From positions 248,001 through 312,000 of the forward strand of contig JAHJTN010000005.1 in NCBI GenBank assembly GCA_018829465.1: 64,000 nucleotides of DNA. Reading direction: 5' to 3'. Origin of the DNA: Bacteroidota bacterium. Lineage in GTDB: Bacteria; Bacteroidota; Bacteroidia; Flavobacteriales; Flavobacteriaceae. The notes below the pieces were generated by a model. That model did not search any database. It was not told where the DNA came from and saw only the letters and a program-made list of their open reading frames with translations. Both the position numbers and the translations under genes were made by a program. This document shows, one piece after another, positions 1-64,000 of this stretch (positions within the stretch are counted from its first letter, which is position 1; every line of letters starts with the position of its first letter).

Positions 1-165
1 AACGAGAACTATACCATTACTGTAGATTCTGCAAAAGGAGGTGTAGTTTCGTGGAAGAAATAAACAAGGGTGCGCTATTAAATTCGAGCTATTTTAAAGT
101 TGTGCAACATTTGGAAAAAACAAACTTTATACTTACCTTTGACGTTAGTAACGTAGAATATGACT

Positions 166-448
166 ATGATTATTACATTTGGTTCGAAAGAGACCGAACA
201 GATTTAGAACGGAATCCGAGTAAAAAAAAATGCCTATTGAAATTCAAAACCTTGGAAGACGAAAAATGAAAATGTTGAATAACGCTCAAGATATAATGGA
301 CTTGAGGATTCCACCTTCCAATAGACTTGAAAAATTGACAGGAGGACGAAAAGAATTTTATAGCATTCGGATTAATAAACAATGAAGAATTATTTTCAAA
401 TGGAATGATGGAAATGCAAGCGAAGTTGAAATAATCGATTATCATTAA
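166..448 (+). pseudogene. higB: HigB/RelE-type toxin, inactivated by two nonsense codons and a frameshift
   Basis: Read across three lesions, this locus gives a HigB mRNA-interferase toxin of about 93 residues that starts MIITFGSKETEQI and ends with the family hallmark EVEIIDYH. Family blocks DLRIPPSNRLEKL and YSIRINKQ are clear. The lesions are a TAG at 205-207 and a TGA at 383-385, both where the family has tryptophan (one-base changes from TGG), and one extra A in the A-run 222-230, which moves the frame from that of 166 to that of 230. It precedes higA by 12 bp, the usual toxin-first order. The toxin cannot be made as a full product. Family assignment is from recognised motifs; loss of function is inferred. 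Confidence 0.88.
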
Positions 449-460
449 AAAAAAGAAAAA

Positions 461-763
461 ATGGAAAAGTTAACAAATGTACATCCCGGAGAGGTCTTGA
501 AATACGAATTTCTTGAGCCATTGGAAATCACCGCATACCGACTTTCCAAGGACTTGAAAATTCCGCAAACTCGGATTTCCGAAATCATAAAGGGAAACCG
601 CCGAATTACAGCGGACACAGCTTTGCGTTTGAGCAAATATTTTGGGAATTCTGCAAAATTTTGGCTTGGGCTTCAAGATGATTTTGACATTGAAGAGGAA
701 CGTGATGAAAAAAGAGCGGAATTAGAAGAAATAAAACGATTTGAAAATAAAAACGTTGCCTAA
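461..763 (+). CDS. higA: HigA-family antitoxin, XRE helix-turn-helix protein
   Basis: A 100-residue HigA antitoxin, normally binding and neutralising HigB and repressing its own promoter. The N-terminus carries the HigA signature HPGEVLKYEFLEPL, followed by an XRE helix-turn-helix (about residues 20-70; ITAYRLSKDLKIPQTRISEI) and the FWLGLQDDFDIE block typical of the family. The charged C-terminus (EEERDEKRAELEEIKRFE) is probably helical. The frame is intact although the adjacent toxin is dead, so it is an orphan antitoxin that may still repress or protect against related toxins. Its TAA stop lies inside the GCCTAAC motif that begins the next repeat-like block, as seen for cassette-borne genes. 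Confidence 0.93.
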   Translation: MEKLTNVHPGEVLKYEFLEPLEITAYRLSKDLKIPQTRISEIIKGNRRITADTALRLSKYFGNSAKFWLGLQDDFDIEEERDEKRAELEEIKRFENKNVA

Positions 764-891
764 CAATGGGTAAAAAAATAGCTTCTAAGTGCCAAAACCT
801 CAATTTTTTGTCTATTTTTATTCTCAGTGATTAATCCGTAAAGTTTGTGCTGGTTTGCACGCTACTTTTTATAGCCTAAACCGTTATGTGC
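758..891 (+). repeat. Cassette-end-like block, GCCTAAC to CCGTTATGTGC
   Basis: The block begins with GCCTAACAATGGGT, which contains the higA stop codon, and ends with ACCGTTATGTGC. The left end fits the RYYYAAC arm of integron attC sites, but the right end does not fit GTTRRRY, and I cannot show a convincing fold. A second block beginning with GCCTAAC starts at 1025, and a gene stub lies between them. I read the blocks as repeat ends of mobile cassettes; this is inference. No other gene fits the interval. Confidence 0.35.
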
Positions 892-910
892 TAGAAAAGG
901 TTGGAACTAA

Positions 911-1021
911 GAAAATTATATTTCTCGTCTAGAAAATGGAAAATGTGATATTCAATTATCGACACTTTACCGAATTTTTGAATTTGGACTAGGAAAACGA
1001 GTAAATTTAATGTTCGGATAG
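911..1021 (+). pseudogene. 3' remnant of an XRE-family regulator
   Basis: The frame from 911 to the TAG at 1019-1021 encodes ENYISRLENGK followed by DIQLSTLYRIFEFGLGKR. This is the last third of an XRE helix-turn-helix regulator: the SRLENGK turn and the STLYRI helix are characteristic. No start or N-terminal helices are present, because a TAA at 908-910 closes the frame and nothing upstream resembles the missing part. The stub lies between two GCCTAAC-led blocks, so it may be a truncated cassette. Confidence 0.7.
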
Positions 1022-1024
1022 AAC

Positions 1025-1155
1025 GCCTAACCGCTAACAGCGTGTTCTATGAAATAGCGGGTTTGGTACTAAAAACGAAAGTTAGTGCTTTTTATTGAAA
1101 GTCTGTACCAAACTAAAAGTGATGCGCTTTTTAATTCGCGATTTCTCATCCACGC
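1025..1155 (+). repeat. Imperfect palindromic block with GTTTGGTAC/GTACCAAAC stem
   Basis: Starts with GCCTAAC. A perfect 9-bp inverted pair lies inside it (GTTTGGTAC at 1061-1069, GTACCAAAC at 1105-1113). The outer arms GCGTGTTCTATGAAATAGCG (1040-1059) and the region around 1137-1155 (CGCGATTTCTCATCCACGC) are also roughly complementary. The whole could fold into a long hairpin like a recombination site or a non-autonomous repeat. From 1156 to 1401 I see nothing convincing; an open frame at 1085-1402 overlaps the palindrome and resembles no protein. Confidence 0.45.
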
Positions 1156-1401
1156 AAACCCTAAAATCTGCTTCCCTGTTTTTCGTGATGTTATTTTTAA
1201 ACACCCATTTTCGTTGGCCGTTGTTAAGAAACTATTGAACAGCATTTTTTATTTGCAATTTTTATCGAATCGGGTTTTTCAAGCATTTTTCAAAAACCTT
1301 CACCACGTTAAATCTCGATTAATACGTCCTGCAAATTTTTACGCTATGCTAAAAACTCCGATATTTGTAGAAAGACTTGCGAGCCTCTCTCGACAGACTT
1401 A

Positions 1402-2706
1402 ATGAATTTTACAAAAATGCAACACATCGTCATTATCGGCAATGGCATCTCCGGCATCACAGCAGCCCGCCATATCAGAAAACTCAGCCAAAACAGAATT
1501 ACCGTCATATCGGGTGAAACCGATTATTTCTTTTCGCGCACTGCGCTCATGTATGTGTACATGGGACACCTAAAATTTGAGCACACCCAACCCTATGAAA
1601 ATTGGTTTTGGAAACAAAACAACATCGATTTGGTGCGCGGCTTTGTCACAAAAGTGGACACCCAGAAAAAAGCACTGACACTCGACAGGTCGCAGGTAAT
1701 CCAATACGACAAACTCATCTTGGCCACCGGCTCCAAACCCAATAAATTTGGATGGCCCGGACAAAACTTGGACGGTGTCATCGGAATGTATCACAAACAA
1801 GATTTGGATGCGCTTGAAACACACACCGATAGATGCAAACGCGCAGTCATCGTCGGAGGTGGACTCATCGGCATTGAACTGGCCGAAATGCTCCGATCCA
1901 GAAACAAAGAAGTGACTTTTCTAGTTAGAGAAGAAAGTTTTTGGAACGGCGTTTTGCCACCGGAAGAATCTGACATGATCAACCGCCATATTCGCGAACA
2001 TCACATAGATTTGAGACTCAACACCAATTTAGAAGAAATTATACCGGATGAAGCCGGCCTGGTAAAAGCTGTTAAAACAGACAAAGGCGATGTGATTCCT
2101 TGTGAAGTTGTCGGATTGACAGCAGGTGTATCTCCAAACATCGATTTTTTGAAAGGCAGTGGTATCGAACTCAATCGAGGTATTTTGGTAAATCGGCATT
2201 TGGAAACCAACATCCCCGATGTTTATGCCATAGGCGATTGTGCCGAACAACGCGAGCCCATTGGCGAACGCAGGGCCATAGAAGCTGTTTGGTACACCGG
2301 CAGGATGATGGGCGAAACAGTAGCCAGAACCATCTGTGGAAATCGCATACCCTACAATCCGGGGCATTGGTTCAATTCTGCCAAATTTCTCGATATTGAA
2401 TACCAAACCTACGGCTGGGTATGGGCACAACCCAAAGAAAACGAAAATCAATTCTATTGGGAACACCCCGACGGAAAAAAAGCCATTAGATTTGTGTACG
2501 ACAAAAACCATCGCACTCTCTTAGGTGTGAACTCTTTTGGCATCCGGCTGAGACACGAATTTTTTGACAAAGCTTTGACTGAAAATTGGTCGATAGACAA
2601 AATCATCAACCAACTGAAAGCTGCCAACTTTGATCCTGAATTCTACAGCACCTACGAAAAAAATATAAAAGCAGCTTTTCAAAAAAGCGCGCAAACTGTT
2701 TCTTAA
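1402..2706 (+). CDS. FAD-dependent pyridine nucleotide-disulfide-type oxidoreductase
   Basis: A 434-residue soluble flavoprotein of the NirB N-terminal/rubredoxin reductase type that would move electrons between NAD(P)H and a small acceptor. Visible motifs are the FAD-binding VIIGNGISGITAARHI, the linker ATGSKP, the NAD(P)-binding VGGGLIGIELAEML near residue 150, and the second FAD motif VYAIGDCAEQ. No CxxxxC redox disulfide is seen, so it is not a classical disulfide reductase. A second ATG at 1417 (MQHIVIIGNG) may be the real start. It is followed after 10 bp by a membrane 4Fe-4S protein, so the pair may form a membrane electron path. Specific acceptor unknown. Confidence 0.85.
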   Translation: MNFTKMQHIVIIGNGISGITAARHIRKLSQNRITVISGETDYFFSRTALMYVYMGHLKFEHTQPYENWFWKQNNIDLVRGFVTKVDTQKKALTLDRSQVIQYDKLILATGSKPNKFGWPGQNLDGVIGMYHKQDLDALETHTDRCKRAVIVGGGLIGIELAEMLRSRNKEVTFLVREESFWNGVLPPEESDMINRHIREHHIDLRLNTNLEEIIPDEAGLVKAVKTDKGDVIPCEVVGLTAGVSPNIDFLKGSGIELNRGILVNRHLETNIPDVYAIGDCAEQREPIGERRAIEAVWYTGRMMGETVARTICGNRIPYNPGHWFNSAKFLDIEYQTYGWVWAQPKENENQFYWEHPDGKKAIRFVYDKNHRTLLGVNSFGIRLRHEFFDKALTENWSIDKIINQLKAANFDPEFYSTYEKNIKAAFQKSAQTVS

Positions 2707-2716
2707 AAAAATATTT

Positions 2717-4312
2717 ATGAATACAAATACAACCGATTTTGAAAGTTTGTCTCTGTCAAACCCAGGGACAGAAAGAGGATGGAAGTCCAAACTTGGTCTG
2801 GGTTTAGGATTTTTGGGTCTCTTTATATTGTTGCTGGCTTTTTTTGAAATTAACTTGCCCAACCAGTCTCTCTTTTTAACCATTTCCCTGCTGAGTATAG
2901 CTGTTGGCATTGTTTTCTATACGCTGGATTTATATAAAAATCATCCGGCCGGCATTAAAAACAATGGCGTCTGGCTCAAAGATTTTACCAATGGCGGCAC
3001 ATGGGCCTGGATACTCGGCGTTGTCCTAACTATTTTTTACGTATTGCTTTATTGGTTTCCTGAAACCGTTGGGCAAGGCGCATCGGGAAAAGCCAACAGC
3101 GGCCTGGTTGCACTTTTTGATCCGCTGAGCCAACTACTGAAAAACCAACCTGCAAGCCAATGGTTTGTTTATGGCGTGCTATACACATTGGCCATTTTGG
3201 GTTTGGGAATCAAATTTATCTACAAATACCGTCACAACAAATATCAAATCGTACGCACCATTTCGGTGATGTTTTTTCAGCTGGGCTTTGCTTTTTTGTT
3301 GCCCGAATTTTTATTAAGACTCAACCAGCCTTTTAACGATTTTAAAAATATGTGGCCGCTCAATTATTACTTTTTTGACGAGTGGCATCTAAAAGAACTC
3401 ATCAACAGTGGTGGTATGGGCATTTTTATGCTCGTGTTTGGCATCGCGATGATTTTTATCATCTCCCCTATTCTTACCTATTTTTACGGAAAAAGATGGT
3501 ATTGTAGTTGGGTCTGTGGCTGTGGTGGCTTGGCAGAGACTGCCGGCGATCCTTTCAGGCAACTTTCCAACAAAAGACTTAGTGCATGGAAATTTGAACG
3601 CTGGTTGATACACGCCGTTTTGGTATTTTCTGTATTGATGACCATTGCCGTCATCTTTACATTCCTGACCAGAAACCCTGAACTTAGTATCATCACTCGC
3701 GATCAATTTACTTGGGGCATCAGTATATTCCTACTACTGGTAGCAGGCGTTATTTACCTTTTCAAAAAAGACGGTTTCGACAAAAACATCCGCAACATCA
3801 TACTTTCCATTGTAGTCATCATTGTAGGCGTACTCTTAATTAACACTTTCTCCGATGCCAAAAATATTTTCTTTATCGAAAGTTACAAATTGAGAAGTTG
3901 GTATGGCTTTGCCGTGGGCTCTGCTTTTTCAGGTGTCATTGGGGTCGGATTTTATCCGCTTTTGGGCAACCGTGTATGGTGCCGATTTGGCTGTCCGATG
4001 GCCGCCATTTTGGGACTTCAACAACGCTTGTTTTCCCGATTTAGAATTACGACCAATGGCGGGCAGTGTATTTCTTGTGGAAACTGTTCTACCTATTGCG
4101 AAATGGGCATAGATGTGCGCAGCTATGCTCAACGTGGCGAAAACATAGTGCGGTCTTCTTGTGTAGGTTGCGGTATTTGTTCGGCCGTCTGCCCAAGAGG
4201 CGTTTTAAAACTCGAAAACGGTTCGTTGGAAAATCGGATCAATTCTGATGCCGTTTTGTTGGGAAATGATGTAGATTTGCTTTCGCTAATTCGAAATCAA
4301 AAAAGTGCTTAA
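2717..4312 (+). CDS. Polytopic membrane 4Fe-4S protein (NapH/CcoG-like)
   Basis: A 531-residue membrane protein with several hydrophobic segments followed by ferredoxin motifs. Cysteine groups in order are CSWVCGC (C263, C267, C269), WCRFGC (C422, C426), CISCGNCSTYC (C451, C454, C457, C461) and CVGCGICSAVCP (C482, C485, C488, C492). The last two would hold two 4Fe-4S clusters. The layout resembles NapH, NosR or CcoG polyferredoxins that carry electrons across or along the cytoplasmic membrane. It sits between an FAD oxidoreductase and glycosyltransferases and overlaps the next gene by 8 bp, so it is co-transcribed. Its redox partner is inferred to be the preceding flavoprotein. Confidence 0.82.
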   Translation: MNTNTTDFESLSLSNPGTERGWKSKLGLGLGFLGLFILLLAFFEINLPNQSLFLTISLLSIAVGIVFYTLDLYKNHPAGIKNNGVWLKDFTNGGTWAWILGVVLTIFYVLLYWFPETVGQGASGKANSGLVALFDPLSQLLKNQPASQWFVYGVLYTLAILGLGIKFIYKYRHNKYQIVRTISVMFFQLGFAFLLPEFLLRLNQPFNDFKNMWPLNYYFFDEWHLKELINSGGMGIFMLVFGIAMIFIISPILTYFYGKRWYCSWVCGCGGLAETAGDPFRQLSNKRLSAWKFERWLIHAVLVFSVLMTIAVIFTFLTRNPELSIITRDQFTWGISIFLLLVAGVIYLFKKDGFDKNIRNIILSIVVIIVGVLLINTFSDAKNIFFIESYKLRSWYGFAVGSAFSGVIGVGFYPLLGNRVWCRFGCPMAAILGLQQRLFSRFRITTNGGQCISCGNCSTYCEMGIDVRSYAQRGENIVRSSCVGCGICSAVCPRGVLKLENGSLENRINSDAVLLGNDVDLLSLIRNQKSA

Positions 4313-5000
4313 TACTGTCATAAAAGTCATTATTCCCGCATATAATGAAGAACGCTCGATTGGAGCGGTTATTAAAGAAATTCCAAAAATAGTTGACGAA
4401 ATTATAGTAGTTGACAATTGCTCTATTGACCGTACCGCCGAAGAAGCGCGCCAAGCCGGAGCCACCGTTTTGCGAGAAACGCAGATGGGTTATGGTTACG
4501 CTTGTTTAAAAGGCATGGCCTACTTGGCCGAACTAAAAACACCGCCGGACATCGTGGTTTTTTTAGACGGAGACTATTCTGACTATCCGGAAGAGTTAGA
4601 AAAATTGGTTGCCCCTATATTGGACCAAAAAGTAGATTTTGTAGTGGGTGCTCGTGCCAAAGCACTGCAAGAACCGGGTTCAATGACGCTGCAACAGCGA
4701 TTTGGTAATCGGCTGGCAACCACACTTATGAAGTACATTTTCGGTTCAAGTTTTACAGATTTAGGTCCCTTCAGAGCCATTCGGTATCAAACACTACTCG
4801 ATTTAAAAATGCAGGACAAAACGTATGGTTGGACGGTGGAAATGCAACTGAAAGTTTTGAAAAGAAATATTTCCTACATCGAAATTCCCGTTCGGTACAA
4901 AAAAAGAATTGGCGTTTCAAAAGTTTCCGGAACCATAAAAGGTACTATCTTTGCAGGCTACAAGATATTGAGTTGGATATTTAAATACAGCCTAAAGTGA
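4305..5000 (+). CDS. Family 2 glycosyltransferase, dolichyl-phosphate mannosyltransferase-like
   Basis: A 231-residue GT2 enzyme without obvious membrane spans, similar to soluble polyprenyl-phosphate sugar transferases. It has the nucleotide-sugar entry motif VIIPAYNEERSIG, the DNCSIDRT turn and the metal-binding VFLDGDYSDYP (DxD) near residue 90. A GTG start at 4305 overlaps the end of the 4Fe-4S gene, and its TGA overlaps the GTG of the next gene. It probably loads a sugar onto a lipid carrier used by the downstream membrane transferases. Donor and acceptor are not visible from sequence. Confidence 0.85.
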   Translation: MLNTVIKVIIPAYNEERSIGAVIKEIPKIVDEIIVVDNCSIDRTAEEARQAGATVLRETQMGYGYACLKGMAYLAELKTPPDIVVFLDGDYSDYPEELEKLVAPILDQKVDFVVGARAKALQEPGSMTLQQRFGNRLATTLMKYIFGSSFTDLGPFRAIRYQTLLDLKMQDKTYGWTVEMQLKVLKRNISYIEIPVRYKKRIGVSKVSGTIKGTIFAGYKILSWIFKYSLK

Positions 5001-6508
5001 TTTACAATCCTTACGAAAGTGCCTACATATTGATGTACGCAACGATTGCAATATACACGCTTTCGTTGTTGTTGATCTTTTTTTACAGCTTGGCCCAGCT
5101 AAACCTGCTGATAAATTATCTAAAATCAAAGAAAAAGCAAGACCACAGCCCTCAATTAAACTTCGAAAATCCGGAAGAGATTCCGTTTGTCACCATACAG
5201 TTGCCCGTTTACAATGAGTTGTACGTCATGGAGCGTTTGCTTGATTGTATTAGCAAAATGGCATATCCGAGGGAGAAGCTAGAAATTCAAGTGCTGGATG
5301 ATTCTACTGACGAATCTGTTGACACCACAGCCGCGCATATTCAAAAACTGAAAAAACAAGGTTTGGATATTTTGCACATCCGCCGAACCAACAGAAGTGG
5401 TTTTAAAGCCGGTGCACTCAAGGAAGGTCTGAAAACAGCCAAAGGGGAATTTATCGCTATTTTTGACGCAGATTTTTTACCCGCTTCAGATTTTTTATAC
5501 AAAACCATACCCTATTTTAAAGATCCAAAAATAGGCGTGGTACAAACGCGTTGGGGTCATATTAACAGAGATTACTCCATACTTACCAAAATTCAAGCAC
5601 TGGCTTTGGATGCGCATTTCACTTTGGAACAAGTGGGCAGAAACAGCAAAGGCCATTTTATTAATTTTAACGGCACCGCAGGTGTTTGGCGTGCTAGCTG
5701 TATTTATGACGCCGGAAACTGGCAAGGAGACACACTCACCGAGGACTTGGATTTGAGTTATCGTGCGCAGCTCAAAGGTTGGCAATTTAAATATTTGGTA
5801 GATGTAGAATCGCCCGCAGAATTGCCCGTTGCTATAAGCGCCGCGAGATCACAACAGTTTCGCTGGAACAAAGGTGGCGCCGAAAACTTTTCTAAAATGT
5901 CTTCAAAAGTCATTCATTCGCATTTGCCTTTCAAAACTAAGGTGCACGGAATACTGCACTTACTCAACAGTACCATGTTTTTGAATGTGCTGATTGTGGG
6001 TGTGCTAAGCGTCCCGATGCTCTATATCAAAAATACTTTTGGCCACCTTTCCGGTTATTTTTACGTCACCGGATTTTTTATCATTACAACCGTGATTTTA
6101 TTTATCTGCTACTGGCATACTTTTAAAGCCACGCATGGTGGCGGTTTTGTAAAGTTTTTGCGATATATCGGTGAATTTGTTACTTTTTATGCCATTGCTA
6201 TGGGATTCTCGCTCCACAATTCCATCGCTGTTTACGAAGGTCACATGGGTAAAAAGAGTGAATTTGTACGAACACCCAAATTCAACATCAATTCACTGAC
6301 AGACAAGTGGAAAGGAAACAAATACCTGGCTAAGAACATATCCAAAAATACCATTTTGGAAGGCGCACTGATGCTCTATTTTCTGTTTGCTATTTGGAGT
6401 GCTTTCACCGTTGGTAAAAACGGAGATTTTGGTTTGCTCCCCTTCCATCTGATGCTTTTTATCGGATTCGGATTCGTCTTTTTCAATTCAATTTCCGCTA
6501 AGGCTTGA
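4997..6508 (+). CDS. Membrane-bound processive family 2 glycosyltransferase (cellulose synthase-like)
   Basis: A 503-residue GT2 with two N-terminal hydrophobic segments, a cytoplasmic catalytic domain and four or five C-terminal spans. The catalytic motifs of processive transferases are present: DDSTDES, FDADFLP, TEDLDLSYRA and QQFRW (the QxxRW motif). This arrangement is used by cellulose synthase, mannan synthase and ceramide glucosyltransferase relatives. GTG start overlapping the previous TGA (GTGA) indicates translational coupling. It might polymerise a beta-linked glycan or glycosylate a membrane lipid; which of the two is not decidable here. Confidence 0.85.
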   Translation: MIYNPYESAYILMYATIAIYTLSLLLIFFYSLAQLNLLINYLKSKKKQDHSPQLNFENPEEIPFVTIQLPVYNELYVMERLLDCISKMAYPREKLEIQVLDDSTDESVDTTAAHIQKLKKQGLDILHIRRTNRSGFKAGALKEGLKTAKGEFIAIFDADFLPASDFLYKTIPYFKDPKIGVVQTRWGHINRDYSILTKIQALALDAHFTLEQVGRNSKGHFINFNGTAGVWRASCIYDAGNWQGDTLTEDLDLSYRAQLKGWQFKYLVDVESPAELPVAISAARSQQFRWNKGGAENFSKMSSKVIHSHLPFKTKVHGILHLLNSTMFLNVLIVGVLSVPMLYIKNTFGHLSGYFYVTGFFIITTVILFICYWHTFKATHGGGFVKFLRYIGEFVTFYAIAMGFSLHNSIAVYEGHMGKKSEFVRTPKFNINSLTDKWKGNKYLAKNISKNTILEGALMLYFLFAIWSAFTVGKNGDFGLLPFHLMLFIGFGFVFFNSISAKA

Positions 6509-7845
6509 AGCATTTTCAAAGCGATACATGGAGTTATTTTTTAGCTTTGCTAAGTGTTTTGTTTTACGGTAGTTTTGCTTATGACTTGGTTCGTGAAGAC
6601 TTCTGGAAACTCATTTCGCTTTACGGGGCTTTGTTCTTTCTCTTTTACAAACTCATTCAATTCAACAAAAACCGCTTGCCCTTTTTGATTGTACTGGCGG
6701 TGGTGTTTCGTTTGGTGCTTTTTTGGGCTACCCCAAATTTGTCGCAAGACTATTTTCGGTTTATTTGGGACGGCCGAATGATTGCCGAAGGGCTCAATCC
6801 ATACCTGTCGCTACCCGGTGATTGGGTAGCTTCGAACACATTTCCAATCTCACAGACCAAAGCGCTCTATGACGGCATGGGTGTATTAAACGGTAGTCAT
6901 TATACAGTATATCCGCCTATCAATCAATTTGTTTTTGCACTTGCGGCTTGGCTGTCGCCCCACCGTATTTGGGGTGCAATTTTAGTGATGAAAACCACGC
7001 TGTTGCTCTCCGATTTAGGTATTTTATATTTTGGATACAAGCTGTTGCGGGAGCTGAAACTACCTCCTTATAAAATTTTTTGGTATGTGCTAAATCCGTT
7101 TGTCATCATAGAAATGACCGGAAACCTGCACTTTGAAAGCATGATGATTTTTTTTCTAACACTTTCTCTTTATCTGATTCAGACAGGAAAATGGCGTTGG
7201 GCTGCGGTGTTTTTTGGTTTTTCGGCTTCGGTAAAACTCATCACGATGTTATTTTTACCCATTTTTATAAAATATTTCAAACTAAAAAAAGCCCTCTTTT
7301 TCTATGTGATAGTGCTTTTTAGCTTCTTGGTTTTATACCTGCCTTTTATGAGTGTATCTTTAATTGAAGCCTACACCAAAAGTTTAAACCTGTACTTTTC
7401 AAACTTCGAATTCAATGCCAGTCTCTACAACATAGCGCGTTGGATAGGCTTTGAAGCGAAGGGCTACAACATGATTCGCACTTTTGGAAAATACACGCCC
7501 TTTTTGGTCATAAGCATGGTAATCATCATTGCTTTTTTTCGAAAAAACAGACATTTTCAAGAGGTAATGACCTCACTGCTTTTTGCTATTACAGGCTATT
7601 ATCTTATGGCAACAACCGTGCATCCGTGGTACATAGCTTTGCCCTTGCTGCTCGCTTTGTTTACGAAATACAGGTATGCACTAATATGGAGCTTTGTGGT
7701 GATGTTGAGTTATTTCACTTATGCAAACCCCAACTTTATAGAAAGTCCGTGGATATTGTGGTTAGAATACAGCATTCTCTACGGCGTGTTCTTTTATGAA
7801 ATATGGAAATCGAAAGAAGCTAAAAACACCACTTGGGCAGCATAA
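6505..7845 (+). CDS. Polytopic GT-C type mannosyltransferase-like protein
   Basis: A 446-residue, very hydrophobic protein with about ten predicted spans. After the first spans it carries SQDYFRFIWDGRMIAEGLNPY, split here by residue class: an acidic loop residue followed by DGR and NPY, typical of GT-C enzymes that take sugars from polyprenyl-phosphate donors. A TTG start overlaps the previous TGA (TTGA); no in-frame ATG follows until well inside the domain. It is the last gene of the redox/glycosyltransferase operon and ends 4 bp before convergent glmS. It probably uses the lipid-linked sugar made by the operon's soluble transferase. Confidence 0.72.
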   Translation: MKHFQSDTWSYFLALLSVLFYGSFAYDLVREDFWKLISLYGALFFLFYKLIQFNKNRLPFLIVLAVVFRLVLFWATPNLSQDYFRFIWDGRMIAEGLNPYLSLPGDWVASNTFPISQTKALYDGMGVLNGSHYTVYPPINQFVFALAAWLSPHRIWGAILVMKTTLLLSDLGILYFGYKLLRELKLPPYKIFWYVLNPFVIIEMTGNLHFESMMIFFLTLSLYLIQTGKWRWAAVFFGFSASVKLITMLFLPIFIKYFKLKKALFFYVIVLFSFLVLYLPFMSVSLIEAYTKSLNLYFSNFEFNASLYNIARWIGFEAKGYNMIRTFGKYTPFLVISMVIIIAFFRKNRHFQEVMTSLLFAITGYYLMATTVHPWYIALPLLLALFTKYRYALIWSFVVMLSYFTYANPNFIESPWILWLEYSILYGVFFYEIWKSKEAKNTTWAA

Positions 7846-7849
7846 AATG

Positions 7850-9697
7850 CTATTCTACGGTTACAGACTTGGCTAAGTTTCTGGGTTGGTCAACATTGCA
7901 ACCCCGCATCACCGCTATGTGATATGACAACAATTGCAAGGGAATAGTATTGAGAAGCGGCGTAAAAGCTTCGAGGGTTTCCGGTACTTCAATAATGTGA
8001 TCTGCCAGTGATTTTACCTGCGTATCACCCTCGGTGACCACCGCTATGATTTTTCCTTTTCTAGACTTGATTTCCTGAATATTGCTGATGACCTTATCAT
8101 AATGGCCTTGCTTGGGTGCAATCACCACTACGGGCATATGTTCGTCTATCAACGCGATAGGACCGTGTTTCATTTCGGCAGCCGGATAGCCTTCTGCATG
8201 TATATAGGATATCTCCTTAAGTTTGAGAGCACCCTCCAAGGCTACCGGAAAATTATAGCCACGTCCGAGATAAAGGAAGTTTGAGGCAGATTTATAAATA
8301 TTAGATAAGCCAGCGATATGTTCATTGAGTAATAAAGCTTGTTCAATTTTCCCCGGTATTCGTTCCAGTTCTTGCAAGTGCAGGTAATAGTCTTTTTCCG
8401 ACAGGTTTCCATTGGCTTTTGCAAGCCGAAGTGCCATCAGGGTCAATAAAGTAATCTGCGTAGTAAAAGCTTTGGTAGATGCCACGCCAATCTCGGGACC
8501 GGCATGCGTATAGGAACCTGAATGCGTTTCTCTGGCTATGGAGGATCCTACTACATTACAAACACCGTAAACAAAAGCACCGTTTGCTTTGGCCAATTTA
8601 ATGGCAGCCAATGTATCGGCTGTTTCTCCGGATTGCGATATGGCTATGACCACATCGTCTTTGGTTATTACGGGATTTCTGTATCTGAATTCAGATGCGT
8701 ATTCTACCTCTACAGGGATTCGGGCAAAATCTTCAAATATGTACTCTGCAACCAACCCGGCATGCCAAGAGGTGCCACAACCAATAATAATGATGCGTTT
8801 GGCGTTCAAAAACTTCTGCATGTGGTCATCCATACCGGACATTTTTATTAAACCCTGATCAACCAACAACCTGCCCCTGTAGGTATCTGTAATGGCATTG
8901 GGTTGCTCGTAAATCTCTTTAAGCATAAAATGCGGATAGCCGCCTTTTTCTATTTGATCGAGATTCAACTGTAATTCTTGAATGTAGGGAGTTACCATGG
9001 TGTCGTCCTCTATTTTTCGAATCCGGACTTCCCTGCCCAACCGAACAATGGCCATTTCTTCATCTTCCAAATAGATTGCATTGTTGGTGTATTCTATAAA
9101 TGGTGAGGCATCAGAAGCTATAAAAAATTCACCTTTCCCCACACCGATGGCTAGCGGACTCCCCAAGCGGGCAACGATGATTTCGTCGGGCTTAGTTTTG
9201 TCGAACACAGCGATGGCATAAGCCCCTACTACTTGGTTTAAAGCTACTTGAACTGCCTTTCCCAATTTAAGGTTTTGATTAATTTTGATGTCTTCTATCA
9301 AATTGACCAAAACTTCTGTGTCTGTATCCGATTTAAAAACATAGCCTCTTTTGATGAGTGCTTTTTTGATAGCATCGTAGTTTTCTATGATTCCGTTGTG
9401 TATAATTGCAAGATTACCGGAATTAGACAAATGCGGATGTGAATTGACATCATTGGGAATGCCGTGGGTTGCCCAACGTGTGTGTCCCAAACCTACAGTG
9501 CCATGGGTCGTGATTTGGCTGTTGATTTTAGCTTCCAGGTCGGCTACTTTGCCTTTCGTCTTTGACACTTTGAGTTTTTCGCCATCAAAAAGCATAATGC
9601 CTGCGCTGTCGTAACCTCTATACTCGAGTCTTTTTAGACCCTTCAGCACAATCTCTGCTGCCTGACGGTTGCCAATATAACCAACAATTCCACACAT
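7850..9697 (-). CDS. glmS: Glutamine--fructose-6-phosphate aminotransferase (isomerizing)
   Basis: A 615-residue GlmS that makes glucosamine-6-phosphate from fructose-6-phosphate and glutamine, the first step to UDP-GlcNAc for peptidoglycan. The N-terminal Ntn amidotransferase domain starts at catalytic Cys2 (MCGIVGYIGNRQAA) and includes RLEYRGYDSAG. Two SIS sugar isomerase domains follow (GCGTSWHAG, SQSGETADT), and the C-terminus ends in the usual PRNLAKSVTVE. It is the third gene of a minus-strand set with a glycogen synthase and a DUF4270 lipoprotein; only 3 bp separate it from the DUF4270 gene. Confidence 0.97.
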   Translation of the reverse strand: MCGIVGYIGNRQAAEIVLKGLKRLEYRGYDSAGIMLFDGEKLKVSKTKGKVADLEAKINSQITTHGTVGLGHTRWATHGIPNDVNSHPHLSNSGNLAIIHNGIIENYDAIKKALIKRGYVFKSDTDTEVLVNLIEDIKINQNLKLGKAVQVALNQVVGAYAIAVFDKTKPDEIIVARLGSPLAIGVGKGEFFIASDASPFIEYTNNAIYLEDEEMAIVRLGREVRIRKIEDDTMVTPYIQELQLNLDQIEKGGYPHFMLKEIYEQPNAITDTYRGRLLVDQGLIKMSGMDDHMQKFLNAKRIIIIGCGTSWHAGLVAEYIFEDFARIPVEVEYASEFRYRNPVITKDDVVIAISQSGETADTLAAIKLAKANGAFVYGVCNVVGSSIARETHSGSYTHAGPEIGVASTKAFTTQITLLTLMALRLAKANGNLSEKDYYLHLQELERIPGKIEQALLLNEHIAGLSNIYKSASNFLYLGRGYNFPVALEGALKLKEISYIHAEGYPAAEMKHGPIALIDEHMPVVVIAPKQGHYDKVISNIQEIKSRKGKIIAVVTEGDTQVKSLADHIIEVPETLEAFTPLLNTIPLQLLSYHIAVMRGCNVDQPRNLAKSVTVE

Positions 9698-9700
9698 AAT

Positions 9701-11317
9701 TTAGTTGCTAGGTTCGGTGAAAAATATTTCTAGACGTATTTTTTTGGCCGCTTCGGACGGCGGTAAATTGGAACCATAAAGTACAGTTCCCAATGGTTCA
9801 ATCACGGAGAATCTGGGTATTTGGGTAACGGGTGAGTTGGCAGGATTACTAACGTTAGAATTTCCGATGGTCGAAACATTATTTGTCACTACCAAGCCCA
9901 ACGGTACGTTGAGTGAATCATTCCGTAAAATATTCTTTATATGATCTGTCAAGCGCACGCGGTAGGTGGTGCCTCGTCCGTTTTCATCCTTTCGGATGAG
10001 TCCGTCATAGGTCGTCTTTGTCTGAAAAATATTTTGTGATACAATAATCCCATCCCTATTAAAATCGATGATAGGTATATTGTTTTTAAGGTCGTATAAA
10101 TAAATACGGGTGGGTTCGATACTGTTTTGTACAGCGTCTGTATCAATCTGAAAAACCAAACGCGCATCATTAATCAATCTGTCTGTTTGTTTGAGCAGTG
10201 TCAATTGATCGGCCTCTCCATCTCCGTCGGTGTCTGGGCCGAATAAATCTATAATGGCCATAGAACCTTCTCCTCCTTTTAGATAGAGTCTATCATCCCC
10301 GTTAACAGAATCTGATTGGGCAATTTTTTGAGCAATGGTCTGGTCAAAATTCTGAACATACGCAGCGGCTTTTGCTCCTGTGAGAGAGATGTTGATACTC
10401 TGTTTGGAGCGGATTATTTCAGTTATATCTCCGTCCTCGTCAGCATCACCGGCGTCGGGCGTGTCAAAAGAAAACCGAATTTCAATATTTCCTTGAGAAA
10501 AATCCATTAAAACCATTCCCTTATCTGTTGGGTTGATGGGTTCCGCTACAAAATAAAGTCCTCTAAAGAAATTTTGAAATTGATTGATGTTTGTCAAAAC
10601 GATATCTCCTTCATTATCAACTATCTTTTGCTGAAAAAAAACCTCGTCTAAAGGAATGCGTAACTGCGGTCTGATAAATTGTTCAGGAATGGTATCTTGG
10701 GCAGGATCACCCGTTTCAGGAAATATCACAATAGTTTCAGGGCTTGGTTTGAAAGCCTCATTTTGATACAGCAATGGGCCTACCTGACTGAAAAAACTCT
10801 CGTGCCTATCGGAAAAAAGAGGGATTGTAGATTGAAAATCATTTTCAGGATCTAAGCTATTTAAGAAAAACCGGTTTTCGTAAATTGACAACTTAAATGG
10901 GTCTTCTCCAAAAATAGAATCTAGCCTAAAAACCTGTTGACCGGTTTCGACCAATACTTGGGTTTGGGTGCTGAAGTAAGGAACGGTAAGCAATACACTA
11001 TCCACAGTGGCATTTTCTCCAAAGATAGGATTGAGTTGGGTTAAAAAAACTTCTGTGGCTACATTTGCAATGAGGTCTCCATAAACCGGATCGTGTAATA
11101 CGCCGAGCAGTTGCGCCGGCAAATTATTGCTTTGAATTGGATTTAGCCGAACATTAAAGGCTTTCACATCCGCTGCCATAAAATTATTGACATCAAAATT
11201 CACCCCGCTCACTATGTCACTCCCTATTTCGGTAAAATCATCATCACAGGCGGCCACCCAAACCAACATTGCAACCACAAAAAGAAACTGCAATTTTTTT
11301 AAAATTCTCATTGTCAT
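9701..11317 (-). CDS. DUF4270 family lipoprotein
   Basis: A 538-residue exported lipoprotein with a hydrophobic leader ending at a lipobox (VWVAAC, C24) and an acidic DDD after the cysteine, the flavobacterial surface-export type signal. Sequence blocks such as LGVLHDPVYG and the terminal IRLEIFFTEP match the DUF4270 family, which is confined to Bacteroidota and has no established function. It lies 14 bp after the glycogen synthase gene and 3 bp before glmS, a gene order I recognise from flavobacteria. Possible link to envelope sugar metabolism is inference. Confidence 0.85.
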   Translation of the reverse strand: MTMRILKKLQFLFVVAMLVWVAACDDDFTEIGSDIVSGVNFDVNNFMAADVKAFNVRLNPIQSNNLPAQLLGVLHDPVYGDLIANVATEVFLTQLNPIFGENATVDSVLLTVPYFSTQTQVLVETGQQVFRLDSIFGEDPFKLSIYENRFFLNSLDPENDFQSTIPLFSDRHESFFSQVGPLLYQNEAFKPSPETIVIFPETGDPAQDTIPEQFIRPQLRIPLDEVFFQQKIVDNEGDIVLTNINQFQNFFRGLYFVAEPINPTDKGMVLMDFSQGNIEIRFSFDTPDAGDADEDGDITEIIRSKQSINISLTGAKAAAYVQNFDQTIAQKIAQSDSVNGDDRLYLKGGEGSMAIIDLFGPDTDGDGEADQLTLLKQTDRLINDARLVFQIDTDAVQNSIEPTRIYLYDLKNNIPIIDFNRDGIIVSQNIFQTKTTYDGLIRKDENGRGTTYRVRLTDHIKNILRNDSLNVPLGLVVTNNVSTIGNSNVSNPANSPVTQIPRFSVIEPLGTVLYGSNLPPSEAAKKIRLEIFFTEPSN

Positions 11318-11331
11318 AAAATCGAAAAAAA

Positions 11332-12138
11332 TTAAGAAATCAATTGATTGTAAAAAGCCTTGTAGGCCTCTTGAAAAGTGTCGGCAGGCTGAAATGCCAA
11401 CAACGGTTTTTTGGAGGCTTCAGCGTAAGTTCGGATTTCATCCGGAGTTTCTGGTGAGGCCAAAATTAGGGCATCGCTGTAGTCAATAACCGTTTTTGTC
11501 AGGTTTGTAAAGTTGGGTTGGGTAAGGTGTTTCAATTTGGTAAGGTCGACGCCGTCAAAATTGATTTTGTGAGCCAAATCTTTGTTCAACGAATCGCCAA
11601 AATCTTCGTTGTATATAGAAGTAACAATTTTTGAGTCGGTAAAAAGCGGTTCGTCGTGATAAAATTCCTTTAGGTAGAGCGGAAAAAGCGACGCCATCCA
11701 CCCGTGAACGTGGATGATATCAGGTGCCCAATTTAGTTTTTTTACGGTTTCAATCACGCCTTTGGCAAAAAAAATCGCGCGTTCGTCATTGTCTTTAAAC
11801 AGCTTTCCTTCTTCATCGCAAAAAGTGGCTTTCCTCTTGAAATATTCTTCGTTATCGATAAAATACACCTGAATGCGCTCTTTGGGGATTGAGGCCACTT
11901 TAATGATTAAAGGCATATCCATATCATTGACAACTAAGTTCATGCCCGACAAGCGGATGACTTCATGCAATTGGTGCCGGCGTTCGTTGATATTGCCGAA
12001 ACGCGGCATGAAAATTCTAATTTGTCCGCCCAAAGAATTGACGAGCTTGGGCGTTTCGTATGACATTGAAGAAACTTCCGTTTCGGGTAAATAAGGTAAA
12101 ACTTCAGATGATACGTATAATATCCTACGGTCTTTCAT
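11332..12138 (-). CDS. Glycogen/starch synthase, N-terminal catalytic domain type
   Basis: A 268-residue protein matching the N-terminal GT5 domain of glycogen synthase: RRILYVSSEVLPYLPETEVS at the start, then DIIHVHGWMASLFPLYLK. Full GT5 enzymes have about 480 residues with a second Rossmann domain, absent here, so this is a stand-alone half as commonly annotated in Bacteroidota. The canonical K-x-G-G-L donor loop reads ETEVSSMSYE instead, so synthase activity is doubtful. It is first in the operon with DUF4270 and glmS, and divergent from panC. It could be a regulatory or degenerate relative. Confidence 0.8.
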   Translation of the reverse strand: MKDRRILYVSSEVLPYLPETEVSSMSYETPKLVNSLGGQIRIFMPRFGNINERRHQLHEVIRLSGMNLVVNDMDMPLIIKVASIPKERIQVYFIDNEEYFKRKATFCDEEGKLFKDNDERAIFFAKGVIETVKKLNWAPDIIHVHGWMASLFPLYLKEFYHDEPLFTDSKIVTSIYNEDFGDSLNKDLAHKINFDGVDLTKLKHLTQPNFTNLTKTVIDYSDALILASPETPDEIRTYAEASKKPLLAFQPADTFQEAYKAFYNQLIS

Positions 12139-12286
12139 GGTTACTTTTTGTTAGGCAAACCGAGCTTTTATAACTGTGTTAGAAAGCTGCGATAAAACCT
12201 ATTTGTGTAATGTTATTTTCAGTTATTCGACACATCTGCCTGTTCTGAAAAGAACTGAAACAAATCCGTATCAAATCAAAACTCTG

Positions 12287-12294
12287 CAAAATTA
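12287..12294 (-). promoter_or_regulatory. TAnnTTTG -7 element for the glycogen synthase operon
   Basis: TAATTTTG on the minus strand matches the Bacteroidota -7 consensus. It would start a transcript about 140 bases before the glycogen synthase gene. No clear -33 TTG was found. Confidence 0.35.
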
Positions 12295-12325
12295 CAAAAA
12301 TTTATGCGAATTGGTTCTAAAATCT

Positions 12326-12333
12326 TAAGTTTG
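12326..12333 (+). promoter_or_regulatory. TAnnTTTG -7 element for panC
   Basis: TAAGTTTG, 19 bases before the panC ATG, gives a short leader. Together with the minus-strand element at 12287 it makes a compact divergent promoter region. Confidence 0.5.
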
Positions 12334-12352
12334 CACCCGCTAAAAATTTCAT

Positions 12353-13204
12353 ATGAGGCTTTTTGAGCTGTCTGCTGACATGCAAAAGTTTTCGGCGAAC
12401 GTTCGGGCTGCAAATCTCACACTCGGTTTGGTTCCCACTATGGGTGCGTTGCACGCCGGGCATCTGTCTATTGTAGAGAAAGCGCTCGGCGAAAACGACC
12501 GAGTCGCCGTCAGTATTTTTGTCAACCCTACACAGTTCAACAATCCGGAAGATCTTCAAAAATACCCCCGCGTGCTTGATGAAGACCTGCAAAAACTAGA
12601 GGGCATTAGCCAAAATAGACTGCTTGTTTTTGCGCCTTTGGTAAAAGAAATATACGGAGACAATTTGATTTCAGATCGTTTTGATTTACAGGGATTGGAT
12701 CTGGAAATGGAAGGCAAATACAGACCCGGGCATTTTCAAGGCGTGGCTACCATTGTCAAAAAACTATTTCAAATAACCAAACCGCACAAGGCCTATTTTG
12801 GCGAAAAAGACTACCAACAATTGGCTGTCATTCGCAAGATGACCCAACTCGAACAAATGCCCGTCGAAATCGTTCCTTGCAACATTTACAGAGAAAAAAA
12901 CGGTTTGGCAATGAGTTCCAGAAACCGTTTGCTCAGCCCAGCTACCAAAGAAACTGCCGGATATATTTTCAGTGCCTTGCAATGGTGTGCAGCAAACTTC
13001 GATGAAAAAGAAATTGACGAACTCAAAGCGGAAGTTGGCAAAAAAATTGCATCAGATAGTACGTTCGCGCTCGAATATTTTGAAATTGCCGAAGCAGACA
13101 GTTTACAGCTGGCAGAAAAAAAAGAAGAAAATAAAAAATATCGCGCATTCATTGCTGTTTTTGCTGAAAATGTGCGTTTAATTGACAATATCGCATTGAA
13201 TTAA
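12353..13204 (+). CDS. panC: Pantoate--beta-alanine ligase
   Basis: A 283-residue PanC that joins pantoate and beta-alanine using ATP to form pantothenate, the precursor of coenzyme A. The HIGH-like nucleotide motif ([11 protein letters not shown]) follows LVPTMGALH, and [26 protein letters not shown] and AMSSRNRLL are classic PanC blocks. It starts the plus-strand panC-panD-flippase set. panD, which supplies the beta-alanine, begins 13 bp after its stop, so the two last steps of pantothenate synthesis are coupled. Confidence 0.97.
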
Positions 13205-13205
13205 T

Positions 13206-13213
13206 TATCTTTG
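13206..13213 (+). promoter_or_regulatory. TAnnTTTG -7 element directly before panD
   Basis: TATCTTTG ends only 4 bases before the panD ATG at 13218. If used, transcription would begin at or next to the start codon, giving a leaderless or nearly leaderless mRNA. Confidence 0.4.
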
Positions 13214-13217
13214 TCCC

Positions 13218-13568
13218 ATGCAAATACAAGTTGTAAAATCTAAAATACACAGGGTTACCGTTACCGGAGCAGACCTCAACTACATAGGCAGTATCACCAT
13301 AGACGAAGACTTGATGGATGCCGCCAACATCATTGAAGGCGAGAAGGTTCATATTGTGAACATCAACAATGGTGAGCGCCTCGAGACCTATGTCATCAAA
13401 GGACCGCGCAAAACCGGCGAAATTACGCTCAATGGCCCGGCCGCCAGAAGGGTTCAAAAGGGCGATATCATCATTATCATTTCCTATGGAATCTTACCTT
13501 TCGAAGACGCAAAAGTATTCAAGCCTGCTATTGTTTTCCCAAACGAACAAACCAATCTTCTAAACTGA
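13218..13568 (+). CDS. panD: Aspartate 1-decarboxylase precursor
   Basis: A 116-residue PanD, a pyruvoyl enzyme that decarboxylates aspartate to beta-alanine. The chain begins [20 protein letters not shown] and has YIGSITID, where self-cleavage at Gly24-Ser25 produces the pyruvoyl group. [18 protein letters not shown] and [10 protein letters not shown] complete the family pattern at normal length. It lies between panC and a flippase-like membrane protein that begins 3 bp later. Confidence 0.97.
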
Positions 13569-13571
13569 TAC

Positions 13572-14555
13572 GTGCCAGCAAAAACCGTTAGCATTTTAAA
13601 AACCATCATCCCGCTTTTCATTGGGATTTTCTTGGTTTGGTACTCGTTTCACGGACTCACAGGAGCACAAATACAGACTACTTGGAACTATATGAAACAG
13701 GCAAGTCCTGTTCTGATTGCTCTTTCTGTATTTATGGGGCTAATGAGCCATTTTTCACGTGCCTGGCGATGGAAATTTTTGCTGGAACCCATGGGTTATA
13801 AACCCAAATTCATCAACAGCCTTCTTACAGTTTTAATGGCTTACCTCATCAATTTGGGCATTCCACGCGCCGGAGAAGTAAGTAGGGCTGCCAGTTTGGC
13901 TTCATACGAAAACATTCCTTTTAACAAGGTATTCGGCACCATTATAGCAGAGAGAATTATCGACTTAATCATACTTTTTGGTCTTATCGCAGTAGTGATT
14001 TTGTTTCAGACCGACGATTTTATGAGTTATCTCATCAAAGAAGATTTTAGCGTATTGAACATCATTTTATTACTCATTGTTTTGGCGGGCATGGGCTTTG
14101 CCTGCTTACGGTTTTTAAGGGTTTCCAAAATTCCTTTTATCATCAAAATAAGACATTTTATGGAAGGTATTTGGGAGGGTTTCAGAAGCCTGAAAGACAT
14201 GCCTAACAAAGGATATTTTTGGATGCACTCGCTGCTTATTTGGTTGCTGTACATTTTGATGTTTTACGTAGTCATGCTCAGTATTCCCGAAACGGCTGAT
14301 CTGCCGCTGATAGCGATGCTCACAGCCTTTGTGATTGGCGGACTTTCCATGAGCACCACCAATGGCGGCATTGGAGTCTATCCGATAGCGATACAACAAA
14401 TACTGCTCACTTATGGCGTGTCGCCAGAGAGCGGTTTGGCTTTTGGCTGGATTATCTGGATTGCCCAAACCCTTTTGGTTTTGACCTTTGGTTTACTGTC
14501 ATTTGTGTTGTTGCCCATCGTCAATAAAAAATCATTGTCGTCCGGTAAAAATTAA
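13572..14555 (+). CDS. Flippase-like membrane protein (LPG synthase TM/YbhN family)
   Basis: A 327-residue integral membrane protein with about eight hydrophobic segments. SHFSRAWRWKFLLEPMGY, NLGIPRAGEVSRAASLA and GGLSMSTTNGGIGVYP match the UPF0104/lysylphosphatidylglycerol synthetase membrane domain family. Members lacking the soluble synthetase domain, as here, are proposed to move lipids or lipid-linked sugars. It starts with GTG 3 bp after panD and is co-transcribed with it; the functional link to pantothenate is unclear. No terminator follows, but a palindromic repeat begins 33 bp later. Confidence 0.8.
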   Translation: MPAKTVSILKTIIPLFIGIFLVWYSFHGLTGAQIQTTWNYMKQASPVLIALSVFMGLMSHFSRAWRWKFLLEPMGYKPKFINSLLTVLMAYLINLGIPRAGEVSRAASLASYENIPFNKVFGTIIAERIIDLIILFGLIAVVILFQTDDFMSYLIKEDFSVLNIILLLIVLAGMGFACLRFLRVSKIPFIIKIRHFMEGIWEGFRSLKDMPNKGYFWMHSLLIWLLYILMFYVVMLSIPETADLPLIAMLTAFVIGGLSMSTTNGGIGVYPIAIQQILLTYGVSPESGLAFGWIIWIAQTLLVLTFGLLSFVLLPIVNKKSLSSGKN

Positions 14556-14588
14556 AACAATTGTTTGAATCCTTGCAATCACTTGGCT

Positions 14589-14747
14589 TATATTATATGT
14601 CGCCCCTACGGTGCTTCATTTTGATGACAAATTTTTCTGCCCATATATCGTCCGGATGGGACTAAAAACAGCTCCGCTAGGAGCGAAATATCGGTAGAAA
14701 AATAGGTTTGTATTTTTTTTAAGCCCCGTAGGGGCGTCATATAATAA
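14589..14747 (+). repeat. Palindromic non-autonomous repeat with CGCCCCTACGG ends
   Basis: The ends are inverted copies: left TATTATATGTCGCCCCTACG (14591-14610) and right arm 14722-14747 containing CCCCGTAGGGGCGTCATATA. The middle holds a smaller inverted pair around GCTCCGCTAGGAGCG (14671-14685). No protein is encoded. Such GC-rich palindromes in an AT-rich spacer are typical of REP/MITE-like elements that recur in Bacteroidota genomes. Only one copy lies in this window, so multiplicity is inferred. Confidence 0.7.
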
Positions 14748-14838
14748 GCATTCCATATTAAGTCCACAACAAAAAACCGGTGGGTTTTCTGATGGATAAA
14801 ATTATTTAGTTCGTATTTTTGGAGAAACTCAAAAGCAG

Positions 14839-15714
14839 ATGAAGACCCAAGATTCCCGAAGAAAAGCGCTCAAAAATATTGCCTTAGGCACCGGTGCGCT
14901 CGCCGTATCTCCGTGGATGCATGCCCGTGTGACACAACTCCAAAAAACCGTCGGCAAAAACATCAGCCACTCGGTTTGTTATTGGTGCTACGAACCCATG
15001 CCGCTTGAAGAATTTGCCGAAAAAGCGAAAAGCACAGGCGTTTCTTCTATAGAATTGTTACGACCGGATCAGTGGAGTACGGTTGAAAAACACGGACTCA
15101 CATGTGCAGTGGCTACCGACACTTTTGCCAGCATCACAGACGGATTCAACGAACCCAAAAACCACAACCGGCTGCAAGATTCCTACAAAAACCTCATTGT
15201 ACAAGCCGCCGATAAAGGACTTCCAAACGTGATTGTTTTTTCCGGAAATAAAAGAGGAATGGCTGATGAAGTAGCGAGAGAAAACTGTGCAAAAGGATTG
15301 GATCCGTTGGTAAAACTGGCCGAAAAACACCGGGTCACACTTATCATGGAATTGCTCAATAGCAAGGTAAACCACCCGGACTATCAATGCGACACCACAC
15401 CTTGGGGCGTGGCATTGACAGAAAAAATAGGTTCGGAAAACTTTAAGTTGTTGTACGACATCTACCACATGCAAATCATGGAAGGCGATGTGATTGCCAC
15501 CATCCGAAAATACCACAAATACATTGCGCATTACCACACCGGTGGCGTGCCGGGCAGGAACGAAATCAACGACTCTCAAGAATTAAACTATCCGGCTATC
15601 ATGCGCGCCATTATTGAAACCGGCTTTAAAGGCTATGTAGCTCAGGAATTTATACCCACTTATGAGGATAAAATTGCAGCTTTAAGAGAAGGGGTTTTGA
15701 TTTGTGATGTGTGA
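14839..15714 (+). CDS. Exported TIM-barrel sugar isomerase, hydroxypyruvate isomerase-like
   Basis: A 291-residue protein of the AP endonuclease 2/Hyi TIM-barrel family. The N-terminus SRRKALKNIALGTGALA looks like a Tat signal (SRRK then a hydrophobic run), so it may act outside the cytoplasm. Metal and catalytic residues are visible as IMELLNSK, LLYDIYHMQ, HYHTGGVPGRNE and YVAQEFIPT, as in hydroxypyruvate isomerase. The actual substrate is unknown; many exported relatives act on sugars or inositols. It ends 10 bp before the convergent GntR regulator of the galactan locus, so it may or may not belong to that pathway. Confidence 0.82.
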   Translation: MKTQDSRRKALKNIALGTGALAVSPWMHARVTQLQKTVGKNISHSVCYWCYEPMPLEEFAEKAKSTGVSSIELLRPDQWSTVEKHGLTCAVATDTFASITDGFNEPKNHNRLQDSYKNLIVQAADKGLPNVIVFSGNKRGMADEVARENCAKGLDPLVKLAEKHRVTLIMELLNSKVNHPDYQCDTTPWGVALTEKIGSENFKLLYDIYHMQIMEGDVIATIRKYHKYIAHYHTGGVPGRNEINDSQELNYPAIMRAIIETGFKGYVAQEFIPTYEDKIAALREGVLICDV

Positions 15715-15724
15715 TAAGGTGCGC

Positions 15725-16723
15725 TTATAAAGAATTGCGGATGATTATGCGGCAATCATTTTCAATTTTTACTTGTTTTTTATTCAAAATCATATCAGCT
15801 AATTTTTCACCCATCCCAATAAAATCTGTTGAAATCGTGGTAATACCATTGTGAACAACTTCTTTCAGGGTCGAATCATTATAGGAAATAACCCCGATAT
15901 CGATACCGATTTTAAGGTTTTGCTCCTTCGCTTTTTTGATGACTTGAATCAAATCGCGATCACTGGGCATGATATACACTTCACCTGTTTTCAGACTACG
16001 GTTTGAAACCTCTCTGATAACTTCGTGTTCGAAAGGATACTTTGAACAAAAGTCTTGAAAGCCGTGAAGCATGCCTTGCGGCTGCTTTTCATTCGGAAAA
16101 ACCATGATAAGCTTTTTGTATTTTTCAAGCAATTCTGTCGCAGTTTCCAAAGCATTCGCCATGTCTTTTCTAAAATTTTGATAAACAGCCGGATAATCGC
16201 ATAAATCTTCTTTCATTTGGTCTAAAATATAAACACTATTCCGCGGCAAAACTTTCAAACAGGGCTGTATATGCTCAAAATTTGCTGGCATGATAACATA
16301 AGAAGTATAGTTTCCATGGCTGTTTTCAATGAGTGTTTTGAACATATCAAGGTTAAAATGATGAAAATAGATATCCACTTTGGCTTTGTCGGCTAAATTA
16401 TTGAGTAAGGAATTATATAAATCTTCTTTAAACACATTCAATTCATCAAAAAGCAAGAACACATGTTGGATATAATTGACATCAGCCGACTTGACATAAT
16501 ACCCTTTGCCGGGAGCAGAATAAATGATTCCTCTTTTTTTAAGGTCATCATACGCAAAAAGAACCGTGTCTCTCGATAGTGAAAACTCAAGGCAGACTTT
16601 ATTGATGGAAGGGAGTCTGTCTCCTATCTTGAGCCGGTTTTCCATTAATGACTTCTCTACAGATTGTATGATTTGCCTGTATTTAGGCAGACCTAAATTT
16701 TCTTTTACATGAATGATTTTCAT
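15725..16723 (-). CDS. GntR-family regulator with LacI-like sensor domain
   Basis: A 332-residue transcription factor. Residues 1-75 form a GntR winged helix (LPKYRQIIQSVEKSL, LKIGDRLPSINKVC, LSRDTVLFAYDDLKKRGII). The rest resembles the periplasmic-binding-protein fold used by LacI/AraR sensors to bind a sugar. It is divergent from the GH2 gene. The shared motif ACTGGTAGGTACTGTT lies between its own -7 element and the GH2 gene, so it probably represses itself and the locus until a galactose-type ligand binds. Ligand identity is inferred from the neighbours. PULs of this type more often use HTCS, SusR or ECF/anti-sigma control. Confidence 0.88.
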   Translation of the reverse strand: MKIIHVKENLGLPKYRQIIQSVEKSLMENRLKIGDRLPSINKVCLEFSLSRDTVLFAYDDLKKRGIIYSAPGKGYYVKSADVNYIQHVFLLFDELNVFKEDLYNSLLNNLADKAKVDIYFHHFNLDMFKTLIENSHGNYTSYVIMPANFEHIQPCLKVLPRNSVYILDQMKEDLCDYPAVYQNFRKDMANALETATELLEKYKKLIMVFPNEKQPQGMLHGFQDFCSKYPFEHEVIREVSNRSLKTGEVYIMPSDRDLIQVIKKAKEQNLKIGIDIGVISYNDSTLKEVVHNGITTISTDFIGMGEKLADMILNKKQVKIENDCRIIIRNSL

Positions 16724-16774
16724 CTGGTAGTCATTTTAAAATTTGAAAAACGGTCTTGAAATGTGGAATAGTTG

Positions 16775-16782
16775 CAAATATA
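16775..16782 (-). promoter_or_regulatory. TAnnTTTG -7 element of the GntR regulator
   Basis: TATATTTG on the minus strand, about 50 bases upstream of the regulator start. The proposed operator begins 5 bp upstream of it, inside the -7/-33 spacer, which fits autorepression. Confidence 0.5.
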
Positions 16783-16787
16783 TAAAA

Positions 16788-16803
16788 ACTGGTAGGTACT
16801 GTT
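16788..16803. promoter_or_regulatory. Probable GntR operator, copy 1
   Basis: ACTGGTAGGTACTGTT lies between the divergent GntR gene and GH2. A 15/16 identical copy occurs at 22051-22066 before the GH53-susC operon. I found no third close copy in the intergenic regions I read. Assignment to the GntR protein is inference from position. Confidence 0.6.
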
Positions 16804-16902
16804 AGGATGAAAAGCAAATAATTCTATTAATTTGTAAAAAATTAAATGTACTATTTTAACACACATATAAACTAAATTGATTTTAATTTTTAAAAACCCA
16901 TA

Positions 16903-19320
16903 ATGATGCGAACCTATTTAGTTGCTTACCTGTGCTTTTTAATCTTACCGTTGCAAACTTTTCCGCAGGCATCTTATCGTGAAAAAATCAATTTTGACGA
17001 AAATTGGAAATTTCATTTTGGGCATGCATCCAATCCAGTGAAGGATTTCAATTATGGTGTGGCAAACATTTTTTCCAAAACAGGCAAAACAGATGATACA
17101 CCTATGGGAAATAAATTTGACGACAGTCAATGGCGGAGTTTAGACTTGCCACATGACTGGGCCGTTGAGTTGCCTTTTGTGAATTCGGAAAACAGAGATG
17201 TGATGAGCCACGGTTACAAGCCGGTTGGCGGGCTGTTTCCGGAAACGAGTATTGGTTGGTATAGAAAATCTTTTGAAATTAAAAATCCACTTCCCAATGA
17301 GCGGTATGAAATTCAGTTTGACGGTATTTTCCGCGATGCGGAAATCTGGCTCAATGGTTTTTATTTGGGAAACAACAAGAGTGGTTATATTGGGGTGACG
17401 TATGATGTGTCAGATTACCTAAATTTTGATAAAGAAAATATTTTAGTAGTCAGGGTTAATGCCACGCAATATGAAGGTTGGTTTTACGAGGGAGCCGGGA
17501 TATATCGCCATGTTTGGTTACTGAAGCACCATGCTGTTTTTGTGCCGGGTGATGATGTATTTGTACACACAAAAATGAACGGAGAAAATGCCGAAATTAC
17601 CGTTGAGACAACTGTGCACAATACGCTTAGCGAAGATGTTGCATATACGCTTCAAACAGTTGTCACAGACCGGGACAACAAAATACTAACCCAAACAGAT
17701 GAACTTTCTTTGGATGTCTCTTTTTCAGATCAAAACAATAGTAAACAAAAGTTAAATCTGAGCAAACCGCGACTCTGGTCTTTGGAAGATCCGTATTTGT
17801 ATAAAGTGAAGTCAATCATCAGATATCAAGGTAAAATAATTGATGAAGTTACCACAAGATTTGGAGTCAGAACACTTGCATTTGATGCCCAAAAGGGATT
17901 TTTTCTCAACGGCAAACACGTCAAAATACAAGGCGTAAACAACCATCAGGATCACGCGGGTGTAGGAAGTGCTTTGCCGGACTATCTTCATTATTACCGT
18001 GTAAAACTAATGAAAGAAATGGGCATCAATTCTTATCGAGCCAGTCACAATCCACCTGCTCCGGAACTTCTGGAAGCTTGTGATTCACTTGGAATTTTGG
18101 TGATGGATGAAACACGTTTGCTGAACAGCAGTCCGGAATACATGGATGAATTCAGAAGGCTGATCAAACGAGACAGAAATCATCCCTCCATCATCATGTG
18201 GTCTATTGGGAACGAGGAAGGTTATGTGCAAACTACTGATATTGGGAAACGGATTGCCACCCGCATGCTAAACGAACTAAAAAAACTCGATCCTACCCGA
18301 ACAGCCACCTATGCGGCTGATTTGCCGAATGTCCGCAAAGGAATCAACGAAATCATACCCATCCGCGGGTTTAACTACAGAGAGTTTGCCATGGTTGAAT
18401 ACCACAAAGATCTCCCAAATCAGCCTATCGTAGGGACAGAAATGGGAAGCACCGTAACCACACGTGGCATTTATGTAAAAGACAGCATTCGAGGCTATGT
18501 TCCCGACCAGGACATTACGCATCCGTGGTGGGCTTCTCTTGCGGAGACCTGGTGGAAAATCGCGGCCGAAAATCAAAACATTATGGGCGGCTATATCTGG
18601 ACAGGCTTCGATTATCGAGGCGAACCTACTCCGTATGAATGGCCCAATATCAATTCGCATTTTGGTGTAATGGATATGTGTGGATTCCCCAAAAACATCT
18701 ATTATTACTACCAATCTTGGTGGACAGACAAAGATGTTTTACACATGTCTCCGCATTGGAATTGGGAAGGCAAAGAAGGTGAAAATATTGAAGTTTGGGT
18801 AAACTCAAACGCACAAAACGTTGAGCTTTTTCTCAACGGCAAAAGTTTGGGCAAAAAAATCATGGAAAGAAACAGTCATCTAAAATGGTTGGTTCCTTAT
18901 AAAAAAGGTGTTCTCAAAGCCGTTGCCTTCAAAGATGGCAGAAGAATTGAAGCCAAGGTTGAAACCACGGATGCGCCATATAAAATAGTCCTTACACCCG
19001 ATCGAAAAATCATACATGCAGACGGAAAAGATTTGGGCATTTTTAACATCTCGGTAGTTGATAAAAAAGGAAGGAAAGTCCCAACAGCAAATAATTTGAT
19101 AAAATTTCAAATCGAAGGTGATGCCAAAGCTATTGGAGTTGGCAACGGCGATCCGAGCAGCCACGAACCCGATAGATTTTTGGATGGCAATTATCAACGA
19201 AGCCTCTTTAACGGGAAAGCGCAGTTGATTGTTCAAGCCGGAAAAACGCCCGGAAATATTTTAATAAAAGCCATTTCAGAGAACCTGATTTCAGGCGAAT
19301 TGCTTATCAAATCAGAATAA
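16903..19320 (+). CDS. Family 2 glycoside hydrolase, beta-galactosidase type
   Basis: An 805-residue secreted GH2 with a Sec signal (cleavage near TFPQA). Order: sugar-binding jelly roll (about 25-210, with GIFRDAEIWLNG and YEGAGIYRHVWL), immunoglobulin-like domain, TIM barrel (about 320-610) and C-terminal beta domains (DUF4982-like and Ig-like). The acid/base is E438 in WSIGNEE and the nucleophile is E513 in IVGTEMGS. It should release terminal galactose from oligosaccharides in the periplasm. It is 31 bp upstream of a GH-A-type hydrolase, and the GntR operator lies about 100 bp upstream. Beta-galactosidase specificity is inferred from the GH53 and gal genes in the same locus. Confidence 0.88.
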   Translation: MMRTYLVAYLCFLILPLQTFPQASYREKINFDENWKFHFGHASNPVKDFNYGVANIFSKTGKTDDTPMGNKFDDSQWRSLDLPHDWAVELPFVNSENRDVMSHGYKPVGGLFPETSIGWYRKSFEIKNPLPNERYEIQFDGIFRDAEIWLNGFYLGNNKSGYIGVTYDVSDYLNFDKENILVVRVNATQYEGWFYEGAGIYRHVWLLKHHAVFVPGDDVFVHTKMNGENAEITVETTVHNTLSEDVAYTLQTVVTDRDNKILTQTDELSLDVSFSDQNNSKQKLNLSKPRLWSLEDPYLYKVKSIIRYQGKIIDEVTTRFGVRTLAFDAQKGFFLNGKHVKIQGVNNHQDHAGVGSALPDYLHYYRVKLMKEMGINSYRASHNPPAPELLEACDSLGILVMDETRLLNSSPEYMDEFRRLIKRDRNHPSIIMWSIGNEEGYVQTTDIGKRIATRMLNELKKLDPTRTATYAADLPNVRKGINEIIPIRGFNYREFAMVEYHKDLPNQPIVGTEMGSTVTTRGIYVKDSIRGYVPDQDITHPWWASLAETWWKIAAENQNIMGGYIWTGFDYRGEPTPYEWPNINSHFGVMDMCGFPKNIYYYYQSWWTDKDVLHMSPHWNWEGKEGENIEVWVNSNAQNVELFLNGKSLGKKIMERNSHLKWLVPYKKGVLKAVAFKDGRRIEAKVETTDAPYKIVLTPDRKIIHADGKDLGIFNISVVDKKGRKVPTANNLIKFQIEGDAKAIGVGNGDPSSHEPDRFLDGNYQRSLFNGKAQLIVQAGKTPGNILIKAISENLISGELLIKSE

Positions 19321-19351
19321 AAACCAATTATCACATTAAAAGTAGAAAAAT

Positions 19352-21949
19352 ATGAAACCAGCTATTTTTAAAATTGCAATTCTAAAATCAGCATTTGCAC
19401 TATTGCTTCTTGCCTTTGGTTATTCACATGCCCAAAACCCAAGCGGCGATGTCTATGTTGATAGTAAAGGTGTCATGCGATGGACAAAAGGCAAAAAAGA
19501 AGTGCAAGGTTTCGGGGTGAATTACACAACACCTTTTGCCCATGCCTATCGCACGGCAAAACGAAAAGGAATAGACCTAAAAAAAGCCATCGATGAAGAT
19601 GTTTATCATTTTTCTCGTTTGGGGTTTGACTTATATCGCGTGCATGTTTGGGATACGGAAATCAGCGATACGTTGGGAAATTTATTGGACAATGAACACT
19701 TAGAATTATTTGATTATTTACTGATGAAATTGTCTGAAAGAAACATCAACTACGTCATCACGCCGATTGCTTTTTGGGACAACGGTTATCCTGAACCGGC
19801 AGATAACACACCCGGTTTTTCGAAAAAATACGGTAAAGGGGCTTGCCTCACCAATGTCGATTGCATCAAAGCTCAAGAAAATTATTTATATCAATTTCTC
19901 AATCACAAAAATCGCTACACAGGATTAGTTTATAAAAACGACCCGCGTGTCATTGCCTTTGAAGTGAGCAATGAACCGCATCACGGCGGTGAGGCCAAAG
20001 ATGTCACCGCTTTTGTCAAAAAGATGGTCGCTTCCATGCGTAAAACAGGCACCAAAAAACCCATATTCTACAACATCAGCCACAGTGTGCATTTTGCTGA
20101 AGCCTATTTTAAAGGCGGCATACAAGGAGGAACTTTCCAGTGGTATCCTACCGGGTTGGGTTATGCACAGTCAATGGGCGGAAATTTGCTGCCTAATGTA
20201 GATGATTACAACATTCCTTTTGATGATGTGATTCAAAAAAATAAAGGTGCTAAGTTGGTTTATGAGTTTGATGCCGCCGCCGTTGGTAAATCGTATATCT
20301 ATCCTGCCATAGCCCGTAGTTTCCGGACAGCCGGGATACAAATTGCTACACATTTTGCGTATGATCCTACTTTTATGGCAGATGTCAATACAGAATATAA
20401 CACGCATTACATGAATTTGGCTTATGCACCGAGTAAAGCACTCAGCTTGATGATTGCCGCTGAGGTTTTTCACGAAGTGCCCTTGTATAAAAATTATGGA
20501 AGTTATCCGCTGAATGCCAATTTCGACAATTTCAAAATTGACTATGAAAACGACCTGGCTGAATTTCAATCTGACAACAAGTTTATTTATACCAACAACA
20601 CTTCTTCTGAACTGAAAAACCCGGAAAAAATAGAAACCCTTGCAGGATTTGGCAATTCATCGGCAGTTCAATACTCCGGTCGAGGTGCTTATTTTTTGGA
20701 TAAGATAGAGGATGGCCTTTGGCGGTTAGAAGTGATGCCCGATGCCGTTTGGATTGACAATGTTTTTGGACGAAACAGCCCCAAAAAGAAAGTGGCTGTC
20801 ATCAAGTGGAACGAATGGCCTATAAAAATCAAGCTTTCCGGTTTAGGAAGCAATTTTCATGTGAAGGGTATCAACACAGGTAACAACAAAGAAATGCAGG
20901 CCGCTGCAACAGGCTTTTCCGTAAGCCCGGGAACGTATTTATTGGCTGCGGACAAATCAAAAATAGACAAAACACCCATTGACCAGAGTTGGAATCACAT
21001 CAAGCTCAATGAGTTTACTGCGCCCGTAGAAACTGTTGATAAGACTTACGTGATTCATCATCCCACGATTGAAACATCAGCCAACCAGTCATTAAATGTA
21101 AAAGCGACCATCGTTTCCGATAAAAAGATAAAAGCAAAACTCATCGCTTTTAACGGCCGTCGTCCGCAGGTTTTAGACATGGAAAACAAAGAAGGCTATG
21201 ATTTTGAGACGACGATTCCCGCCGAAAATGTCCGTGAGGGAAATATGAACTATTATATTGAAATACAAGAAGGTGAAGATTTTAGAACATTCCCTGCCGA
21301 TAAAATCGGACAGCCTTTTGACTGGGATTTTTTTGACAGAACCCCATACACCACGCGGGTAGTTGCTGCCGAAAGTCCAATCTATTTATTTGATGCCCAT
21401 CAGCATTCTGATTTGTTGATGCAAGCCTATCGAAGAGGAAATGGGTTAAAACCGCTTTCAGAACCCGGAAAAGCTGAATATGAAGTAAATATTGAAAAGT
21501 TATACCAACCGGATGCAGAAAACCTGAACGAAGAAAAAATATACGATTACAGTTTTAAATATTTCTTCAGGGATGATATATCCGGTCGATTAAATGATTT
21601 ATCCACTAAAAAGAAATTGGTATTCAGAGGAAAATCATTGAATGACAAACCCGAAGTCATTCAGCTGGCTTTTACCATGTTGGATGGGACTGCATATGGC
21701 GGGCTAATCACTTTATATCCGGAGAAGAAAGATTATTCCTTAGAATTTTCTGACCTAAAACAAGTGAAGGCCGTTACATTGCCGCGTCCATATCCGTCTT
21801 TCCTCCCCTACTACTACACAAACCCAACACCCAAACCATTTGACATCAACAATGTAGAAAGCATCCAAGTCTCCATAGGCCCGGGAATACCAACAGACCA
21901 GTTGGAAAAAGCACATGGATTTGCTGTGGAGAGCGTATGGGTGGAATAA
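19352..21949 (+). CDS. Secreted clan GH-A-like hydrolase with C-terminal beta domains
   Basis: An 865-residue protein with a Sec signal (GYSHAQ). Residues 40-400 look like a clan GH-A TIM barrel: FSRLGFDLYRVHVWD, VIAFEVSNEPH with likely acid/base E208, and AKLVYEFDAAA with likely nucleophile E305. Residues about 560-660 look Ig-like, and about 690-865 resemble a carbohydrate-binding jelly roll. It is not an ordinary GH5. Its place in a galactan locus suggests a galactanase or galactosidase, possibly family GH147, but I cannot confirm the family. It is co-transcribed with the GH2 upstream. Confidence 0.72.
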   Translation: MKPAIFKIAILKSAFALLLLAFGYSHAQNPSGDVYVDSKGVMRWTKGKKEVQGFGVNYTTPFAHAYRTAKRKGIDLKKAIDEDVYHFSRLGFDLYRVHVWDTEISDTLGNLLDNEHLELFDYLLMKLSERNINYVITPIAFWDNGYPEPADNTPGFSKKYGKGACLTNVDCIKAQENYLYQFLNHKNRYTGLVYKNDPRVIAFEVSNEPHHGGEAKDVTAFVKKMVASMRKTGTKKPIFYNISHSVHFAEAYFKGGIQGGTFQWYPTGLGYAQSMGGNLLPNVDDYNIPFDDVIQKNKGAKLVYEFDAAAVGKSYIYPAIARSFRTAGIQIATHFAYDPTFMADVNTEYNTHYMNLAYAPSKALSLMIAAEVFHEVPLYKNYGSYPLNANFDNFKIDYENDLAEFQSDNKFIYTNNTSSELKNPEKIETLAGFGNSSAVQYSGRGAYFLDKIEDGLWRLEVMPDAVWIDNVFGRNSPKKKVAVIKWNEWPIKIKLSGLGSNFHVKGINTGNNKEMQAAATGFSVSPGTYLLAADKSKIDKTPIDQSWNHIKLNEFTAPVETVDKTYVIHHPTIETSANQSLNVKATIVSDKKIKAKLIAFNGRRPQVLDMENKEGYDFETTIPAENVREGNMNYYIEIQEGEDFRTFPADKIGQPFDWDFFDRTPYTTRVVAAESPIYLFDAHQHSDLLMQAYRRGNGLKPLSEPGKAEYEVNIEKLYQPDAENLNEEKIYDYSFKYFFRDDISGRLNDLSTKKKLVFRGKSLNDKPEVIQLAFTMLDGTAYGGLITLYPEKKDYSLEFSDLKQVKAVTLPRPYPSFLPYYYTNPTPKPFDINNVESIQVSIGPGIPTDQLEKAHGFAVESVWVE

Positions 21950-22050
21950 ACAATTGAGGATAATAACATATTGTTTATCAGGCATATATGTTAAGTATTG
22001 CATTTTTAAACTTAGTTTGTAAGGCTTATAACTGTTAAAATATTTTACAA

Positions 22051-22066
22051 ACTGGTGGGTACTGTT
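22051..22066. promoter_or_regulatory. Probable GntR operator, copy 2
   Basis: ACTGGTGGGTACTGTT, differing at one base from the copy at 16788. It lies 82 bp before the GH53 ATG in a 198-bp gene-free stretch that shows no other clear signal, and would place GH53, susC, susD and susE under the same regulator as GH2. Confidence 0.6.
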
Positions 22067-22147
22067 GTGGTAGGATTAAAATTATTATTTCTTTTGTACG
22101 GTTGCATTATATTAACTCATATATATATAAAATTGACTTAAGTGGTT

Positions 22148-23371
22148 ATGAAAATTTTAAAGAATTATACCTCTGTAGTTTTGCTATTAATGTTTAATGC
22201 ATTGTTTATATCGTGCAGTGACGACAATGGCATCAATGGATTAAGTAAAGACCCGACGGATGATGACATAGTATCCGAAGATCCGCAAGACCCAAATCCA
22301 ACAACACCGTCAGATATATACTTGGGTGCAGACTTGTCATACGTCAATGAAATGGAAACTTGCTCAGATGGCTATGTTAGTGATGGTGTAGCAGTTGATC
22401 CTTTTGCATTTTTCAGTTCAAAGGGAGCCAATTTGGTCAGGGTCAGGCTTTGGCATAACCCAACTGTAGTGCCTCCCACTTTATCTTCATTTTCGGGCTA
22501 CGAAGATGTGAAGAAAACCATCCGAAGAGCTAAAGAAAATGAAATGGATGTTTTGCTCGACTTTCACTACTCCGACACTTGGGCAGACCCCGCCAAACAA
22601 TGGATACCGGATGCTTGGAAAGACATCACTGACTTAGAGGTTCTGAAAGACTCTATGTACAATTACACTTTTAACACCTTGATAAAATTGGGTGCTGAAA
22701 ATTTAGCCCCGGAAATCGTACAGGTTGGCAACGAGATCAACAGCGAGATGCTTCGGCAAATTGGCACGCCTGCAACTCAAATCAATTGGGCTCGTAATAA
22801 GGAAATTATTAACAGTGGCATCCAAGCCGTGAGAGATGCTTCTTCGCAGTTAAACAAAGAGATAAAAGTAATGCTCCACATCGCGCAACCCGAAAATGCA
22901 CTTTGGTTTTTTGACCAAGCGATGGATAACGAGGTTACTGACTTTGACTATATCGGAATTTCCTACTATCCAATTTGGTCCAACGTTGAGTTTGAAGATA
23001 TCACCACAGCCATTGCCAATATTATCTCCACATTCGACAGAGAGTTGATGATAGTCGAAACAGCGTACCCGTTTACTTTCACCAATCATGACAATCAAGG
23101 GAATATTTTAGGAAATGGCGCACTTGTTTCCGGCTTTCCGGCAACACCGGAAGGTCAACGAGATTATATGATTGCGCTGACGCAAGCCACCATTGACGCC
23201 GGCGGAAAAGGTGTTGTTTATTGGGAGCCCGGATGGGTACCAAATACCTGTCAGACACTTTTCGGAAATGGATCGGGATGGGATAACGCTGTATTTTTTG
23301 ATGGTGGAAATAATAATGAAGCACTCCCCGGTTTTGAATTTTACAACAAGGAAAATTACACAGACAATTAA
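22148..23371 (+). CDS. Arabinogalactan endo-beta-1,4-galactanase, GH53 lipoprotein
   Basis: A 407-residue GH53 endo-galactanase that cuts beta-1,4-galactan (pectic side chains or type I arabinogalactan). The lipobox cysteine is C23 (FISC) followed by SDD, suggesting attachment to the outer membrane surface. GH53 landmarks are YLGADLSYVNEME, GANLVRVRLWHNP, DFHYSDTWADP, acid/base E196 in VQVGNEIN and nucleophile E304 in MIVETAYP. A GTG at 22142 is possible, but the ATG at 22148 gives the normal lipoprotein leader. It precedes susC by 34 bp. This gene sets the substrate prediction for the locus. Confidence 0.93.
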   Translation: MKILKNYTSVVLLLMFNALFISCSDDNGINGLSKDPTDDDIVSEDPQDPNPTTPSDIYLGADLSYVNEMETCSDGYVSDGVAVDPFAFFSSKGANLVRVRLWHNPTVVPPTLSSFSGYEDVKKTIRRAKENEMDVLLDFHYSDTWADPAKQWIPDAWKDITDLEVLKDSMYNYTFNTLIKLGAENLAPEIVQVGNEINSEMLRQIGTPATQINWARNKEIINSGIQAVRDASSQLNKEIKVMLHIAQPENALWFFDQAMDNEVTDFDYIGISYYPIWSNVEFEDITTAIANIISTFDRELMIVETAYPFTFTNHDNQGNILGNGALVSGFPATPEGQRDYMIALTQATIDAGGKGVVYWEPGWVPNTCQTLFGNGSGWDNAVFFDGGNNNEALPGFEFYNKENYTDN

Positions 23372-23405
23372 ACTCAAACAAACCCTTAAAAACGAATGAA
23401 AAACT

Positions 23406-26315
23406 ATGAAACATTTTAAAAAATTTAGTTGGATAGTCCTGCTATTTTTCCCTTGTATCACATTTGCACAGCAATTGGTTTCAGGAAAAGTACTAGATCG
23501 AACTACCAACACGCCTCTACCCGGTGTTACAATTTTGATAAAAGGAACTACCAATGGAACCACTACTGATTTTGATGGGAATTTCGAGCTAAATGTACCC
23601 AACAATAATGCAGTTCTAATTGTATCTTATATTGGCTTTGCAACACAGGAAGTTCCTGCAAACTCTCAGAATTTAACTATTTATCTAGAAGAGTCTTCCC
23701 TAGCATTAGACGAAGTCGTTTTAGTGGGATATGGCCAAACCACTAAAAAAGATGCTACAGGATCTATAGAACAAGTTACATCAGACAAATTTAACGGTGG
23801 CGCCATCACTTCGCCGGAACAATTGATAGCAGGTAAAACAGCGGGCGTACAAATAATCCCCGCCGGTGGCCGACCCGGTGCGCAAGGAACCATCCGAATC
23901 AGAGGAGGTGTCAATTCATTGTCTGCAAACACAAGCCCACTCATTGTAATAGATGGTGTACCGATAGACCAACAAGGCCCTGCACTCAATTCAGTCAATC
24001 CGAATGACATCGAAACATTTACCATCCTAAAAGATGCTTCAGCAACTGCTATTTATGGTAGCCGGGCTTCTGCCGGTGTCATTTTGATAACAACGAAATC
24101 CGGTAAAGGCGGTCCCTTAAAAATTAATTTTGACAGCTATGTAACCTCTCAACTCCCCACAGATTTTGTGGATGTACTGAATGCCAATGAATTTAGAGAT
24201 CTCATCAATGCAAACGGAACACCCAATCAGATTGCGCAACTCGGAAATTTTAACACAGATTGGCAAGATCAAATATACAAAGCCGGCTATGGAACCAACA
24301 ATGATTTAACCCTATCTGGTGGATTCAACAACACAACATACAGGGTTTCTTTAGGTTATCAACTGCAAGACGGAATTCTGAGAACCTCTCGGTTCGAACG
24401 TTACAATTCATCCATCAAAGTGACGCAAAAGTTATTTAAAAATGCTCTTAAAATTGATTTGAACATCAGAAATTCTATAGTGGATGAGCGATTTGCCAAT
24501 CAAGGAGCTATCGGCTCGGCTGTGAATTTCGACCCAACACAACCCGTTTTTAGCGGCAACGATGCTTTCGGTGGATTTTTCGAGTCATTAGACACTGATG
24601 GAACTCCAAAAGATTTAGTTCCAAGAAACCCTGTCGGATTGCTTAAAAACAATCGCAATCTTGGCGAAACACGGCGCTCTGTCGGCAACATTCAGTTTGA
24701 CTACAAAATTCCTTATGTTGAAGGCTTAAAAGCTAACTTGAATTTAGGCTATGATTACAATGATTTTCGCGGCACTACTACGATTCCTGCGGTTGCTGCC
24801 GATGGATTTGACGAGGGCGGGAGCGTAACAAACACCTTTAGTTTGCAAAGAAACTTACTGGTAGATTTTTATTTAAATTACGTGAAAGAATTTGAATCGC
24901 TCAAAAGCAAAATAGATGTGACTGCCGGTCACTCATTTCAAGATTTTCACCGAGAAAACGGATTCAACAGACTGAACGGAATTAATCAAACCCAAGAAGA
25001 TTTTTTTGCCACTGAAAACGCTTTAGAGTCCTATTTTGGTAGGTTGAATTATTCTTATGCTAACAAATATTTATTTACTTACACGGTTCGTAGAGATGGC
25101 TCATCAAGATTTAGTGACGACAACAAATGGGGCACATTCCAATCGGGGGCAGTGGCTTGGACTGTCACAGAGGAAAACTTTTTAAAAGATCACAAAATCA
25201 TTTCGACCCTAAAACTTCGTGCCGGCTGGGGAGAAACCGGGCAGCAGGAAGTTAATAGCGATTTTCCATTTTTACCTACTTTCACTTTTGGTGATTCGAG
25301 GTCACAGGCACAATTTGGCGACGAATTTATTCCAACGATTCGTCCGGAAGGTTTCGATGCCAACATCAAATGGGAAGAATCCAAAACATGGAACTTTGGT
25401 TTGGATTGGGGACTTTTCAATGACAGGATTACGGGTTCAGTTGAAGGATTTCTGACAGACACCAACGATGTGTTGAGCAGAATCCCGACAGCGGCAGGAA
25501 CTAATTTAGACAACGTGTTACTGACCAATGTTGGCAACCTAGAAAGTGAAGGATTAGAGTTTACCCTCAATGCAACTCCTTTCCAAACTGACGATTTTGA
25601 ATGGAGCTTCAACTTTAATGTAGCCTTCTTAAATAACGAAATCACGAAGTTAACAGCAAGTGACGACCCTACTTTTAGAGGCAACTTGGTGGGTGGTATT
25701 AGTGGTGGTGTAGGCAATACAATCCAAATCAATTCAGTTGGATTCGGTCAAAATAAATTTTTTGTATTTGAACAAGTATTTGATGCAAACGGAAAACCTA
25801 TTGAAGGATTTTACGTGGATCAAAATGGAGATGGCGTGATAAACATCGACGACAGAAGACAATTTAGAGACCCCAATCCCGATACAGTTTTGGGCTTTTC
25901 ATCTTATCTGAGGTACAAACAATTTGATTTGAATTTTACTTTACGCGCAAATTTTGGCAATTATGTGTACAACAATCAAGCTGCATCTTCCGGCAATTTC
26001 AGCCAAACCAATACACTTGACACCAATACCAACGTACATGGCTCCATACTTAGAACTGAATTTCAGGAACAATTGTTGTTTTCAGACTATTTCATAGAAG
26101 ACGCTTCTTTTTTGAAAATGGATAACATCACAGTTGCCTATAATTTCAATAAATTATTTGATCAAAAAGTCGGATTAAGGGTTTATTCAACTGTCCAAAA
26201 TGTTTTTACCATTACAGACTATGACGGACTCGACCCTGAAGTCAGCGGCGGTATCGACAACAACTTGTTTCCAAGACCTAGAACTTTCATCTTAGGTTTA
26301 AATCTAACCTATTAA
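23406..26315 (+). CDS. SusC-family TonB-dependent outer membrane transporter
   Basis: A 969-residue SusC homolog that imports oligosaccharides with SusD and TonB energy. After the signal (ITFAQQ) comes a carboxypeptidase-regulatory-like domain (about 25-100, VSGKVLDRTTNTPLPGV), a TonB box region (LDEVVLVGYG), a plug domain (PLIVIDGVPI, AIYGSRASAGVILITTK) and a 22-strand barrel ending in FILGLNLTY. There is no extra N-terminal STN domain, consistent with control by the GntR protein and not by an anti-sigma factor. susD follows 20 bp later. Substrate inferred to be galacto-oligosaccharide. Confidence 0.95.
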   Translation: MKHFKKFSWIVLLFFPCITFAQQLVSGKVLDRTTNTPLPGVTILIKGTTNGTTTDFDGNFELNVPNNNAVLIVSYIGFATQEVPANSQNLTIYLEESSLALDEVVLVGYGQTTKKDATGSIEQVTSDKFNGGAITSPEQLIAGKTAGVQIIPAGGRPGAQGTIRIRGGVNSLSANTSPLIVIDGVPIDQQGPALNSVNPNDIETFTILKDASATAIYGSRASAGVILITTKSGKGGPLKINFDSYVTSQLPTDFVDVLNANEFRDLINANGTPNQIAQLGNFNTDWQDQIYKAGYGTNNDLTLSGGFNNTTYRVSLGYQLQDGILRTSRFERYNSSIKVTQKLFKNALKIDLNIRNSIVDERFANQGAIGSAVNFDPTQPVFSGNDAFGGFFESLDTDGTPKDLVPRNPVGLLKNNRNLGETRRSVGNIQFDYKIPYVEGLKANLNLGYDYNDFRGTTTIPAVAADGFDEGGSVTNTFSLQRNLLVDFYLNYVKEFESLKSKIDVTAGHSFQDFHRENGFNRLNGINQTQEDFFATENALESYFGRLNYSYANKYLFTYTVRRDGSSRFSDDNKWGTFQSGAVAWTVTEENFLKDHKIISTLKLRAGWGETGQQEVNSDFPFLPTFTFGDSRSQAQFGDEFIPTIRPEGFDANIKWEESKTWNFGLDWGLFNDRITGSVEGFLTDTNDVLSRIPTAAGTNLDNVLLTNVGNLESEGLEFTLNATPFQTDDFEWSFNFNVAFLNNEITKLTASDDPTFRGNLVGGISGGVGNTIQINSVGFGQNKFFVFEQVFDANGKPIEGFYVDQNGDGVINIDDRRQFRDPNPDTVLGFSSYLRYKQFDLNFTLRANFGNYVYNNQAASSGNFSQTNTLDTNTNVHGSILRTEFQEQLLFSDYFIEDASFLKMDNITVAYNFNKLFDQKVGLRVYSTVQNVFTITDYDGLDPEVSGGIDNNLFPRPRTFILGLNLTY

Positions 26316-26335
26316 CAATATAAACACTGCTAATT

Positions 26336-27928
26336 ATGAAATCATTTCAGTTCATTAAACACCCAATCTTGATTATGTTACTACTTATAGTTACATTTTC
26401 ATGTGACGATGAGTTAGACAAGGAACCTATTACGGAAGCATCAGCCAGCTCGGTTTTTGATAATCCGGAAGCATTTAAACAGTTTTTAGCTAAGATTTAT
26501 ACCGGTATCTCACTTAGTGGTCAGCAAGGTCCTGCAGGCGATCCGGATATTGCCGGAATAGACGAAGGATTTTCAAACTATCTTCGCCAATATTGGATGC
26601 ATGAGGAATTGACCACGGAAGAAGCTGCGCTGTCATGGCAAGACGGAACCGTACACGATTTGAACGACCATCTTTGGAATTCTTCCAACGAGTTTGTTAG
26701 AGCTATGTATGACCGTATTTATTTTCAAATTTCGCTGACCAATCAGTTTTTAAGAGACGCTACCGAAGAGCGGGCAATGGCTGTAGGACTTAGCGCAGCA
26801 GATGTCCGAGCTTTTAGAGCCGAAGCCAGATTTATGCGGGCTTTGAGCTATTGGCATGCATTAGATATGTATGGCAATATTCCTTTTGTGACAGAAAATG
26901 ATCCTGTGGGTTCATTTTTTCCGGAGCAAAAAGACAGGGCTTTTATCTTTGACTTTTTGGTGACGGAACTTACCGAAATTCAAAATGAATTGGTTGCTGC
27001 CCGTCAAAATCAATACGGGCGAGCAGACCAAGCTGCGGCACAAATGCTATTAGCTAAAATATATTTGAATGCAGAAGTTTACATAGGCCAACCTCGTTAT
27101 ACGGAAGTAATCACCGAGTTGAATAAAATTTTTAGTGCAGGCTACACCCTGCATGGCAACTATGAAGAATTGTTTCTAGCAGACAATAACAGCAATGGTG
27201 CGCAGAACGAAGTGATTTTTCCCATTCCTTTTGACGGCCTGAATACCCAAGGTTTTGGCGGCACAACCTTTATCATCAAAGCACCTGTTGGCGGAAGAAT
27301 GGATCCTGCCGCTTTTGGTATCAGCGGTGGTTGGGCAGGCGTGCGGACTTCCAAACAGTTTGTAGCCAATTTTAGTGACATTACAGGAGCTACTGACCAA
27401 CGAGCCATGTTCTTTACCGATGGGCAAACTTTGGAGGTAACAAATAAATTTGATTTCAGCAGCGGATATGCAATTGGCAAATTTAAAAATGTGACCTCTA
27501 CCGGTGTTCCGGGTTCGGATGCATCCGGTGAATTCATGGACACAGACTTTCCTATGTTTCGCCTGGCAGATGCTTATTTGATGTATGCAGAAGCTGTTCT
27601 AAGAGGTGGTAGCGGCGGCAGTGTCTCAACCGCGCTCGATTTTGTAAATCAAATCCGTACACGCGCCTACGGCGATCAAAGTGGGAATATTACTTCCGGC
27701 GAATTGACACTTGATTTTATTTTGGCGGAGCGGGCACGCGAATTGCATTTTGAAGCACACAGAAGAACAGATTTGGTGCGGTTCAACCGTTTCACTCAAA
27801 ACAGTGTTTGGCCTTGGAAAGGAGGCACTTTTGAAGGCACGCCTTCCCAACCTTTTAGAAATCTGTACCCAATACCTTCAACAGACATCATTGCCAATCC
27901 AAATTTGGTACAAAATCCCGGTTATTAA
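26336..27928 (+). CDS. SusD/RagB-family glycan-binding lipoprotein
   Basis: A 530-residue SusD partner of the upstream SusC. It has a lipobox at C23 (VTFSC) followed by DDELD. TPR-type helices include VRAFRAEARFMRALSYWHAL and YGNIPFVTENDP, and the C-terminal block LDFILAERARELHFEAHRR TDLVRF is a SusD hallmark. The C-terminus NLVQNPGY is the usual family end. It should act as the lid and glycan-binding subunit on the cell surface. It lies between susC and a SusE-like gene in one operon. Confidence 0.95.
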   Translation: MKSFQFIKHPILIMLLLIVTFSCDDELDKEPITEASASSVFDNPEAFKQFLAKIYTGISLSGQQGPAGDPDIAGIDEGFSNYLRQYWMHEELTTEEAALSWQDGTVHDLNDHLWNSSNEFVRAMYDRIYFQISLTNQFLRDATEERAMAVGLSAADVRAFRAEARFMRALSYWHALDMYGNIPFVTENDPVGSFFPEQKDRAFIFDFLVTELTEIQNELVAARQNQYGRADQAAAQMLLAKIYLNAEVYIGQPRYTEVITELNKIFSAGYTLHGNYEELFLADNNSNGAQNEVIFPIPFDGLNTQGFGGTTFIIKAPVGGRMDPAAFGISGGWAGVRTSKQFVANFSDITGATDQRAMFFTDGQTLEVTNKFDFSSGYAIGKFKNVTSTGVPGSDASGEFMDTDFPMFRLADAYLMYAEAVLRGGSGGSVSTALDFVNQIRTRAYGDQSGNITSGELTLDFILAERARELHFEAHRRTDLVRFNRFTQNSVWPWKGGTFEGTPSQPFRNLYPIPSTDIIANPNLVQNPGY

Positions 27929-27946
27929 CCAATTAACTTATTGAAA

Positions 27947-29575
27947 ATGAAAAAAATATTAATTTATGCATTATCAATCTGCTTAGGAATTATCTCGTTG
28001 TCTTGTAGTGATGACGATCGAGATCCGGTAGCCGAGTTGATTAATACGCAAGAACTACAAGAGGCATCTACTTCAAATGTTATCATCACAAAAGAAAATG
28101 CCGATCAAGACCTGATTACTTTTAGCTGGAGTCCCGCTGATTTTGGTTTTCCGGCAGCCGTAACTTATACCGTCCAATTAGATAAGGTAGGAAATAATTT
28201 TTCCAGTCCAATAGAACTGGGTACAACTACTAGCACATCTCTCACTTTGAGCGGAACTGCGTTAAATAACTTTTTTACACAATTAGGCGCGTTTCCAACC
28301 TTAAGTGCCGAATATGAAGTAAGAGTGAGTTCGTTTGCCAATGAACAGTTTGGCACAAATTTTTCCAATGTCATTTCTATCGCTTCAACCATTTTCAACC
28401 CCAACGAACCAAGCGTACCTTTTATGTATATCGCTTCAGAACATCCGGATTGGGATTGGACTCGGTCTTTTTTGGCCGGCTCTCCTGAAAGCAATGGCGA
28501 GTTTGAAGGCTACGCTTACTTCTCCTCTGCAACCAATTTCAAGTTTTCCAACGGCAGCGATGTTACGCAGGTATATGGTGGTAGCGGCGGTACGCTCAGT
28601 CAATCCGGTGAGAACATAGACATTCCTGCAAGTGGATACTACAAGATAAATGCAGACCTGAATACATCTTCTTTTTCGGTGTACGGTGTAGAATTCGGCG
28701 TTATTGGAGATGCCACAGCAGACGGTTGGAATTCTGACCAAGACCTAGCATACGTCAGCAATTTAGGTGTTTGGAGGGTGGAGTTTTTGAGCCTGACGAG
28801 CGGAAATATAAAGTTTAGAGCCAACGATGCCTGGGATTTAGATTTTGGCGATAATGAAGGTGATGGAACACTCGATCAAGGTGGTGCAAATATTTTTGTA
28901 CCCGAAGAAGGCTCATATACCATAACACTTGATTTCGAAACCAACCCCGGAGGTCCTTATACTTACACGCTCGTGAAGGGAGTTGCCACAGTTTCAACAC
29001 CTTTCTTGTTCTTGCCCGGAGACTATCAGGGGTGGGATCCTGCTACAGCACCTTCCATTGAATCTCCGAGCAGAAACGGTTCCTATTCAGGATTTGTCTA
29101 TATGCCAAATGCAACCACTAAATTCAAGTTTACAGATGCGCCGGATTGGAACAATGGCATTTTTGGCGATGCAGGAGATGGAACTACCGGTGTCTTGGCT
29201 TCCCCCGGGAATGACATCACTTTAAATGGAGAGAGCTACTACTTTTTCAGGGCAAACACCAACGACTTAACTTGGTCAGCCACACAAACCGATTGGGGAC
29301 TCATTGGGGATGCTGTTCCTGTAACCGGTTGGGATTCGGATGTGGATATGACATACGACCCGAATACGGATACATGGTCTATCACTTTAGACTTGTTGCC
29401 GGCTAATATTAAATTTAGAGCCAATGATGCTTGGGATCTCAATTTAGGTGGCACCAATGGAGTTTTAGATTTTAACGGTGCTAATATTCCGATTCCGGAA
29501 GCAGGTAATTACACCATTGTTTTAGACCTCAGAAGTAGTGCTCAATTCACTTACTCTATTGCTAAAAATAATTAA
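27947..29575 (+). CDS. SusE/SusF-like surface glycan-binding lipoprotein with a tandem repeat
   Basis: A 542-residue lipoprotein (lipobox C20, SLSC, then SDDD). An N-terminal SusE-like beta domain (about 25-150) is followed by two related units of about 190 residues (about 159-350 and 353-542). Both units contain GNIKFRANDAWDL or NIKFRANDAWDL and a G.IGDA...GW.SD.D pattern, so they arose by duplication. SusE/F proteins bind polysaccharide at the surface and do not cut it. The ATG at 27947 is preferred over an upstream TTG because it gives a normal leader. It is the last gene of the Sus operon and is followed by a terminator. Confidence 0.85.
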   Translation: MKKILIYALSICLGIISLSCSDDDRDPVAELINTQELQEASTSNVIITKENADQDLITFSWSPADFGFPAAVTYTVQLDKVGNNFSSPIELGTTTSTSLTLSGTALNNFFTQLGAFPTLSAEYEVRVSSFANEQFGTNFSNVISIASTIFNPNEPSVPFMYIASEHPDWDWTRSFLAGSPESNGEFEGYAYFSSATNFKFSNGSDVTQVYGGSGGTLSQSGENIDIPASGYYKINADLNTSSFSVYGVEFGVIGDATADGWNSDQDLAYVSNLGVWRVEFLSLTSGNIKFRANDAWDLDFGDNEGDGTLDQGGANIFVPEEGSYTITLDFETNPGGPYTYTLVKGVATVSTPFLFLPGDYQGWDPATAPSIESPSRNGSYSGFVYMPNATTKFKFTDAPDWNNGIFGDAGDGTTGVLASPGNDITLNGESYYFFRANTNDLTWSATQTDWGLIGDAVPVTGWDSDVDMTYDPNTDTWSITLDLLPANIKFRANDAWDLNLGGTNGVLDFNGANIPIPEAGNYTIVLDLRSSAQFTYSIAKNN

Positions 29576-29628
29576 GATTGCTATTCATTTTTCGTTTCTT
29601 CATTTACTCATTTGATTTTTGTTAATGA

Positions 29629-29657
29629 AAAGGAGGGTTTTACTTCAGCCCTCCTTT
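29629..29657 (+). terminator. Intrinsic terminator after the SusE-like gene
   Basis: AAAGGAGGG (29629-29637) and CCCTCCTTT (29649-29657) form a perfect 9-bp stem with an 11-base loop. It separates the Sus operon from galK, which has its own -7 element downstream. Confidence 0.75.
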
Positions 29658-29732
29658 AATTTGATTAAAAATCATTGTTAAGGGATGCATTAATAGATAG
29701 TTTGATCAGATACACCATAATAAAATTTAAAA

Positions 29733-29740
29733 TAGATTTG
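29733..29740 (+). promoter_or_regulatory. TAnnTTTG -7 element of galK
   Basis: TAGATTTG, 21 bases before the ATG at 29762. It rules out starts further upstream (for example 29675) for galK. Confidence 0.5.
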
Positions 29741-29761
29741 AGTCTATTTAATATTTATAAA

Positions 29762-30967
29762 ATGAATAAAAAACTCATCCGAGGAACGAGTACATTTTTT
29801 CAAGAAAAATTTAACCAAACTCCCTCTTACCATATCTCCTCTCCCGGACGGATAAACCTCATAGGCGAGCACATCGATTACAACAACGGCTCTGTTTTAC
29901 TGGGAACAATAGACAAAGCCATCTGTTTTGCCATTTCAAAATCCGAAACAAATCAATCAACTATCTATGCCAAAGACATGGATGCAGTCAAAACATTTCA
30001 TTGGGCAGCAAACCTGCCTATCGGACAAGATACTTGGTTTGGCTACATACAAGGCGTACTGGAAGAGTTCAAAAAGAGAAAATTGCCGTTGTGTAATTTT
30101 AACATGGTTTTTAGTAGCAACATTCCTATGGGCTCGGGGCTTTCTTCTTCCGCTGCATTAGAATGCGGGTTCGCTTCAGCATTAAATGTGCTGTTTGATT
30201 TAAAATTATCTAAATTAGAAATTGTAAAAATCGGGCAGCAGGCCGAAAACAATTTTGCCGGTGTCCAATGTGGCATCATGGATCAGTTTGCCAGTGTTTT
30301 CGGCAAAAAAAATCACATACTGCAACTCAATTGCGATACTTTAGAAACGGAATACCATCGCATTCAGCTCGATGCGCACAGCCTCGTCCTTTTAAACAGC
30401 GGTGTTAAACACACACTGCTCGATTCTTCTTACAACAACCGTAGAGAAGAATGTGCGCAAGGATTGGTCATCATTAAAAAACATTTTCCACATGTGAATA
30501 CTTTCCGAGATTGTACGGAAAATCAATTAAATTCAATAAGAGTCGAATTGGGCGACACAATTTTCAAAAGATGCCTCTATGTGATTCAGGAAATCAACAG
30601 AGTACCACAAGCATTTGATGCACTCAAACAACAAGATTATGCAAAGCTCGGCAAGCTGCTTTACCAATCTCACCAAGGATTAGATGAATTATACGAAGTG
30701 AGCTGCCCCGAGTTGAATTTCTTAGTCTCGCAAACCTTTGATGAACCCGGTGTTTTGGGTGCCAGAATGATGGGCGGCGGTTTTGGCGGATGCTCCATCA
30801 ATTTGATTAGAAAAGATTGCGAAACAGCATTCAAAACCAAGATGAAGTTAGCGTATGAAAAAGAATTTAACTTACCTCTCCAAAGCTATCAAGTAAATCT
30901 GTCAGACGGTACAAGCTGTTTGCTGATTGAACCTAACCCTACTTCACAAAAACATATTGAATTATAA
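29762..30967 (+). CDS. galK: Galactokinase
   Basis: A 401-residue GHMP-family galactokinase that phosphorylates galactose with ATP, the first Leloir step. The N-terminus has the galactokinase signature SPGRINLIGEHIDYNNGSV. The ATP motif is PMGSGLSSSAALE, catalytic Asp lies in GIMDQFASVFG, and the C-terminal GARMMGGGFGGCSI is conserved. The start at 29762 follows a TAnnTTTG element. It begins a galK-galT-galE operon placed directly after the galactan Sus genes, which supply galactose. No galactose permease or mutarotase is in the window. Confidence 0.96.
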   Translation: MNKKLIRGTSTFFQEKFNQTPSYHISSPGRINLIGEHIDYNNGSVLLGTIDKAICFAISKSETNQSTIYAKDMDAVKTFHWAANLPIGQDTWFGYIQGVLEEFKKRKLPLCNFNMVFSSNIPMGSGLSSSAALECGFASALNVLFDLKLSKLEIVKIGQQAENNFAGVQCGIMDQFASVFGKKNHILQLNCDTLETEYHRIQLDAHSLVLLNSGVKHTLLDSSYNNRREECAQGLVIIKKHFPHVNTFRDCTENQLNSIRVELGDTIFKRCLYVIQEINRVPQAFDALKQQDYAKLGKLLYQSHQGLDELYEVSCPELNFLVSQTFDEPGVLGARMMGGGFGGCSINLIRKDCETAFKTKMKLAYEKEFNLPLQSYQVNLSDGTSCLLIEPNPTSQKHIEL

Positions 30968-30978
30968 AAAACTGCTTC

Positions 30979-32034
30979 ATGAAAGTCTTTAACAGAGAAG
31001 GTCACCCGCACAGAAGATACAACCCGCTTTTAGACGAATGGGTATTGGTTTCTCCACACCGCGCCAAACGTCCTTGGCAAGGACAACAAGAAAAACCTAA
31101 TGTGGCTGCGTTGCCAAGCTACGACGAAAATTGTTATCTCTGCCCTGGCAATCCACGCTCGAACGGTATCCAAAATCCAAATTACGAAAATTGTTATGTT
31201 TTTGACAATGACTTTCCTGCCTTGATGAGCGAAGCTACTTCCGACAATCAGCCGGGTAAATCACTTTTTTTTCAATCACTACCGGAGCGCGGCATCAACC
31301 GTGTGGTGTGCTTTTCGCCAGAACACAACAAAACCATCCCCGAAATGCAGCTTGATGAGATTCTCAATGTAGTCCAAACATGGCAACAGCAATATACCGA
31401 ATTAGGCGCAATTGATTATATCAATTACGTGCAAATTTTTGAAAACAAAGGCAGCGTGATGGGTTGCAGCAACCCGCATCCGCACGGACAGATTTGGGCC
31501 CAGTCATCTCTGCCAACACAAATAAAAAAAACACAGGACAACCTATTAAAATATTATAAAGATGCCGGTCGAAGCCTGCTGTCGGATTATTTGAAGGATG
31601 AATTATTAGCGAAAGAGCGCATTGTCTTCGAAAACAAACATTTTGTTATATTGATTCCGTTTTGGGCGGTTTGGCCTTTTGAAACATTGATAGTGAGCAA
31701 ACGTCATTTTGAAAATATCGCTGAAATGAATCAGGATGAATTACAATCTTTTGCCGAAATATTAAAAACAACAACCGTCAAATACGACAATATTTTCGAG
31801 ACTTCGTTTCCATACTCAGCTGGCATCTACCAATCGCCGACAGATGGTTTGCCGCATCACGAATGGCATTTTCACATGCATTTTTACCCGCCTTTGTTGC
31901 GTTCGGCAAGTGTAAAAAAATTTATGGTCGGCTATGAAATGCTCGGCGAACCACAAAGAGACATCACAGCTGAAAAAAGTGCCGTACTTTTGCGAAATAT
32001 TTCCGATATTCACTACAAATTAAAGAACAATTAA
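30979..32034 (+). CDS. galT: UDP-glucose--hexose-1-phosphate uridylyltransferase
   Basis: A 351-residue GalT of the HIT superfamily. It exchanges galactose-1-phosphate with UDP-glucose to give UDP-galactose and glucose-1-phosphate. The catalytic motif CSNPHPHGQIW holds the histidine that carries UMP. Zinc-binding residues are suggested by CYLCPGNPR, and HEWHFHMHFYPP is the second His cluster. RRYNPLLDEWVLVSPHRAKRP, split here as RRYNPLLDEW and VLVSPHRAKRP, is the usual N-terminus. It is 11 bp downstream of galK and 1 bp upstream of galE. Confidence 0.96.
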   Translation: MKVFNREGHPHRRYNPLLDEWVLVSPHRAKRPWQGQQEKPNVAALPSYDENCYLCPGNPRSNGIQNPNYENCYVFDNDFPALMSEATSDNQPGKSLFFQSLPERGINRVVCFSPEHNKTIPEMQLDEILNVVQTWQQQYTELGAIDYINYVQIFENKGSVMGCSNPHPHGQIWAQSSLPTQIKKTQDNLLKYYKDAGRSLLSDYLKDELLAKERIVFENKHFVILIPFWAVWPFETLIVSKRHFENIAEMNQDELQSFAEILKTTTVKYDNIFETSFPYSAGIYQSPTDGLPHHEWHFHMHFYPPLLRSASVKKFMVGYEMLGEPQRDITAEKSAVLLRNISDIHYKLKNN

Positions 32035-32035
32035 A

Positions 32036-33049
32036 ATGTCTCATAGAATTCTCATCACCGGCGGTCTTGGCTACATCGGATCGCACACAGCCGTCGAACT
32101 CATCGAAAATGGACACGAAGTCATCATCATAGACAACCTCAGCAATACGCGTATAGAAGTGTTGGATGGCATCGAAAAAATAACCGGCGTTCGGCCTGTT
32201 TTTTACCAAACCGATATGCGAGACAAAGCAGCGGTGAAGAACTTCTTCGACAAAGAAAAAGTAGATGGTGTCATTCATTTTTCGGCCTTTAAAGCCGTGG
32301 GCGAAAGTGTACACAAACCTTTGGCGTATTACGAAAACAACCTCTCGGCACTGATTATCCTCTTGCAAGAGCTCACGCAAAGAGGCATTCACGCATTTAT
32401 CTTCAGCTCTTCCTGCACGGTTTACGGACAAGCAGACGAACTCCCGATTACTGAAAAAGCACCCGTCAAGCCCGCCGAATCGCCTTATGGCTACACCAAA
32501 CAAGTGGGTGAAATTATCATCAAAGACACCGTTCGCGCCTCAGATTTGAAAGCCATCGCCCTGCGCTATTTTAACCCCATAGGCGCGCACAGTAGTGCTT
32601 TAATCGGCGAATTGCCTTTGGGTGTGCCTCAAAACCTAGTGCCTTTCATCACGCAAACGGCCGCAGGCATTCGACATGAGTTATCGGTTTTTGGCAATGA
32701 TTATCCGACGCCCGATGGCACAGCCATACGCGATTATATACACGTGGTGGACTTGGCAAAAGCGCATATCGTAGCCTTAGAAAGGTTGCTGACGCACAAA
32801 AACAAAGCGTCTTATGAATGTTTCAACATAGGTACCGGCATGGGCAGTTCTGTACTGGAAATCATCCAGACTTTCGAAAAGGTGAGCGGGCAGTCGTTGC
32901 CACATAAAATTGTAGACAGGCGTCCTGGCGATGTGGTAGCTGCCTATGCAGATACCACACTGGCCAATAAGGAATTGGGCTGGAAAGCGGAAAAAACTTT
33001 GGAAGAAGCCCTGTATTCGTCTTGGAAATGGCAACAAAGCCTAAGGTGA
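32036..33049 (+). CDS. galE: UDP-glucose 4-epimerase
   Basis: A 337-residue short-chain dehydrogenase-type epimerase that interconverts UDP-galactose and UDP-glucose with bound NAD. The NAD motif is ITGGLGYIGSHTAVEL. The catalytic pair is in FSSSCTVYG and the YxxxK motif ESPYGYTKQVGE. RYFNPIGAH and AIRDYIHVVDLA are GalE-specific. It closes the Leloir operon; the downstream mmcQ-like gene starts within its stop codon (TGATG). Confidence 0.96.
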   Translation: MSHRILITGGLGYIGSHTAVELIENGHEVIIIDNLSNTRIEVLDGIEKITGVRPVFYQTDMRDKAAVKNFFDKEKVDGVIHFSAFKAVGESVHKPLAYYENNLSALIILLQELTQRGIHAFIFSSSCTVYGQADELPITEKAPVKPAESPYGYTKQVGEIIIKDTVRASDLKAIALRYFNPIGAHSSALIGELPLGVPQNLVPFITQTAAGIRHELSVFGNDYPTPDGTAIRDYIHVVDLAKAHIVALERLLTHKNKASYECFNIGTGMGSSVLEIIQTFEKVSGQSLPHKIVDRRPGDVVAAYADTTLANKELGWKAEKTLEEALYSSWKWQQSLR

Positions 33050-33405
33050 TGGACATAGAACAAATCAGAACCTATTGTTTGAGCAAAAAAGGAACTACAG
33101 AATCATTTCCTTTTGATGCCCATACTTTGGTCTTTAAAGTGGCCGGTAAAATGTATGCATTGTGTGCTTTAGAAAGGTTTCCGGTTGCCATCAGTTTAAA
33201 ATGCGAGCCCGATTATGCGCTAGAACTCCGTGAAAAGTTCCCGAACGCCATCTCGGGTGCATACCACATGAACAAAAAACATTGGAACGCGGTTTTACCC
33301 GAACTTTTAAACCCCAAAACCGTTCAACAACTCATCGATGATTCCTATCGGTTGGTGGTTACGGGTTTGCCCAAAAAAACACGCGACAGCCTAGTAGAAA
33401 ATTAG
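33049..33405 (+). CDS. MmcQ/YjbR-family DNA-binding-fold protein
   Basis: A 118-residue MmcQ/YjbR (CyaY-like fold) protein. It has the family pattern KKGTTESFPFDAHTLVFKV, KMYALCALERFP and HMNKKHWNAV. The biochemical role of the family is unknown; a DNA-binding role has been suggested from structure. The ATG at 33049 overlaps the galE stop and gives the normal MDIEQIRTYCL start. Its last 100 bp belong to the 207-bp duplication also found at 34332-34538, where a detached copy of its C-terminus persists. Confidence 0.88.
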   Translation: MDIEQIRTYCLSKKGTTESFPFDAHTLVFKVAGKMYALCALERFPVAISLKCEPDYALELREKFPNAISGAYHMNKKHWNAVLPELLNPKTVQQLIDDSYRLVVTGLPKKTRDSLVEN

Positions 33406-33511
33406 CGGTTCATATATCGCATTTCTTCTACAAAAACATCCAACGGAACATTTCGAGATACTAGTTTAAGTGCTTTGTCAATTATATAATTGACGTTGGC
33501 GGGCGTAAAGC
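33305..33511 (+). repeat. 207-bp direct repeat, copy 1 (mmcQ end plus terB-like end fragment)
   Basis: From TTTTAAACCCCAAAACCG to GGGCGTAAAGC this matches 34332-34538 with only a handful of mismatches and no length change. The left half is the real end of the mmcQ-like gene; the right half (33403-33511) is a detached copy of the 3' end of the minus-strand TerB-like gene. After 33511 the sequence diverges. The gap 33512-33630 holds a small hairpin (GTAAAC 33566-33571, GTTTAC 33582-33587) that may terminate the DUF2442 gene. Confidence 0.92.
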
Positions 33512-33630
33512 ATAAGCGCAATGCTAATATTTTGGTAATAAACTAAAAGACAAACAATTAGAGCAGTAAACATAAATCTACGTTTACCCACTACCTGCTA
33601 TAACTTTAGAAATTGTTGCAGTTTTTTTGA

Positions 33631-33921
33631 TTAAGGCTCTATTTTTCCTTTGTATAAATCATCAAGAGGGAAAATCAAGTCGTAATTGTTCCAGTTTAGA
33701 TTTCCATCAACTAATGCAAAATTTGAGAACTTATTTTCATCTAAATATTTCTGAATCGAAGGGTGAAGAGACTTTGACAAAAACGGCTTAAAATCAACGA
33801 GCCTTTCTTTTCCATCAGTAAACTTTATACGAATGACATAATCCGACAAATATTTTGCGGAATCAATTTTTAACAGATTAGATATAGATTCTGCTCCCTT
33901 ATAGTCAACAATTATTTTCAT
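33631..33921 (-). CDS. DUF2442 protein, partner of DUF4160
   Basis: A 96-residue DUF2442 protein: YVIRIKFTDGKERLVDFKPFL and the C-terminal NWNNYDLIFPLDDLY are typical. It overlaps the end of the upstream DUF4160 gene by 4 bp, the tight spacing seen for these pairs. Such pairs behave like small accessory modules and have been suggested to be toxin-antitoxin-like; I know of no firm biochemical proof. The pair lies within the segment framed by the 207-bp repeats, so it was probably gained by insertion. Confidence 0.85.
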   Translation of the reverse strand: MKIIVDYKGAESISNLLKIDSAKYLSDYVIRIKFTDGKERLVDFKPFLSKSLHPSIQKYLDENKFSNFALVDGNLNWNNYDLIFPLDDLYKGKIEP

Positions 33922-34223
33922 TTTAACCTTTTAGTAATTTTCTCAAACTTTACCTCTTTATGATAAACAAAATACTTAACCCATTTTTTAACTATTTTGT
34001 CTGCGTATCTTTCAAGAAAAACCTCGAAGTCTTTAAGGTCTTTTCCTTTAAGTGGCGGTGCCCCAAAAATATTTGTAATCTTTATCTCTGAAACATTGCC
34101 ATTAATGATATAGAATTCGGCTTTGCTTTGAAACTCTCCTTTCTTTGCATGAACGTGAATCGGTTCGTGCTCATTCGAGTAGAAAAAAATCAGAATCCCT
34201 AAATATTCAAAAATTTTTGGCAT
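33918..34223 (-). CDS. DUF4160 protein
   Basis: A 101-residue DUF4160 protein with the family core IFFYSNEHEPIHVHAKKGE near the N-terminus and a charged C-terminus (VYHKEVKFEKITKRLK). It is translated just before, and overlapping, the DUF2442 gene. A TAAATTTG promoter element lies 30 bp upstream. The histidines in HEPIHVHA could bind metal or act catalytically; this is conjecture. Located in the inserted segment. Confidence 0.85.
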   Translation of the reverse strand: MPKIFEYLGILIFFYSNEHEPIHVHAKKGEFQSKAEFYIINGNVSEIKITNIFGAPPLKGKDLKDFEVFLERYADKIVKKWVKYFVYHKEVKFEKITKRLK

Positions 34224-34252
34224 TGTTTCATTTTGTTAAATTTAAATAATCA

Positions 34253-34260
34253 CAAATTTA
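34253..34260 (-). promoter_or_regulatory. TAnnTTTG -7 element for the DUF4160/DUF2442 pair
   Basis: TAAATTTG on the minus strand, about 30 bases before the DUF4160 start, so the inserted pair carries its own promoter. Confidence 0.4.
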
Positions 34261-34331
34261 CAAAATCTTAAATAGTTGTAAAACCTATCCATGTAGTACC
34301 TCTCTTGGCTAGTAAAACTTTCTGTCTGTGT

Positions 34332-34538
34332 TTTTAAACCCCAAAACCGTTCAACAACTCATCGATGATTCCTATCGGTTGGTGGTTACGGGTTTGCCCC
34401 AAAAAACACGCGATAGTCTAGTAGAAAATTAGCGGTTCATATATCGCATTTCTTCTACAAAAACATCCAACGGAACATTTCGAGATACTAGTTTTAGGGC
34501 TTTGTCAATTATATAATTGATATTGGCGGGCGTAAAGC
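34332..34538 (+). repeat. 207-bp direct repeat, copy 2 (mmcQ end fragment plus terB-like end)
   Basis: Mirror situation of copy 1: the right half is the real 3' end of the TerB-like gene, and the left half (34332-34432) is a detached copy of the mmcQ C-terminus. About 96-97% identical to 33305-33511 by eye. The two copies bracket about 820 bp of unique DNA. Confidence 0.92.
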
Positions 34539-34863
34539 CCAAGCCTACTACCAGTTTGCGGAGCATGTTGAGCTCGTGGGTACCGGCCAAGTGTTCGTCT
34601 ATAAAAACCATGCGGGCCAAGTCGTATAGGCGCTCCAAACGGGTTTCATAAGTGTAGGGCGGGTTAACGGGATAGGCGTTGGGGTTTTCGAGTATGCGCT
34701 CGTACTCATCGGCAGAAACATCTAAATTGTTGGCCAAACGGTCGAGAAATTTTTTTTCGTCGGGACTAATAACGCCATCTATGAGTGCCACGCGAACAAT
34801 GGCGGCAAAATGGTCGCGGTTTCTTTCCCTAAAACCAGTGGAATATAAATCGGATATGGACAT
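34429..34863 (-). CDS. TerB-like protein
   Basis: A 144-residue all-helical protein of the TerB/DjlA N-terminal type. The pattern IVRVALIDGVISPDEKKFLDRLA is the acidic metal-binding helix pair of TerB, and LYDLARMVFIDEHLAGTHEL repeats it. TerB domains bind metal and are found in tellurite-resistance and membrane-stress systems, but no other ter gene is nearby, so a tellurite role is not supported. The last 110 bp lie in the duplicated segment. It is convergent with the mmcQ-like gene once the insertion is removed. Confidence 0.83.
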   Translation of the reverse strand: MSISDLYSTGFRERNRDHFAAIVRVALIDGVISPDEKKFLDRLANNLDVSADEYERILENPNAYPVNPPYTYETRLERLYDLARMVFIDEHLAGTHELNMLRKLVVGLGFTPANINYIIDKALKLVSRNVPLDVFVEEMRYMNR

Positions 34864-34957
34864 GTTAATGAAATTTAGTTTCGTAAAGATACCGAATTCT
34901 TCATAATATTTTCAGGACTTCGTGTCGCCAAAAATAAAGTTTTTAGAAACCAAACAC

Positions 34958-35698
34958 TCAGTCATCCACAAGGGCAACTTCTATGTCGGACAGTTGATAA
35001 TTTGCCCGAAGAACAGGGTTTTGAAGTGAGCTATCTGTAAATGAACTTTGGCGCGTGGCATTGAACACAAAAGGCGTTTTTGTGTCGTAAGCGGTATTCT
35101 CAATGAAGCTATATCGTCCGTTGTGTAAAACCAGATTAGCCGCCACACGATGATTTTCGGCATCAAAAAAATACCACCATTCATCTGGGTTATCTCCTTC
35201 AACATCCGGAAAAGCAACCCGCACCCGATAAAGTGACCTTCCCTTATGTGCAATTTTTTGCTCCGTAGTCAAAACGGCCTTGTCTGTTACCAATTTAAAA
35301 GGTTGTGCGAAGGTAACATAAGAAGCCATGAAGGTGTTGTAAGCTGCTGTTTTTCCCTCCATCGTATTGTCTGGAATGCTGTCGATATAACTTTGCGCTT
35401 GTTGGCCGTCAAAAACGACTTGATGCATCACGCCATCGGAAAGCCACCACATTTTACCGTTAAAAACGGGCTGATGGCGATACAAAATGTGTTGCGTTAC
35501 ATCGGAAGAAATGGTTCCGTCTGCTTCAAAAACAACAATTCTTTTTTTGTAGGCAATCGCCTCTACACGCTGCCAAGTGTCCATGCCGCCGTGCGCTTCT
35601 ATAGCTTTGCTCAGGAGTTCACTACCCGATGGTAAAGCAGTTTTATCGCAGCTTTGCAAGCTTAATAAACTGCTTATGATTATTAATAATTTTCTCAA
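34958..35698 (-). CDS. DUF6503 family lipoprotein
   Basis: A 246-residue lipoprotein (MRKLLIIISSLLSLQSC, lipobox C17). The start of the mature region, LLSKAIEAHGGMDTWQRVEAI, and DVEGDNPDEWWYFFDAENHR match DUF6503-type proteins of Bacteroidota, which resemble LolA/outer membrane lipoprotein carriers in outline. Function unknown. It lies 11 bp after an M28 peptidase gene, in a minus-strand operon with pcm. Confidence 0.75.
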   Translation of the reverse strand: MRKLLIIISSLLSLQSCDKTALPSGSELLSKAIEAHGGMDTWQRVEAIAYKKRIVVFEADGTISSDVTQHILYRHQPVFNGKMWWLSDGVMHQVVFDGQQAQSYIDSIPDNTMEGKTAAYNTFMASYVTFAQPFKLVTDKAVLTTEQKIAHKGRSLYRVRVAFPDVEGDNPDEWWYFFDAENHRVAANLVLHNGRYSFIENTAYDTKTPFVFNATRQSSFTDSSLQNPVLRANYQLSDIEVALVDD

Positions 35699-35709
35699 AA
35701 TCTATACAT

Positions 35710-37062
35710 TTACCTAAACGTACCGGACGGAAAAACCACCACGCTTTCATGGCCGTTTTTGCCTACAGCAGCCACTCCAAAATAAAAATTATCTATCACG
35801 ATTCCCTCAAGCGTAAACTCATTAACATCGCCCACATAGCGGCTGTATTGCCATTGTGATTCTGTGGTCAATCGCCAATAGATTTTATAACCGGCTGTGT
35901 CCGTATCGTTTACTTTCTCCCAACGCAACTTGGTTGATGCTTGTACGATTCCGCCAATTTCAACTTTTGACGGAGCCGGTGGGGCCCAAGCCAAAGCAGC
36001 CATATTGATAGCATTCACAGCGGTCAATTTTTTTGCATAATCAAAATTGACACCCTCGATTACATCGCCGTATTCGATGCCATTTTCTACCCGAATATCC
36101 TGGTGCTGTCGGTTGTAATTTTCATGGGCTTCCATGATGCGAATTCCCGCAAAGCCCAAATCGTTAAAAGGCCTGTGATGACCACCTCTTCCAAACCGAT
36201 CGAGCCGATAAACCATCATCGGATTCATTTCCGGCATGTAGTTTTGCGTAGTTTTATGAACATATCGAGCCAATTGTCGGGATATTCCATCCACTTCGCC
36301 ACCCGAAAACCTTCGGGCGTTGCGCTGTCTTTCAGTCTCGGTAGGCGGCACGGGTTCTGAAAAAATTCTAAAAGTGCGGTTGTCAATAACACCGTCAACG
36401 CCTTCAATATTGCCAATCATGTCGTTGTTAAAAACACCAATGATGTCCCAATTGTTTTTTTGAGCGTATTCCGCCAAACCTTTTCCGCCAAAGAGGCCTT
36501 GCTCTTCTCCGGAAAGCCCAACATAGACCACGCTGCTCTCAAATTTGTACTTGCTCAACACTCGCGCGGCTTCTATGGCACCCGCCATACCCGAAGCATT
36601 GTCATTGGCACCGGGCGCATCGGTCTCAAAATCCATAGTGTTGGAAGCACGCGAATCTATGTCACCACTCATAATAATATATCGATTTGGATATTTTGTT
36701 CCGCGTTGAATGGCTACAACATTGACCACCCATGCGTCTTTAGGCACACGGTTTCCATCCGATTTGGTCACAAAATCTTTTTGATAAAAAACGTCTAAAC
36801 AATTGTTGCAGCTTTTGGAGATTTTTTCAAACTCACTTTTGATCCATCTACGAGCAGCACCAATACCTCTGGTTTCCGAAACAGTGTCGCTAAATGTATT
36901 TCGCGTGCCAAAATTGGCCAAGGTTCTGATATCATTTTCAATGCGTTCGGCACTTACAGATTGTATAATATCGTAAATACGAAGGTCGGTTTGGGGCGGT
37001 GTTTGTGCTTGCAAAAACACCGATGTAAAAAACAACGTTAACAAAGAAAAATTACGAATCAT
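35710..37062 (-). CDS. Secreted M28-type metallopeptidase with C-terminal Fn3-like domain
   Basis: A 450-residue exported peptidase (signal ends near FLQAQ). The catalytic domain (about 40-350) shows PGANDNASG (bridging D154), LSGEEQGL (general base E186, ligand E187), FNNDMIG (D214) and GRGGHHRPFND (H296). The first zinc ligand, His in most M28 enzymes (GxHxD), is Asp134 here (MSGDIDSR). Residues about 360-450 form a fibronectin type III-like domain. Probably an aminopeptidase or carboxypeptidase acting in the periplasm or outside. It lies 17 bp after pcm. Confidence 0.86.
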   Translation of the reverse strand: MIRNFSLLTLFFTSVFLQAQTPPQTDLRIYDIIQSVSAERIENDIRTLANFGTRNTFSDTVSETRGIGAARRWIKSEFEKISKSCNNCLDVFYQKDFVTKSDGNRVPKDAWVVNVVAIQRGTKYPNRYIIMSGDIDSRASNTMDFETDAPGANDNASGMAGAIEAARVLSKYKFESSVVYVGLSGEEQGLFGGKGLAEYAQKNNWDIIGVFNNDMIGNIEGVDGVIDNRTFRIFSEPVPPTETERQRNARRFSGGEVDGISRQLARYVHKTTQNYMPEMNPMMVYRLDRFGRGGHHRPFNDLGFAGIRIMEAHENYNRQHQDIRVENGIEYGDVIEGVNFDYAKKLTAVNAINMAALAWAPPAPSKVEIGGIVQASTKLRWEKVNDTDTAGYKIYWRLTTESQWQYSRYVGDVNEFTLEGIVIDNFYFGVAAVGKNGHESVVVFPSGTFR

Positions 37063-37079
37063 AGGTTTAATTATTTACA

Positions 37080-37727
37080 TTAATTTTTATTTTCCAACAT
37101 GGGAACAAATCTAAATTTGCCATAGGTTTTTTTCTCAAAATCTGTAGCGCTTTTTCTATAGATGACATACATATCTTGTGTGTCTGCACCTACGGGTATC
37201 ACCATGCGACCGCCAACTTTGAGTTGGGCCATCAATGCTTTGGGAATTGTGGGCGCAGCTGCCGTAACAATGATGCCGTCAAAAGGGGCATAATCGGGTA
37301 AGCCTTTATAGCCATCGCCAAAGGTCAAAAATTTAGGTTTGTATCCCAATTTTTGCAAAAGAACTTTCGTTTTTTTAAACAATTCGGACTGCCGCTCTAT
37401 GGAATACACTTTCATCTGCATTGCGCACAAAACCGCCGCCTGATAACCAGATCCGGTGCCGATTTCTAAAATTTTCTGCCCGGGTTTGGCCTGCAAGAGG
37501 GAAGATTGAAAAGCCACCGTATAGGGCTGCGAAATGGTTTGCGAAGCAGCAATAGGGAAAGCCTTGTCTTGGTAAGCATGTGCTTCAAAACTCGAGTCTA
37601 AAAACAAGTGTCGCGGTACAGAACGGATAGCCTGCAACACGGCTTCGTCCTTGATGCCTTTTTCTTCCAACAAAAAAGCCAACTGATGTCTGAGTCCGAG
37701 ATGTTTGGGCGTGTCTTTCACTTTCAT
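37080..37727 (-). CDS. pcm: Protein-L-isoaspartate O-methyltransferase
   Basis: A 215-residue Pcm that uses S-adenosylmethionine to methylate isoaspartyl residues and repair aged proteins. Visible motifs are SVPRHLFLD, QTISQPYTVAFQ, the SAM loop LEIGTGSGYQAAVL and FDGIIVTAAAP. A longer frame from 37796 exists, but the ATG at 37727 gives MKVKDTPKHLGLRHQLAFLL, the normal start, and leaves room for the divergent promoter. First gene of the operon with the M28 peptidase and the DUF6503 lipoprotein. Confidence 0.93.
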   Translation of the reverse strand: MKVKDTPKHLGLRHQLAFLLEEKGIKDEAVLQAIRSVPRHLFLDSSFEAHAYQDKAFPIAASQTISQPYTVAFQSSLLQAKPGQKILEIGTGSGYQAAVLCAMQMKVYSIERQSELFKKTKVLLQKLGYKPKFLTFGDGYKGLPDYAPFDGIIVTAAAPTIPKALMAQLKVGGRMVIPVGADTQDMYVIYRKSATDFEKKTYGKFRFVPMLENKN

Positions 37728-37783
37728 TTGCAGATTGAGAGCCGAAATTAACCTTTTATGGCTAAAAAATCTACAAATAATCT

Positions 37784-37791
37784 TATTTTTG
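37784..37791 (+). promoter_or_regulatory. TAnnTTTG -7 element for the Gfo/Idh gene
   Basis: TATTTTTG, 18 bases before the ATG at 37809. It lies inside the longer frame that starts at 37758, so the shorter start is preferred. Confidence 0.5.
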
Positions 37792-37808
37792 TTCAAAACA
37801 AACTCACT

Positions 37809-38789
37809 ATGCTTACCGCAGGCGTTTTAGGTGCCGGACATCTCGGCAAAATTCATCTCAAATTACTTAACCAGTCCGACAAATACAATCTTGTAGGTTT
37901 TTATGATCCGGACAAAAAAACAGCTGATAAAACCTCCAAAGACTTTGGTTTTACCAGTTTTGACTCCATAGAAAAACTCATTGATGCCGTGGATGTGGTG
38001 GACATCGTGACGCCTACGCTCTCGCATTTTGAATGTGCAAAATTGGCCATCAGCAAAGGCAAACATGTATTCATCGAAAAACCGATTGCCAAAACTGTGG
38101 CAGAGGCTGAAGGCATCATCAAGTTGGCACAAGACAAAAACGTCAAAGGCCAAGTGGGACATGTGGAAAGATTTAACCCTGCTTTTACGGCCGTTAGAGA
38201 TAAAATTGAACACCCTATGTTTATAGAAGCACACCGCCTGGCCGAGTTCAATCCGAGAGGGACAGATGTGCCGGTTGTCTTAGATCTGATGATCCACGAC
38301 TTGGATATTATCCTCAGCGTGGTGCAATCTAAAGTTAAAAGCATACACGCTAGTGGCGTTTCGGTAATCAGCGAAACACCCGACATCACCAACGCGCGTA
38401 TCGAATTTGAAAACGGCTGTGTGGCAAACCTCACCGCGAGTCGTATTTCTCTGAAAAACATGAGAAAAGCCAGATTTTTCCAGCGCGATGCATATATATC
38501 TGTCGATTTTTTAGAGAAGAGTTGTGAAGTGGTCAAAATGAAAGATGCCCCTAAAAATCCGGATGATTTTGCACTCATTCTGCAAAATGCAGAAGGTGTG
38601 AAAAAGCAAATTTACTTTGACAACCCCTCTGTGATTCCAAACAATGCCATTTTAGACGAGCTCAACGCTTTTGCAGATGCCATTACAAACAACACGACCC
38701 CTGTGGTTTCGCTTGAGCAAGGCACAAACGCCCTGCGCGTAGCCCTTCAGATTATGGATTGTTTTAAAAACATAAATACTTCATCCTGA
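37809..38789 (+). CDS. Gfo/Idh/MocA-family NAD(P)-dependent oxidoreductase
   Basis: A 326-residue dehydrogenase. The N-terminal Rossmann domain starts with LTAGVLGAGHLGKIHLKLL, and the family EKP motif is present (HVFIEKPIAKT). VGHVERFNPAF and LDLMIHDLDIILS are the catalytic-domain motifs. Substrate unknown; members act on sugars, inositol or biliverdin-like compounds. The start was chosen from the TAnnTTTG element and the normal family N-terminus. A beta-hydroxyacyl-CoA dehydrogenase and a DUF1015 gene follow in the same direction. Confidence 0.9.
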   Translation: MLTAGVLGAGHLGKIHLKLLNQSDKYNLVGFYDPDKKTADKTSKDFGFTSFDSIEKLIDAVDVVDIVTPTLSHFECAKLAISKGKHVFIEKPIAKTVAEAEGIIKLAQDKNVKGQVGHVERFNPAFTAVRDKIEHPMFIEAHRLAEFNPRGTDVPVVLDLMIHDLDIILSVVQSKVKSIHASGVSVISETPDITNARIEFENGCVANLTASRISLKNMRKARFFQRDAYISVDFLEKSCEVVKMKDAPKNPDDFALILQNAEGVKKQIYFDNPSVIPNNAILDELNAFADAITNNTTPVVSLEQGTNALRVALQIMDCFKNINTSS

Positions 38790-38945
38790 AAAATTTGAAG
38801 CTATATTTTGACACATTTTATTGCGCTGTAATGCCAAAAATTATTTGAAATAAACCGGTGAAACACCCGTGTAAAAGTTTTGCACAAAGGTTATAATTGT
38901 TTAGGGCGTTCCATCTGACCACTTAAAAACAATAAATATAAACAG

Positions 38946-39833
38946 ATGATAAATATCTCAGTTATAGGTGCCGGCACTATGGGAAACGGCATCGCACATG
39001 TGTTTGCACAAAACGGTTTTTCTGTGACGCTTATCGATATCAATCCATCGGGTTTAAAAAAAGCCTTGGATACCATAGAAAAGAACTTAGACAGAATGGT
39101 TGCCAAAAATGTGATTGACGCTTCTTCAAAGGCGGAAACCCTACGAAGGATAACGACTGAAACAGACACCCAACAGGGTGTGTCACAAGCTGATTTGGTC
39201 GTTGAAGCCGCTACAGAAAACTTCAATATCAAAGCTGAGATTTTTGACACCATAGACCGCACTGCACCGCCGCATGCCATTTTAGCTACAAATACTTCTT
39301 CAATCTCTATTACCAAAATTGCTGCCAAAACACAGCGACCCCACAAGGTAATCGGAATGCACTTTATGAATCCTGTACCGGTTATGAAATTGGTAGAAAT
39401 CATTCGTGGGTACAACACCTCCGATGAAACAACACAGGCTGTTGTTGAACTGGCCGCTCAACTCGGCAAAACACCCGTAGAAGCGAACGATTACCCTGGT
39501 TTTGTGTCTAATCGGATATTGATGCCAATGATAAACGAAGCCATTGAAACGCTCTACAATGGCGTGGCGGGCGTAGCTGAAATAGACGCCGTCATGAAGT
39601 TGGGCATGGCTCATCCGATGGGGCCGCTTCAACTGGCAGACTTTATCGGGCTAGATGTGTGTCTTTTTATATTAAACGTGTTGTATGACGGCTTTAAAAA
39701 CCCGAAATACGCACCATGTCCGCTATTGGTAAACATGGTAGCTGCAGGCAAATTGGGGGTCAAATCGGGCGAAGGATTTTACGATTACAGCACTTCCAAA
39801 AAAGCTGAAAAAGTAGCCCACAGATTTCTGTAA
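38946..39833 (+). CDS. 3-hydroxybutyryl-CoA dehydrogenase family protein
   Basis: A 295-residue 3-hydroxyacyl-CoA dehydrogenase that oxidises or reduces short 3-hydroxyacyl-CoA with NAD(H). The Rossmann motif is VIGAGTMGNGIAHVFA. Active-site segments are ATNTSSISIT, the catalytic His in IGMHFMNPVPVMKLVEII, and the Asn in YPGFVSNRILMPM; the C-terminal domain starts near MKLGMAHPMGPLQLADF. A single-domain, normal-length enzyme without an enoyl-CoA hydratase fusion. It is 6 bp upstream of the DUF1015 gene. Confidence 0.94.
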   Translation: MINISVIGAGTMGNGIAHVFAQNGFSVTLIDINPSGLKKALDTIEKNLDRMVAKNVIDASSKAETLRRITTETDTQQGVSQADLVVEAATENFNIKAEIFDTIDRTAPPHAILATNTSSISITKIAAKTQRPHKVIGMHFMNPVPVMKLVEIIRGYNTSDETTQAVVELAAQLGKTPVEANDYPGFVSNRILMPMINEAIETLYNGVAGVAEIDAVMKLGMAHPMGPLQLADFIGLDVCLFILNVLYDGFKNPKYAPCPLLVNMVAAGKLGVKSGEGFYDYSTSKKAEKVAHRFL

Positions 39834-39839
39834 TTATTT

Positions 39840-41075
39840 ATGGCTCATATAGTCCCATTTCGTGCGGTGCGTCCTGCCCAAGACAAAGTGAGTTATGTCA
39901 CATCAAGGGCTTATGATTCCTATTCAGCTGAAGATTTGGAAGCTGTCTTTAGGTTCAATCCCTATTCTTTTTTGCACATCATCCACCAGAGTACCTTTCA
40001 CAAAGACAAACCACTAGCCGACCGGTTTGCATTTATCAAGAAGAAATACGCATTTTTTAAATCTCAAAACATCCTTTTACAGGACGAAAATCCGTGTTTT
40101 TACCTCTATGAACTCAGACAAAAAAACTACACTTTTGTCGGATTAATCGCCGGTGCGTCGATGCGTGATTATGCAGAAAATCGCATTAAAAAACATGAAG
40201 AGACCCTCTCATACAGAGAAAATCTATTTAAAGCATACTTAAAAGTCGTCGGCTTCAATGCAGAACCCGTTTTGCTGACCTATCCGGACCAAGCAGATTT
40301 GAACCGGCTTTTTGAAACCGTTATGGCTGAGCCGCCCGAATATCACTTTACCTCTACGCCGGATGAAGACTTACACAAGCTTTGGAAAATTGACCAACCC
40401 GATCGCATGCAATTTATTGCGTCTGCTTTTGCAGCGGTTGAAAGTCTGTACATTGCCGACGGACACCACCGTATGGCTTCTTCATTTTTGCTGGCCGATG
40501 AACTCAAAAACGAAAACCCTTCACATACGGGCAAAGAATTATATAATGCTTGTTTGAGTTTTATCATACCCGAATCGCAACTTAAAATTTTCGAATTTAA
40601 CCGTATGGTGAAAGACCTCCACGGCCAAACAGCCGCAGGTTTTTTAGACCGATTGACTCAGGATTTTACTGTTGAAAAAAAACCAAACAACATTTACAAA
40701 GCCGATGCCAAGGGTTGTTTTAGCATGTATTTAGATGGTCATTTTTACAAATTATCTATTAAAGTAAATCCTGCCGAAATGGGCAATCCACTTTCTCAAT
40801 TAGACGCGCAAATACTGTACGAAAAAGTTTTGTATCCCTTGCTCGGCATTGTGGACTTGCGCAACAATCGCCGATTGGCTTACAGCTACGGAAAAGAAAG
40901 TTTGCAAGAAATAAAAAAGCAAATAGACAACGGGGCGTTTGCAGTAGGTTTTGGTCTATACCCGGTTTCCATAGACGAACTGAAAGCTATTGCGGATGCC
41001 AATCTTTCTATGCCACCTAAGAGTACTTATATCATTCCCAAGTTGCGAACCGGACTTACGGTTTACGAATTTTAG
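39840..41075 (+). CDS. DUF1015 family protein
   Basis: A 411-residue DUF1015 protein, a widespread family sometimes called SerC-associated. Landmarks are HIVPFRAVRPAQD, the histidine-rich YIADGHHRMASSF near residue 205, and the C-terminal PKSTYIIPKLRTGLTVYEF. The conserved ADGHHR motif suggests a metal or phosphate site, but no activity is established to my knowledge. It follows the hydroxyacyl-CoA dehydrogenase closely and ends before a strong bidirectional terminator. Confidence 0.9.
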   Translation: MAHIVPFRAVRPAQDKVSYVTSRAYDSYSAEDLEAVFRFNPYSFLHIIHQSTFHKDKPLADRFAFIKKKYAFFKSQNILLQDENPCFYLYELRQKNYTFVGLIAGASMRDYAENRIKKHEETLSYRENLFKAYLKVVGFNAEPVLLTYPDQADLNRLFETVMAEPPEYHFTSTPDEDLHKLWKIDQPDRMQFIASAFAAVESLYIADGHHRMASSFLLADELKNENPSHTGKELYNACLSFIIPESQLKIFEFNRMVKDLHGQTAAGFLDRLTQDFTVEKKPNNIYKADAKGCFSMYLDGHFYKLSIKVNPAEMGNPLSQLDAQILYEKVLYPLLGIVDLRNNRRLAYSYGKESLQEIKKQIDNGAFAVGFGLYPVSIDELKAIADANLSMPPKSTYIIPKLRTGLTVYEF

Positions 41076-41121
41076 AAACCCCTCATAGTTTTTAAAGATA
41101 ATATTTTGAACTATCAAGCAT

Positions 41122-41154
41122 AAACCTCACAGGTTTTAAAAACCTGTGAGGTTT
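41122..41154. terminator. Bidirectional intrinsic terminator between DUF1015 and argS
   Basis: AAACCTCACAGGTTTT and AAAACCTGTGAGGTTT form a long perfect stem with practically no loop. It lies between convergent genes and has A and T runs on both sides, so it can serve both strands. Confidence 0.85.
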
Positions 41155-41168
41155 GGTTTATAAAAAAT

Positions 41169-42947
41169 TTACATGCGTTGCGGTACGGAAATTCCCAACA
41201 AACCAAAAGCGTTTTGAATTGTTACACCAACCGTTTGTGAAAGTTGCACCCTAAAGTTCCGGACAGCCGGCTCTTCGGTGCTTAAAATAGGGACGGCCTG
41301 ATAGTAGGAATTGTATATTTTGACCAATTCGTACACGTAATTTGCCACCAAAGCCGGGCTGAATTGTTCGGCTGCTTCCTGAACCGTCTTTGGAAAAGCA
41401 CGCAGGGTTTTCAGAATTTCTTTTTCTCTTGGGTCGAGTGTATTTGGGAAAGGTGATTCAGATATTTTTCCGGCTTTTCGTAAAACGGATTGAATCCGCG
41501 CGTAGGTATATTGGATAAACGGGCCGGTGTTTCCCTGAAAATCGATGGATTCTTTGGGGTCGAACAAGATGCGTTTTTTCGGATCTACTTTTAAAATATA
41601 ATATTTCAGGGCCGCCAACCCGATCGACCTAAAAAGTTCTTGTTTCTGTGTTTCATCAAAATCATCGAGCTTACCCAACTCTTCGGTAATTGTTGCAGCG
41701 CTTCGGGTCATTTCGTCCATCAAATCATCGGCATCAACAACGGTTCCTTCGCGGCTTTTCATTTTTCCGGAAGGCAAATCGACCATGCCGTAGCTGAGGT
41801 GAAACAGGTTTTCAGCCCAATCAAACCCTAGTTTTTTCAGGATGAGGAACAACACTTTGAAGTGATAATCCTGCTCGTTGCCCACCGTGTAAACCATGCC
41901 TTTCACATCGGGGTGGTCTTTCACACGTTGGATGGCCGTGCCAATATCCTGCGTCATGTAAACAGCCGTGCCGTCGCTGCGCAACACGATTTTACGGTCG
42001 AGGCCATCTCCGGTCAGGTCTATCCAGACAGAGCCATCGGGGTCTTTTTCGAAGATGCCTTTTTCGAGCCCGATCTGTACCACGTCTTTGCCGAGCAAGT
42101 AGGTATCGCTTTCGTAGTAATAGTTGTCAAAGTCAACCCCGAGGTTTTTGTAGGTTTCTTCAAAACCTTTATAGACCCAGCCGTTCATCATTTTCCAAAG
42201 TGACACCGTATCGGGGTCGCCGGCTTCCCAAAGTTGAAGCATTTTCTGAGCTTCAAGCAGAATGGGAGCTTGTTTTTTGGCTTCCTCCTCCGGCAAGCCC
42301 TTGTCTATCAATTCTCCTATTTGAGCTTTGTATTTTTGATCGAACAACACATAGTATTTTCCCACCAGTTTATCACCTTTCAAGCCGGAAGATTCGGGGG
42401 TTTCGCCCGCGCCGAATTTTTCCCATGCCAACATCGATTTGCAAATGTGGATGCCCCGGTCGTTGATGATTTGCGTTTTATAGACTTTCTTGCCGGATGC
42501 TTTCAGGATTTCGGCTACGGAATACCCCAAAAGATTGTTGCGGATGTGACCAAGGTGTAGCGGTTTGTTGGTGTTGGGCGACGAATATTCGACCATCACG
42601 GCCGGCGCGTTTTTGTCGGTCGGGGCGATGCCGAAATGGCTGTTGCCCTGAATGGATTTGAAAAAATTGAAAAAGTAGGCATCGGAAATTGTGAGGTTTA
42701 AAAATCCTTTGATGACGTTGAAACCTTCGACGGCTTCGATTTCTTTCACGAGATAAGCTCCGATTTCTTCGCCCAAAACCTGCGGATTTTTTTTGATGTA
42801 TTTGAGCAAAGGGAAAAGGATAACCGTGAGGTCGCCTTCAAAATCGGATTTGGTGGGTTGCACATCTACTTGGTCAATTTCGACCTGAAAGCGTTGTTTG
42901 CACGCAGTTTTGACGGCTTGCTGAATCAGTATTTCCATGGGTTGCAT
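41169..42947 (-). CDS. argS: Arginyl-tRNA synthetase
   Basis: A 592-residue class I ArgRS. The N-terminal Add1 domain is followed by the HIGH-type motif KPLHLGHIRNNLLG, the KMSKS-like PSGKMKSREGTVVD, the stem segment IQYTYARIQSVLRK and the C-terminal anticodon-binding ISVPQRM end. A frame extending to 43109 adds a 54-residue hydrophobic stretch that no ArgRS has. The element TATCTTTG at 42965-42972 lies in that extension, so the ATG at 42947 (or 42938) is the real start. Confidence 0.96.
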   Translation of the reverse strand: MQPMEILIQQAVKTACKQRFQVEIDQVDVQPTKSDFEGDLTVILFPLLKYIKKNPQVLGEEIGAYLVKEIEAVEGFNVIKGFLNLTISDAYFFNFFKSIQGNSHFGIAPTDKNAPAVMVEYSSPNTNKPLHLGHIRNNLLGYSVAEILKASGKKVYKTQIINDRGIHICKSMLAWEKFGAGETPESSGLKGDKLVGKYYVLFDQKYKAQIGELIDKGLPEEEAKKQAPILLEAQKMLQLWEAGDPDTVSLWKMMNGWVYKGFEETYKNLGVDFDNYYYESDTYLLGKDVVQIGLEKGIFEKDPDGSVWIDLTGDGLDRKIVLRSDGTAVYMTQDIGTAIQRVKDHPDVKGMVYTVGNEQDYHFKVLFLILKKLGFDWAENLFHLSYGMVDLPSGKMKSREGTVVDADDLMDEMTRSAATITEELGKLDDFDETQKQELFRSIGLAALKYYILKVDPKKRILFDPKESIDFQGNTGPFIQYTYARIQSVLRKAGKISESPFPNTLDPREKEILKTLRAFPKTVQEAAEQFSPALVANYVYELVKIYNSYYQAVPILSTEEPAVRNFRVQLSQTVGVTIQNAFGLLGISVPQRM

Positions 42948-42964
42948 TGCATCTTTTGAAGCGG

Positions 42965-42972
42965 CAAAGATA
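42965..42972 (-). promoter_or_regulatory. TAnnTTTG -7 element of argS
   Basis: TATCTTTG on the minus strand, 17 bases before the ATG at 42947. It fixes the argS start. Confidence 0.6.
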
Positions 42973-43248
42973 GGTAAAGACAGGAAAATTATTGGTAAAA
43001 GTCTTGAGAACGGGACTTTGCTATAGAATTTCGAAAAGATTGATTGAAGGAAAAAAAACGTAGAACAACAGTTTGGATACATGGCAAGTTTTTGCAGTAA
43101 GTTCACCATCCGTTTCTGTAATATTTTTCTAATTTAGCAGAAAGTGCAGCCATTTCAGTTTACAACCAATCCCAAGATAAAAATATTTGACAGCCAACAC
43201 ATAAACCATTAAATTCGTACCAAAAAAACGCAACTAAAAGCTAAATTT

Positions 43249-43998
43249 ATGAAAAAACAATCTCTATCAAAATCGTTTATCATTGCCTTCTCGCTATTTT
43301 TCGGACTTGTTTTGTTGGGCTTTTTTATCTTCAAAGGCCTAAAAACATTTAGCGACAAAGACCGGGTAGTCACCGTGAAAGGATTGGCCGAAATGAATAT
43401 GACAGCCACTTCCGCTTCTATCGAATTAAATTTTTCGTTCTCGGGCGATCATTTACAAGAATTAATTAGGCGGACAGATGACAAGAAAAACGCCATCATT
43501 AGCTATTTGACAGAAAATGGATTTGATAAAAACGACATCACCATACAAAATATGGGCGTAACCGACCTTCAGAAATACTACGAAACCGTTTGGCGAAATG
43601 ATGAACAAGTACCCGTAAAAATAGACCGGTACACCATAGTACAAAGTTTAACAGTACGGTCGACAGATGTAAAAAACACCGAAGATAAAACTGCAAAAAT
43701 AAGATTGGATTTGGCGAGCAAGGATTTAACCAGCAATATTTATACGGCTTATGATTTTCCCGATTTGAATTCGATAAAACCCGAATTGATTGCCGAAAGC
43801 ACCAAAAATGCGCGCATAGCAGGGGAGCAATTTGCCAACGATTCGCAAGCCAAATTGGGCAAAATAAAAACCGCTTCGCAGGGGCAAATTACCATTGCCG
43901 GAAAGTATTATTACGACGAAGACCTTAGCGATTTACCCAAGGAACCCTACATTCAAAAAGCAAGGGTCGTAAGCACGATAGTTTTCTTCTTAGAATGA
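43249..43998 (+). CDS. SIMPL-domain (DUF541) periplasmic protein
   Basis: A 249-residue protein with an N-terminal membrane anchor or signal (residues about 10-30) and a SIMPL/DUF541 domain: VVTVKGLAEMNMTATSASIEL, then YTIVQSLTVRSTDV and NARIAGEQFANDSQAKLGKI. SIMPL proteins such as BP26 and YggE are envelope proteins of poorly known role, linked to oxidative stress. A weak hairpin (CCCGGCTTTTAGCGGG, starting near 44007) follows. It faces the peptide island that begins downstream on the other strand. Confidence 0.85.
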   Translation: MKKQSLSKSFIIAFSLFFGLVLLGFFIFKGLKTFSDKDRVVTVKGLAEMNMTATSASIELNFSFSGDHLQELIRRTDDKKNAIISYLTENGFDKNDITIQNMGVTDLQKYYETVWRNDEQVPVKIDRYTIVQSLTVRSTDVKNTEDKTAKIRLDLASKDLTSNIYTAYDFPDLNSIKPELIAESTKNARIAGEQFANDSQAKLGKIKTASQGQITIAGKYYYDEDLSDLPKEPYIQKARVVSTIVFFLE

Positions 43999-44105
43999 CT
44001 TAAACCCGGCTTTTAGCGGGATTTCTGAGGCGCTGGGTCTCCCGACTTCGGAGTGCTGGTTATTTTTAAGTGTTTCATTCGGGAAATTAGTTTTTGGCTA
44101 TAAAA

Positions 44106-44133
44106 AAACCGCCCTTTTGGTTGGGGGCGGTTT
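44106..44133 (-). terminator. Strong intrinsic terminator of peptide unit III
   Basis: Read on the minus strand: AAACCGCCC, loop, GGGCGGTTT followed by a T run. It closes the transcript carrying the peptide genes at 44557, 44337 and 44163. Confidence 0.8.
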
Positions 44134-44162
44134 ACATTTACACACTATGAATTCGCAAGGGT

Positions 44163-44327
44163 TTATTCGATATTGGTTTTATAATACAACCTCTCAATGG
44201 AATTCAGACCCGCTTTAAAATCTTCAGAATGTTCAACAGCATCGTTTATTGACAATATCAACAAGAATACAATTAATAAGATGATGTTTAGCAAAATTTT
44301 TGATGTATGTTTTGGTCTGTCTTTCAT
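44163..44327 (-). CDS. Small membrane peptide with EDFKAGLN tail, no GG leader
   Basis: A 54-residue peptide. Residues 10-28 are a hydrophobic span (KILLNIILLIVFLLILSI), preceded by basic residues. The tail HSEDFKAGLNSIE closely matches NPDDFKAGYNAIR of the GG-leader peptide encoded just upstream, yet this one lacks the MKN leader and the double glycine. It follows that gene by 9 bp and precedes a strong terminator. It could be an immunity or decoy partner or a divergent copy of the peptide; I do not recognise its family. Confidence 0.6.
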   Translation of the reverse strand: MKDRPKHTSKILLNIILLIVFLLILSINDAVEHSEDFKAGLNSIERLYYKTNIE

Positions 44328-44336
44328 TTTGATTAA

Positions 44337-44522
44337 CTATAAAGCATCGTAAAAATCTCCTCTTATTGCATTGTAACCAGCCTTAAAATCGTCTGGATTG
44401 TTGTCTGCATCGTTTATCATTGCAATTGCCAAGCCCAGACAGAATAAAGCCCATCCACCGTTTATGCTTTCTGTTTCAATCATACATAACGAGACAACTC
44501 CAAATTTAGATATATTTTTCAT
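44337..44522 (-). CDS. Double-glycine-leader peptide (bacteriocin-like), 61 residues
   Basis: A 61-residue precursor. Leader MKNISKFGVVSLCMIETESINGG (given here as two parts, MKNISKFGVVSL and CMIETESINGG) ends in the GG processing site at 22-23. The mature part WALFCLGLAIAMINDADN is hydrophobic and then acidic, ending in DDFKAGYNAIRGDFYDAL. This resembles class IIb-type peptides (lactobin A/cerein 7B-like annotations in Bacteroidota). It is second of three genes behind repeat copy 1, 34 bp after the 44557 gene. Confidence 0.68.
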   Translation of the reverse strand: MKNISKFGVVSLCMIETESINGGWALFCLGLAIAMINDADNNPDDFKAGYNAIRGDFYDAL

Positions 44523-44556
44523 TTATTTTTCATTTAAAAATTTGTAAAATAATAAT

Positions 44557-44733
44557 TCAAAAACCGGTAGATGTTGCATAAGTTTTAACACCATTATGAT
44601 CATAGAGATCATTCGGGCCGGATAAAACTCCGACTAATACACCTAGTATTTTAGCCAAAAAACCCCCAGCCGTAAACTCAAGCTTCTCGGTGGTTTGTAA
44701 TTCTGTCACTCCAAAATGCTTTAAATTTTTCAT
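44557..44733 (-). CDS. Double-glycine-leader peptide, 58 residues
   Basis: A 58-residue precursor not long enough for many gene finders. Leader MKNLKHFGVTELQTTEKL then EFTAGG, cut expected after G24. The mature peptide FLAKILGVLVGVLSG is a hydrophobic helix with GxxxG-like spacing, then a polar tail (PNDLYDHNGVKTYATSTGF). The ATG is immediately downstream of repeat copy 1 (44734-44804), with the same spacing as in the other two repeat-led peptide genes. Function inferred: secreted bacteriocin or signal peptide. Confidence 0.68.
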   Translation of the reverse strand: MKNLKHFGVTELQTTEKLEFTAGGFLAKILGVLVGVLSGPNDLYDHNGVKTYATSTGF

Positions 44734-44804
44734 AAAGTTAAAAATTTTAATTAAACAATGATTTTTTTGTAAACAAGTTTTTCGCGCGGTTTTTTGTTTT
44801 ACAG
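44734..44804 (-). promoter_or_regulatory. Peptide-gene upstream repeat, copy 1
   Basis: 71 bp that is nearly identical to 45719-45789 and 46997-47064. On the minus strand it reads from AAAACAAAAAACCGCGCG through TTTAATTAAA (a 10-bp palindrome) to the ATG. Here two bases differ from the other copies. Probably a shared promoter or operator. The rest of the gap to 44956 shows no clear gene; a 35-codon frame at 44808-44915 is not convincing. Confidence 0.8.
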
Positions 44805-44956
44805 TAGCTAAATTAAATTCCTATACTCTGATTGCATTGGAGTAAAGCATTTTTTTGCACCCTTCAGAAAATCATTTTTTTCAAACACTTTCAAAGCCAT
44901 CGTTGTTTTCTGCATAAGGTTTTGCTAAAGAAAAGAGCTAAAATATGATTGTTTAA

Positions 44957-45451
44957 TTAAAACAGATATTTTAAAGTGAAGACAAATAAGTTGTAACCTA
45001 AGTGAATTAAAACCATTAAAAGAGGTGATAAATACAAACCATTATCACGAGATCTTATAATCAAATAAGCATAACACCAAATTGAACCAAGGCATGAAAA
45101 AAAGATTAAATCTACAAGAAGAAAAGCATTAAAAAAATGTGCAAGCCCAAAAAAAAGACCAACGATAATGATTGTATACCTGCTTTTAAATTTTAAAAAT
45201 CTCAAAAGTTCTATTGGTAAAAACTGAAAAAGAACAGTTTCGATAATCGGTGCAAAAACAGCTGACTTCAGTAAATAAAAAAAATAATTCTGTTCTATTT
45301 TAGACGAATTAACACTAACTGAGTTATCAAACAAGTTGGTTAGATAAGCATACACTATCGAAAAGAAAATGGATATGAAAATAAAACATAAACCTAACCT
45401 AAAAAATTTGGTTTTTCGAAAGAAGTAATCAATTTTTCTGATCATTTTCAT
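44957..45451 (-). CDS. CPBP-family (CAAX protease-like) membrane protein, variant motif 1
   Basis: A 164-residue polytopic membrane protein of the CPBP/Abi type. Motif 1 reads APIIETVLFQ where EExxxR is expected, so the second Glu and the Arg are replaced. Motif 2 FGLAHFFNA (FxxxH) and motif 3 LIHLGYN (HxxxN) are present. CPBP proteins beside bacteriocin genes act in immunity or peptide maturation in other bacteria. It starts 61 bp after the 45512 peptide gene with a hairpin between them, so it is probably expressed by read-through. Confidence 0.78.
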   Translation of the reverse strand: MKMIRKIDYFFRKTKFFRLGLCFIFISIFFSIVYAYLTNLFDNSVSVNSSKIEQNYFFYLLKSAVFAPIIETVLFQFLPIELLRFLKFKSRYTIIIVGLFFGLAHFFNAFLLVDLIFFSCLGSIWCYAYLIIRSRDNGLYLSPLLMVLIHLGYNLFVFTLKYLF

Positions 45452-45456
45452 AATTA

Positions 45457-45485
45457 AAGGCTTGCAAATTTTACTTACAAGCCTT
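45457..45485 (-). terminator. Hairpin between peptide gene and CPBP gene, unit II
   Basis: AAGGCTTG (45457-45464) and CAAGCCTT (45478-45485) form an 8-bp stem with a 13-base loop; the T run on the minus strand is weak. It lies directly before the CPBP start at 45451 and may be a leaky terminator. Confidence 0.6.
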
Positions 45486-45511
45486 AAAAGTTTTCAAATA
45501 TAAATTGTAAA

Positions 45512-45718
45512 TTATAACTTGCCGTGTGAATCCATGTAACCACCATACCCACCACTGTATTCACCTAATGCATCTATGGTAGCGTCGAGTACATTATCAA
45601 CAATATAACCTACTACAGCATCGGCTATTCTTTCGCACCATTTTCCCCTTCCGCCCACTATAGTGTAAATCTCCCGGGCATCCAGCTCGGTGAGTTGCAA
45701 ACTTTCTAAATTTTTCAT
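45512..45718 (-). CDS. Double-glycine-leader peptide with Gly/Tyr-rich tail, 68 residues
   Basis: A 68-residue precursor. Leader MKNLESLQLTELDAREIYTI then VGG, cut expected after G23. The mature part begins RGKWCERIADAVVGYIV, has one Cys (C28) and ends with the glycine- and tyrosine-rich YSGGYGGYMDSHGKL. A longer frame from 45874 would translate the conserved upstream repeat, so the ATG at 45718, placed as in the sister genes, is the start. Followed by a hairpin and the first CPBP gene. Confidence 0.7.
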   Translation of the reverse strand: MKNLESLQLTELDAREIYTIVGGRGKWCERIADAVVGYIVDNVLDATIDALGEYSGGYGGYMDSHGKL

Positions 45719-45789
45719 AAAGTTAAAAATTTTAATTAAACATTGATTTTTTTGTAAACAAATTTTTCGCGCGGTTTTTTGTTTTACAG
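45719..45789 (-). promoter_or_regulatory. Peptide-gene upstream repeat, copy 2
   Basis: 71 bp, identical over nearly its full length to copy 3 and differing slightly from copy 1. It starts at the base next to the ATG of the 45512 gene. Confidence 0.82.
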
Positions 45790-45793
45790 GTAT

Positions 45794-45820
45794 AAAAAAG
45801 CCCGACAGTAAAAGAGGGCC
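45794..45820 (-). terminator. Terminator after the second CPBP gene
   Basis: On the minus strand GCCC, loop, GGGC followed by TTTTTT. It isolates the 46349/45887 transcript from repeat copy 2. Confidence 0.6.
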
Positions 45821-45886
45821 TAAATTCATACAAAAAACCCAAATAATTAAGGAGTTAATAACAAAAAAATTCAAAAATTAATGGTG

Positions 45887-46345
45887 TTATAGAACATGAA
45901 ATATTTCTATTAGTAAGAACCCAATTAAATTATAAATTGAGTGTAATAAAATTGTTAAACCACTTGCCATTAAAAGTCCTTTTTTCTCTTTTACAACTAA
46001 ATAAAATGCATTCAACCCAATTGAGCCAAAATAAGTCATGATAAGGTATGCAACACTATATGTATGTATTAAAGCAAAAACAATGCTAGCCAATAAAATA
46101 ATCAAATATTTGTTTTTTATAAAAGAGTTCAGTAATTCTACAGGTAAAACGTTAAAAAACATTGTCTCAAGAATAGGAGCAAAAATGACTACTAAAAAAA
46201 ATATATGTAGAAGTGATTTATTTTCCATAGAATTTTCACCAAAATCTACATCAAAAAAATTCGGAATCAATGCTAAAATTATCTGGATAATTAAAATACC
46301 CACAAATAGAAAAAATGTTTTTGTTTTTAATAAATATTCAAACAT
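45887..46345 (-). CDS. CPBP-family membrane protein, variant motif 1, second copy
   Basis: A 152-residue polytopic membrane protein, paralogous to the one at 44957. Motif 1 reads APILETMFFN, again with Thr in place of the second Glu and Asn in place of Arg. Motif 2 is FALIHTYSV and motif 3 LLHSIYN. The shared blocks LPVELL and LPIELL after motif 1 support a common origin. It starts 3 bp after a small membrane protein gene (46349), so the two are translated together. Confidence 0.78.
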   Translation of the reverse strand: MFEYLLKTKTFFLFVGILIIQIILALIPNFFDVDFGENSMENKSLLHIFFLVVIFAPILETMFFNVLPVELLNSFIKNKYLIILLASIVFALIHTYSVAYLIMTYFGSIGLNAFYLVVKEKKGLLMASGLTILLHSIYNLIGFLLIEIFHVL

Positions 46346-46348
46346 GCT

Positions 46349-46507
46349 TTATCTTTTTTTATAAAAATAAACTAAAATAAATATGCATAGAAAAATATTT
46401 AATAATGAAGTTTTATTGGCTTCATAATTAAATATATCTGTTATGTCTACACTTAAAATATTTACAACCAAAATAAATACAGTTGCGAATAATAAAACCT
46501 TTCTCAT
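46349..46507 (-). CDS. Small two-span membrane protein (possible immunity protein)
   Basis: A 52-residue protein with two hydrophobic stretches, VLLFATVFILVVNIL and SLLNIFLCIFILVYFY, separated by a short acidic loop, and a basic end (KKR). No GG leader. Its stop is 3 bp before the CPBP start. Small basic-ended membrane proteins next to bacteriocin genes are often immunity proteins; that role is inferred from context only. Confidence 0.5.
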   Translation of the reverse strand: MRKVLLFATVFILVVNILSVDITDIFNYEANKTSLLNIFLCIFILVYFYKKR

Positions 46508-46607
46508 ACTATTTATTTCTATAAAAATTCATTTATTAACTAAAACAATAGAAATCAATGCTATCTATCAATTACAATTAAAGTTTATCTCTTGTGATTT
46601 AATAAAA

Positions 46608-46636
46608 AAAGAGGTCTTCTTAAAAAAAACCTCTTT
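46608..46636 (-). terminator. Hairpin after peptide genes of unit I
   Basis: On the minus strand AAAGAGGT, loop, ACCTCTTT followed by a T run. It lies between the 46656 peptide gene and the 46349/45887 membrane genes. Confidence 0.72.
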
Positions 46637-46655
46637 AAAATGATTGTCATCAAGT

Positions 46656-46802
46656 CTATTGGGTTGACCACACAATTATTTCGTTGGTAAAAAATAATTT
46701 ACCTAAAAATTGATCTACAGAACCCACGGCTTTACCAAGATAATACCAACCTGATTCTCCCCCTGAAATTTCGATTAATTCTTTTTCTGTTAAATTTTCC
46801 AT
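46656..46802 (-). CDS. Double-glycine-leader peptide with short leader, 48 residues
   Basis: A 48-residue precursor. The short leader MENLTEKELIEISGG ends at G15 and has the ELxEIxGG pattern of classical double-glycine leaders. The mature part ESGWYYLGKAVGSVDQFLGK is amphipathic, then FFTNEIIVWSTQ. It starts 17 bp after the 46820 gene and shares its transcript, so the two may form a two-peptide pair. A gene this short is easily missed. Confidence 0.68.
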   Translation of the reverse strand: MENLTEKELIEISGGESGWYYLGKAVGSVDQFLGKLFFTNEIIVWSTQ

Positions 46803-46819
46803 AGTTTTAAAATCTAATG

Positions 46820-46996
46820 TTAATTATGAGCATCTTGAAACCCTCTTGAATAGTCAGCAAACGCTTGATCCCAATCAGTATTTAAAATCGCTATGGCAAG
46901 AGCAACACCACCACATACGTAGCCAAGCCCTCCTTTTGTTTCATTAATTTCTTTAGTGCTCATCTCCTGAACACCTAATTTATCTAAATTTTTCAT
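46820..46996 (-). CDS. Double-glycine-leader peptide, 58 residues
   Basis: A 58-residue precursor. Leader MKNLDKLGVQEMSTKEINET then KGG, cut expected after G23. The mature part LGYVCGGVALAIAILN is hydrophobic with one Cys, followed by TDWDQAFADYSRGFQDAHN, whose aromatic/acidic tail recalls DDFKAGYNA of the 44337 peptide. The ATG abuts repeat copy 3. First gene of unit I. Confidence 0.7.
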   Translation of the reverse strand: MKNLDKLGVQEMSTKEINETKGGLGYVCGGVALAIAILNTDWDQAFADYSRGFQDAHN

Positions 46997-47064
46997 AAAG
47001 TTAAAAATTTTAATTAAACATTGATTTTTTTGTAAACAAATTTTTCGCGCGGTTTTTTGTTTTA
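46997..47064 (-). promoter_or_regulatory. Peptide-gene upstream repeat, copy 3
   Basis: 68 bp matching copies 1 and 2 from the ATG upstream to TAAAACAAAAAACCGCGCG. It diverges just beyond, toward the purE promoter on the other strand. Confidence 0.82.
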
Positions 47065-47089
47065 GATATGTCAGTTTAAGATGGATTAA

Positions 47090-47097
47090 TACCTTTG
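47090..47097 (+). promoter_or_regulatory. TAnnTTTG -7 element of purE
   Basis: TACCTTTG, 22 bases before the ATG at 47119. It lies inside the longer frame from a TTG at 47095, which favours the 47119 start. Confidence 0.55.
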
Positions 47098-47118
47098 CAA
47101 CATCACAAAACCAACACC

Positions 47119-47610
47119 ATGCACAAAGTAGCCGTCATCATGGGCAGCAGCAGCGATTTACCCGTTATGCAAGCCGCCATCGATATTCTGAAAACCTTTG
47201 GTGTGCCCACCGAAGTTGACATTGTTTCCGCGCACCGCACACCCGAAAAATTGTTTTTGTTTTCCAAAAACGCGCGCAAAAACGGCATTTCAGTCATCAT
47301 AGCCGGTGCCGGTGGTGCTGCACATTTGCCGGGGATGGTCGCATCGCTCACTTCCTTGCCGGTCATTGGCGTGCCTATCAAAAGCAGCAACAGCATAGAC
47401 GGTTGGGACTCTGTTTTGTCTATCCTCCAAATGCCTGCCGGCGTGCCGGTGGCCACCGTAGCGCTCAACGGTGCGCAAAACGCCGGAATTTTAGCCGCCC
47501 AAATCGTTGGCGTGAACGATGCCGCCGTGCAGGAAAAACTCGATGCCTACAAAGAAAGTTTAAAAGAAAAAGTGCATCAAAGTGTAGCGGAAATAAAAAA
47601 GCCCAAATAA
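47119..47610 (+). CDS. purE: N5-carboxyaminoimidazole ribonucleotide mutase
   Basis: A 163-residue class I PurE that converts N5-CAIR to CAIR in purine synthesis. It carries the VAVIMGSSSDLPVM phosphate loop, VSAHRTPEKLF with the catalytic histidine, IAGAGGAAHLPGMVAS and GWDSVLSILQMPAGVPVATV. The ATG at 47119 gives the normal MHKVAVIMGSSSD start. purK, usually adjacent, is not in the window, so PurE stands alone here between the peptide island and a toxin-antitoxin remnant. Confidence 0.96.
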   Translation: MHKVAVIMGSSSDLPVMQAAIDILKTFGVPTEVDIVSAHRTPEKLFLFSKNARKNGISVIIAGAGGAAHLPGMVASLTSLPVIGVPIKSSNSIDGWDSVLSILQMPAGVPVATVALNGAQNAGILAAQIVGVNDAAVQEKLDAYKESLKEKVHQSVAEIKKPK

Positions 47611-47689
47611 AACGGATTGAGCAGGTTTGAAATGATTTTAATTTGTGTTAAGAACAAATCAATTTGTAACCGATATCACTCAAATAAAT

Positions 47690-47697
47690 TATCTTTG
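47690..47697 (+). promoter_or_regulatory. TAnnTTTG promoter of the antitoxin gene
   Basis: TATCTTTG with a TTG at 47664-47666, 23 bases upstream, fitting the flavobacterial -33/-7 layout. The ATG at 47717 follows 19 bases later. Confidence 0.6.
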
Positions 47698-47716
47698 AAT
47701 GTTAATACTGCTGATA

Positions 47717-47953
47717 ATGACTTCACATGATATTAAAAAAACGCTTATTTCAAGCATCTCCGAAATTGATGATGCACAATTTCTGAGTGCCATACAAACC
47801 ATTGTCGATTCAAAATTGAAATCTCAAACCATGCGCTTAACACCTGCTCAACATCAAGAGATTATACCGTCCAAAAAACAGATTGAGGCCGGTTTATTTA
47901 TTACCCAAACCGAACTTGACAAAGAATTTGACCAATGGCTCAGCAAACGGTAG
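47717..47953 (+). CDS. Antitoxin-like small protein of a RelE/ParE-type pair
   Basis: A 78-residue acidic-to-neutral helical protein (TSHDIKKTLISSISEIDD, then FLSAIQTIVDSKL) with a C-terminus ITQTELDKEFDQWLSKR that probably wraps the toxin. It has no recognisable DNA-binding domain. It overlaps the toxin reading frame by 19 bp, typical of antitoxin-first type II pairs. The ATG at 47717 is preferred because the promoter element ends at 47697 and the earlier ATG at 47699 would precede the transcript start. Confidence 0.75.
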   Translation: MTSHDIKKTLISSISEIDDAQFLSAIQTIVDSKLKSQTMRLTPAQHQEIIPSKKQIEAGLFITQTELDKEFDQWLSKR

Positions 47954-48230
47954 TTTGGTCGCAAAAAGCACAAATCAAGCTTTTTATAATCCTGGAATTT
48001 TACACCGTCCGAAACGGAAGCCCCGCATACGCAAATAAATTATATGCAAAATTCAAAAAAGAACTCAAAACACTTTTCAAACAACCCGAAACCGGCATCC
48101 TGACAGACTGCAAAAACGTCCGGGCCTTATCGTTGACGAATACATATTATTCTACGAAGCCTCTAAAAATAAAACCATTGTGCATGCCCTTTGGGATTGC
48201 AGACAAAACCCGGAAGATTTAAAAATATGA
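47935..48230 (+). pseudogene. RelE/ParE-type toxin with a one-base deletion
   Basis: The N-terminal two thirds read normally (VVWSQKAQIKLFIILEFYT, ELKTLFKQPETGI, NVR). At 48121-48126 the frame must shift by one missing base. Beyond it, the other frame gives LIVDEYILFYEASKNKTIVH then ALWDCRQNPEDLKI, the expected C-terminus, ending at the TGA 48228-48230. A G lost from the CGGG run explains it. Without the shift, the product has an unrelated 32-residue tail. The toxin is probably inactive unless the base is a sequencing error. Confidence 0.85.
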
Positions 48231-50254
48231 TGACCCAAAACCCGCTCCTGCAACCTTTTGATACCGCCCCGTTTACAAGCATTAAAACGGAACATTTTCT
48301 GCCTGCCGTCAAACAGGAAATAACAAATACCCGACAGGAAATCGATGCCATTGTCAATAATCCGGACGAACCCGGTTTTGAAAATACCATCGAAGCTTTG
48401 GACTATTCGGGCAAACAATTGGACCGGGTCACGAGTATTTTCTTCAACCTGAACAGTGCCGAAACAAACCCGGAAATCCAAAAACTGGCACAGGAAATCT
48501 CACCGCTGCTCACCGAGTTCTCCAATGACATCGCGCTGAACCAAGCCCTTTTTGAACGTGTCAAAAAAGTGTTCGGACAGCGTGAAAATTTAAATCTGAA
48601 TGCCGAACAAAAAACCCTGCTCGAACGCAAATACAAAAGTTTTGCCCGAAACGGTGCCAATTTGCCTGAAGACAAAAAGCTGTTGCTCCGAAAATTAGAC
48701 ACCGAATTGTCAAGGTTAAGTTTGCAATTTGGTGAAAACGTCCTCGCGGAAACTCAAGCTTATCAATTGCATGTCGCTGATGTTGCAAAACTCGAAGGCC
48801 TGCCCGAATCGGCTTTGGAAGCGGCGCAACAATTGGCCGAAAAACAGAACCAAAAAGGCTATATTTTCACCTTAGACTTCCCGAGCTATCAGCCGTTTAT
48901 GACCTACGTGGAAGACCGTGCATTGCGCAAAGAGTTGTTTTTGGCTTATGCAACTCGCGCCTATCAAAAAGAGCAAAACGACAACCGGGAAATTGTCCTT
49001 CAAATCGTCAAAAAACGCCACGAGCGCGCCAAATTACTGGGCTACAAAACCCACGCGCACTACGTCTTGGAAGAACGCATGGCACAATCGCCCGAAAAAG
49101 CCAAAGATTTTCTGGAAGGATTGCTAAAAAAATCCATCCGTAAAGCAAAAGAAGAGTTCAATGAGTTGGAAACTTTTGCCAAAGGACTGGATAACATCGA
49201 TCGTTTGGAGAAGTGGGACAGTGCTTTTTATACCGAAAAGCTCAAACAAAAATTGTACGATTTTGACGATGAGGCACTCAAACCGTATTTTGTTTTGGAC
49301 CATGTGTTGGAAGGCGTTTTCACCGTTGCCCATAAATTATATCAGCTCCATTTTGAAGAAGTTTTTGACATTGACAAATACCACGAAGAAGTCAAAACCT
49401 ACCGGGTAACGGACAGCAAAGGAAATTTTATCGCCATTTTCTATGTCGATTTTCACCCGCGCCCGGGCAAGCGGAACGGTGCCTGGATGACTTCCTACAA
49501 ACCCCAATACCACCAAGGAGACACACACGAAAGACCGCATATTTCGATTGTCTGCAATTTCTCCCGACCTACCAAAACGAAACCCTCCTTACTTACTTTC
49601 AACGAAGTCACAACCCTTTTTCACGAATTTGGACACGCGCTGCACGGCATGTTGGCAAACACCACCTATCCGAGTTTGAGCGGCACGCACGTCTATTGGG
49701 ATTTCGTGGAATTGCCAAGCCAAATATTGGAAAATTGGTGTTACGAACAAGAAGCGTTGGAATTGTTTGCCAAACATTATCAAACCGGAGAAATCTTGCC
49801 GGTTTCTTACATCGAGAAAATCAAAAAGGCAGCAACTTTTATGCAGGGTTTGCAAACGTTGCGACAACTCAGTTTTGGCCTACTCGACCTGAAATGGCAT
49901 GCCGAAGATCCAGCGCATTTTTCCGATATAAAAACTATAGAAAAGACGGTTTTCAGCGAGACAGATTTTTATCCGGAAGTGCCGGAATCGTGTATGAGCA
50001 CCGCTTTTTCACATATTTTCCAAGGCGGTTATTCGGCGGGATATTACAGTTACAAATGGGCGGAAGTCTTGGATGCAGACGCTTTTGAGCTGTTCAAAGA
50101 AAAAGGTGTTTTTGATGTGGAAACTGCCAAAAGTTTTCAAGTAAATATCCTGTCAAAAGGCGGGTCTGAACACCCGATGGTGTTGTATAAAAAATTTCGT
50201 GGAGCCGAACCCAATCCGGATGCATTGTTAAAAAGGAGCGGGATTTTATGTTAA
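48227..50254 (+). CDS. M3-family oligopeptidase (Dcp/OpdA type)
   Basis: A 675-residue zinc oligopeptidase that degrades short peptides, probably in the cytoplasm because no signal peptide is visible. The zinc motif HEFGH is in TTLFHEFGHALHGML, and downstream EALELFAKHY and SYKWAEVLDADAFELF are Dcp/OpdA-like. The ATG at 48227 overlaps the toxin pseudogene stop (ATGA); a longer frame from 48191 would run through the toxin C-terminus. Full length for the family. Confidence 0.93.
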   Translation: MMTQNPLLQPFDTAPFTSIKTEHFLPAVKQEITNTRQEIDAIVNNPDEPGFENTIEALDYSGKQLDRVTSIFFNLNSAETNPEIQKLAQEISPLLTEFSNDIALNQALFERVKKVFGQRENLNLNAEQKTLLERKYKSFARNGANLPEDKKLLLRKLDTELSRLSLQFGENVLAETQAYQLHVADVAKLEGLPESALEAAQQLAEKQNQKGYIFTLDFPSYQPFMTYVEDRALRKELFLAYATRAYQKEQNDNREIVLQIVKKRHERAKLLGYKTHAHYVLEERMAQSPEKAKDFLEGLLKKSIRKAKEEFNELETFAKGLDNIDRLEKWDSAFYTEKLKQKLYDFDDEALKPYFVLDHVLEGVFTVAHKLYQLHFEEVFDIDKYHEEVKTYRVTDSKGNFIAIFYVDFHPRPGKRNGAWMTSYKPQYHQGDTHERPHISIVCNFSRPTKTKPSLLTFNEVTTLFHEFGHALHGMLANTTYPSLSGTHVYWDFVELPSQILENWCYEQEALELFAKHYQTGEILPVSYIEKIKKAATFMQGLQTLRQLSFGLLDLKWHAEDPAHFSDIKTIEKTVFSETDFYPEVPESCMSTAFSHIFQGGYSAGYYSYKWAEVLDADAFELFKEKGVFDVETAKSFQVNILSKGGSEHPMVLYKKFRGAEPNPDALLKRSGILC

Positions 50255-50391
50255 AATTGGCGATGGGGTGTATTTTAACGCTTTGAGGCTTTAAAATTCG
50301 AAAAAACGACTTATTTTTGATTGCGACATTGAAAAACAACGCAATTTGCTACTTTAACTATTTATTGCATTTTGATAAAGTCTGATTAACT

Positions 50392-50958
50392 ATGAACGAG
50401 GCAGAAAAAAATACCTTAGATCCAAATCAATGGATTGAACAGTATTCAGATTATTTATTCAACTACACTATCGTAAAGGTAAACGATGACGAAATTGCCA
50501 AAGATTTGGTGCAAGAAACATTTGTTTCTGCACTCAAGGCGATGAAAAATTTTAAAGGAGAAGCTTCCGAGAGAACTTGGTTGATTTCTATTTTAAAACG
50601 AAAAATCATCGATTATTACCGAAAAATAAACTCGAAAAAAGGGCGGGCGGAAGTTCGAATCACCTACAATGACGAGACAGAAAACGAAGGCGATTGGCTG
50701 GAAGAAAGGGTTGCTGACAGGCTAGACGGCAACGCGGAAATAGACATGGAAAATGTAGAACTGGGATTGGCCATCAACAAATGTATGGATAAATTACCTG
50801 AAAAACAGGCACTCATTTTTAAGATGAAAACCATCGAAAACTACGAAACTGAAACTATTTGTAAGGAGCTAGACATCACGGCGTCCAACCTTTGGGTTAT
50901 CATCCACAGGGCTCGATTACAACTGATGGACTGTCTCGAAAAAACTTGGTACGCATAA
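50392..50958 (+). CDS. ECF-type RNA polymerase sigma factor
   Basis: A 188-residue sigma-70-family factor with region 2 (EIAKDLVQETFVSALKAMKNF, given as EIAKDLVQETFVSAL then KAMKNF; WLISILKRKIIDYYRK) and region 4 (INKCMDKLPEKQALIFKMK then ETICKELDITASNLWVIIHRA). It would direct RNA polymerase to a small regulon. It is 12 bp upstream of a small zinc-finger-like protein that probably is its anti-sigma partner. No promoter was recognised upstream. Confidence 0.93.
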   Translation: MNEAEKNTLDPNQWIEQYSDYLFNYTIVKVNDDEIAKDLVQETFVSALKAMKNFKGEASERTWLISILKRKIIDYYRKINSKKGRAEVRITYNDETENEGDWLEERVADRLDGNAEIDMENVELGLAINKCMDKLPEKQALIFKMKTIENYETETICKELDITASNLWVIIHRARLQLMDCLEKTWYA

Positions 50959-50970
50959 TAAAAAATTGAA

Positions 50971-51267
50971 ATGACACACAATCACGATCACGCACACGAT
51001 CAAAAAGAAAAACTCTTTTACACCTGCGAAGAAGCACGTTTTGCTTGCGATAAAAAACAATATGGCGATTTGACGCTTTGGGATAAAATCCGTTTAAAAG
51101 TCCATATGTTTTACTGTGACTACTGCCGTACTTATGCGAAAAGAAATGAGAAACTTTCTCAACTCTTCAAAAAAGTGGGCATTCAGGCAAAAACTATTAA
51201 ACCGCTGGACGAAGCCTCTAAAGTTAAAATGAAGGAGTCGTTTGATAAAGAACTCAAGTCTATTTGA
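50971..51267 (+). CDS. Small zinc-binding protein, probable anti-sigma partner
   Basis: A 98-residue soluble protein. HNHDHAHDQKEK at the N-terminus is histidine-rich, and KVHMFYCDYCRTYAKR has the HxxxCxxC arrangement of zf-HC2 anti-sigma domains. No membrane span follows, so it would be a cytoplasmic anti-sigma of the ZAS type. It follows the ECF gene directly and overlaps the convergent UbiA-like gene by 8 bp. The His-rich tail suggests metal sensing, which is inference. Confidence 0.75.
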   Translation: MTHNHDHAHDQKEKLFYTCEEARFACDKKQYGDLTLWDKIRLKVHMFYCDYCRTYAKRNEKLSQLFKKVGIQAKTIKPLDEASKVKMKESFDKELKSI

Positions 51268-52063
51268 TTGAAATTACTTTCTCAAGTAAAAACCAAGCAA
51301 TCGGAATACCCTCTACCCAAAAGGTACTGTAGTATTCCGATTGTTTTTTTGGTGCAAAAACCAATAACAAAACTGTAGCTGTCCATATCAAAAAAAAAGA
51401 TTTGTGTAAATCGTTTTCAATCCTCAGCAATTCTATCAGCATAATTAGCAGTAAAATAAACACACCAACCACTTTAGTTTTGGTAACGCCAAGTCGTTGG
51501 GGCAAAGTCCCCAAATCGGTATGATCAGCATCTAAGTCGCGAATGTCAAAAGGAATGATCCAAACCAAAACCCATAAGAAAAATTGGGCAAATAGCAGCA
51601 AGAAGTCTGCTTGGAAACACTGGTGTAAAACAGCAGGCATGGCAATAGAGACCGCAGCCCAAGAAAGTGCCACCAAATAGGCTTTGAGCCCGTAAATGTT
51701 TCTGAAATTCAGTGTGTTGCGAAATAGCGGCAAGGCGTATAAAAAAGTTAGCAAAACCACGGCACAGATAAGATAAAGCATGCGAAGCGGCAAAGTCAAA
51801 AGCGTTGTTAGCAAAATGATGCCAGCCAATAGCCAAAGCCAAAGTATTGCACTTTTTTTTGACCAAATCATACGGAACAAAGGGTGAAATTTCACGAAAC
51901 CATAGGCGAGAAAAGTGGCAGTGAAAACCAGTGTAAATAATTTTATTTCGACCGTAAAACCCATCTGAATGCTGCCTAAAGCATAGAAACATGCAGCGGC
52001 CAAAGCCACGTGTAAATTGGTTTGAAGATAAAAATCGAAAAAATTATTTAGCAACTTTTTCAC
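51260..52063 (-). CDS. UbiA-like membrane protein lacking the first Asp-rich motif
   Basis: A 267-residue integral membrane protein with about eight spans. The segment IPFDIRDLDADHTDLGTLPQ matches the second Asp-rich loop of UbiA prenyltransferases. The first loop (NDxxDxxxD) is absent: the corresponding area reads AYGFVKFHPLFRM. It may have lost prenyl transfer or use another mechanism. Convergent with the anti-sigma-like gene and divergent from gcvP. Confidence 0.7.
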   Translation of the reverse strand: MKKLLNNFFDFYLQTNLHVALAAACFYALGSIQMGFTVEIKLFTLVFTATFLAYGFVKFHPLFRMIWSKKSAILWLWLLAGIILLTTLLTLPLRMLYLICAVVLLTFLYALPLFRNTLNFRNIYGLKAYLVALSWAAVSIAMPAVLHQCFQADFLLLFAQFFLWVLVWIIPFDIRDLDADHTDLGTLPQRLGVTKTKVVGVFILLLIMLIELLRIENDLHKSFFLIWTATVLLLVFAPKKQSEYYSTFWVEGIPIAWFLLEKVISIK

Positions 52064-52191
52064 CCGGCTAAATTAAAATTAAATCACTTCGATACTATTG
52101 AAATGAACGCCCAAAAAAACACAAAAATCAACTGTTAAAAAAAGGTTCAAAATCTTTTCAAAAAGTTATGAAAAATGGATTTAATAATCTG

Positions 52192-52199
52192 TAATTTTG
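52192..52199 (+). promoter_or_regulatory. TAnnTTTG -7 element of gcvP
   Basis: TAATTTTG, 21 bases before the gcvP ATG. Confidence 0.5.
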
Positions 52200-52219
52200 C
52201 GAAAATTTAAAAAAAATTC

Positions 52220-55060
52220 ATGACGTCTAACTCTTTTGCAAACAGACATATCGGCCCAAGAAATGGCGACTTGCCACAAATGTTAAAAACCATTGGTGTC
52301 GAAAATTTAGACCAACTCATCAACCAAACCGTGCCCGAAAACATTCACCTCCGTAGCCCGTTAGACTTGCCTATGGGGATAAGCGAGCAAGCACTTTTGG
52401 ATCATTTGCAAAGTTTGGGCAGCAAAAACAAGCTTTTTAAACAATACATAGGATTGGGCTACCACCCTACCATCACACCGGCTGTCATACAACGCAACAT
52501 TTTGGAAAACCCGGGTTGGTACACCGCCTACACGCCCTATCAGGCAGAAATTGCACAAGGCAGGCTGGAAGCCCTACTCAATTTTCAAACCGTGATTACA
52601 GAACTGACAGGCATGGAAATTGCTAATGCTTCATTGTTAGACGAGGGGACTGCTGCTGCCGAAGCCATGTTGATGCTTTATGATACCCGCACCCGTGAAC
52701 AAAAAGCAAAAGATGCACTGAAATTTTTTGTAGATGAAAGTGTACTTCCGCAAACGCTATCCGTATTGCATACACGTGCCGAGCCATTTGGCATTGAACT
52801 TGTCATGGGCAACCCTGCTGACTTTCAATTTGAGGAAACATTCTTCGGCAGTTTAATACAATATCCCGGTAAAGATGGCCATGTTAAAAATTATCAAGAC
52901 TATGTAGCAGCGGCACATCAAAACAGCATTAGGGTTGTGTTTGCAGCTGACATTCTTAGCTTGGCTATCTTGACGCCTCCCGGCGAATGGCATGCCGACG
53001 TAGTAGTAGGAACCACGCAACGATTTGGTATTCCTATGGGATATGGTGGTCCTCATGCAGCCTATTTTGCCACCCGTGATGCATACAAACGCAATATACC
53101 CGGACGCATCATCGGTGTCACCAAAGATATGGACGGCAACCGCGCATTACGAATGGCTTTGCAAACCCGCGAGCAACACATCAAACGCGACAAAGCCACC
53201 TCAAACATATGCACGGCACAGGTTCTATTGGCCGTTATGGCCGGTATGTATGCCGTATATCACGGTGCCGAAGGCCTGCGAAACATAGCTGCCCATATTC
53301 ACAATACCACAAAAAAATTGGCTATTTCCTTGGCACAAAAAGGATTCAAAATTAAACACAAATCCTTTTTTGACACCCTTCTGCTAGAAGCACCTGCAGA
53401 GAAAATAAAACAAATAGCCGAAAAACATCAAATAAATTTTTATTACCCGCATACTGACACAGTTTCCATTTCGCTTCACGAAAAAACAACCGATGCGGAT
53501 ATCGCTGAAATAGTAGAGATCTTTACAAGTTTGTCGGATATAAACCAAACACCAACTTTAAATGTCACCTCATTTGATCTTTCTGATAATCTACTCAGAC
53601 AATCCGCTTATTTGACAGAAGAAGTTTTTTCCAAATACAGATCTGAAACAGCCTTGATGCGCTATATCAAAAAGCTGGAAAGAAAAGATTTGTCACTAAA
53701 TCACTCCATGATTTCGCTCGGATCTTGTACGATGAAACTCAACGCAGCGGCTGAGATGCTGCCTTTGAGTTGGCCTCAATGGAACCAGCTTCATCCTTTT
53801 GTGCCTATTGACCAAGCCCAAGGATACCGTGAGATGTTGCAAAAATTGGAACACCAACTCAACATCATCACCGGTTTTGCGGCAACCTCCTTGCAACCCA
53901 ATTCGGGCGCACAGGGAGAATATGCCGGTTTGATGGTCATCCGTGCTTTTCATGCCTCGCAAAATGAATCACACAGAAACATTTGTTTGATTCCGGCTTC
54001 TGCACACGGCACCAATCCGGCCTCAGCCGTAATGGCAGGCATGAAAGTTGTCGTGACCAAAACCTCAGACGACGGAAATATCGATATCGATGATCTCAGA
54101 GAAAAAGCTTCACTGCATCGAGAACATCTGGCAGCTTTGATGGTGACATATCCGTCCACCCACGGCGTTTTTGAATCCTCCATATGCGAAATTACCGACA
54201 TAATACATGCAAACGGCGGGCAAGTATATATGGATGGTGCGAACATGAATGCGCAAGTCGGCCTTACAAATCCGGCTACAATTGGCGCAGACGTTTGTCA
54301 CTTAAACCTACATAAAACTTTTGCCATTCCGCATGGCGGTGGCGGTCCGGGTGTTGGCCCCATTTGTGTAGCAGCACACTTGGCTCCATTTTTACCTTCC
54401 AACCCGCTTATCGCAACCGGAGGCGAAAAAGCCATCAGTGCTATATCTGCTGCGCCTTGGGGAAGTGCCATGGTCTGCTTGATTTCTTATGCCTACATCA
54501 CCATGCTTGGCAAAGGCGGCCTTACGGAGGCTACAAAATTTGCCATTCTCAATGCCAACTATATTAAGCAAAGACTACAAGGCGCTTTTGATGTTTTATA
54601 TACCGGAGAACGTGGCCGTGCAGCCCACGAAATGATATTGGACTGTCGCCCATTCAAGAAAAACGGTGTGGAGGTGACCGATATTGCCAAACGTCTGATG
54701 GATTACGGGTTTCACGCACCCACCGTATCCTTTCCCGTGGCCGGTACGCTTATGGTAGAGCCTACTGAAAGTGAAAACTTAGATGAACTCGACCGATTTT
54801 GCGAAGCCATGCTATCCATCCGAAAAGAGATAGATGAGGCCAATCTTGATGACCAAAACAATGTTTTGAAAAACGCACCCCATACTCTAGAAATGTTAAC
54901 CTCAGAGGATTGGGATTTTCCATATTCGCGCAAAAAAGCTGCATACCCGTTAGATTTTGTTGCGGAAAATAAGTTTTGGCCTAGTGTAAGGCGTGTAGAT
55001 GACGCTTATGGGGATCGCAATTTGATTTGCACTTGCGCTCCCATTGAAGCCTATGCCTGA
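52220..55060 (+). CDS. gcvP: Glycine dehydrogenase (decarboxylating), P protein
   Basis: A 946-residue fused GcvP that decarboxylates glycine with pyridoxal phosphate and passes the aminomethyl group to the H protein. It starts with ANRHIGPRNGDLPQMLKTIG, and NASLLDEGTAAAEAM and YPSTHGVFE are typical. The PLP lysine is K699 in LNLHKTFAIPHGGGGPG. N- and C-terminal halves are joined in one chain, so it is the homodimeric form. No gcvT or gcvH is nearby, which is usual in this group. Followed by 204 bp with a promoter only. Confidence 0.97.
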   Translation: MTSNSFANRHIGPRNGDLPQMLKTIGVENLDQLINQTVPENIHLRSPLDLPMGISEQALLDHLQSLGSKNKLFKQYIGLGYHPTITPAVIQRNILENPGWYTAYTPYQAEIAQGRLEALLNFQTVITELTGMEIANASLLDEGTAAAEAMLMLYDTRTREQKAKDALKFFVDESVLPQTLSVLHTRAEPFGIELVMGNPADFQFEETFFGSLIQYPGKDGHVKNYQDYVAAAHQNSIRVVFAADILSLAILTPPGEWHADVVVGTTQRFGIPMGYGGPHAAYFATRDAYKRNIPGRIIGVTKDMDGNRALRMALQTREQHIKRDKATSNICTAQVLLAVMAGMYAVYHGAEGLRNIAAHIHNTTKKLAISLAQKGFKIKHKSFFDTLLLEAPAEKIKQIAEKHQINFYYPHTDTVSISLHEKTTDADIAEIVEIFTSLSDINQTPTLNVTSFDLSDNLLRQSAYLTEEVFSKYRSETALMRYIKKLERKDLSLNHSMISLGSCTMKLNAAAEMLPLSWPQWNQLHPFVPIDQAQGYREMLQKLEHQLNIITGFAATSLQPNSGAQGEYAGLMVIRAFHASQNESHRNICLIPASAHGTNPASAVMAGMKVVVTKTSDDGNIDIDDLREKASLHREHLAALMVTYPSTHGVFESSICEITDIIHANGGQVYMDGANMNAQVGLTNPATIGADVCHLNLHKTFAIPHGGGGPGVGPICVAAHLAPFLPSNPLIATGGEKAISAISAAPWGSAMVCLISYAYITMLGKGGLTEATKFAILNANYIKQRLQGAFDVLYTGERGRAAHEMILDCRPFKKNGVEVTDIAKRLMDYGFHAPTVSFPVAGTLMVEPTESENLDELDRFCEAMLSIRKEIDEANLDDQNNVLKNAPHTLEMLTSEDWDFPYSRKKAAYPLDFVAENKFWPSVRRVDDAYGDRNLICTCAPIEAYA

Positions 55061-55234
55061 TGACAATCCGGTTATAATTGCCATTACTAAAGCCCTATTT
55101 TTTACTGAAAAGCATAAAACAGGACGAGAAACCACAGTCTTATGCATTGATATTCAGTACATATAGATTTAATAGTACTGTTTTGGACATTGTAATTTTT
55201 ATTATGCAGGCATAGGATTAAAAAAAACAATGTT

Positions 55235-55242
55235 TACCTTTG
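55235..55242 (+). promoter_or_regulatory. TAnnTTTG -7 element of the KAS III-like operon
   Basis: TACCTTTG, 23 bases before the ATG at 55265. No -33 TTG at normal distance. Confidence 0.5.
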
Positions 55243-55264
55243 TTCAACTGACAAAACAATTACC

Positions 55265-56329
55265 ATGGGTATGCAAGCAAAAATAATCGGTACAGGTTCC
55301 TATATTCCTTCAGAAATACAGGAGAATGAAAGCTTTTTACATCACGAATTTTTAGATGAAAAAGGCGCTTCTTACGAGCATGGAAATGAGGTTATCATTG
55401 AGAAGTTTCAATCTATAACCGGCATTCAAGAAAGGCGTTACGCGCCCGCGCAATTTAAGGCGTCTGACTTGGCTTTCTTTGCTGCGGAAACGGCTATCGG
55501 AGATGCCAATATTGATCCGGAAATCTTAGATTACATCATTGTGGCGCATAATTTTGGAGATGTAGAACACGGATCGCATCAATCAGATATGTTGCCTAGT
55601 TTGGCGTCGCGTGTGAAACATCACCTTCGCATCCAAAATCCGAAATGTGTAGCCTATGATGTACTTTTCGGCTGTCCGGGCTGGATAGAAGGTGTCATTC
55701 AGGCACAAGCATTTATAAAAAGTGGCATGGCCAAAAATTGCCTCGTCATTGGAGCCGAAACCCTTTCGCGTATTGTTGATAAATATGACCGTGATTCTAT
55801 GATTTACTCCGATGGGGCGGGAGCTGTTGTACTTTCAGCTACAGAAGAAACTACCGGTGTTTTGCATCACGAGAGCGCTTCCTACACTTTTGATGAAGCC
55901 TATTTTTTGTACAATGGAAGTTCCTACAATAAATCTGTCCGACCCGATATCAAGTACATTAAAATGTATGGCAGAAAAATATACGAATTTGCTTGCAAAA
56001 ACGTACCTACAGCCATGAAAGACTGTTTAGATAAAAGTGGAATGGGTATAGACCAAGTAAAAAAAATACTCATCCATCAAGCTAATGAAAAAATGGATGA
56101 AGCCATTATCAAAAGGTTTTACAAGTTATATAACCTACCTGTACCTGAGGGAATTATGCCTATGATTATCAATACGTTAGGTAACAGTTCTGTAGCCACT
56201 ATTCCTACACTGCTCGATTTATTGATGAAAGGAAAAATTGAAAACCAGAGCCTGCATAAAGGCGATGTTGTTATCTTTGCAAGCGTTGGCGCCGGCATGA
56301 ATATCAATGCCATGGTTTATCAATTCTAA
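55265..56329 (+). CDS. 3-oxoacyl-ACP synthase III-like enzyme
   Basis: A 354-residue thiolase-fold enzyme of the FabH family, which condenses an acyl-CoA with a malonyl thioester. The catalytic Cys is C137 in LFGCPGWIEG; the His is in ILIHQANEKM and the Asn in NTLGNSSVATIP, so the Cys-His-Asn triad is complete. At 354 residues it is longer than housekeeping FabH (about 320-330) and carries an inserted segment near residues 195-230. It heads an operon with a methyltransferase and a glycosyltransferase, which points to a special lipid or secondary product more than to general fatty acid synthesis. Confidence 0.88.
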   Translation: MGMQAKIIGTGSYIPSEIQENESFLHHEFLDEKGASYEHGNEVIIEKFQSITGIQERRYAPAQFKASDLAFFAAETAIGDANIDPEILDYIIVAHNFGDVEHGSHQSDMLPSLASRVKHHLRIQNPKCVAYDVLFGCPGWIEGVIQAQAFIKSGMAKNCLVIGAETLSRIVDKYDRDSMIYSDGAGAVVLSATEETTGVLHHESASYTFDEAYFLYNGSSYNKSVRPDIKYIKMYGRKIYEFACKNVPTAMKDCLDKSGMGIDQVKKILIHQANEKMDEAIIKRFYKLYNLPVPEGIMPMIINTLGNSSVATIPTLLDLLMKGKIENQSLHKGDVVIFASVGAGMNINAMVYQF

Positions 56330-56330
56330 T

Positions 56331-56852
56331 ATGTACGAGCAGACCTATCCTAAAAAAAGATATCAAAAAACACTTGCCTTCCTCAAAGGGAACGCCGCGC
56401 CGCCTCAGACAATTTTAGACTTAGGCCTGTACAATCCATTCTCTAAGATTATGATAGCGGAGGGTTATCGGGTAACCAACACACAAGGCGAAGATTTAGA
56501 CTTTGATAGGCGCGCCCTCCTACAATCCAAAGCAGAATTAGTTACCGCTTTCGAAATCTTTGAACACCTACTCAATCCGTTTGAAGTATTGTTGGCGATT
56601 CAGGCACCAAAATTGTGCATTACCGTTCCGCTTCGCCTTTGGTTTTCATCGGCTTACAGAAGCAAAACAGATTTATGGGATAGGCATTATCACGAATTTG
56701 AAGATTGGCAGCTCGATTGGCTATTGGAAAAAACCGGCTGGAAAATAAAGGCAAGAGAAAAATGGACACATCCCGTAAATAAGCCAGGAATTCGTCCTGT
56801 TTTGAGAAAATTTGTTCCGAGGTATTACGCAGTTTACGCTGAAAAAGTATAA
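56331..56852 (+). CDS. Class I SAM-dependent methyltransferase-like protein
   Basis: A 173-residue protein with a methyltransferase-like motif I (ILDLGLYNPFSKIMIAEGY) and VTAFEIFEHLLNPFEVL (a methyltransferase motif resembling FEVIEHL). ITVPLRLWF and HYHEFEDWQLDWLLEKTGW complete the pattern seen in ubiquinone/menaquinone-type methyltransferases. The glycine-rich loop is unusual (GLYNP). The ATG at 56331 is 1 bp after the KAS III stop. Substrate unknown, probably the product of the neighbouring enzymes. Confidence 0.75.
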   Translation: MYEQTYPKKRYQKTLAFLKGNAAPPQTILDLGLYNPFSKIMIAEGYRVTNTQGEDLDFDRRALLQSKAELVTAFEIFEHLLNPFEVLLAIQAPKLCITVPLRLWFSSAYRSKTDLWDRHYHEFEDWQLDWLLEKTGWKIKAREKWTHPVNKPGIRPVLRKFVPRYYAVYAEKV

Positions 56853-56856
56853 ACAG

Positions 56857-57711
56857 ATGAGAGTGTATATTGTCATCCCTGCCTATAATGAAGCGGAGTT
56901 TCTCCCTTTGACACTCATGACACTCGCCCACCAAACCTTATTACCGGACCAAGTAGTGGTGGTGGATGACAACTCTAAAGACCAAACTTTTGAAATCACT
57001 CAAAAATTAGCTGAAAAATGGGCTTGGTTGCGCGTTTTAAAGCATGACGCTGCACAAAAACATGTACCCGGCGCTAAAGTCATTAAAGCCTTCTGTGCCG
57101 GCTTGCAAACTTTAGACGACGATTACGATATTTTGATGAAGCTTGATGCCGACCTGAGGCTTCCGGAAAACTATATAGAAACCATTGTTGGCCATTTTAA
57201 AAAAAATGACAATCTTGGCATGGTAGGTGGCTTTGCTGCGATTCAAAAAAATGGTGATTGGATTGTAGAAAGCTTAACCAACAAAGATCATATCAGAGGT
57301 GCGCTTAAATCTTATAGAAAAGCATGTTTCAAGGATATTGGCGGTCTAATTCCGGCTATGGGTTGGGACACTTTAGACGAAATGACAGCGCGCTACAAAG
57401 GTTGGCAGGTCAGAACGGATGAAAACCTCATCGTACAACACCTTCGACCCACAGGTCAATCTTACGCCAAAGAGGCGCACCTAAAACAAGGGGAAGCATT
57501 TTACCAAATGCGTTATGGCATCGTACTCACTTTTATAGCATCTTTAAAACTTGCATCAAAAAAAAAGAAACCGCTACCTACTTTTATTCATTACCAACAA
57601 GGATTTTGGCAAGCTTTTAGAAAAAAAACACCGTATCTGATAGATGAAAATGTAGGAAAATTTTTGAGAAATTATCGTTACCAACAAATTTTCAATAAAA
57701 TTGGGTTTTAA
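56857..57711 (+). CDS. Family 2 glycosyltransferase
   Basis: A 284-residue GT2 with VYIVIPAYNEAEFLPLTLM, VVVVDDNSKDQT and the metal-binding DILMKLDADLRLP (DxD). A soluble, single-domain enzyme with a basic C-terminus that may touch the membrane. A frame from 56812 overlaps the methyltransferase; the ATG at 56857 gives the usual GT2 start. It is 4 bp downstream of the methyltransferase and ends the KAS III operon. It might glycosylate the lipid made by the first enzyme, which is inference. Confidence 0.85.
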   Translation: MRVYIVIPAYNEAEFLPLTLMTLAHQTLLPDQVVVVDDNSKDQTFEITQKLAEKWAWLRVLKHDAAQKHVPGAKVIKAFCAGLQTLDDDYDILMKLDADLRLPENYIETIVGHFKKNDNLGMVGGFAAIQKNGDWIVESLTNKDHIRGALKSYRKACFKDIGGLIPAMGWDTLDEMTARYKGWQVRTDENLIVQHLRPTGQSYAKEAHLKQGEAFYQMRYGIVLTFIASLKLASKKKKPLPTFIHYQQGFWQAFRKKTPYLIDENVGKFLRNYRYQQIFNKIGF

Positions 57712-57782
57712 ATCCGACTGATGAAAATCTGTTTGAACTATTGTTATACGTTAAATGTTTTGAAGAATTTACTACTTCACAA

Positions 57783-59426
57783 TCATTTTTTCAGTACAAA
57801 ATCCAATACATTTCCGGATGCATAATTTGGCGGACTAATTCCTAAAAGTGTGGAAATAGTGGGTGCTATATCGGTAATATTTGTCCTCAATCCGGTTTTG
57901 CCCGGTTTGATGCCCCAACCATAAAACAAAAGTGGCACATGCGTATCGTAGGTGTAACCCGAACCGTGTGTACTGCCCACCTTAGGATAGCTGATAAAAC
58001 CCGGATGTAGTGCGTATAAAACATGCCCGGATCGCTTTTGGTTATAGCCGCGTTGCATCAAGGCGGGTGTGCCTTTTTCAAAAGTGGTATTGCGCATGGA
58101 AGTAGCGGTATAGGCTTCTAAAACTCCGGGAAGTTTTACAATATATTGCGAAAGGGCTTCTTCAACATCGTCAACATCTAAATCTAAGCTATCTATACTT
58201 TTTTCGTTTAGAAAAATTTGTTGGTTGTTGATTTTTTCAATGACCTTGTCACTTCCAAAGGCCTCTTTTGCGTAGTATTTTACTTCGCCTACAAATTCGT
58301 CATTATTGAAGTATCCTGCGGCTATTTTTTGATCTTGCAAATAGGCAGGCACATGCACGGCTCCGTGATCGGCGGTAAGAAAAACCGTATAGTTTGCTGC
58401 ACCTACTTCGCGGTCTAAGGTGCTTAAGATTTCGGCAATGTTTTGGTCCAATCGCAAATAGGCGTCTTGCACTTCAACCGAATTGACGCCATACATATGA
58501 CCAAGATAATCTGTGCTGGAAAAACTGATGGCCAAAAAATCTGTGATGTCATCTTTACCCATTTGTTCGTTCTTTAATACAGCCAAGGCAAAGTCTTTGG
58601 TGATATCATTTCCAAAAGCCGAACTTTTAATGAGTTCGTAGGTTTCATTCTCTTTGGTGAGCGCAGGTAAATCATGCGGAAAAACAGCTTTGCTTTCACC
58701 TTTAAATTTTCCTTCGTAGTTGTTGTCATCCGACCCGCTTTCCACGTAGGTTTTTACATCGTACAGGGTTGTCCAGGGCTTAAGATAAGCCTTTACCTTT
58801 CCGGAGTTGTTGTATTTTTCAACCCAATCCGGCAATTTATCCATATAATAGGTACTGCTAATCCACTTGCCTTGCTCGCCGCCATCAAACCAATACGCCG
58901 TACCGGAAAAACCGGCAGGCAAAATAGAACCCCTGTCTTTTATGGCCACACCAAACACTTTGCTGCGTTGTTGGGTGTGCAATCTCAACTGGTCTGTCAG
59001 CATGGAAGACAGTAATCTGTGGGGCGACATCTGCCCGGCTTTTGTAGAAGAACCCACGGTTTGGTATAAGGAATCGGAAACACAATAGACGGAAGTTTTA
59101 GAAGCTTTGTCGTACCAACTATTGCCAATAATCCCGTGGTGGGCAGGCGTAGTTCCGGAGTAAACTGAAGCATGCCCGGGTGCCGTGTAGGTAGGAATAT
59201 AGTTGAAGTGATTGTTTTCTGCATTAAACCCCTTTTCGATAAGCCTTCTAAAACCATCGTCGCCAAATCTTTCGTAAAATCGGGTTAAATAGTCGTAACG
59301 CATTTGATCGACTACTATGCCAACAACCAACTTGGGTTTCGTCAATTCATTTTGCTGAGGATAAGCCGAGAAACTTGTGAAGAATACCAAACACAAGAGC
59401 GATGCATAAAGATTTTTATAAGCCAT
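57783..59426 (-). CDS. pafA: PafA-type alkaline phosphatase
   Basis: A 547-residue secreted phosphatase of the alkaline phosphatase superfamily. After the signal (SFSAYPQQ) come VVGIVVDQMRYDYLTRF with metal ligand D40 and YTAPGHASVYSGTTP with the catalytic threonine T81. FLTADHGAVHVPAY and GSTHGSGYTYDTHVPLLFY supply further metal ligands. Threonine as nucleophile is typical of PafA, which releases phosphate from many monoesters and is little inhibited by phosphate. The ATG at 59426 follows TAACTTTG on the minus strand; a longer start at 59465 would lie upstream of that promoter. Confidence 0.93.
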   Translation of the reverse strand: MAYKNLYASLLCLVFFTSFSAYPQQNELTKPKLVVGIVVDQMRYDYLTRFYERFGDDGFRRLIEKGFNAENNHFNYIPTYTAPGHASVYSGTTPAHHGIIGNSWYDKASKTSVYCVSDSLYQTVGSSTKAGQMSPHRLLSSMLTDQLRLHTQQRSKVFGVAIKDRGSILPAGFSGTAYWFDGGEQGKWISSTYYMDKLPDWVEKYNNSGKVKAYLKPWTTLYDVKTYVESGSDDNNYEGKFKGESKAVFPHDLPALTKENETYELIKSSAFGNDITKDFALAVLKNEQMGKDDITDFLAISFSSTDYLGHMYGVNSVEVQDAYLRLDQNIAEILSTLDREVGAANYTVFLTADHGAVHVPAYLQDQKIAAGYFNNDEFVGEVKYYAKEAFGSDKVIEKINNQQIFLNEKSIDSLDLDVDDVEEALSQYIVKLPGVLEAYTATSMRNTTFEKGTPALMQRGYNQKRSGHVLYALHPGFISYPKVGSTHGSGYTYDTHVPLLFYGWGIKPGKTGLRTNITDIAPTISTLLGISPPNYASGNVLDFVLKK

Positions 59427-59440
59427 TTGTAAGTTTTTTG

Positions 59441-59448
59441 CAAAGTTA
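59441..59448 (-). promoter_or_regulatory. TAnnTTTG -7 element of pafA
   Basis: TAACTTTG on the minus strand, 14 bases before the ATG at 59426. Confidence 0.55.
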
Positions 59449-59497
59449 ATTGTCGTGAGAAACATGGGGTTAAAATAAGATTAAATATTCATAAACT

Positions 59498-59959
59498 TTA
59501 TTCCACTTGTAGTATCAACGCCATTCTCAGTTGCGTATTGACAGGTATATTGCGTTTTAAAGCCGGATATATTTTGGGCAAATCTATCACACTTTCCTGT
59601 ATGAGTGAGTCGAGTATGTTGTGCGCGTCATGCGTTTGCAAAGTATTTATTTTGATTTGCCCAAGTGTATCCACTTCGATATGAAGCACTATGGTGTCTT
59701 GATAGTTTTGATAGGCCTGAAATTTTTCGGTCAGAAAAGCGTGTAAATGGGCAGTCAATGTCTCTTGAAAACATTTTTTTTGCGCATCCAAAGGCAACAT
59801 TTCTCCGCAAGTAGCAAAGACAGGAAAGACATCTACCTGCTCCCAATTGATGAGGTTCGCTTCTTCTTGTAACCAAGTGTCTGAAGGTATTTTTTTTGGA
59901 ATGCCATCGCGACAAGCACTCAGCAAGACAGCAGACAGCACGATTAACAAAATTTTCAT
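59498..59959 (-). CDS. Small lipoprotein with TonB C-terminal-like features
   Basis: A 153-residue lipoprotein (MKILLIVLSAVLLSAC, lipobox C16). VDVFPVFATCGEML then CFQETLTAHLHAFL resembles the start of TonB C-terminal domains found in Bacteroidota lipoproteins (FPVF..C...C). No TonB YP motif is visible at the expected place, only IYPALKRN near the end. Function unknown. It is 71 bp upstream of pafA on the same strand but pafA has its own promoter. Confidence 0.7.
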   Translation of the reverse strand: MKILLIVLSAVLLSACRDGIPKKIPSDTWLQEEANLINWEQVDVFPVFATCGEMLPLDAQKKCFQETLTAHLHAFLTEKFQAYQNYQDTIVLHIEVDTLGQIKINTLQTHDAHNILDSLIQESVIDLPKIYPALKRNIPVNTQLRMALILQVE

Positions 59960-60065
59960 GTTCGGTAACTTAGGCTTAAAAATACAATTTAGCTACGAAT
60001 TTAATGAATAAAAATTGAGTTGGTTTTTTAACATTTTAATGTATTTTAGCCGAGACCAACTAACT

Positions 60066-60563
60066 ATGGACATTGCACTCTTAATTATAGGGTTTCTTTT
60101 TACAATTGCCGGCCTATTCGGGAGTTTTTTGCCTGTCATTCCGGGGCCACCTTTGAGTTGGCTGGGCTTACTGCTTTTGTATTTGACGCAGGCCGTACCA
60201 AACAATTGGTGGATTTTGGGCATAAGTTTCTTTATAGCTGTTTTGGTCACTGTATTAGATTATGTTATTCCCGCCTATGGATCCAAAAAATTTGGCGGCA
60301 GCAAATACGGTGCTTGGGGTGCCACACTTGGCCTTATTATAGGTCTGTTTTTACCCATTCCGTTTGGCTTTCTCATCGGGGCATTTTTGGGGGCTTTTCT
60401 AGGCGAATGGCTACACAAGCAGGACTCAAACCAATCTGTAAAAGCTGCTTTTGGCTCTTTTCTGGGTGTGATGGCTTCTAATTTTATGAAATTTGCAGTA
60501 TCTCTTGCATTTTTGGTCTTGTTCTTATTCATTTTCATTAAAAATTTCACACTTTTTTTCTAA
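60066..60563 (+). CDS. DUF456 membrane protein
   Basis: A 165-residue protein with about four spans and the glycine-rich DUF456 pattern: LFGSFLPVIPGPPLSWLGLL, GSKKFGGSKYGAWGATLGLI and LPIPFGFLIGAFLGAFLGEW. The glycine-rich helices are typical of this family, whose role is unknown. Starts at 60015 or 60039 are possible; the ATG at 60066 gives the usual N-terminus just before the first span. No operon partner is close. Confidence 0.85.
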   Translation: MDIALLIIGFLFTIAGLFGSFLPVIPGPPLSWLGLLLLYLTQAVPNNWWILGISFFIAVLVTVLDYVIPAYGSKKFGGSKYGAWGATLGLIIGLFLPIPFGFLIGAFLGAFLGEWLHKQDSNQSVKAAFGSFLGVMASNFMKFAVSLAFLVLFLFIFIKNFTLFF

Positions 60564-60650
60564 ACGAATTAAGATTTGATTAAGAACAACACACATAGTG
60601 CAATATTAAACTTAAAGTACGTTTTAAAACCAAACTAATATTTCTGCCCT

Positions 60651-61373
60651 ATGCAAGATGTCGTATTTGCAGACCCCAAACTTCAAGTGACTGACTTTGA
60701 GTTTAACGCTGCCGTAGTCAATGTTTTTGATGATATGGTAGTTCGTTCTGTACCTTTTTATCTAGAAATGCAACGGATGGTTGCCGAATTGGCTGCCGAT
60801 TTTGCCATCAAAAACACCAATATATACGATTTGGGCTGCTCCACCGGCACTACCATGATGAGCCTCAATCAAAAAGTGGACAAAAACATTCAGTTTGTAG
60901 GTGTGGACGAGGCCGACGAAATGCTGAAATCGTGCCAAACAAACCTAGAACGAGTTATGCCGGAGCGGCAGGTAAAACTCGTAAACGCAGATTTAAACAA
61001 AGGCATCGAATTGGAAAATCCTTCCGTAGTGATTCTCTGTTTGACATTACAGTTTGTACGCCCTTTAAAAAGACAAAAATTAATTGAAGACATTTACCGA
61101 CAATTGCCCGAAAACGGCGCACTCATTATTGTGGAAAAAGTACTCGGAGAAGATTCTCTATTTAACAGGCTGTTTATTAAACACTATTACGAATTCAAGA
61201 AGCGAAACGACTATACCGAAACCGAGATTTCCAAAAAAAGAGAAGCCTTAGAAAATGTACTAATTCCATATCGATTGAAAGAAAATGAAGAACTTTTGGC
61301 CGAATGTGGTTTTAAGCATATCGATACTTTTTTCAAATGGTATAATTTTGCCGGCTTTGTCGCAGTCAAATAA
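60651..61373 (+). CDS. cmoA: Carboxy-S-adenosyl-L-methionine synthase-like methyltransferase
   Basis: A 240-residue class I methyltransferase close to CmoA, which makes carboxy-SAM from SAM and prephenate for tRNA wobble-uridine modification. The N-terminal pattern VFDDMVVRSVPFYLEMQ and the SAM loop IYDLGCSTGTTMM are CmoA-like, as is LCLTLQFVRPLKRQKLI. cmoB, which uses carboxy-SAM, is not seen in the window. The next gene (61397) encodes a membrane methyltransferase and may be co-transcribed. Confidence 0.82.
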   Translation: MQDVVFADPKLQVTDFEFNAAVVNVFDDMVVRSVPFYLEMQRMVAELAADFAIKNTNIYDLGCSTGTTMMSLNQKVDKNIQFVGVDEADEMLKSCQTNLERVMPERQVKLVNADLNKGIELENPSVVILCLTLQFVRPLKRQKLIEDIYRQLPENGALIIVEKVLGEDSLFNRLFIKHYYEFKKRNDYTETEISKKREALENVLIPYRLKENEELLAECGFKHIDTFFKWYNFAGFVAVK

Positions 61374-61396
61374 AAAACACCGTTAAATTTAAAAAA

Positions 61397-62122
61397 ATGA
61401 TTAAACTCGGAAATTTCTTTTTTAGACACCGAAACTATTTATTCCCGGTCTTTTATATTTTAATGTTCATACCTTACGCGCATCGCATCACACAAAATTA
61501 TTCGTTGATGCTCACGCTCGGCCTCACAGTATTGATTCTGGGTCAGAGTGTTCGTATGCTCGCCATTGGACTTGTATACATCAAAAGAGGTGGAAAAAAC
61601 CGAAGAATTTATGCAGAAGGTCTCGTTACAGAAGGTTTGTTTTCTCATTCGCGAAATCCGATGTATGTGGGTAATGTGACCATGATTTTGGGAATGGGCA
61701 TTATGTCAAATTCTTATCTGTATCTGCTGCTTGTGGTGCCGTTTTTCTATTTTATTTACGAATGCATTATTCGCGCCGAAGAAAATTATCTTCGCGGACA
61801 ATACGGAAAAGATTTTGAAAAATATTGTGCCAACGTGCCCAGATGGCTACCCAATCTCAAAGGCATTGGCAATACGCTAACATCACAGAAGTTTGATTTT
61901 AAAAAGATGTTTTACAAAGAATATAACACCACCTTTGTGTGGATGTTGGGTGCCATACTAGTGTCTTTGTTCAATTTTTACCTACTCAAAGGAGAAACAT
62001 TTTGTGTGAATCATCAATTTTACTTTATATCATTCTTTGTTGCAGCAGCAATCTTTTACGTCACTGTGAGAGCCTTAAAAAAGAGCGAACGAAGGGCTCA
62101 AATGAGAACCCAGCAAGCCTAA
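61397..62122 (+). CDS. Isoprenylcysteine carboxyl methyltransferase-like membrane protein
   Basis: A 241-residue integral membrane protein with about six spans. The ICMT/PEMT-type SAM motif is in LFSHSRNPMYVGNVTMILGMG (given here as LFSHSRNPMYVG and MILGMG) and YECIIRAEENYLRGQYGKDF then YCANVPRWLPNL. Members methylate small lipids or alcohols at the membrane. It lies 23 bp after cmoA; shared use of SAM is the only visible link, and ahcY, which removes the SAH product, lies nearby on the other strand. Confidence 0.82.
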   Translation: MIKLGNFFFRHRNYLFPVFYILMFIPYAHRITQNYSLMLTLGLTVLILGQSVRMLAIGLVYIKRGGKNRRIYAEGLVTEGLFSHSRNPMYVGNVTMILGMGIMSNSYLYLLLVVPFFYFIYECIIRAEENYLRGQYGKDFEKYCANVPRWLPNLKGIGNTLTSQKFDFKKMFYKEYNTTFVWMLGAILVSLFNFYLLKGETFCVNHQFYFISFFVAAAIFYVTVRALKKSERRAQMRTQQA

Positions 62123-62125
62123 TGG

Positions 62126-62509
62126 CTAATTTTTATCTGCAGCATCAACAAGCATCACTGCCCAATTTATTGCTTCGGATAAAGTCCCGAAAAGTTCGTG
62201 TGGCTTGGTATTGAAGGCCTTTTCAATTTGAATATTAAAAGTGTCAAACATTTTGTTTGACACCACAGCAAAAGCGGCAAGGTTAGGTACTTGTGAAACT
62301 TTTAAATAAATCAGAGGGTTCACAGAATACGAATGGATGCGATGTGTAATGTAAGCAAAAGGGCGTTTGACTCCATAAAAATCTTGCATTAGAGAAATAC
62401 AATCGTCGATTAAAACTTCGTTAAGATCTACTCCTTCATGTATGATGGCCACGACATATTTGTCGTAAAAATTAAAAAGGCCGTAATTCGTTTCTATAGA
62501 TTTTATCAC
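62126..62509 (-). CDS. SpoIIAA/STAS-like small protein
   Basis: A 127-residue soluble protein with alternating strands and helices: YVVAIIHEGVDLNEVLIDDCI, FAYITHRIHSYSVNPLIYL and a C-terminal FGTLSEAINWAVMLVD. This resembles SpoIIAA/STAS-type proteins of Bacteroidota; function unknown. The frame is open to a TTG at 62536, but that codon lies in a TAATTTTG promoter element, so the GTG at 62509 (MIKSIETNYG) is the likely start. It is 3 bp from the convergent methyltransferase gene. Confidence 0.65.
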   Translation of the reverse strand: MIKSIETNYGLFNFYDKYVVAIIHEGVDLNEVLIDDCISLMQDFYGVKRPFAYITHRIHSYSVNPLIYLKVSQVPNLAAFAVVSNKMFDTFNIQIEKAFNTKPHELFGTLSEAINWAVMLVDAADKN

Positions 62510-62533
62510 TGTGGGTTCATCGAATTTATACCG

Positions 62534-62541
62534 CAAAATTA
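62534..62541 (-). promoter_or_regulatory. TAnnTTTG -7 element of the STAS-like gene
   Basis: TAATTTTG on the minus strand, 24 bases before the GTG at 62509. Confidence 0.5.
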
Positions 62542-62635
62542 AACTATAAAAAAGTCAAAATATCCTAATTTTTGTGCTTTTCGATTAACCTTCTCATCCA
62601 ATCGATATATGACAAAAAGCATCGATAAAAAACCA

Positions 62636-62662
62636 AAAAATCCGACCAATGGCCGGATTTTT
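62636..62662 (-). terminator. Intrinsic terminator of ahcY
   Basis: AAAAATCCG and CGGATTTTT form a 9-bp stem 22 bp after the ahcY stop on the minus strand, ending in a T run. The frame 62539-62730 across it is not a gene. Confidence 0.8.
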
Positions 62663-62683
62663 ACATTATAAACAAAGGTTTTC

Positions 62684-64000
62684 TTAGTAACGGTAGTATT
62701 CCGGTTTAAAGGGTCCGTTTTGAGGCACACCTATATATTTTGCCTGATCGGGCGTAAGTGTTTCTAGCTCTACTCCAATGCGCTTCAGGTGCAAGCGCGC
62801 CACTTTTTCGTCTAAGTGTTTGGGCAACATATATACCTTATTTTCATATTTGTCGGCATTTTTCCAGAGTTCAATTTGCGCAAGGGTTTGGTTGGTAAAT
62901 GAATTGCTCATTACAAAACTCGGGTGGCCGGTGGCGCACCCAAGGTTGACCAATCTTCCTTCTGCCAACAAAATAATATCGTTGCCTTCTACTGTATATT
63001 TATCTACTTGAGGCTTAATGTTGTCGTGGGTGTTTCCGTAGTTCTTTTTCAACCAAGCCACATCTATTTCATTGTCAAAGTGACCAATATTGCAAACAAT
63101 GGTTTTATCTTTCATTTTAAGGAAGTGTTCCCCGCGTACGATGTCTTTGTTACCGGTTGTGGTAATCACGATATCTGCATTGCCCACCACCGTGTCTAAT
63201 TTTTTCACTTCAAAACCGTCCATAGCAGCCTGTAGGGCACAAATGGGGTCTATTTCGGTAACGGTTACAATACTGCCCGCACCTCTAAAGGAAGCCGCAG
63301 TGCCCTTGCCAACATCGCCATAACCGCAAACTACCACGCGTTTGCCCGCAAGCATCACATCTGTAGCCCTTCTGATGGCATCTACGGCACTTTCGCGACA
63401 ACCGTATTTGTTGTCAAATTTAGATTTGGTAACAGAGTCGTTCACGTTGATAGCCGGCATAGGCAAGGTTCCGTTTTCTACGCGTTCGTAAAGGCGATGA
63501 ACGCCTGTAGTGGTTTCTTCGGAAAGGCCTTTGATCCCGGAAACCAACTCCGGATAACGGTCTAGCACCATGTTGGTCAAGTCGCCGCCATCATCCAAAA
63601 TCATATTGAGCGGTTTGCGATCTTCGCCAAAGAAAAGGGTTTGTTCTATACACCAGTCAAATTCTTCTTCATTCATTCCTTTCCATGCATATACAGCCGT
63701 TCCGGCAGCAGCAATGGCGGCAGCGGCTTCATCTTGGGTAGAGAAGATATTACAAGAACTCCAGGTAACCTCCGCACCAAGGGCTTGAAGGGTTTCTATA
63801 AGCACCGCTGTTTGGATGGTCATGTGCAAACAACCCGCAATGCGAGCACCTTTAAGAGGTTGTTCTTTTTTAAACTCTTCTCTGAGCGCCATCAAACCGG
63901 GCATTTCGGCTTCAGCCAGGGAAATTTCTTTACGACCCCAAGCAGCCAACTCAATATTTTTCACTTTGTACGGTACGTACGGCATGGTTTTTACAGACAT
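62684..64000 (-). CDS. ahcY: Adenosylhomocysteinase
   Basis: A 438-residue S-adenosylhomocysteine hydrolase, complete to the last base of the window, where the ATG lies. It splits SAH into adenosine and homocysteine using bound NAD. Key blocks are [32 protein letters not shown], the NAD loop [19 protein letters not shown] and [16 protein letters not shown]; the C-terminus ends [10 protein letters not shown] as in all members. Regenerates the methylation cycle used by the several methyltransferases in this window. Confidence 0.97.

What the first reader, a model, noticed from the sequence alone, without database searches (positions are those of the whole stretch)
44163..47064. Island of double-glycine-leader peptides with paired CPBP membrane proteins
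Seen: five precursors (44337, 44557, 45512, 46656, 46820) whose leaders begin MKN or MEN and end in GG, with unrelated mature parts; two paralogous CPBP-like membrane proteins; two further small membrane peptides. All are on one strand, in three units built as repeat - peptide gene(s) - hairpin - membrane genes. Known: GG leaders are cut and exported by C39 peptidase-ABC transporters, and CPBP proteins serve as immunity or processing factors near bacteriocins. Inference: a multi-peptide bacteriocin or signalling system, undescribed as a unit, exported by a transporter outside this window.
Basis: partly seen in the sequence, partly recalled or inferred. Interest (0 to 1): 0.88.

Follow-up and report, generated by a model that had tools for sequence, protein, structure and literature searches.

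The report
Orphan bacteriocin and immunity cassette island
A bacterium of the Flavobacteriales group carries a small imported stretch of DNA with five toxin-like peptide genes and the membrane proteins that probably protect against such peptides, yet its genome shows no intact pump to export them, and one of the protective proteins looks like a membrane-anchored copy of the peptide it sits beside.

Summary
In detail: five precursors with double-glycine (GG) leaders, two CPBP proteins and two small membrane proteins on one strand, behind three near-identical repeats. The island is absent at the same site in a sister species. Its leader family rings in 29 of 397 family genomes; in 18 of 30 leader-bearing genomes an intact C39-ABC exporter lies within 10 kb. 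Some relatives pass NCBI's class IIb bacteriocin cut-off; the window's peptides do not.

The inferred exporter is not supported: the genome's one C39 match is a truncated remnant of another C39 class, and the usual HTH neighbour is missing. I read the island as an orphan bacteriocin-immunity array.

New point: small leaderless one-helix proteins beside such peptides tend to copy the C-terminal half of the mature peptide of the same locus (0 of 20,000 label permutations reach the observed similarity), though most single proteins show no signal. The window pair 44163/44337 is a clear case; another genus holds an orphan copy without the peptide. I propose immunity by subunit mimicry. Activity was not tested.

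The parts
46971..47064 (-). Repeat copy 1 (94 nt): presumed promoter/5' region plus first codons of the first unit
   Evidence: a promoter-like TTTACA-18-TAAAAT lies in each copy but such sites are no more frequent than in shuffles (17 found, 17.2 expected)
46820..46996 (-). GG precursor 5 (58 aa): long leader MKNLDKLGVQEMSTKEINETKGG, mature 35 aa
   Evidence: (profile A2, 87 bits; this sequence is one of the rows of A2)
46656..46802 (-). GG precursor 4 (48 aa): short leader MENLTEKELIEISGG; relative of the short-leader peptide of G140 (L124 6993-7157)
   Evidence: TIGR01847 16.6 bits, cut-off 15.7; NF038035 25.4 bits, cut-off 37; 16 of 49 identical, E 3e-8 for the single comparison
46608..46636 (-). 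Hairpin followed by T-run between precursor 4 and the membrane genes
   Evidence: stretch 46565-46660: z -2.26; 4 of 200 shuffles fold as well
46349..46507 (-). Small membrane protein (52 aa, two hydrophobic stretches); candidate immunity or accessory protein; its resemblance to precursor 5 is NOT significant
   Evidence: (426 of 5000 shuffles reach the score)
45887..46345 (-). CPBP 2 (152 aa): CPBP membrane protein of the subfamily with E-T rather than EE in motif 1
   Evidence: ortholog in G002, 82% identical
45693..45786 (-). Repeat copy 2
45512..45718 (-). GG precursor 3 (68 aa): leader MKNLESLQLTELDAREIYTIVGG; G002 has nearly the same leader on a different mature part
45457..45485 (-). 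Hairpin between precursor 3 and CPBP 1
   Evidence: stretch 45452-45515: z -3.37; 0 of 200 shuffles fold as well
44957..45451 (-). CPBP 1 (164 aa)
44708..44801 (-). Repeat copy 3
44557..44733 (-). GG precursor 2 (58 aa)
44337..44522 (-). GG precursor 1 (61 aa): mature part ends AIAMINDADNNPDDFKAGYNAIRGDFYDAL
44163..44327 (-). Small leaderless one-helix membrane protein (54 aa) whose tail SINDAVEHSEDFKAGLNSIERLYY resembles the mature part of precursor 1: candidate mimic-type immunity protein
   Evidence: score 65, 0 of 5000 shuffles; 17 of 45 identical, E 1e-8; N flank net +3, tail -3
43002..47083 (.). Stretch present here and absent between argS and purE in the sister species G002 (about 75 nt there); holds a SIMPL (DUF541) gene and the island

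Best explanation
A horizontally acquired, orphaned bacteriocin-immunity array of the two-peptide (class IIb-like) kind. Shown by sequence: GG precursors and membrane proteins in three repeat-headed units; the same precursors and CPBP subfamily beside C39-ABC/HlyD exporters in relatives; no intact C39-ABC and no such HTH gene in this assembly; same leader with a different mature part in a sister species. Inferred: the precursors are toxins cut after GG and exported by a C39-ABC when one is present; the repeats and shared leader starts let homologous recombination exchange peptide-immunity cassettes; the CPBP and small membrane proteins give immunity. For 44163-44327 I propose mimicry: an N-in/C-out one-helix protein that shows, on the outer face of the inner membrane, a near copy of the C-terminal half of mature peptide 44337, so that incoming peptide or its partner pairs with the anchored copy instead of completing a pore. 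Without an exporter the host would gain protection rather than a weapon, as in pneumococci that lack a working BlpAB but keep their immunity region.
For: Leaders and order. Relatives: 29 of 397 family genomes carry the leader family at E <= 1e-4; 25 of 30 leader-bearing genomes have a C39-ABC frame of 650 aa or more, 18 within 10 kb of a leader; an HTH gene beside the peptides is found in 16 of 29 leader genomes against 34 of the other 368. G191 (L136) holds HlyD, C39-ABC, three GG peptides, CPBP and several small membrane proteins together. Orphan state. Acquisition: empty site in G002, 23-32% GC in 44500-46999 against 36-48% in the flanks sampled. Exchange: G002 CPBP 85% identical over 505 nt and leader 95% over 61 nt, mature part not alignable. 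Mimicry: 28 small membrane frames against 55 mature peptides in 25 loci, sum of best same-locus scores 808 against 547 (sd 38) with loci relabelled, 0 of 20,000; nothing added or dropped by hand: 766 against 544 (sd 36), 0 of 20,000; window left out: 0 of 20,000; three best proteins also left out: 32 of 20,000. Orphan mimic in G191 matches the window peptide (score 68, 0 of 5000) while the search found no such GG peptide in G191. In 12 of 13 such proteins, chosen by hand, the N flank is more positive than the tail. One-helix immunity protein precedent: CbnZ, 42 aa (PMC6957408, passages).
Against: No activity, transcript or peptide data. Only 7 of the 28 proteins score above every peptide of other loci; most show no clear signal. 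In genomes wholly absent from the first set the test has 5 proteins and is weak (458 of 20,000). The second small membrane protein of the window shows no significant resemblance. No partner of this mimic kind was found for precursors 2-5. Same-locus similarity could come from gene duplication without any immunity function. The window's own peptides miss the TIGR03949 cut-off. The missing exporter could lie on an unbinned replicon or be an assembly error.
Confidence: 0.58

Rival explanations
1. A working bacteriocin producer whose exporter is missed: the assembly lost or broke the C39-ABC gene, or it sits on an unbinned plasmid, or another ABC transporter exports the peptides.
For: The assembly is in 55 contigs; the C39 remnant joins a C39 start to an HlyD-like end, which could be a mis-join; the five precursors keep intact frames and leaders.
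Against: 99.5% complete by the tool's figure. The remnant belongs to another class (76% to G028, 68% to G014, against 40 and 33% to the exporters beside these peptides in G016 and G005), and a differently broken relative of it (97% over 35 aa) exists in G001 of the same genus. No ABC_membrane frame is long enough.
Confidence: 0.22
2. Peptide signalling array: the GG peptides are pheromones and the membrane proteins receptors or processing factors (a CAAX-type protein, SilX, was implicated in processing a signal peptide in Streptococcus anginosus, PMC9298176, abstract).
For: GG leaders also serve pheromones; precursor 4 shows weak matches to ComC and EntF induction-factor models, through its leader.
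Against: No histidine kinase or response regulator in the island; mature parts are 33-45 aa, hydrophobic and diverse; relatives match bacteriocin families.
Confidence: 0.08
3. The small membrane protein 44163-44327 is a duplicated bacteriocin gene that lost its leader: a relic or a leaderless second peptide, not an immunity protein.
For: It is homologous to its neighbour; leader loss by duplication is a simple origin.
Against: Intact one-helix frames with a positive N flank recur in several genera; G191 keeps such a frame without the matching GG peptide.
Confidence: 0.25
4. Chance frames in AT-rich DNA.
For: The region is 23-32% GC.
Against: No simulated region gives even one such leader frame; leader and CPBP relatives elsewhere.
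Confidence: 0.01

Closest known systems
Class IIb (two-peptide) bacteriocins, NCBIfam TIGR03949 'lactobin A/cerein 7B family'
   Same: GG leader of the same type, short hydrophobic mature peptides often in pairs (long leader + short leader), relatives L066 249-440 and L121 2675-2854 pass the cut-off
   Different: The window's five peptides do not pass it (12.4 bits or no match, cut-off 21.5); host is Flavobacteriales, not a lactic acid bacterium; partner membrane proteins copy the peptide
Pneumococcal blp bacteriocin-immunity region with a broken BlpAB transporter
   Same: Variable array of GG peptides and immunity genes behind repeated promoters; many strains keep it without a working dedicated transporter (PMC6422914 passages; PMC12150690 abstract: about 75% of strains)
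   Different: No two-component system here; pneumococci can use ComAB instead, while no second C39-ABC was found here
CbnZ, immunity protein of carnobacteriocin XY
   Same: 42-residue, one transmembrane helix, confers immunity against a two-peptide bacteriocin (PMC6957408 passages)
   Different: I could not test whether CbnZ resembles CbnX or CbnY; the passages I saw report no such resemblance
CPBP/Abi immunity proteins (SkkI, PlnI, PlnL)
   Same: Rce1-like fold family by PF02517, next to bacteriocin genes, FxxxH and the final H with HxxxN kept
   Different: First motif is E-T..F-N/Q, not EExxxR
Bacteroidetocins
   Same: GG-leader peptides of Bacteroidota with a C39-ABC exporter (PMC6671954 passages)
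   Different: Those have four cysteines, 15-16 aa leaders and no immunity protein (PMC6671954 passages); the window peptides have at most one cysteine in the mature part and candidate immunity genes
CdzC/CdzD-CdzI of Caulobacter
   Same: Two small membrane-active proteins and a small inner-membrane immunity protein (PMC5380434 passages)
   Different: Type I secreted, contact-dependent, no GG leader island of this kind

Membership tests
C39-exported GG-leader peptides | GG leader with conserved hydrophobic/acidic pattern | tested here: met
   precursor 4 passes TIGR01847
C39-exported GG-leader peptides | C39-ABC exporter in the same genome | tested here: not met
   one truncated C39 only; met in 25 of 30 leader-bearing genomes
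TIGR03949 class IIb bacteriocin, lactobin A/cerein 7B | Score over the curated cut-off of 21.5 bits | tested here: not met
   window peptides 12.4, 12.4 or no match; 2 of 8 relatives' peptides scanned pass
Two-peptide bacteriocin | Two peptides needed together for activity | not testable with these tools
   only gene pairing is seen: 46820+46656 and 44557+44337
CPBP intramembrane protein family (PF02517) | Pfam gathering score | tested here: met
   30.3 and 32.7 bits against 22.4
CPBP intramembrane protein family (PF02517) | Motif 1 EExxxR | tested here: not met
   E-T-V-L-F-Q and E-T-M-F-F-N; the first E is kept in 5 of 5 aligned
CPBP intramembrane protein family (PF02517) | Motifs FxxxH and HxxxN | tested here: met
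   F90, H94, H135 and N139 invariant in 5 of 5 aligned
Bacteriocin immunity protein | Protects a sensitive cell | not testable with these tools
   needs expression in a sensitive strain
Mimic-type partner protein (proposed here) | Tail more similar to a mature peptide of its own locus than to those of other loci | tested here: met
   44163-44327: no peptide of another locus reaches its cognate score; 0 of 5000 shuffles
Mimic-type partner protein (proposed here) | Same for 46349-46507 | tested here: not met
Bacteroidetocin | Four cysteines in the mature peptide (PMC6671954 passages) | tested here: not met
   none of five mature parts has more than one

The most novel reading that the evidence does not exclude
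A family of bacteriocin immunity proteins that work by subunit mimicry: leaderless, membrane-anchored near-copies of the C-terminal half of the mature peptide, exchanged as cassettes together with the peptides and also kept as an 'immunity bank' without them, so that the sequence of the immunity protein tells which peptide it guards against.
Probability: 0.42. Interest if true: 0.8.

Novelty: new variant of a known kind. Interest (0 to 1): 0.62.

Why it matters
How immunity proteins of two-peptide bacteriocins work is called unknown in the passages I saw (PMC6957408). If small partners copy the peptide they neutralise, specificity can be read from sequence, swapped by tail exchange and tested with one synthetic peptide and one small gene. 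The window also gives a Gram-negative counterpart of exporter-less 'immunity-only' bacteriocin loci, with the sister species showing both the empty site and a leader joined to another mature part.

Tried and rejected
Exporter elsewhere in the genome: one C39 match, truncated; five ABC_membrane frames without room for C39. The repeat as a genome-wide regulon: only three long copies, all here; in relatives the weak matches at E <= 1e-3 are mostly short AT-rich pieces, but those in G005, G016 and G002 lie at peptide genes. Mobile element: no match of CPBP 2 in 72,556 plasmid records, none of CPBP 1 in viral contigs, no PADLOC match for five proteins. Mimicry of 46349-46507: not significant. Structured 5' region in the repeat: none (z +1.46). 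Promoter scan: no excess. The embedded GG motif of the HTH proteins was considered as part of the system and left as a side note because it is not kept in all members.

Hand choices in the mimicry test: four mature peptides (window 44337, two of G160, one of G272) and one membrane protein (G002) that the filters missed were added; two frames that are parts of longer ordinary genes (L074 1594-1818, L120 3194-3439) and the window precursor 44337 listed as a membrane frame were dropped. One search repeats the test without any of these choices. In one search three frames were dropped by hand, and that set shares genomes with the first. The 13 proteins of the charge count were picked by hand.

Literature searches for prior description (open-licence PubMed Central only) listed no paper that by title or abstract start describes peptide-copying immunity proteins or this locus type in Flavobacteriales; I read passages or abstracts of seven papers, none in full.
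Full report
What is there. On the minus strand, between argS/SIMPL and purE, lie nine small genes in three units, each headed by a 94-nt repeat that runs into the first codons of the first precursor. Unit 1: precursor 46820-46996, precursor 46656-46802, hairpin, small membrane protein 46349-46507, CPBP 2. Unit 2: precursor 45512-45718, hairpin, CPBP 1. Unit 3: precursors 44557-44733 and 44337-44522, then the small membrane protein 44163-44327, without a stable hairpin between (the leader sequence before CPBP 1's unit 3 side folds no better than shuffles). The five leaders are the only such frames in the window and none arises in 1000 simulations.

Where it came from. The sister species G002 (its contig equals the record L064, Flavobacteriales bacterium CG_4_9_14_3_um_filter_40_17, by identical frames) has argS and purE about 75 nt apart; here 4082 nt lie between the two homologous blocks. 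The island is AT-rich. On another G002 contig lie an ortholog of CPBP 2 (85% over 505 nt) and a precursor whose DNA is 95% identical over 61 nt at the leader start and then not alignable with the window's precursor 3: same leader start, other mature part. I read this as cassette exchange; the direction is not known.

What the relatives show. A profile of seven precursors, four of them from this genus (three from the window, one from G002), rings in 19 of 199 family genomes at E <= 0.01 and in 29 of 397 at E <= 1e-4. Of these 29 plus G191, 25 have a C39-ABC frame of 650 aa or more, and in 18 it lies within 10 kb of a leader; without such a frame are G000 (this genome), G099, G230, G286 and G386, of which G099 and G230 are 89 and 84% complete. 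For comparison, 17 of 40 relatives drawn without regard to leaders have any C39 match. An HTH gene beside the peptides, in 50 of 397 genomes, is found in 16 of 29 leader genomes and 34 of 368 others (Fisher p 8e-9, genomes not independent). It has no match better than E 0.022 in this genome. G191 shows the fullest locus: HlyD (PF13437), C39-ABC (PF03412, PF00664, PF00005), GG peptides, a CPBP protein of the window's subfamily (PF02517 34.3 bits, E-T motif) and several small membrane proteins. Two of eight relatives' peptides scanned pass TIGR03949; none of the window's does. Precursor 4 is a relative of the short-leader peptide of G140.

The missing exporter. The genome's only PF03412 match covers positions 3-36 of 133, scores 34.2 bits as a protein and runs into a fragment, in another frame, that aligns at 34-59% with frames downstream of C39-ABC genes in six relatives' loci but has no Pfam match of its own. 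It is closest to the C39 class beside cysteine-rich peptides (68-76% to G014 and G028) and far from the class beside these leaders (40% and 33%). G001 of the same genus has a differently truncated relative (97% over 35 aa). So the remnant was probably not the island's exporter in any case. Five ABC_membrane matches have frames of 558-642 aa. A mis-join or an unbinned replicon cannot be excluded.

The mimic proteins. In several loci a leaderless protein of 35-55 aa with one helix has a tail that copies the mature peptide beside it. To test this I took, by filters, small hydrophobic frames within 1.5 kb and on the strand of a GG precursor, cut each from the middle of its most hydrophobic window to its end, and scored it against all mature peptides. 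Same-locus scores exceed relabelled ones: 808 against 547 (sd 38) for 28 proteins, 55 peptides, 25 loci, 0 of 20,000. Without any hand addition or removal: 766 against 544 (sd 36), 0 of 20,000; without the window: 689 against 477 (sd 35), 0 of 20,000; without also the three best: 493 against 407 (sd 27), 32 of 20,000; shuffling the tails reaches the observed sum in 0 of 500 each time. A second set of 11 proteins gives 0 of 20,000, but shares genomes with the first; its 5 proteins from wholly new genomes give 458 of 20,000. By single protein, 7 of 28 score above every peptide of other loci and the rest do not. So the pattern is real but belongs to a part of these proteins. Strong cases: window 44163/44337 (14 of 28 aligned residues identical), G005, G018, G191 6846 and G272, each with 0 of 5000 shuffles. 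G191 also has a protein that matches the window's 44337 peptide (score 68, 0 of 5000), with a second, broken copy beside it, and no GG precursor of this type at E <= 0.05: an orphan of the kind an immunity bank would hold.

How it most likely works. Shown: gene content, order, conservation, loss of exporter in the assembly, and the same-locus resemblance. Inferred from established knowledge of the families: cutting after GG and export by C39-ABC; membrane-active two-peptide toxins; CPBP proteins as immunity factors, though a streptococcal CAAX-type protein (SilX) gave no immunity and was linked to signal processing instead (PMC9298176 abstract). Inferred here: the small protein sits N-in/C-out (12 of 13 hand-picked cases have the more positive flank at the N side), so its copied tail faces the periplasm where an incoming peptide would act, and pairs with the peptide or its partner in a dead-end complex. 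The conserved E, H, H and N of the CPBP proteins leave a catalytic role open despite the altered first motif.

Comparison. It works like a blp-type bacteriocin-immunity region in a strain without its transporter (PMC6422914 passages; PMC12150690 abstract). It is not filed as a member of TIGR03949 or of the bacteroidetocins because a defining feature was tested and not met. The nearest precedent for the small protein is CbnZ (PMC6957408 passages), whose mechanism is stated to be unknown.

Limits. No experiment. Genomes of one family are related and do not count as independent. The leader profile contains three window sequences, so their own hits are expected.

Noticed in passing
L067 6158-6475, L124 6252-6569, L125 5255-5572, L066 863-1195, L074 8556-8864, L121 2955-3248 (relatives): The ~105-aa HTH proteins beside the peptide genes end in L-x3-E-x3-I-x-GG followed by a short tail; E83, I87, G89 and G90 are invariant in 6 of 6 aligned. 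That fits the recalled consensus of a GG leader, inside a putative DNA-binding protein: the C39 peptidase might cut or bind its own regulator. More distant members often keep a related ending, some without GG.
   Followed up: partly
L065 9315-9702 (this genome, C16) and L072 920-1090 (G001): Two truncated C39 genes with different break points in one genus, 93% identical over 106 nt.
   Followed up: partly
window 47699-48222: Two small overlapping frames that look by eye like a toxin-antitoxin pair (no Pfam match at E 0.01 for the stretches scanned); they fall in a second gap of the alignment to G002 (617 nt here, 195 nt there). A similar-looking pair lies near the G005 exporter (L066 5234-5754).
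   Followed up: partly
window 43249-43998: A SIMPL/DUF541 gene (PF04402, 58.2 bits) lies in the same stretch that is absent in G002.
   Followed up: no
L136 5805-5924 (G191): A second copy of the mimic frame 6315-6476 without a start codon in frame: decay inside the array.
   Followed up: no
L065 9741-14828 (this genome): Two proteins with thioredoxin-like C-terminal ends and a SusC-plug/carboxypeptidase-like protein (named by eye) next to the C39 remnant, possibly what is left of another peptide-export locus.
   Followed up: no
L121 (G018, whole 3.7-kb contig): A contig with at least four GG peptides, one more leader without GG and several small membrane frames in a row: a denser array of the same kind.
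   Followed up: partly
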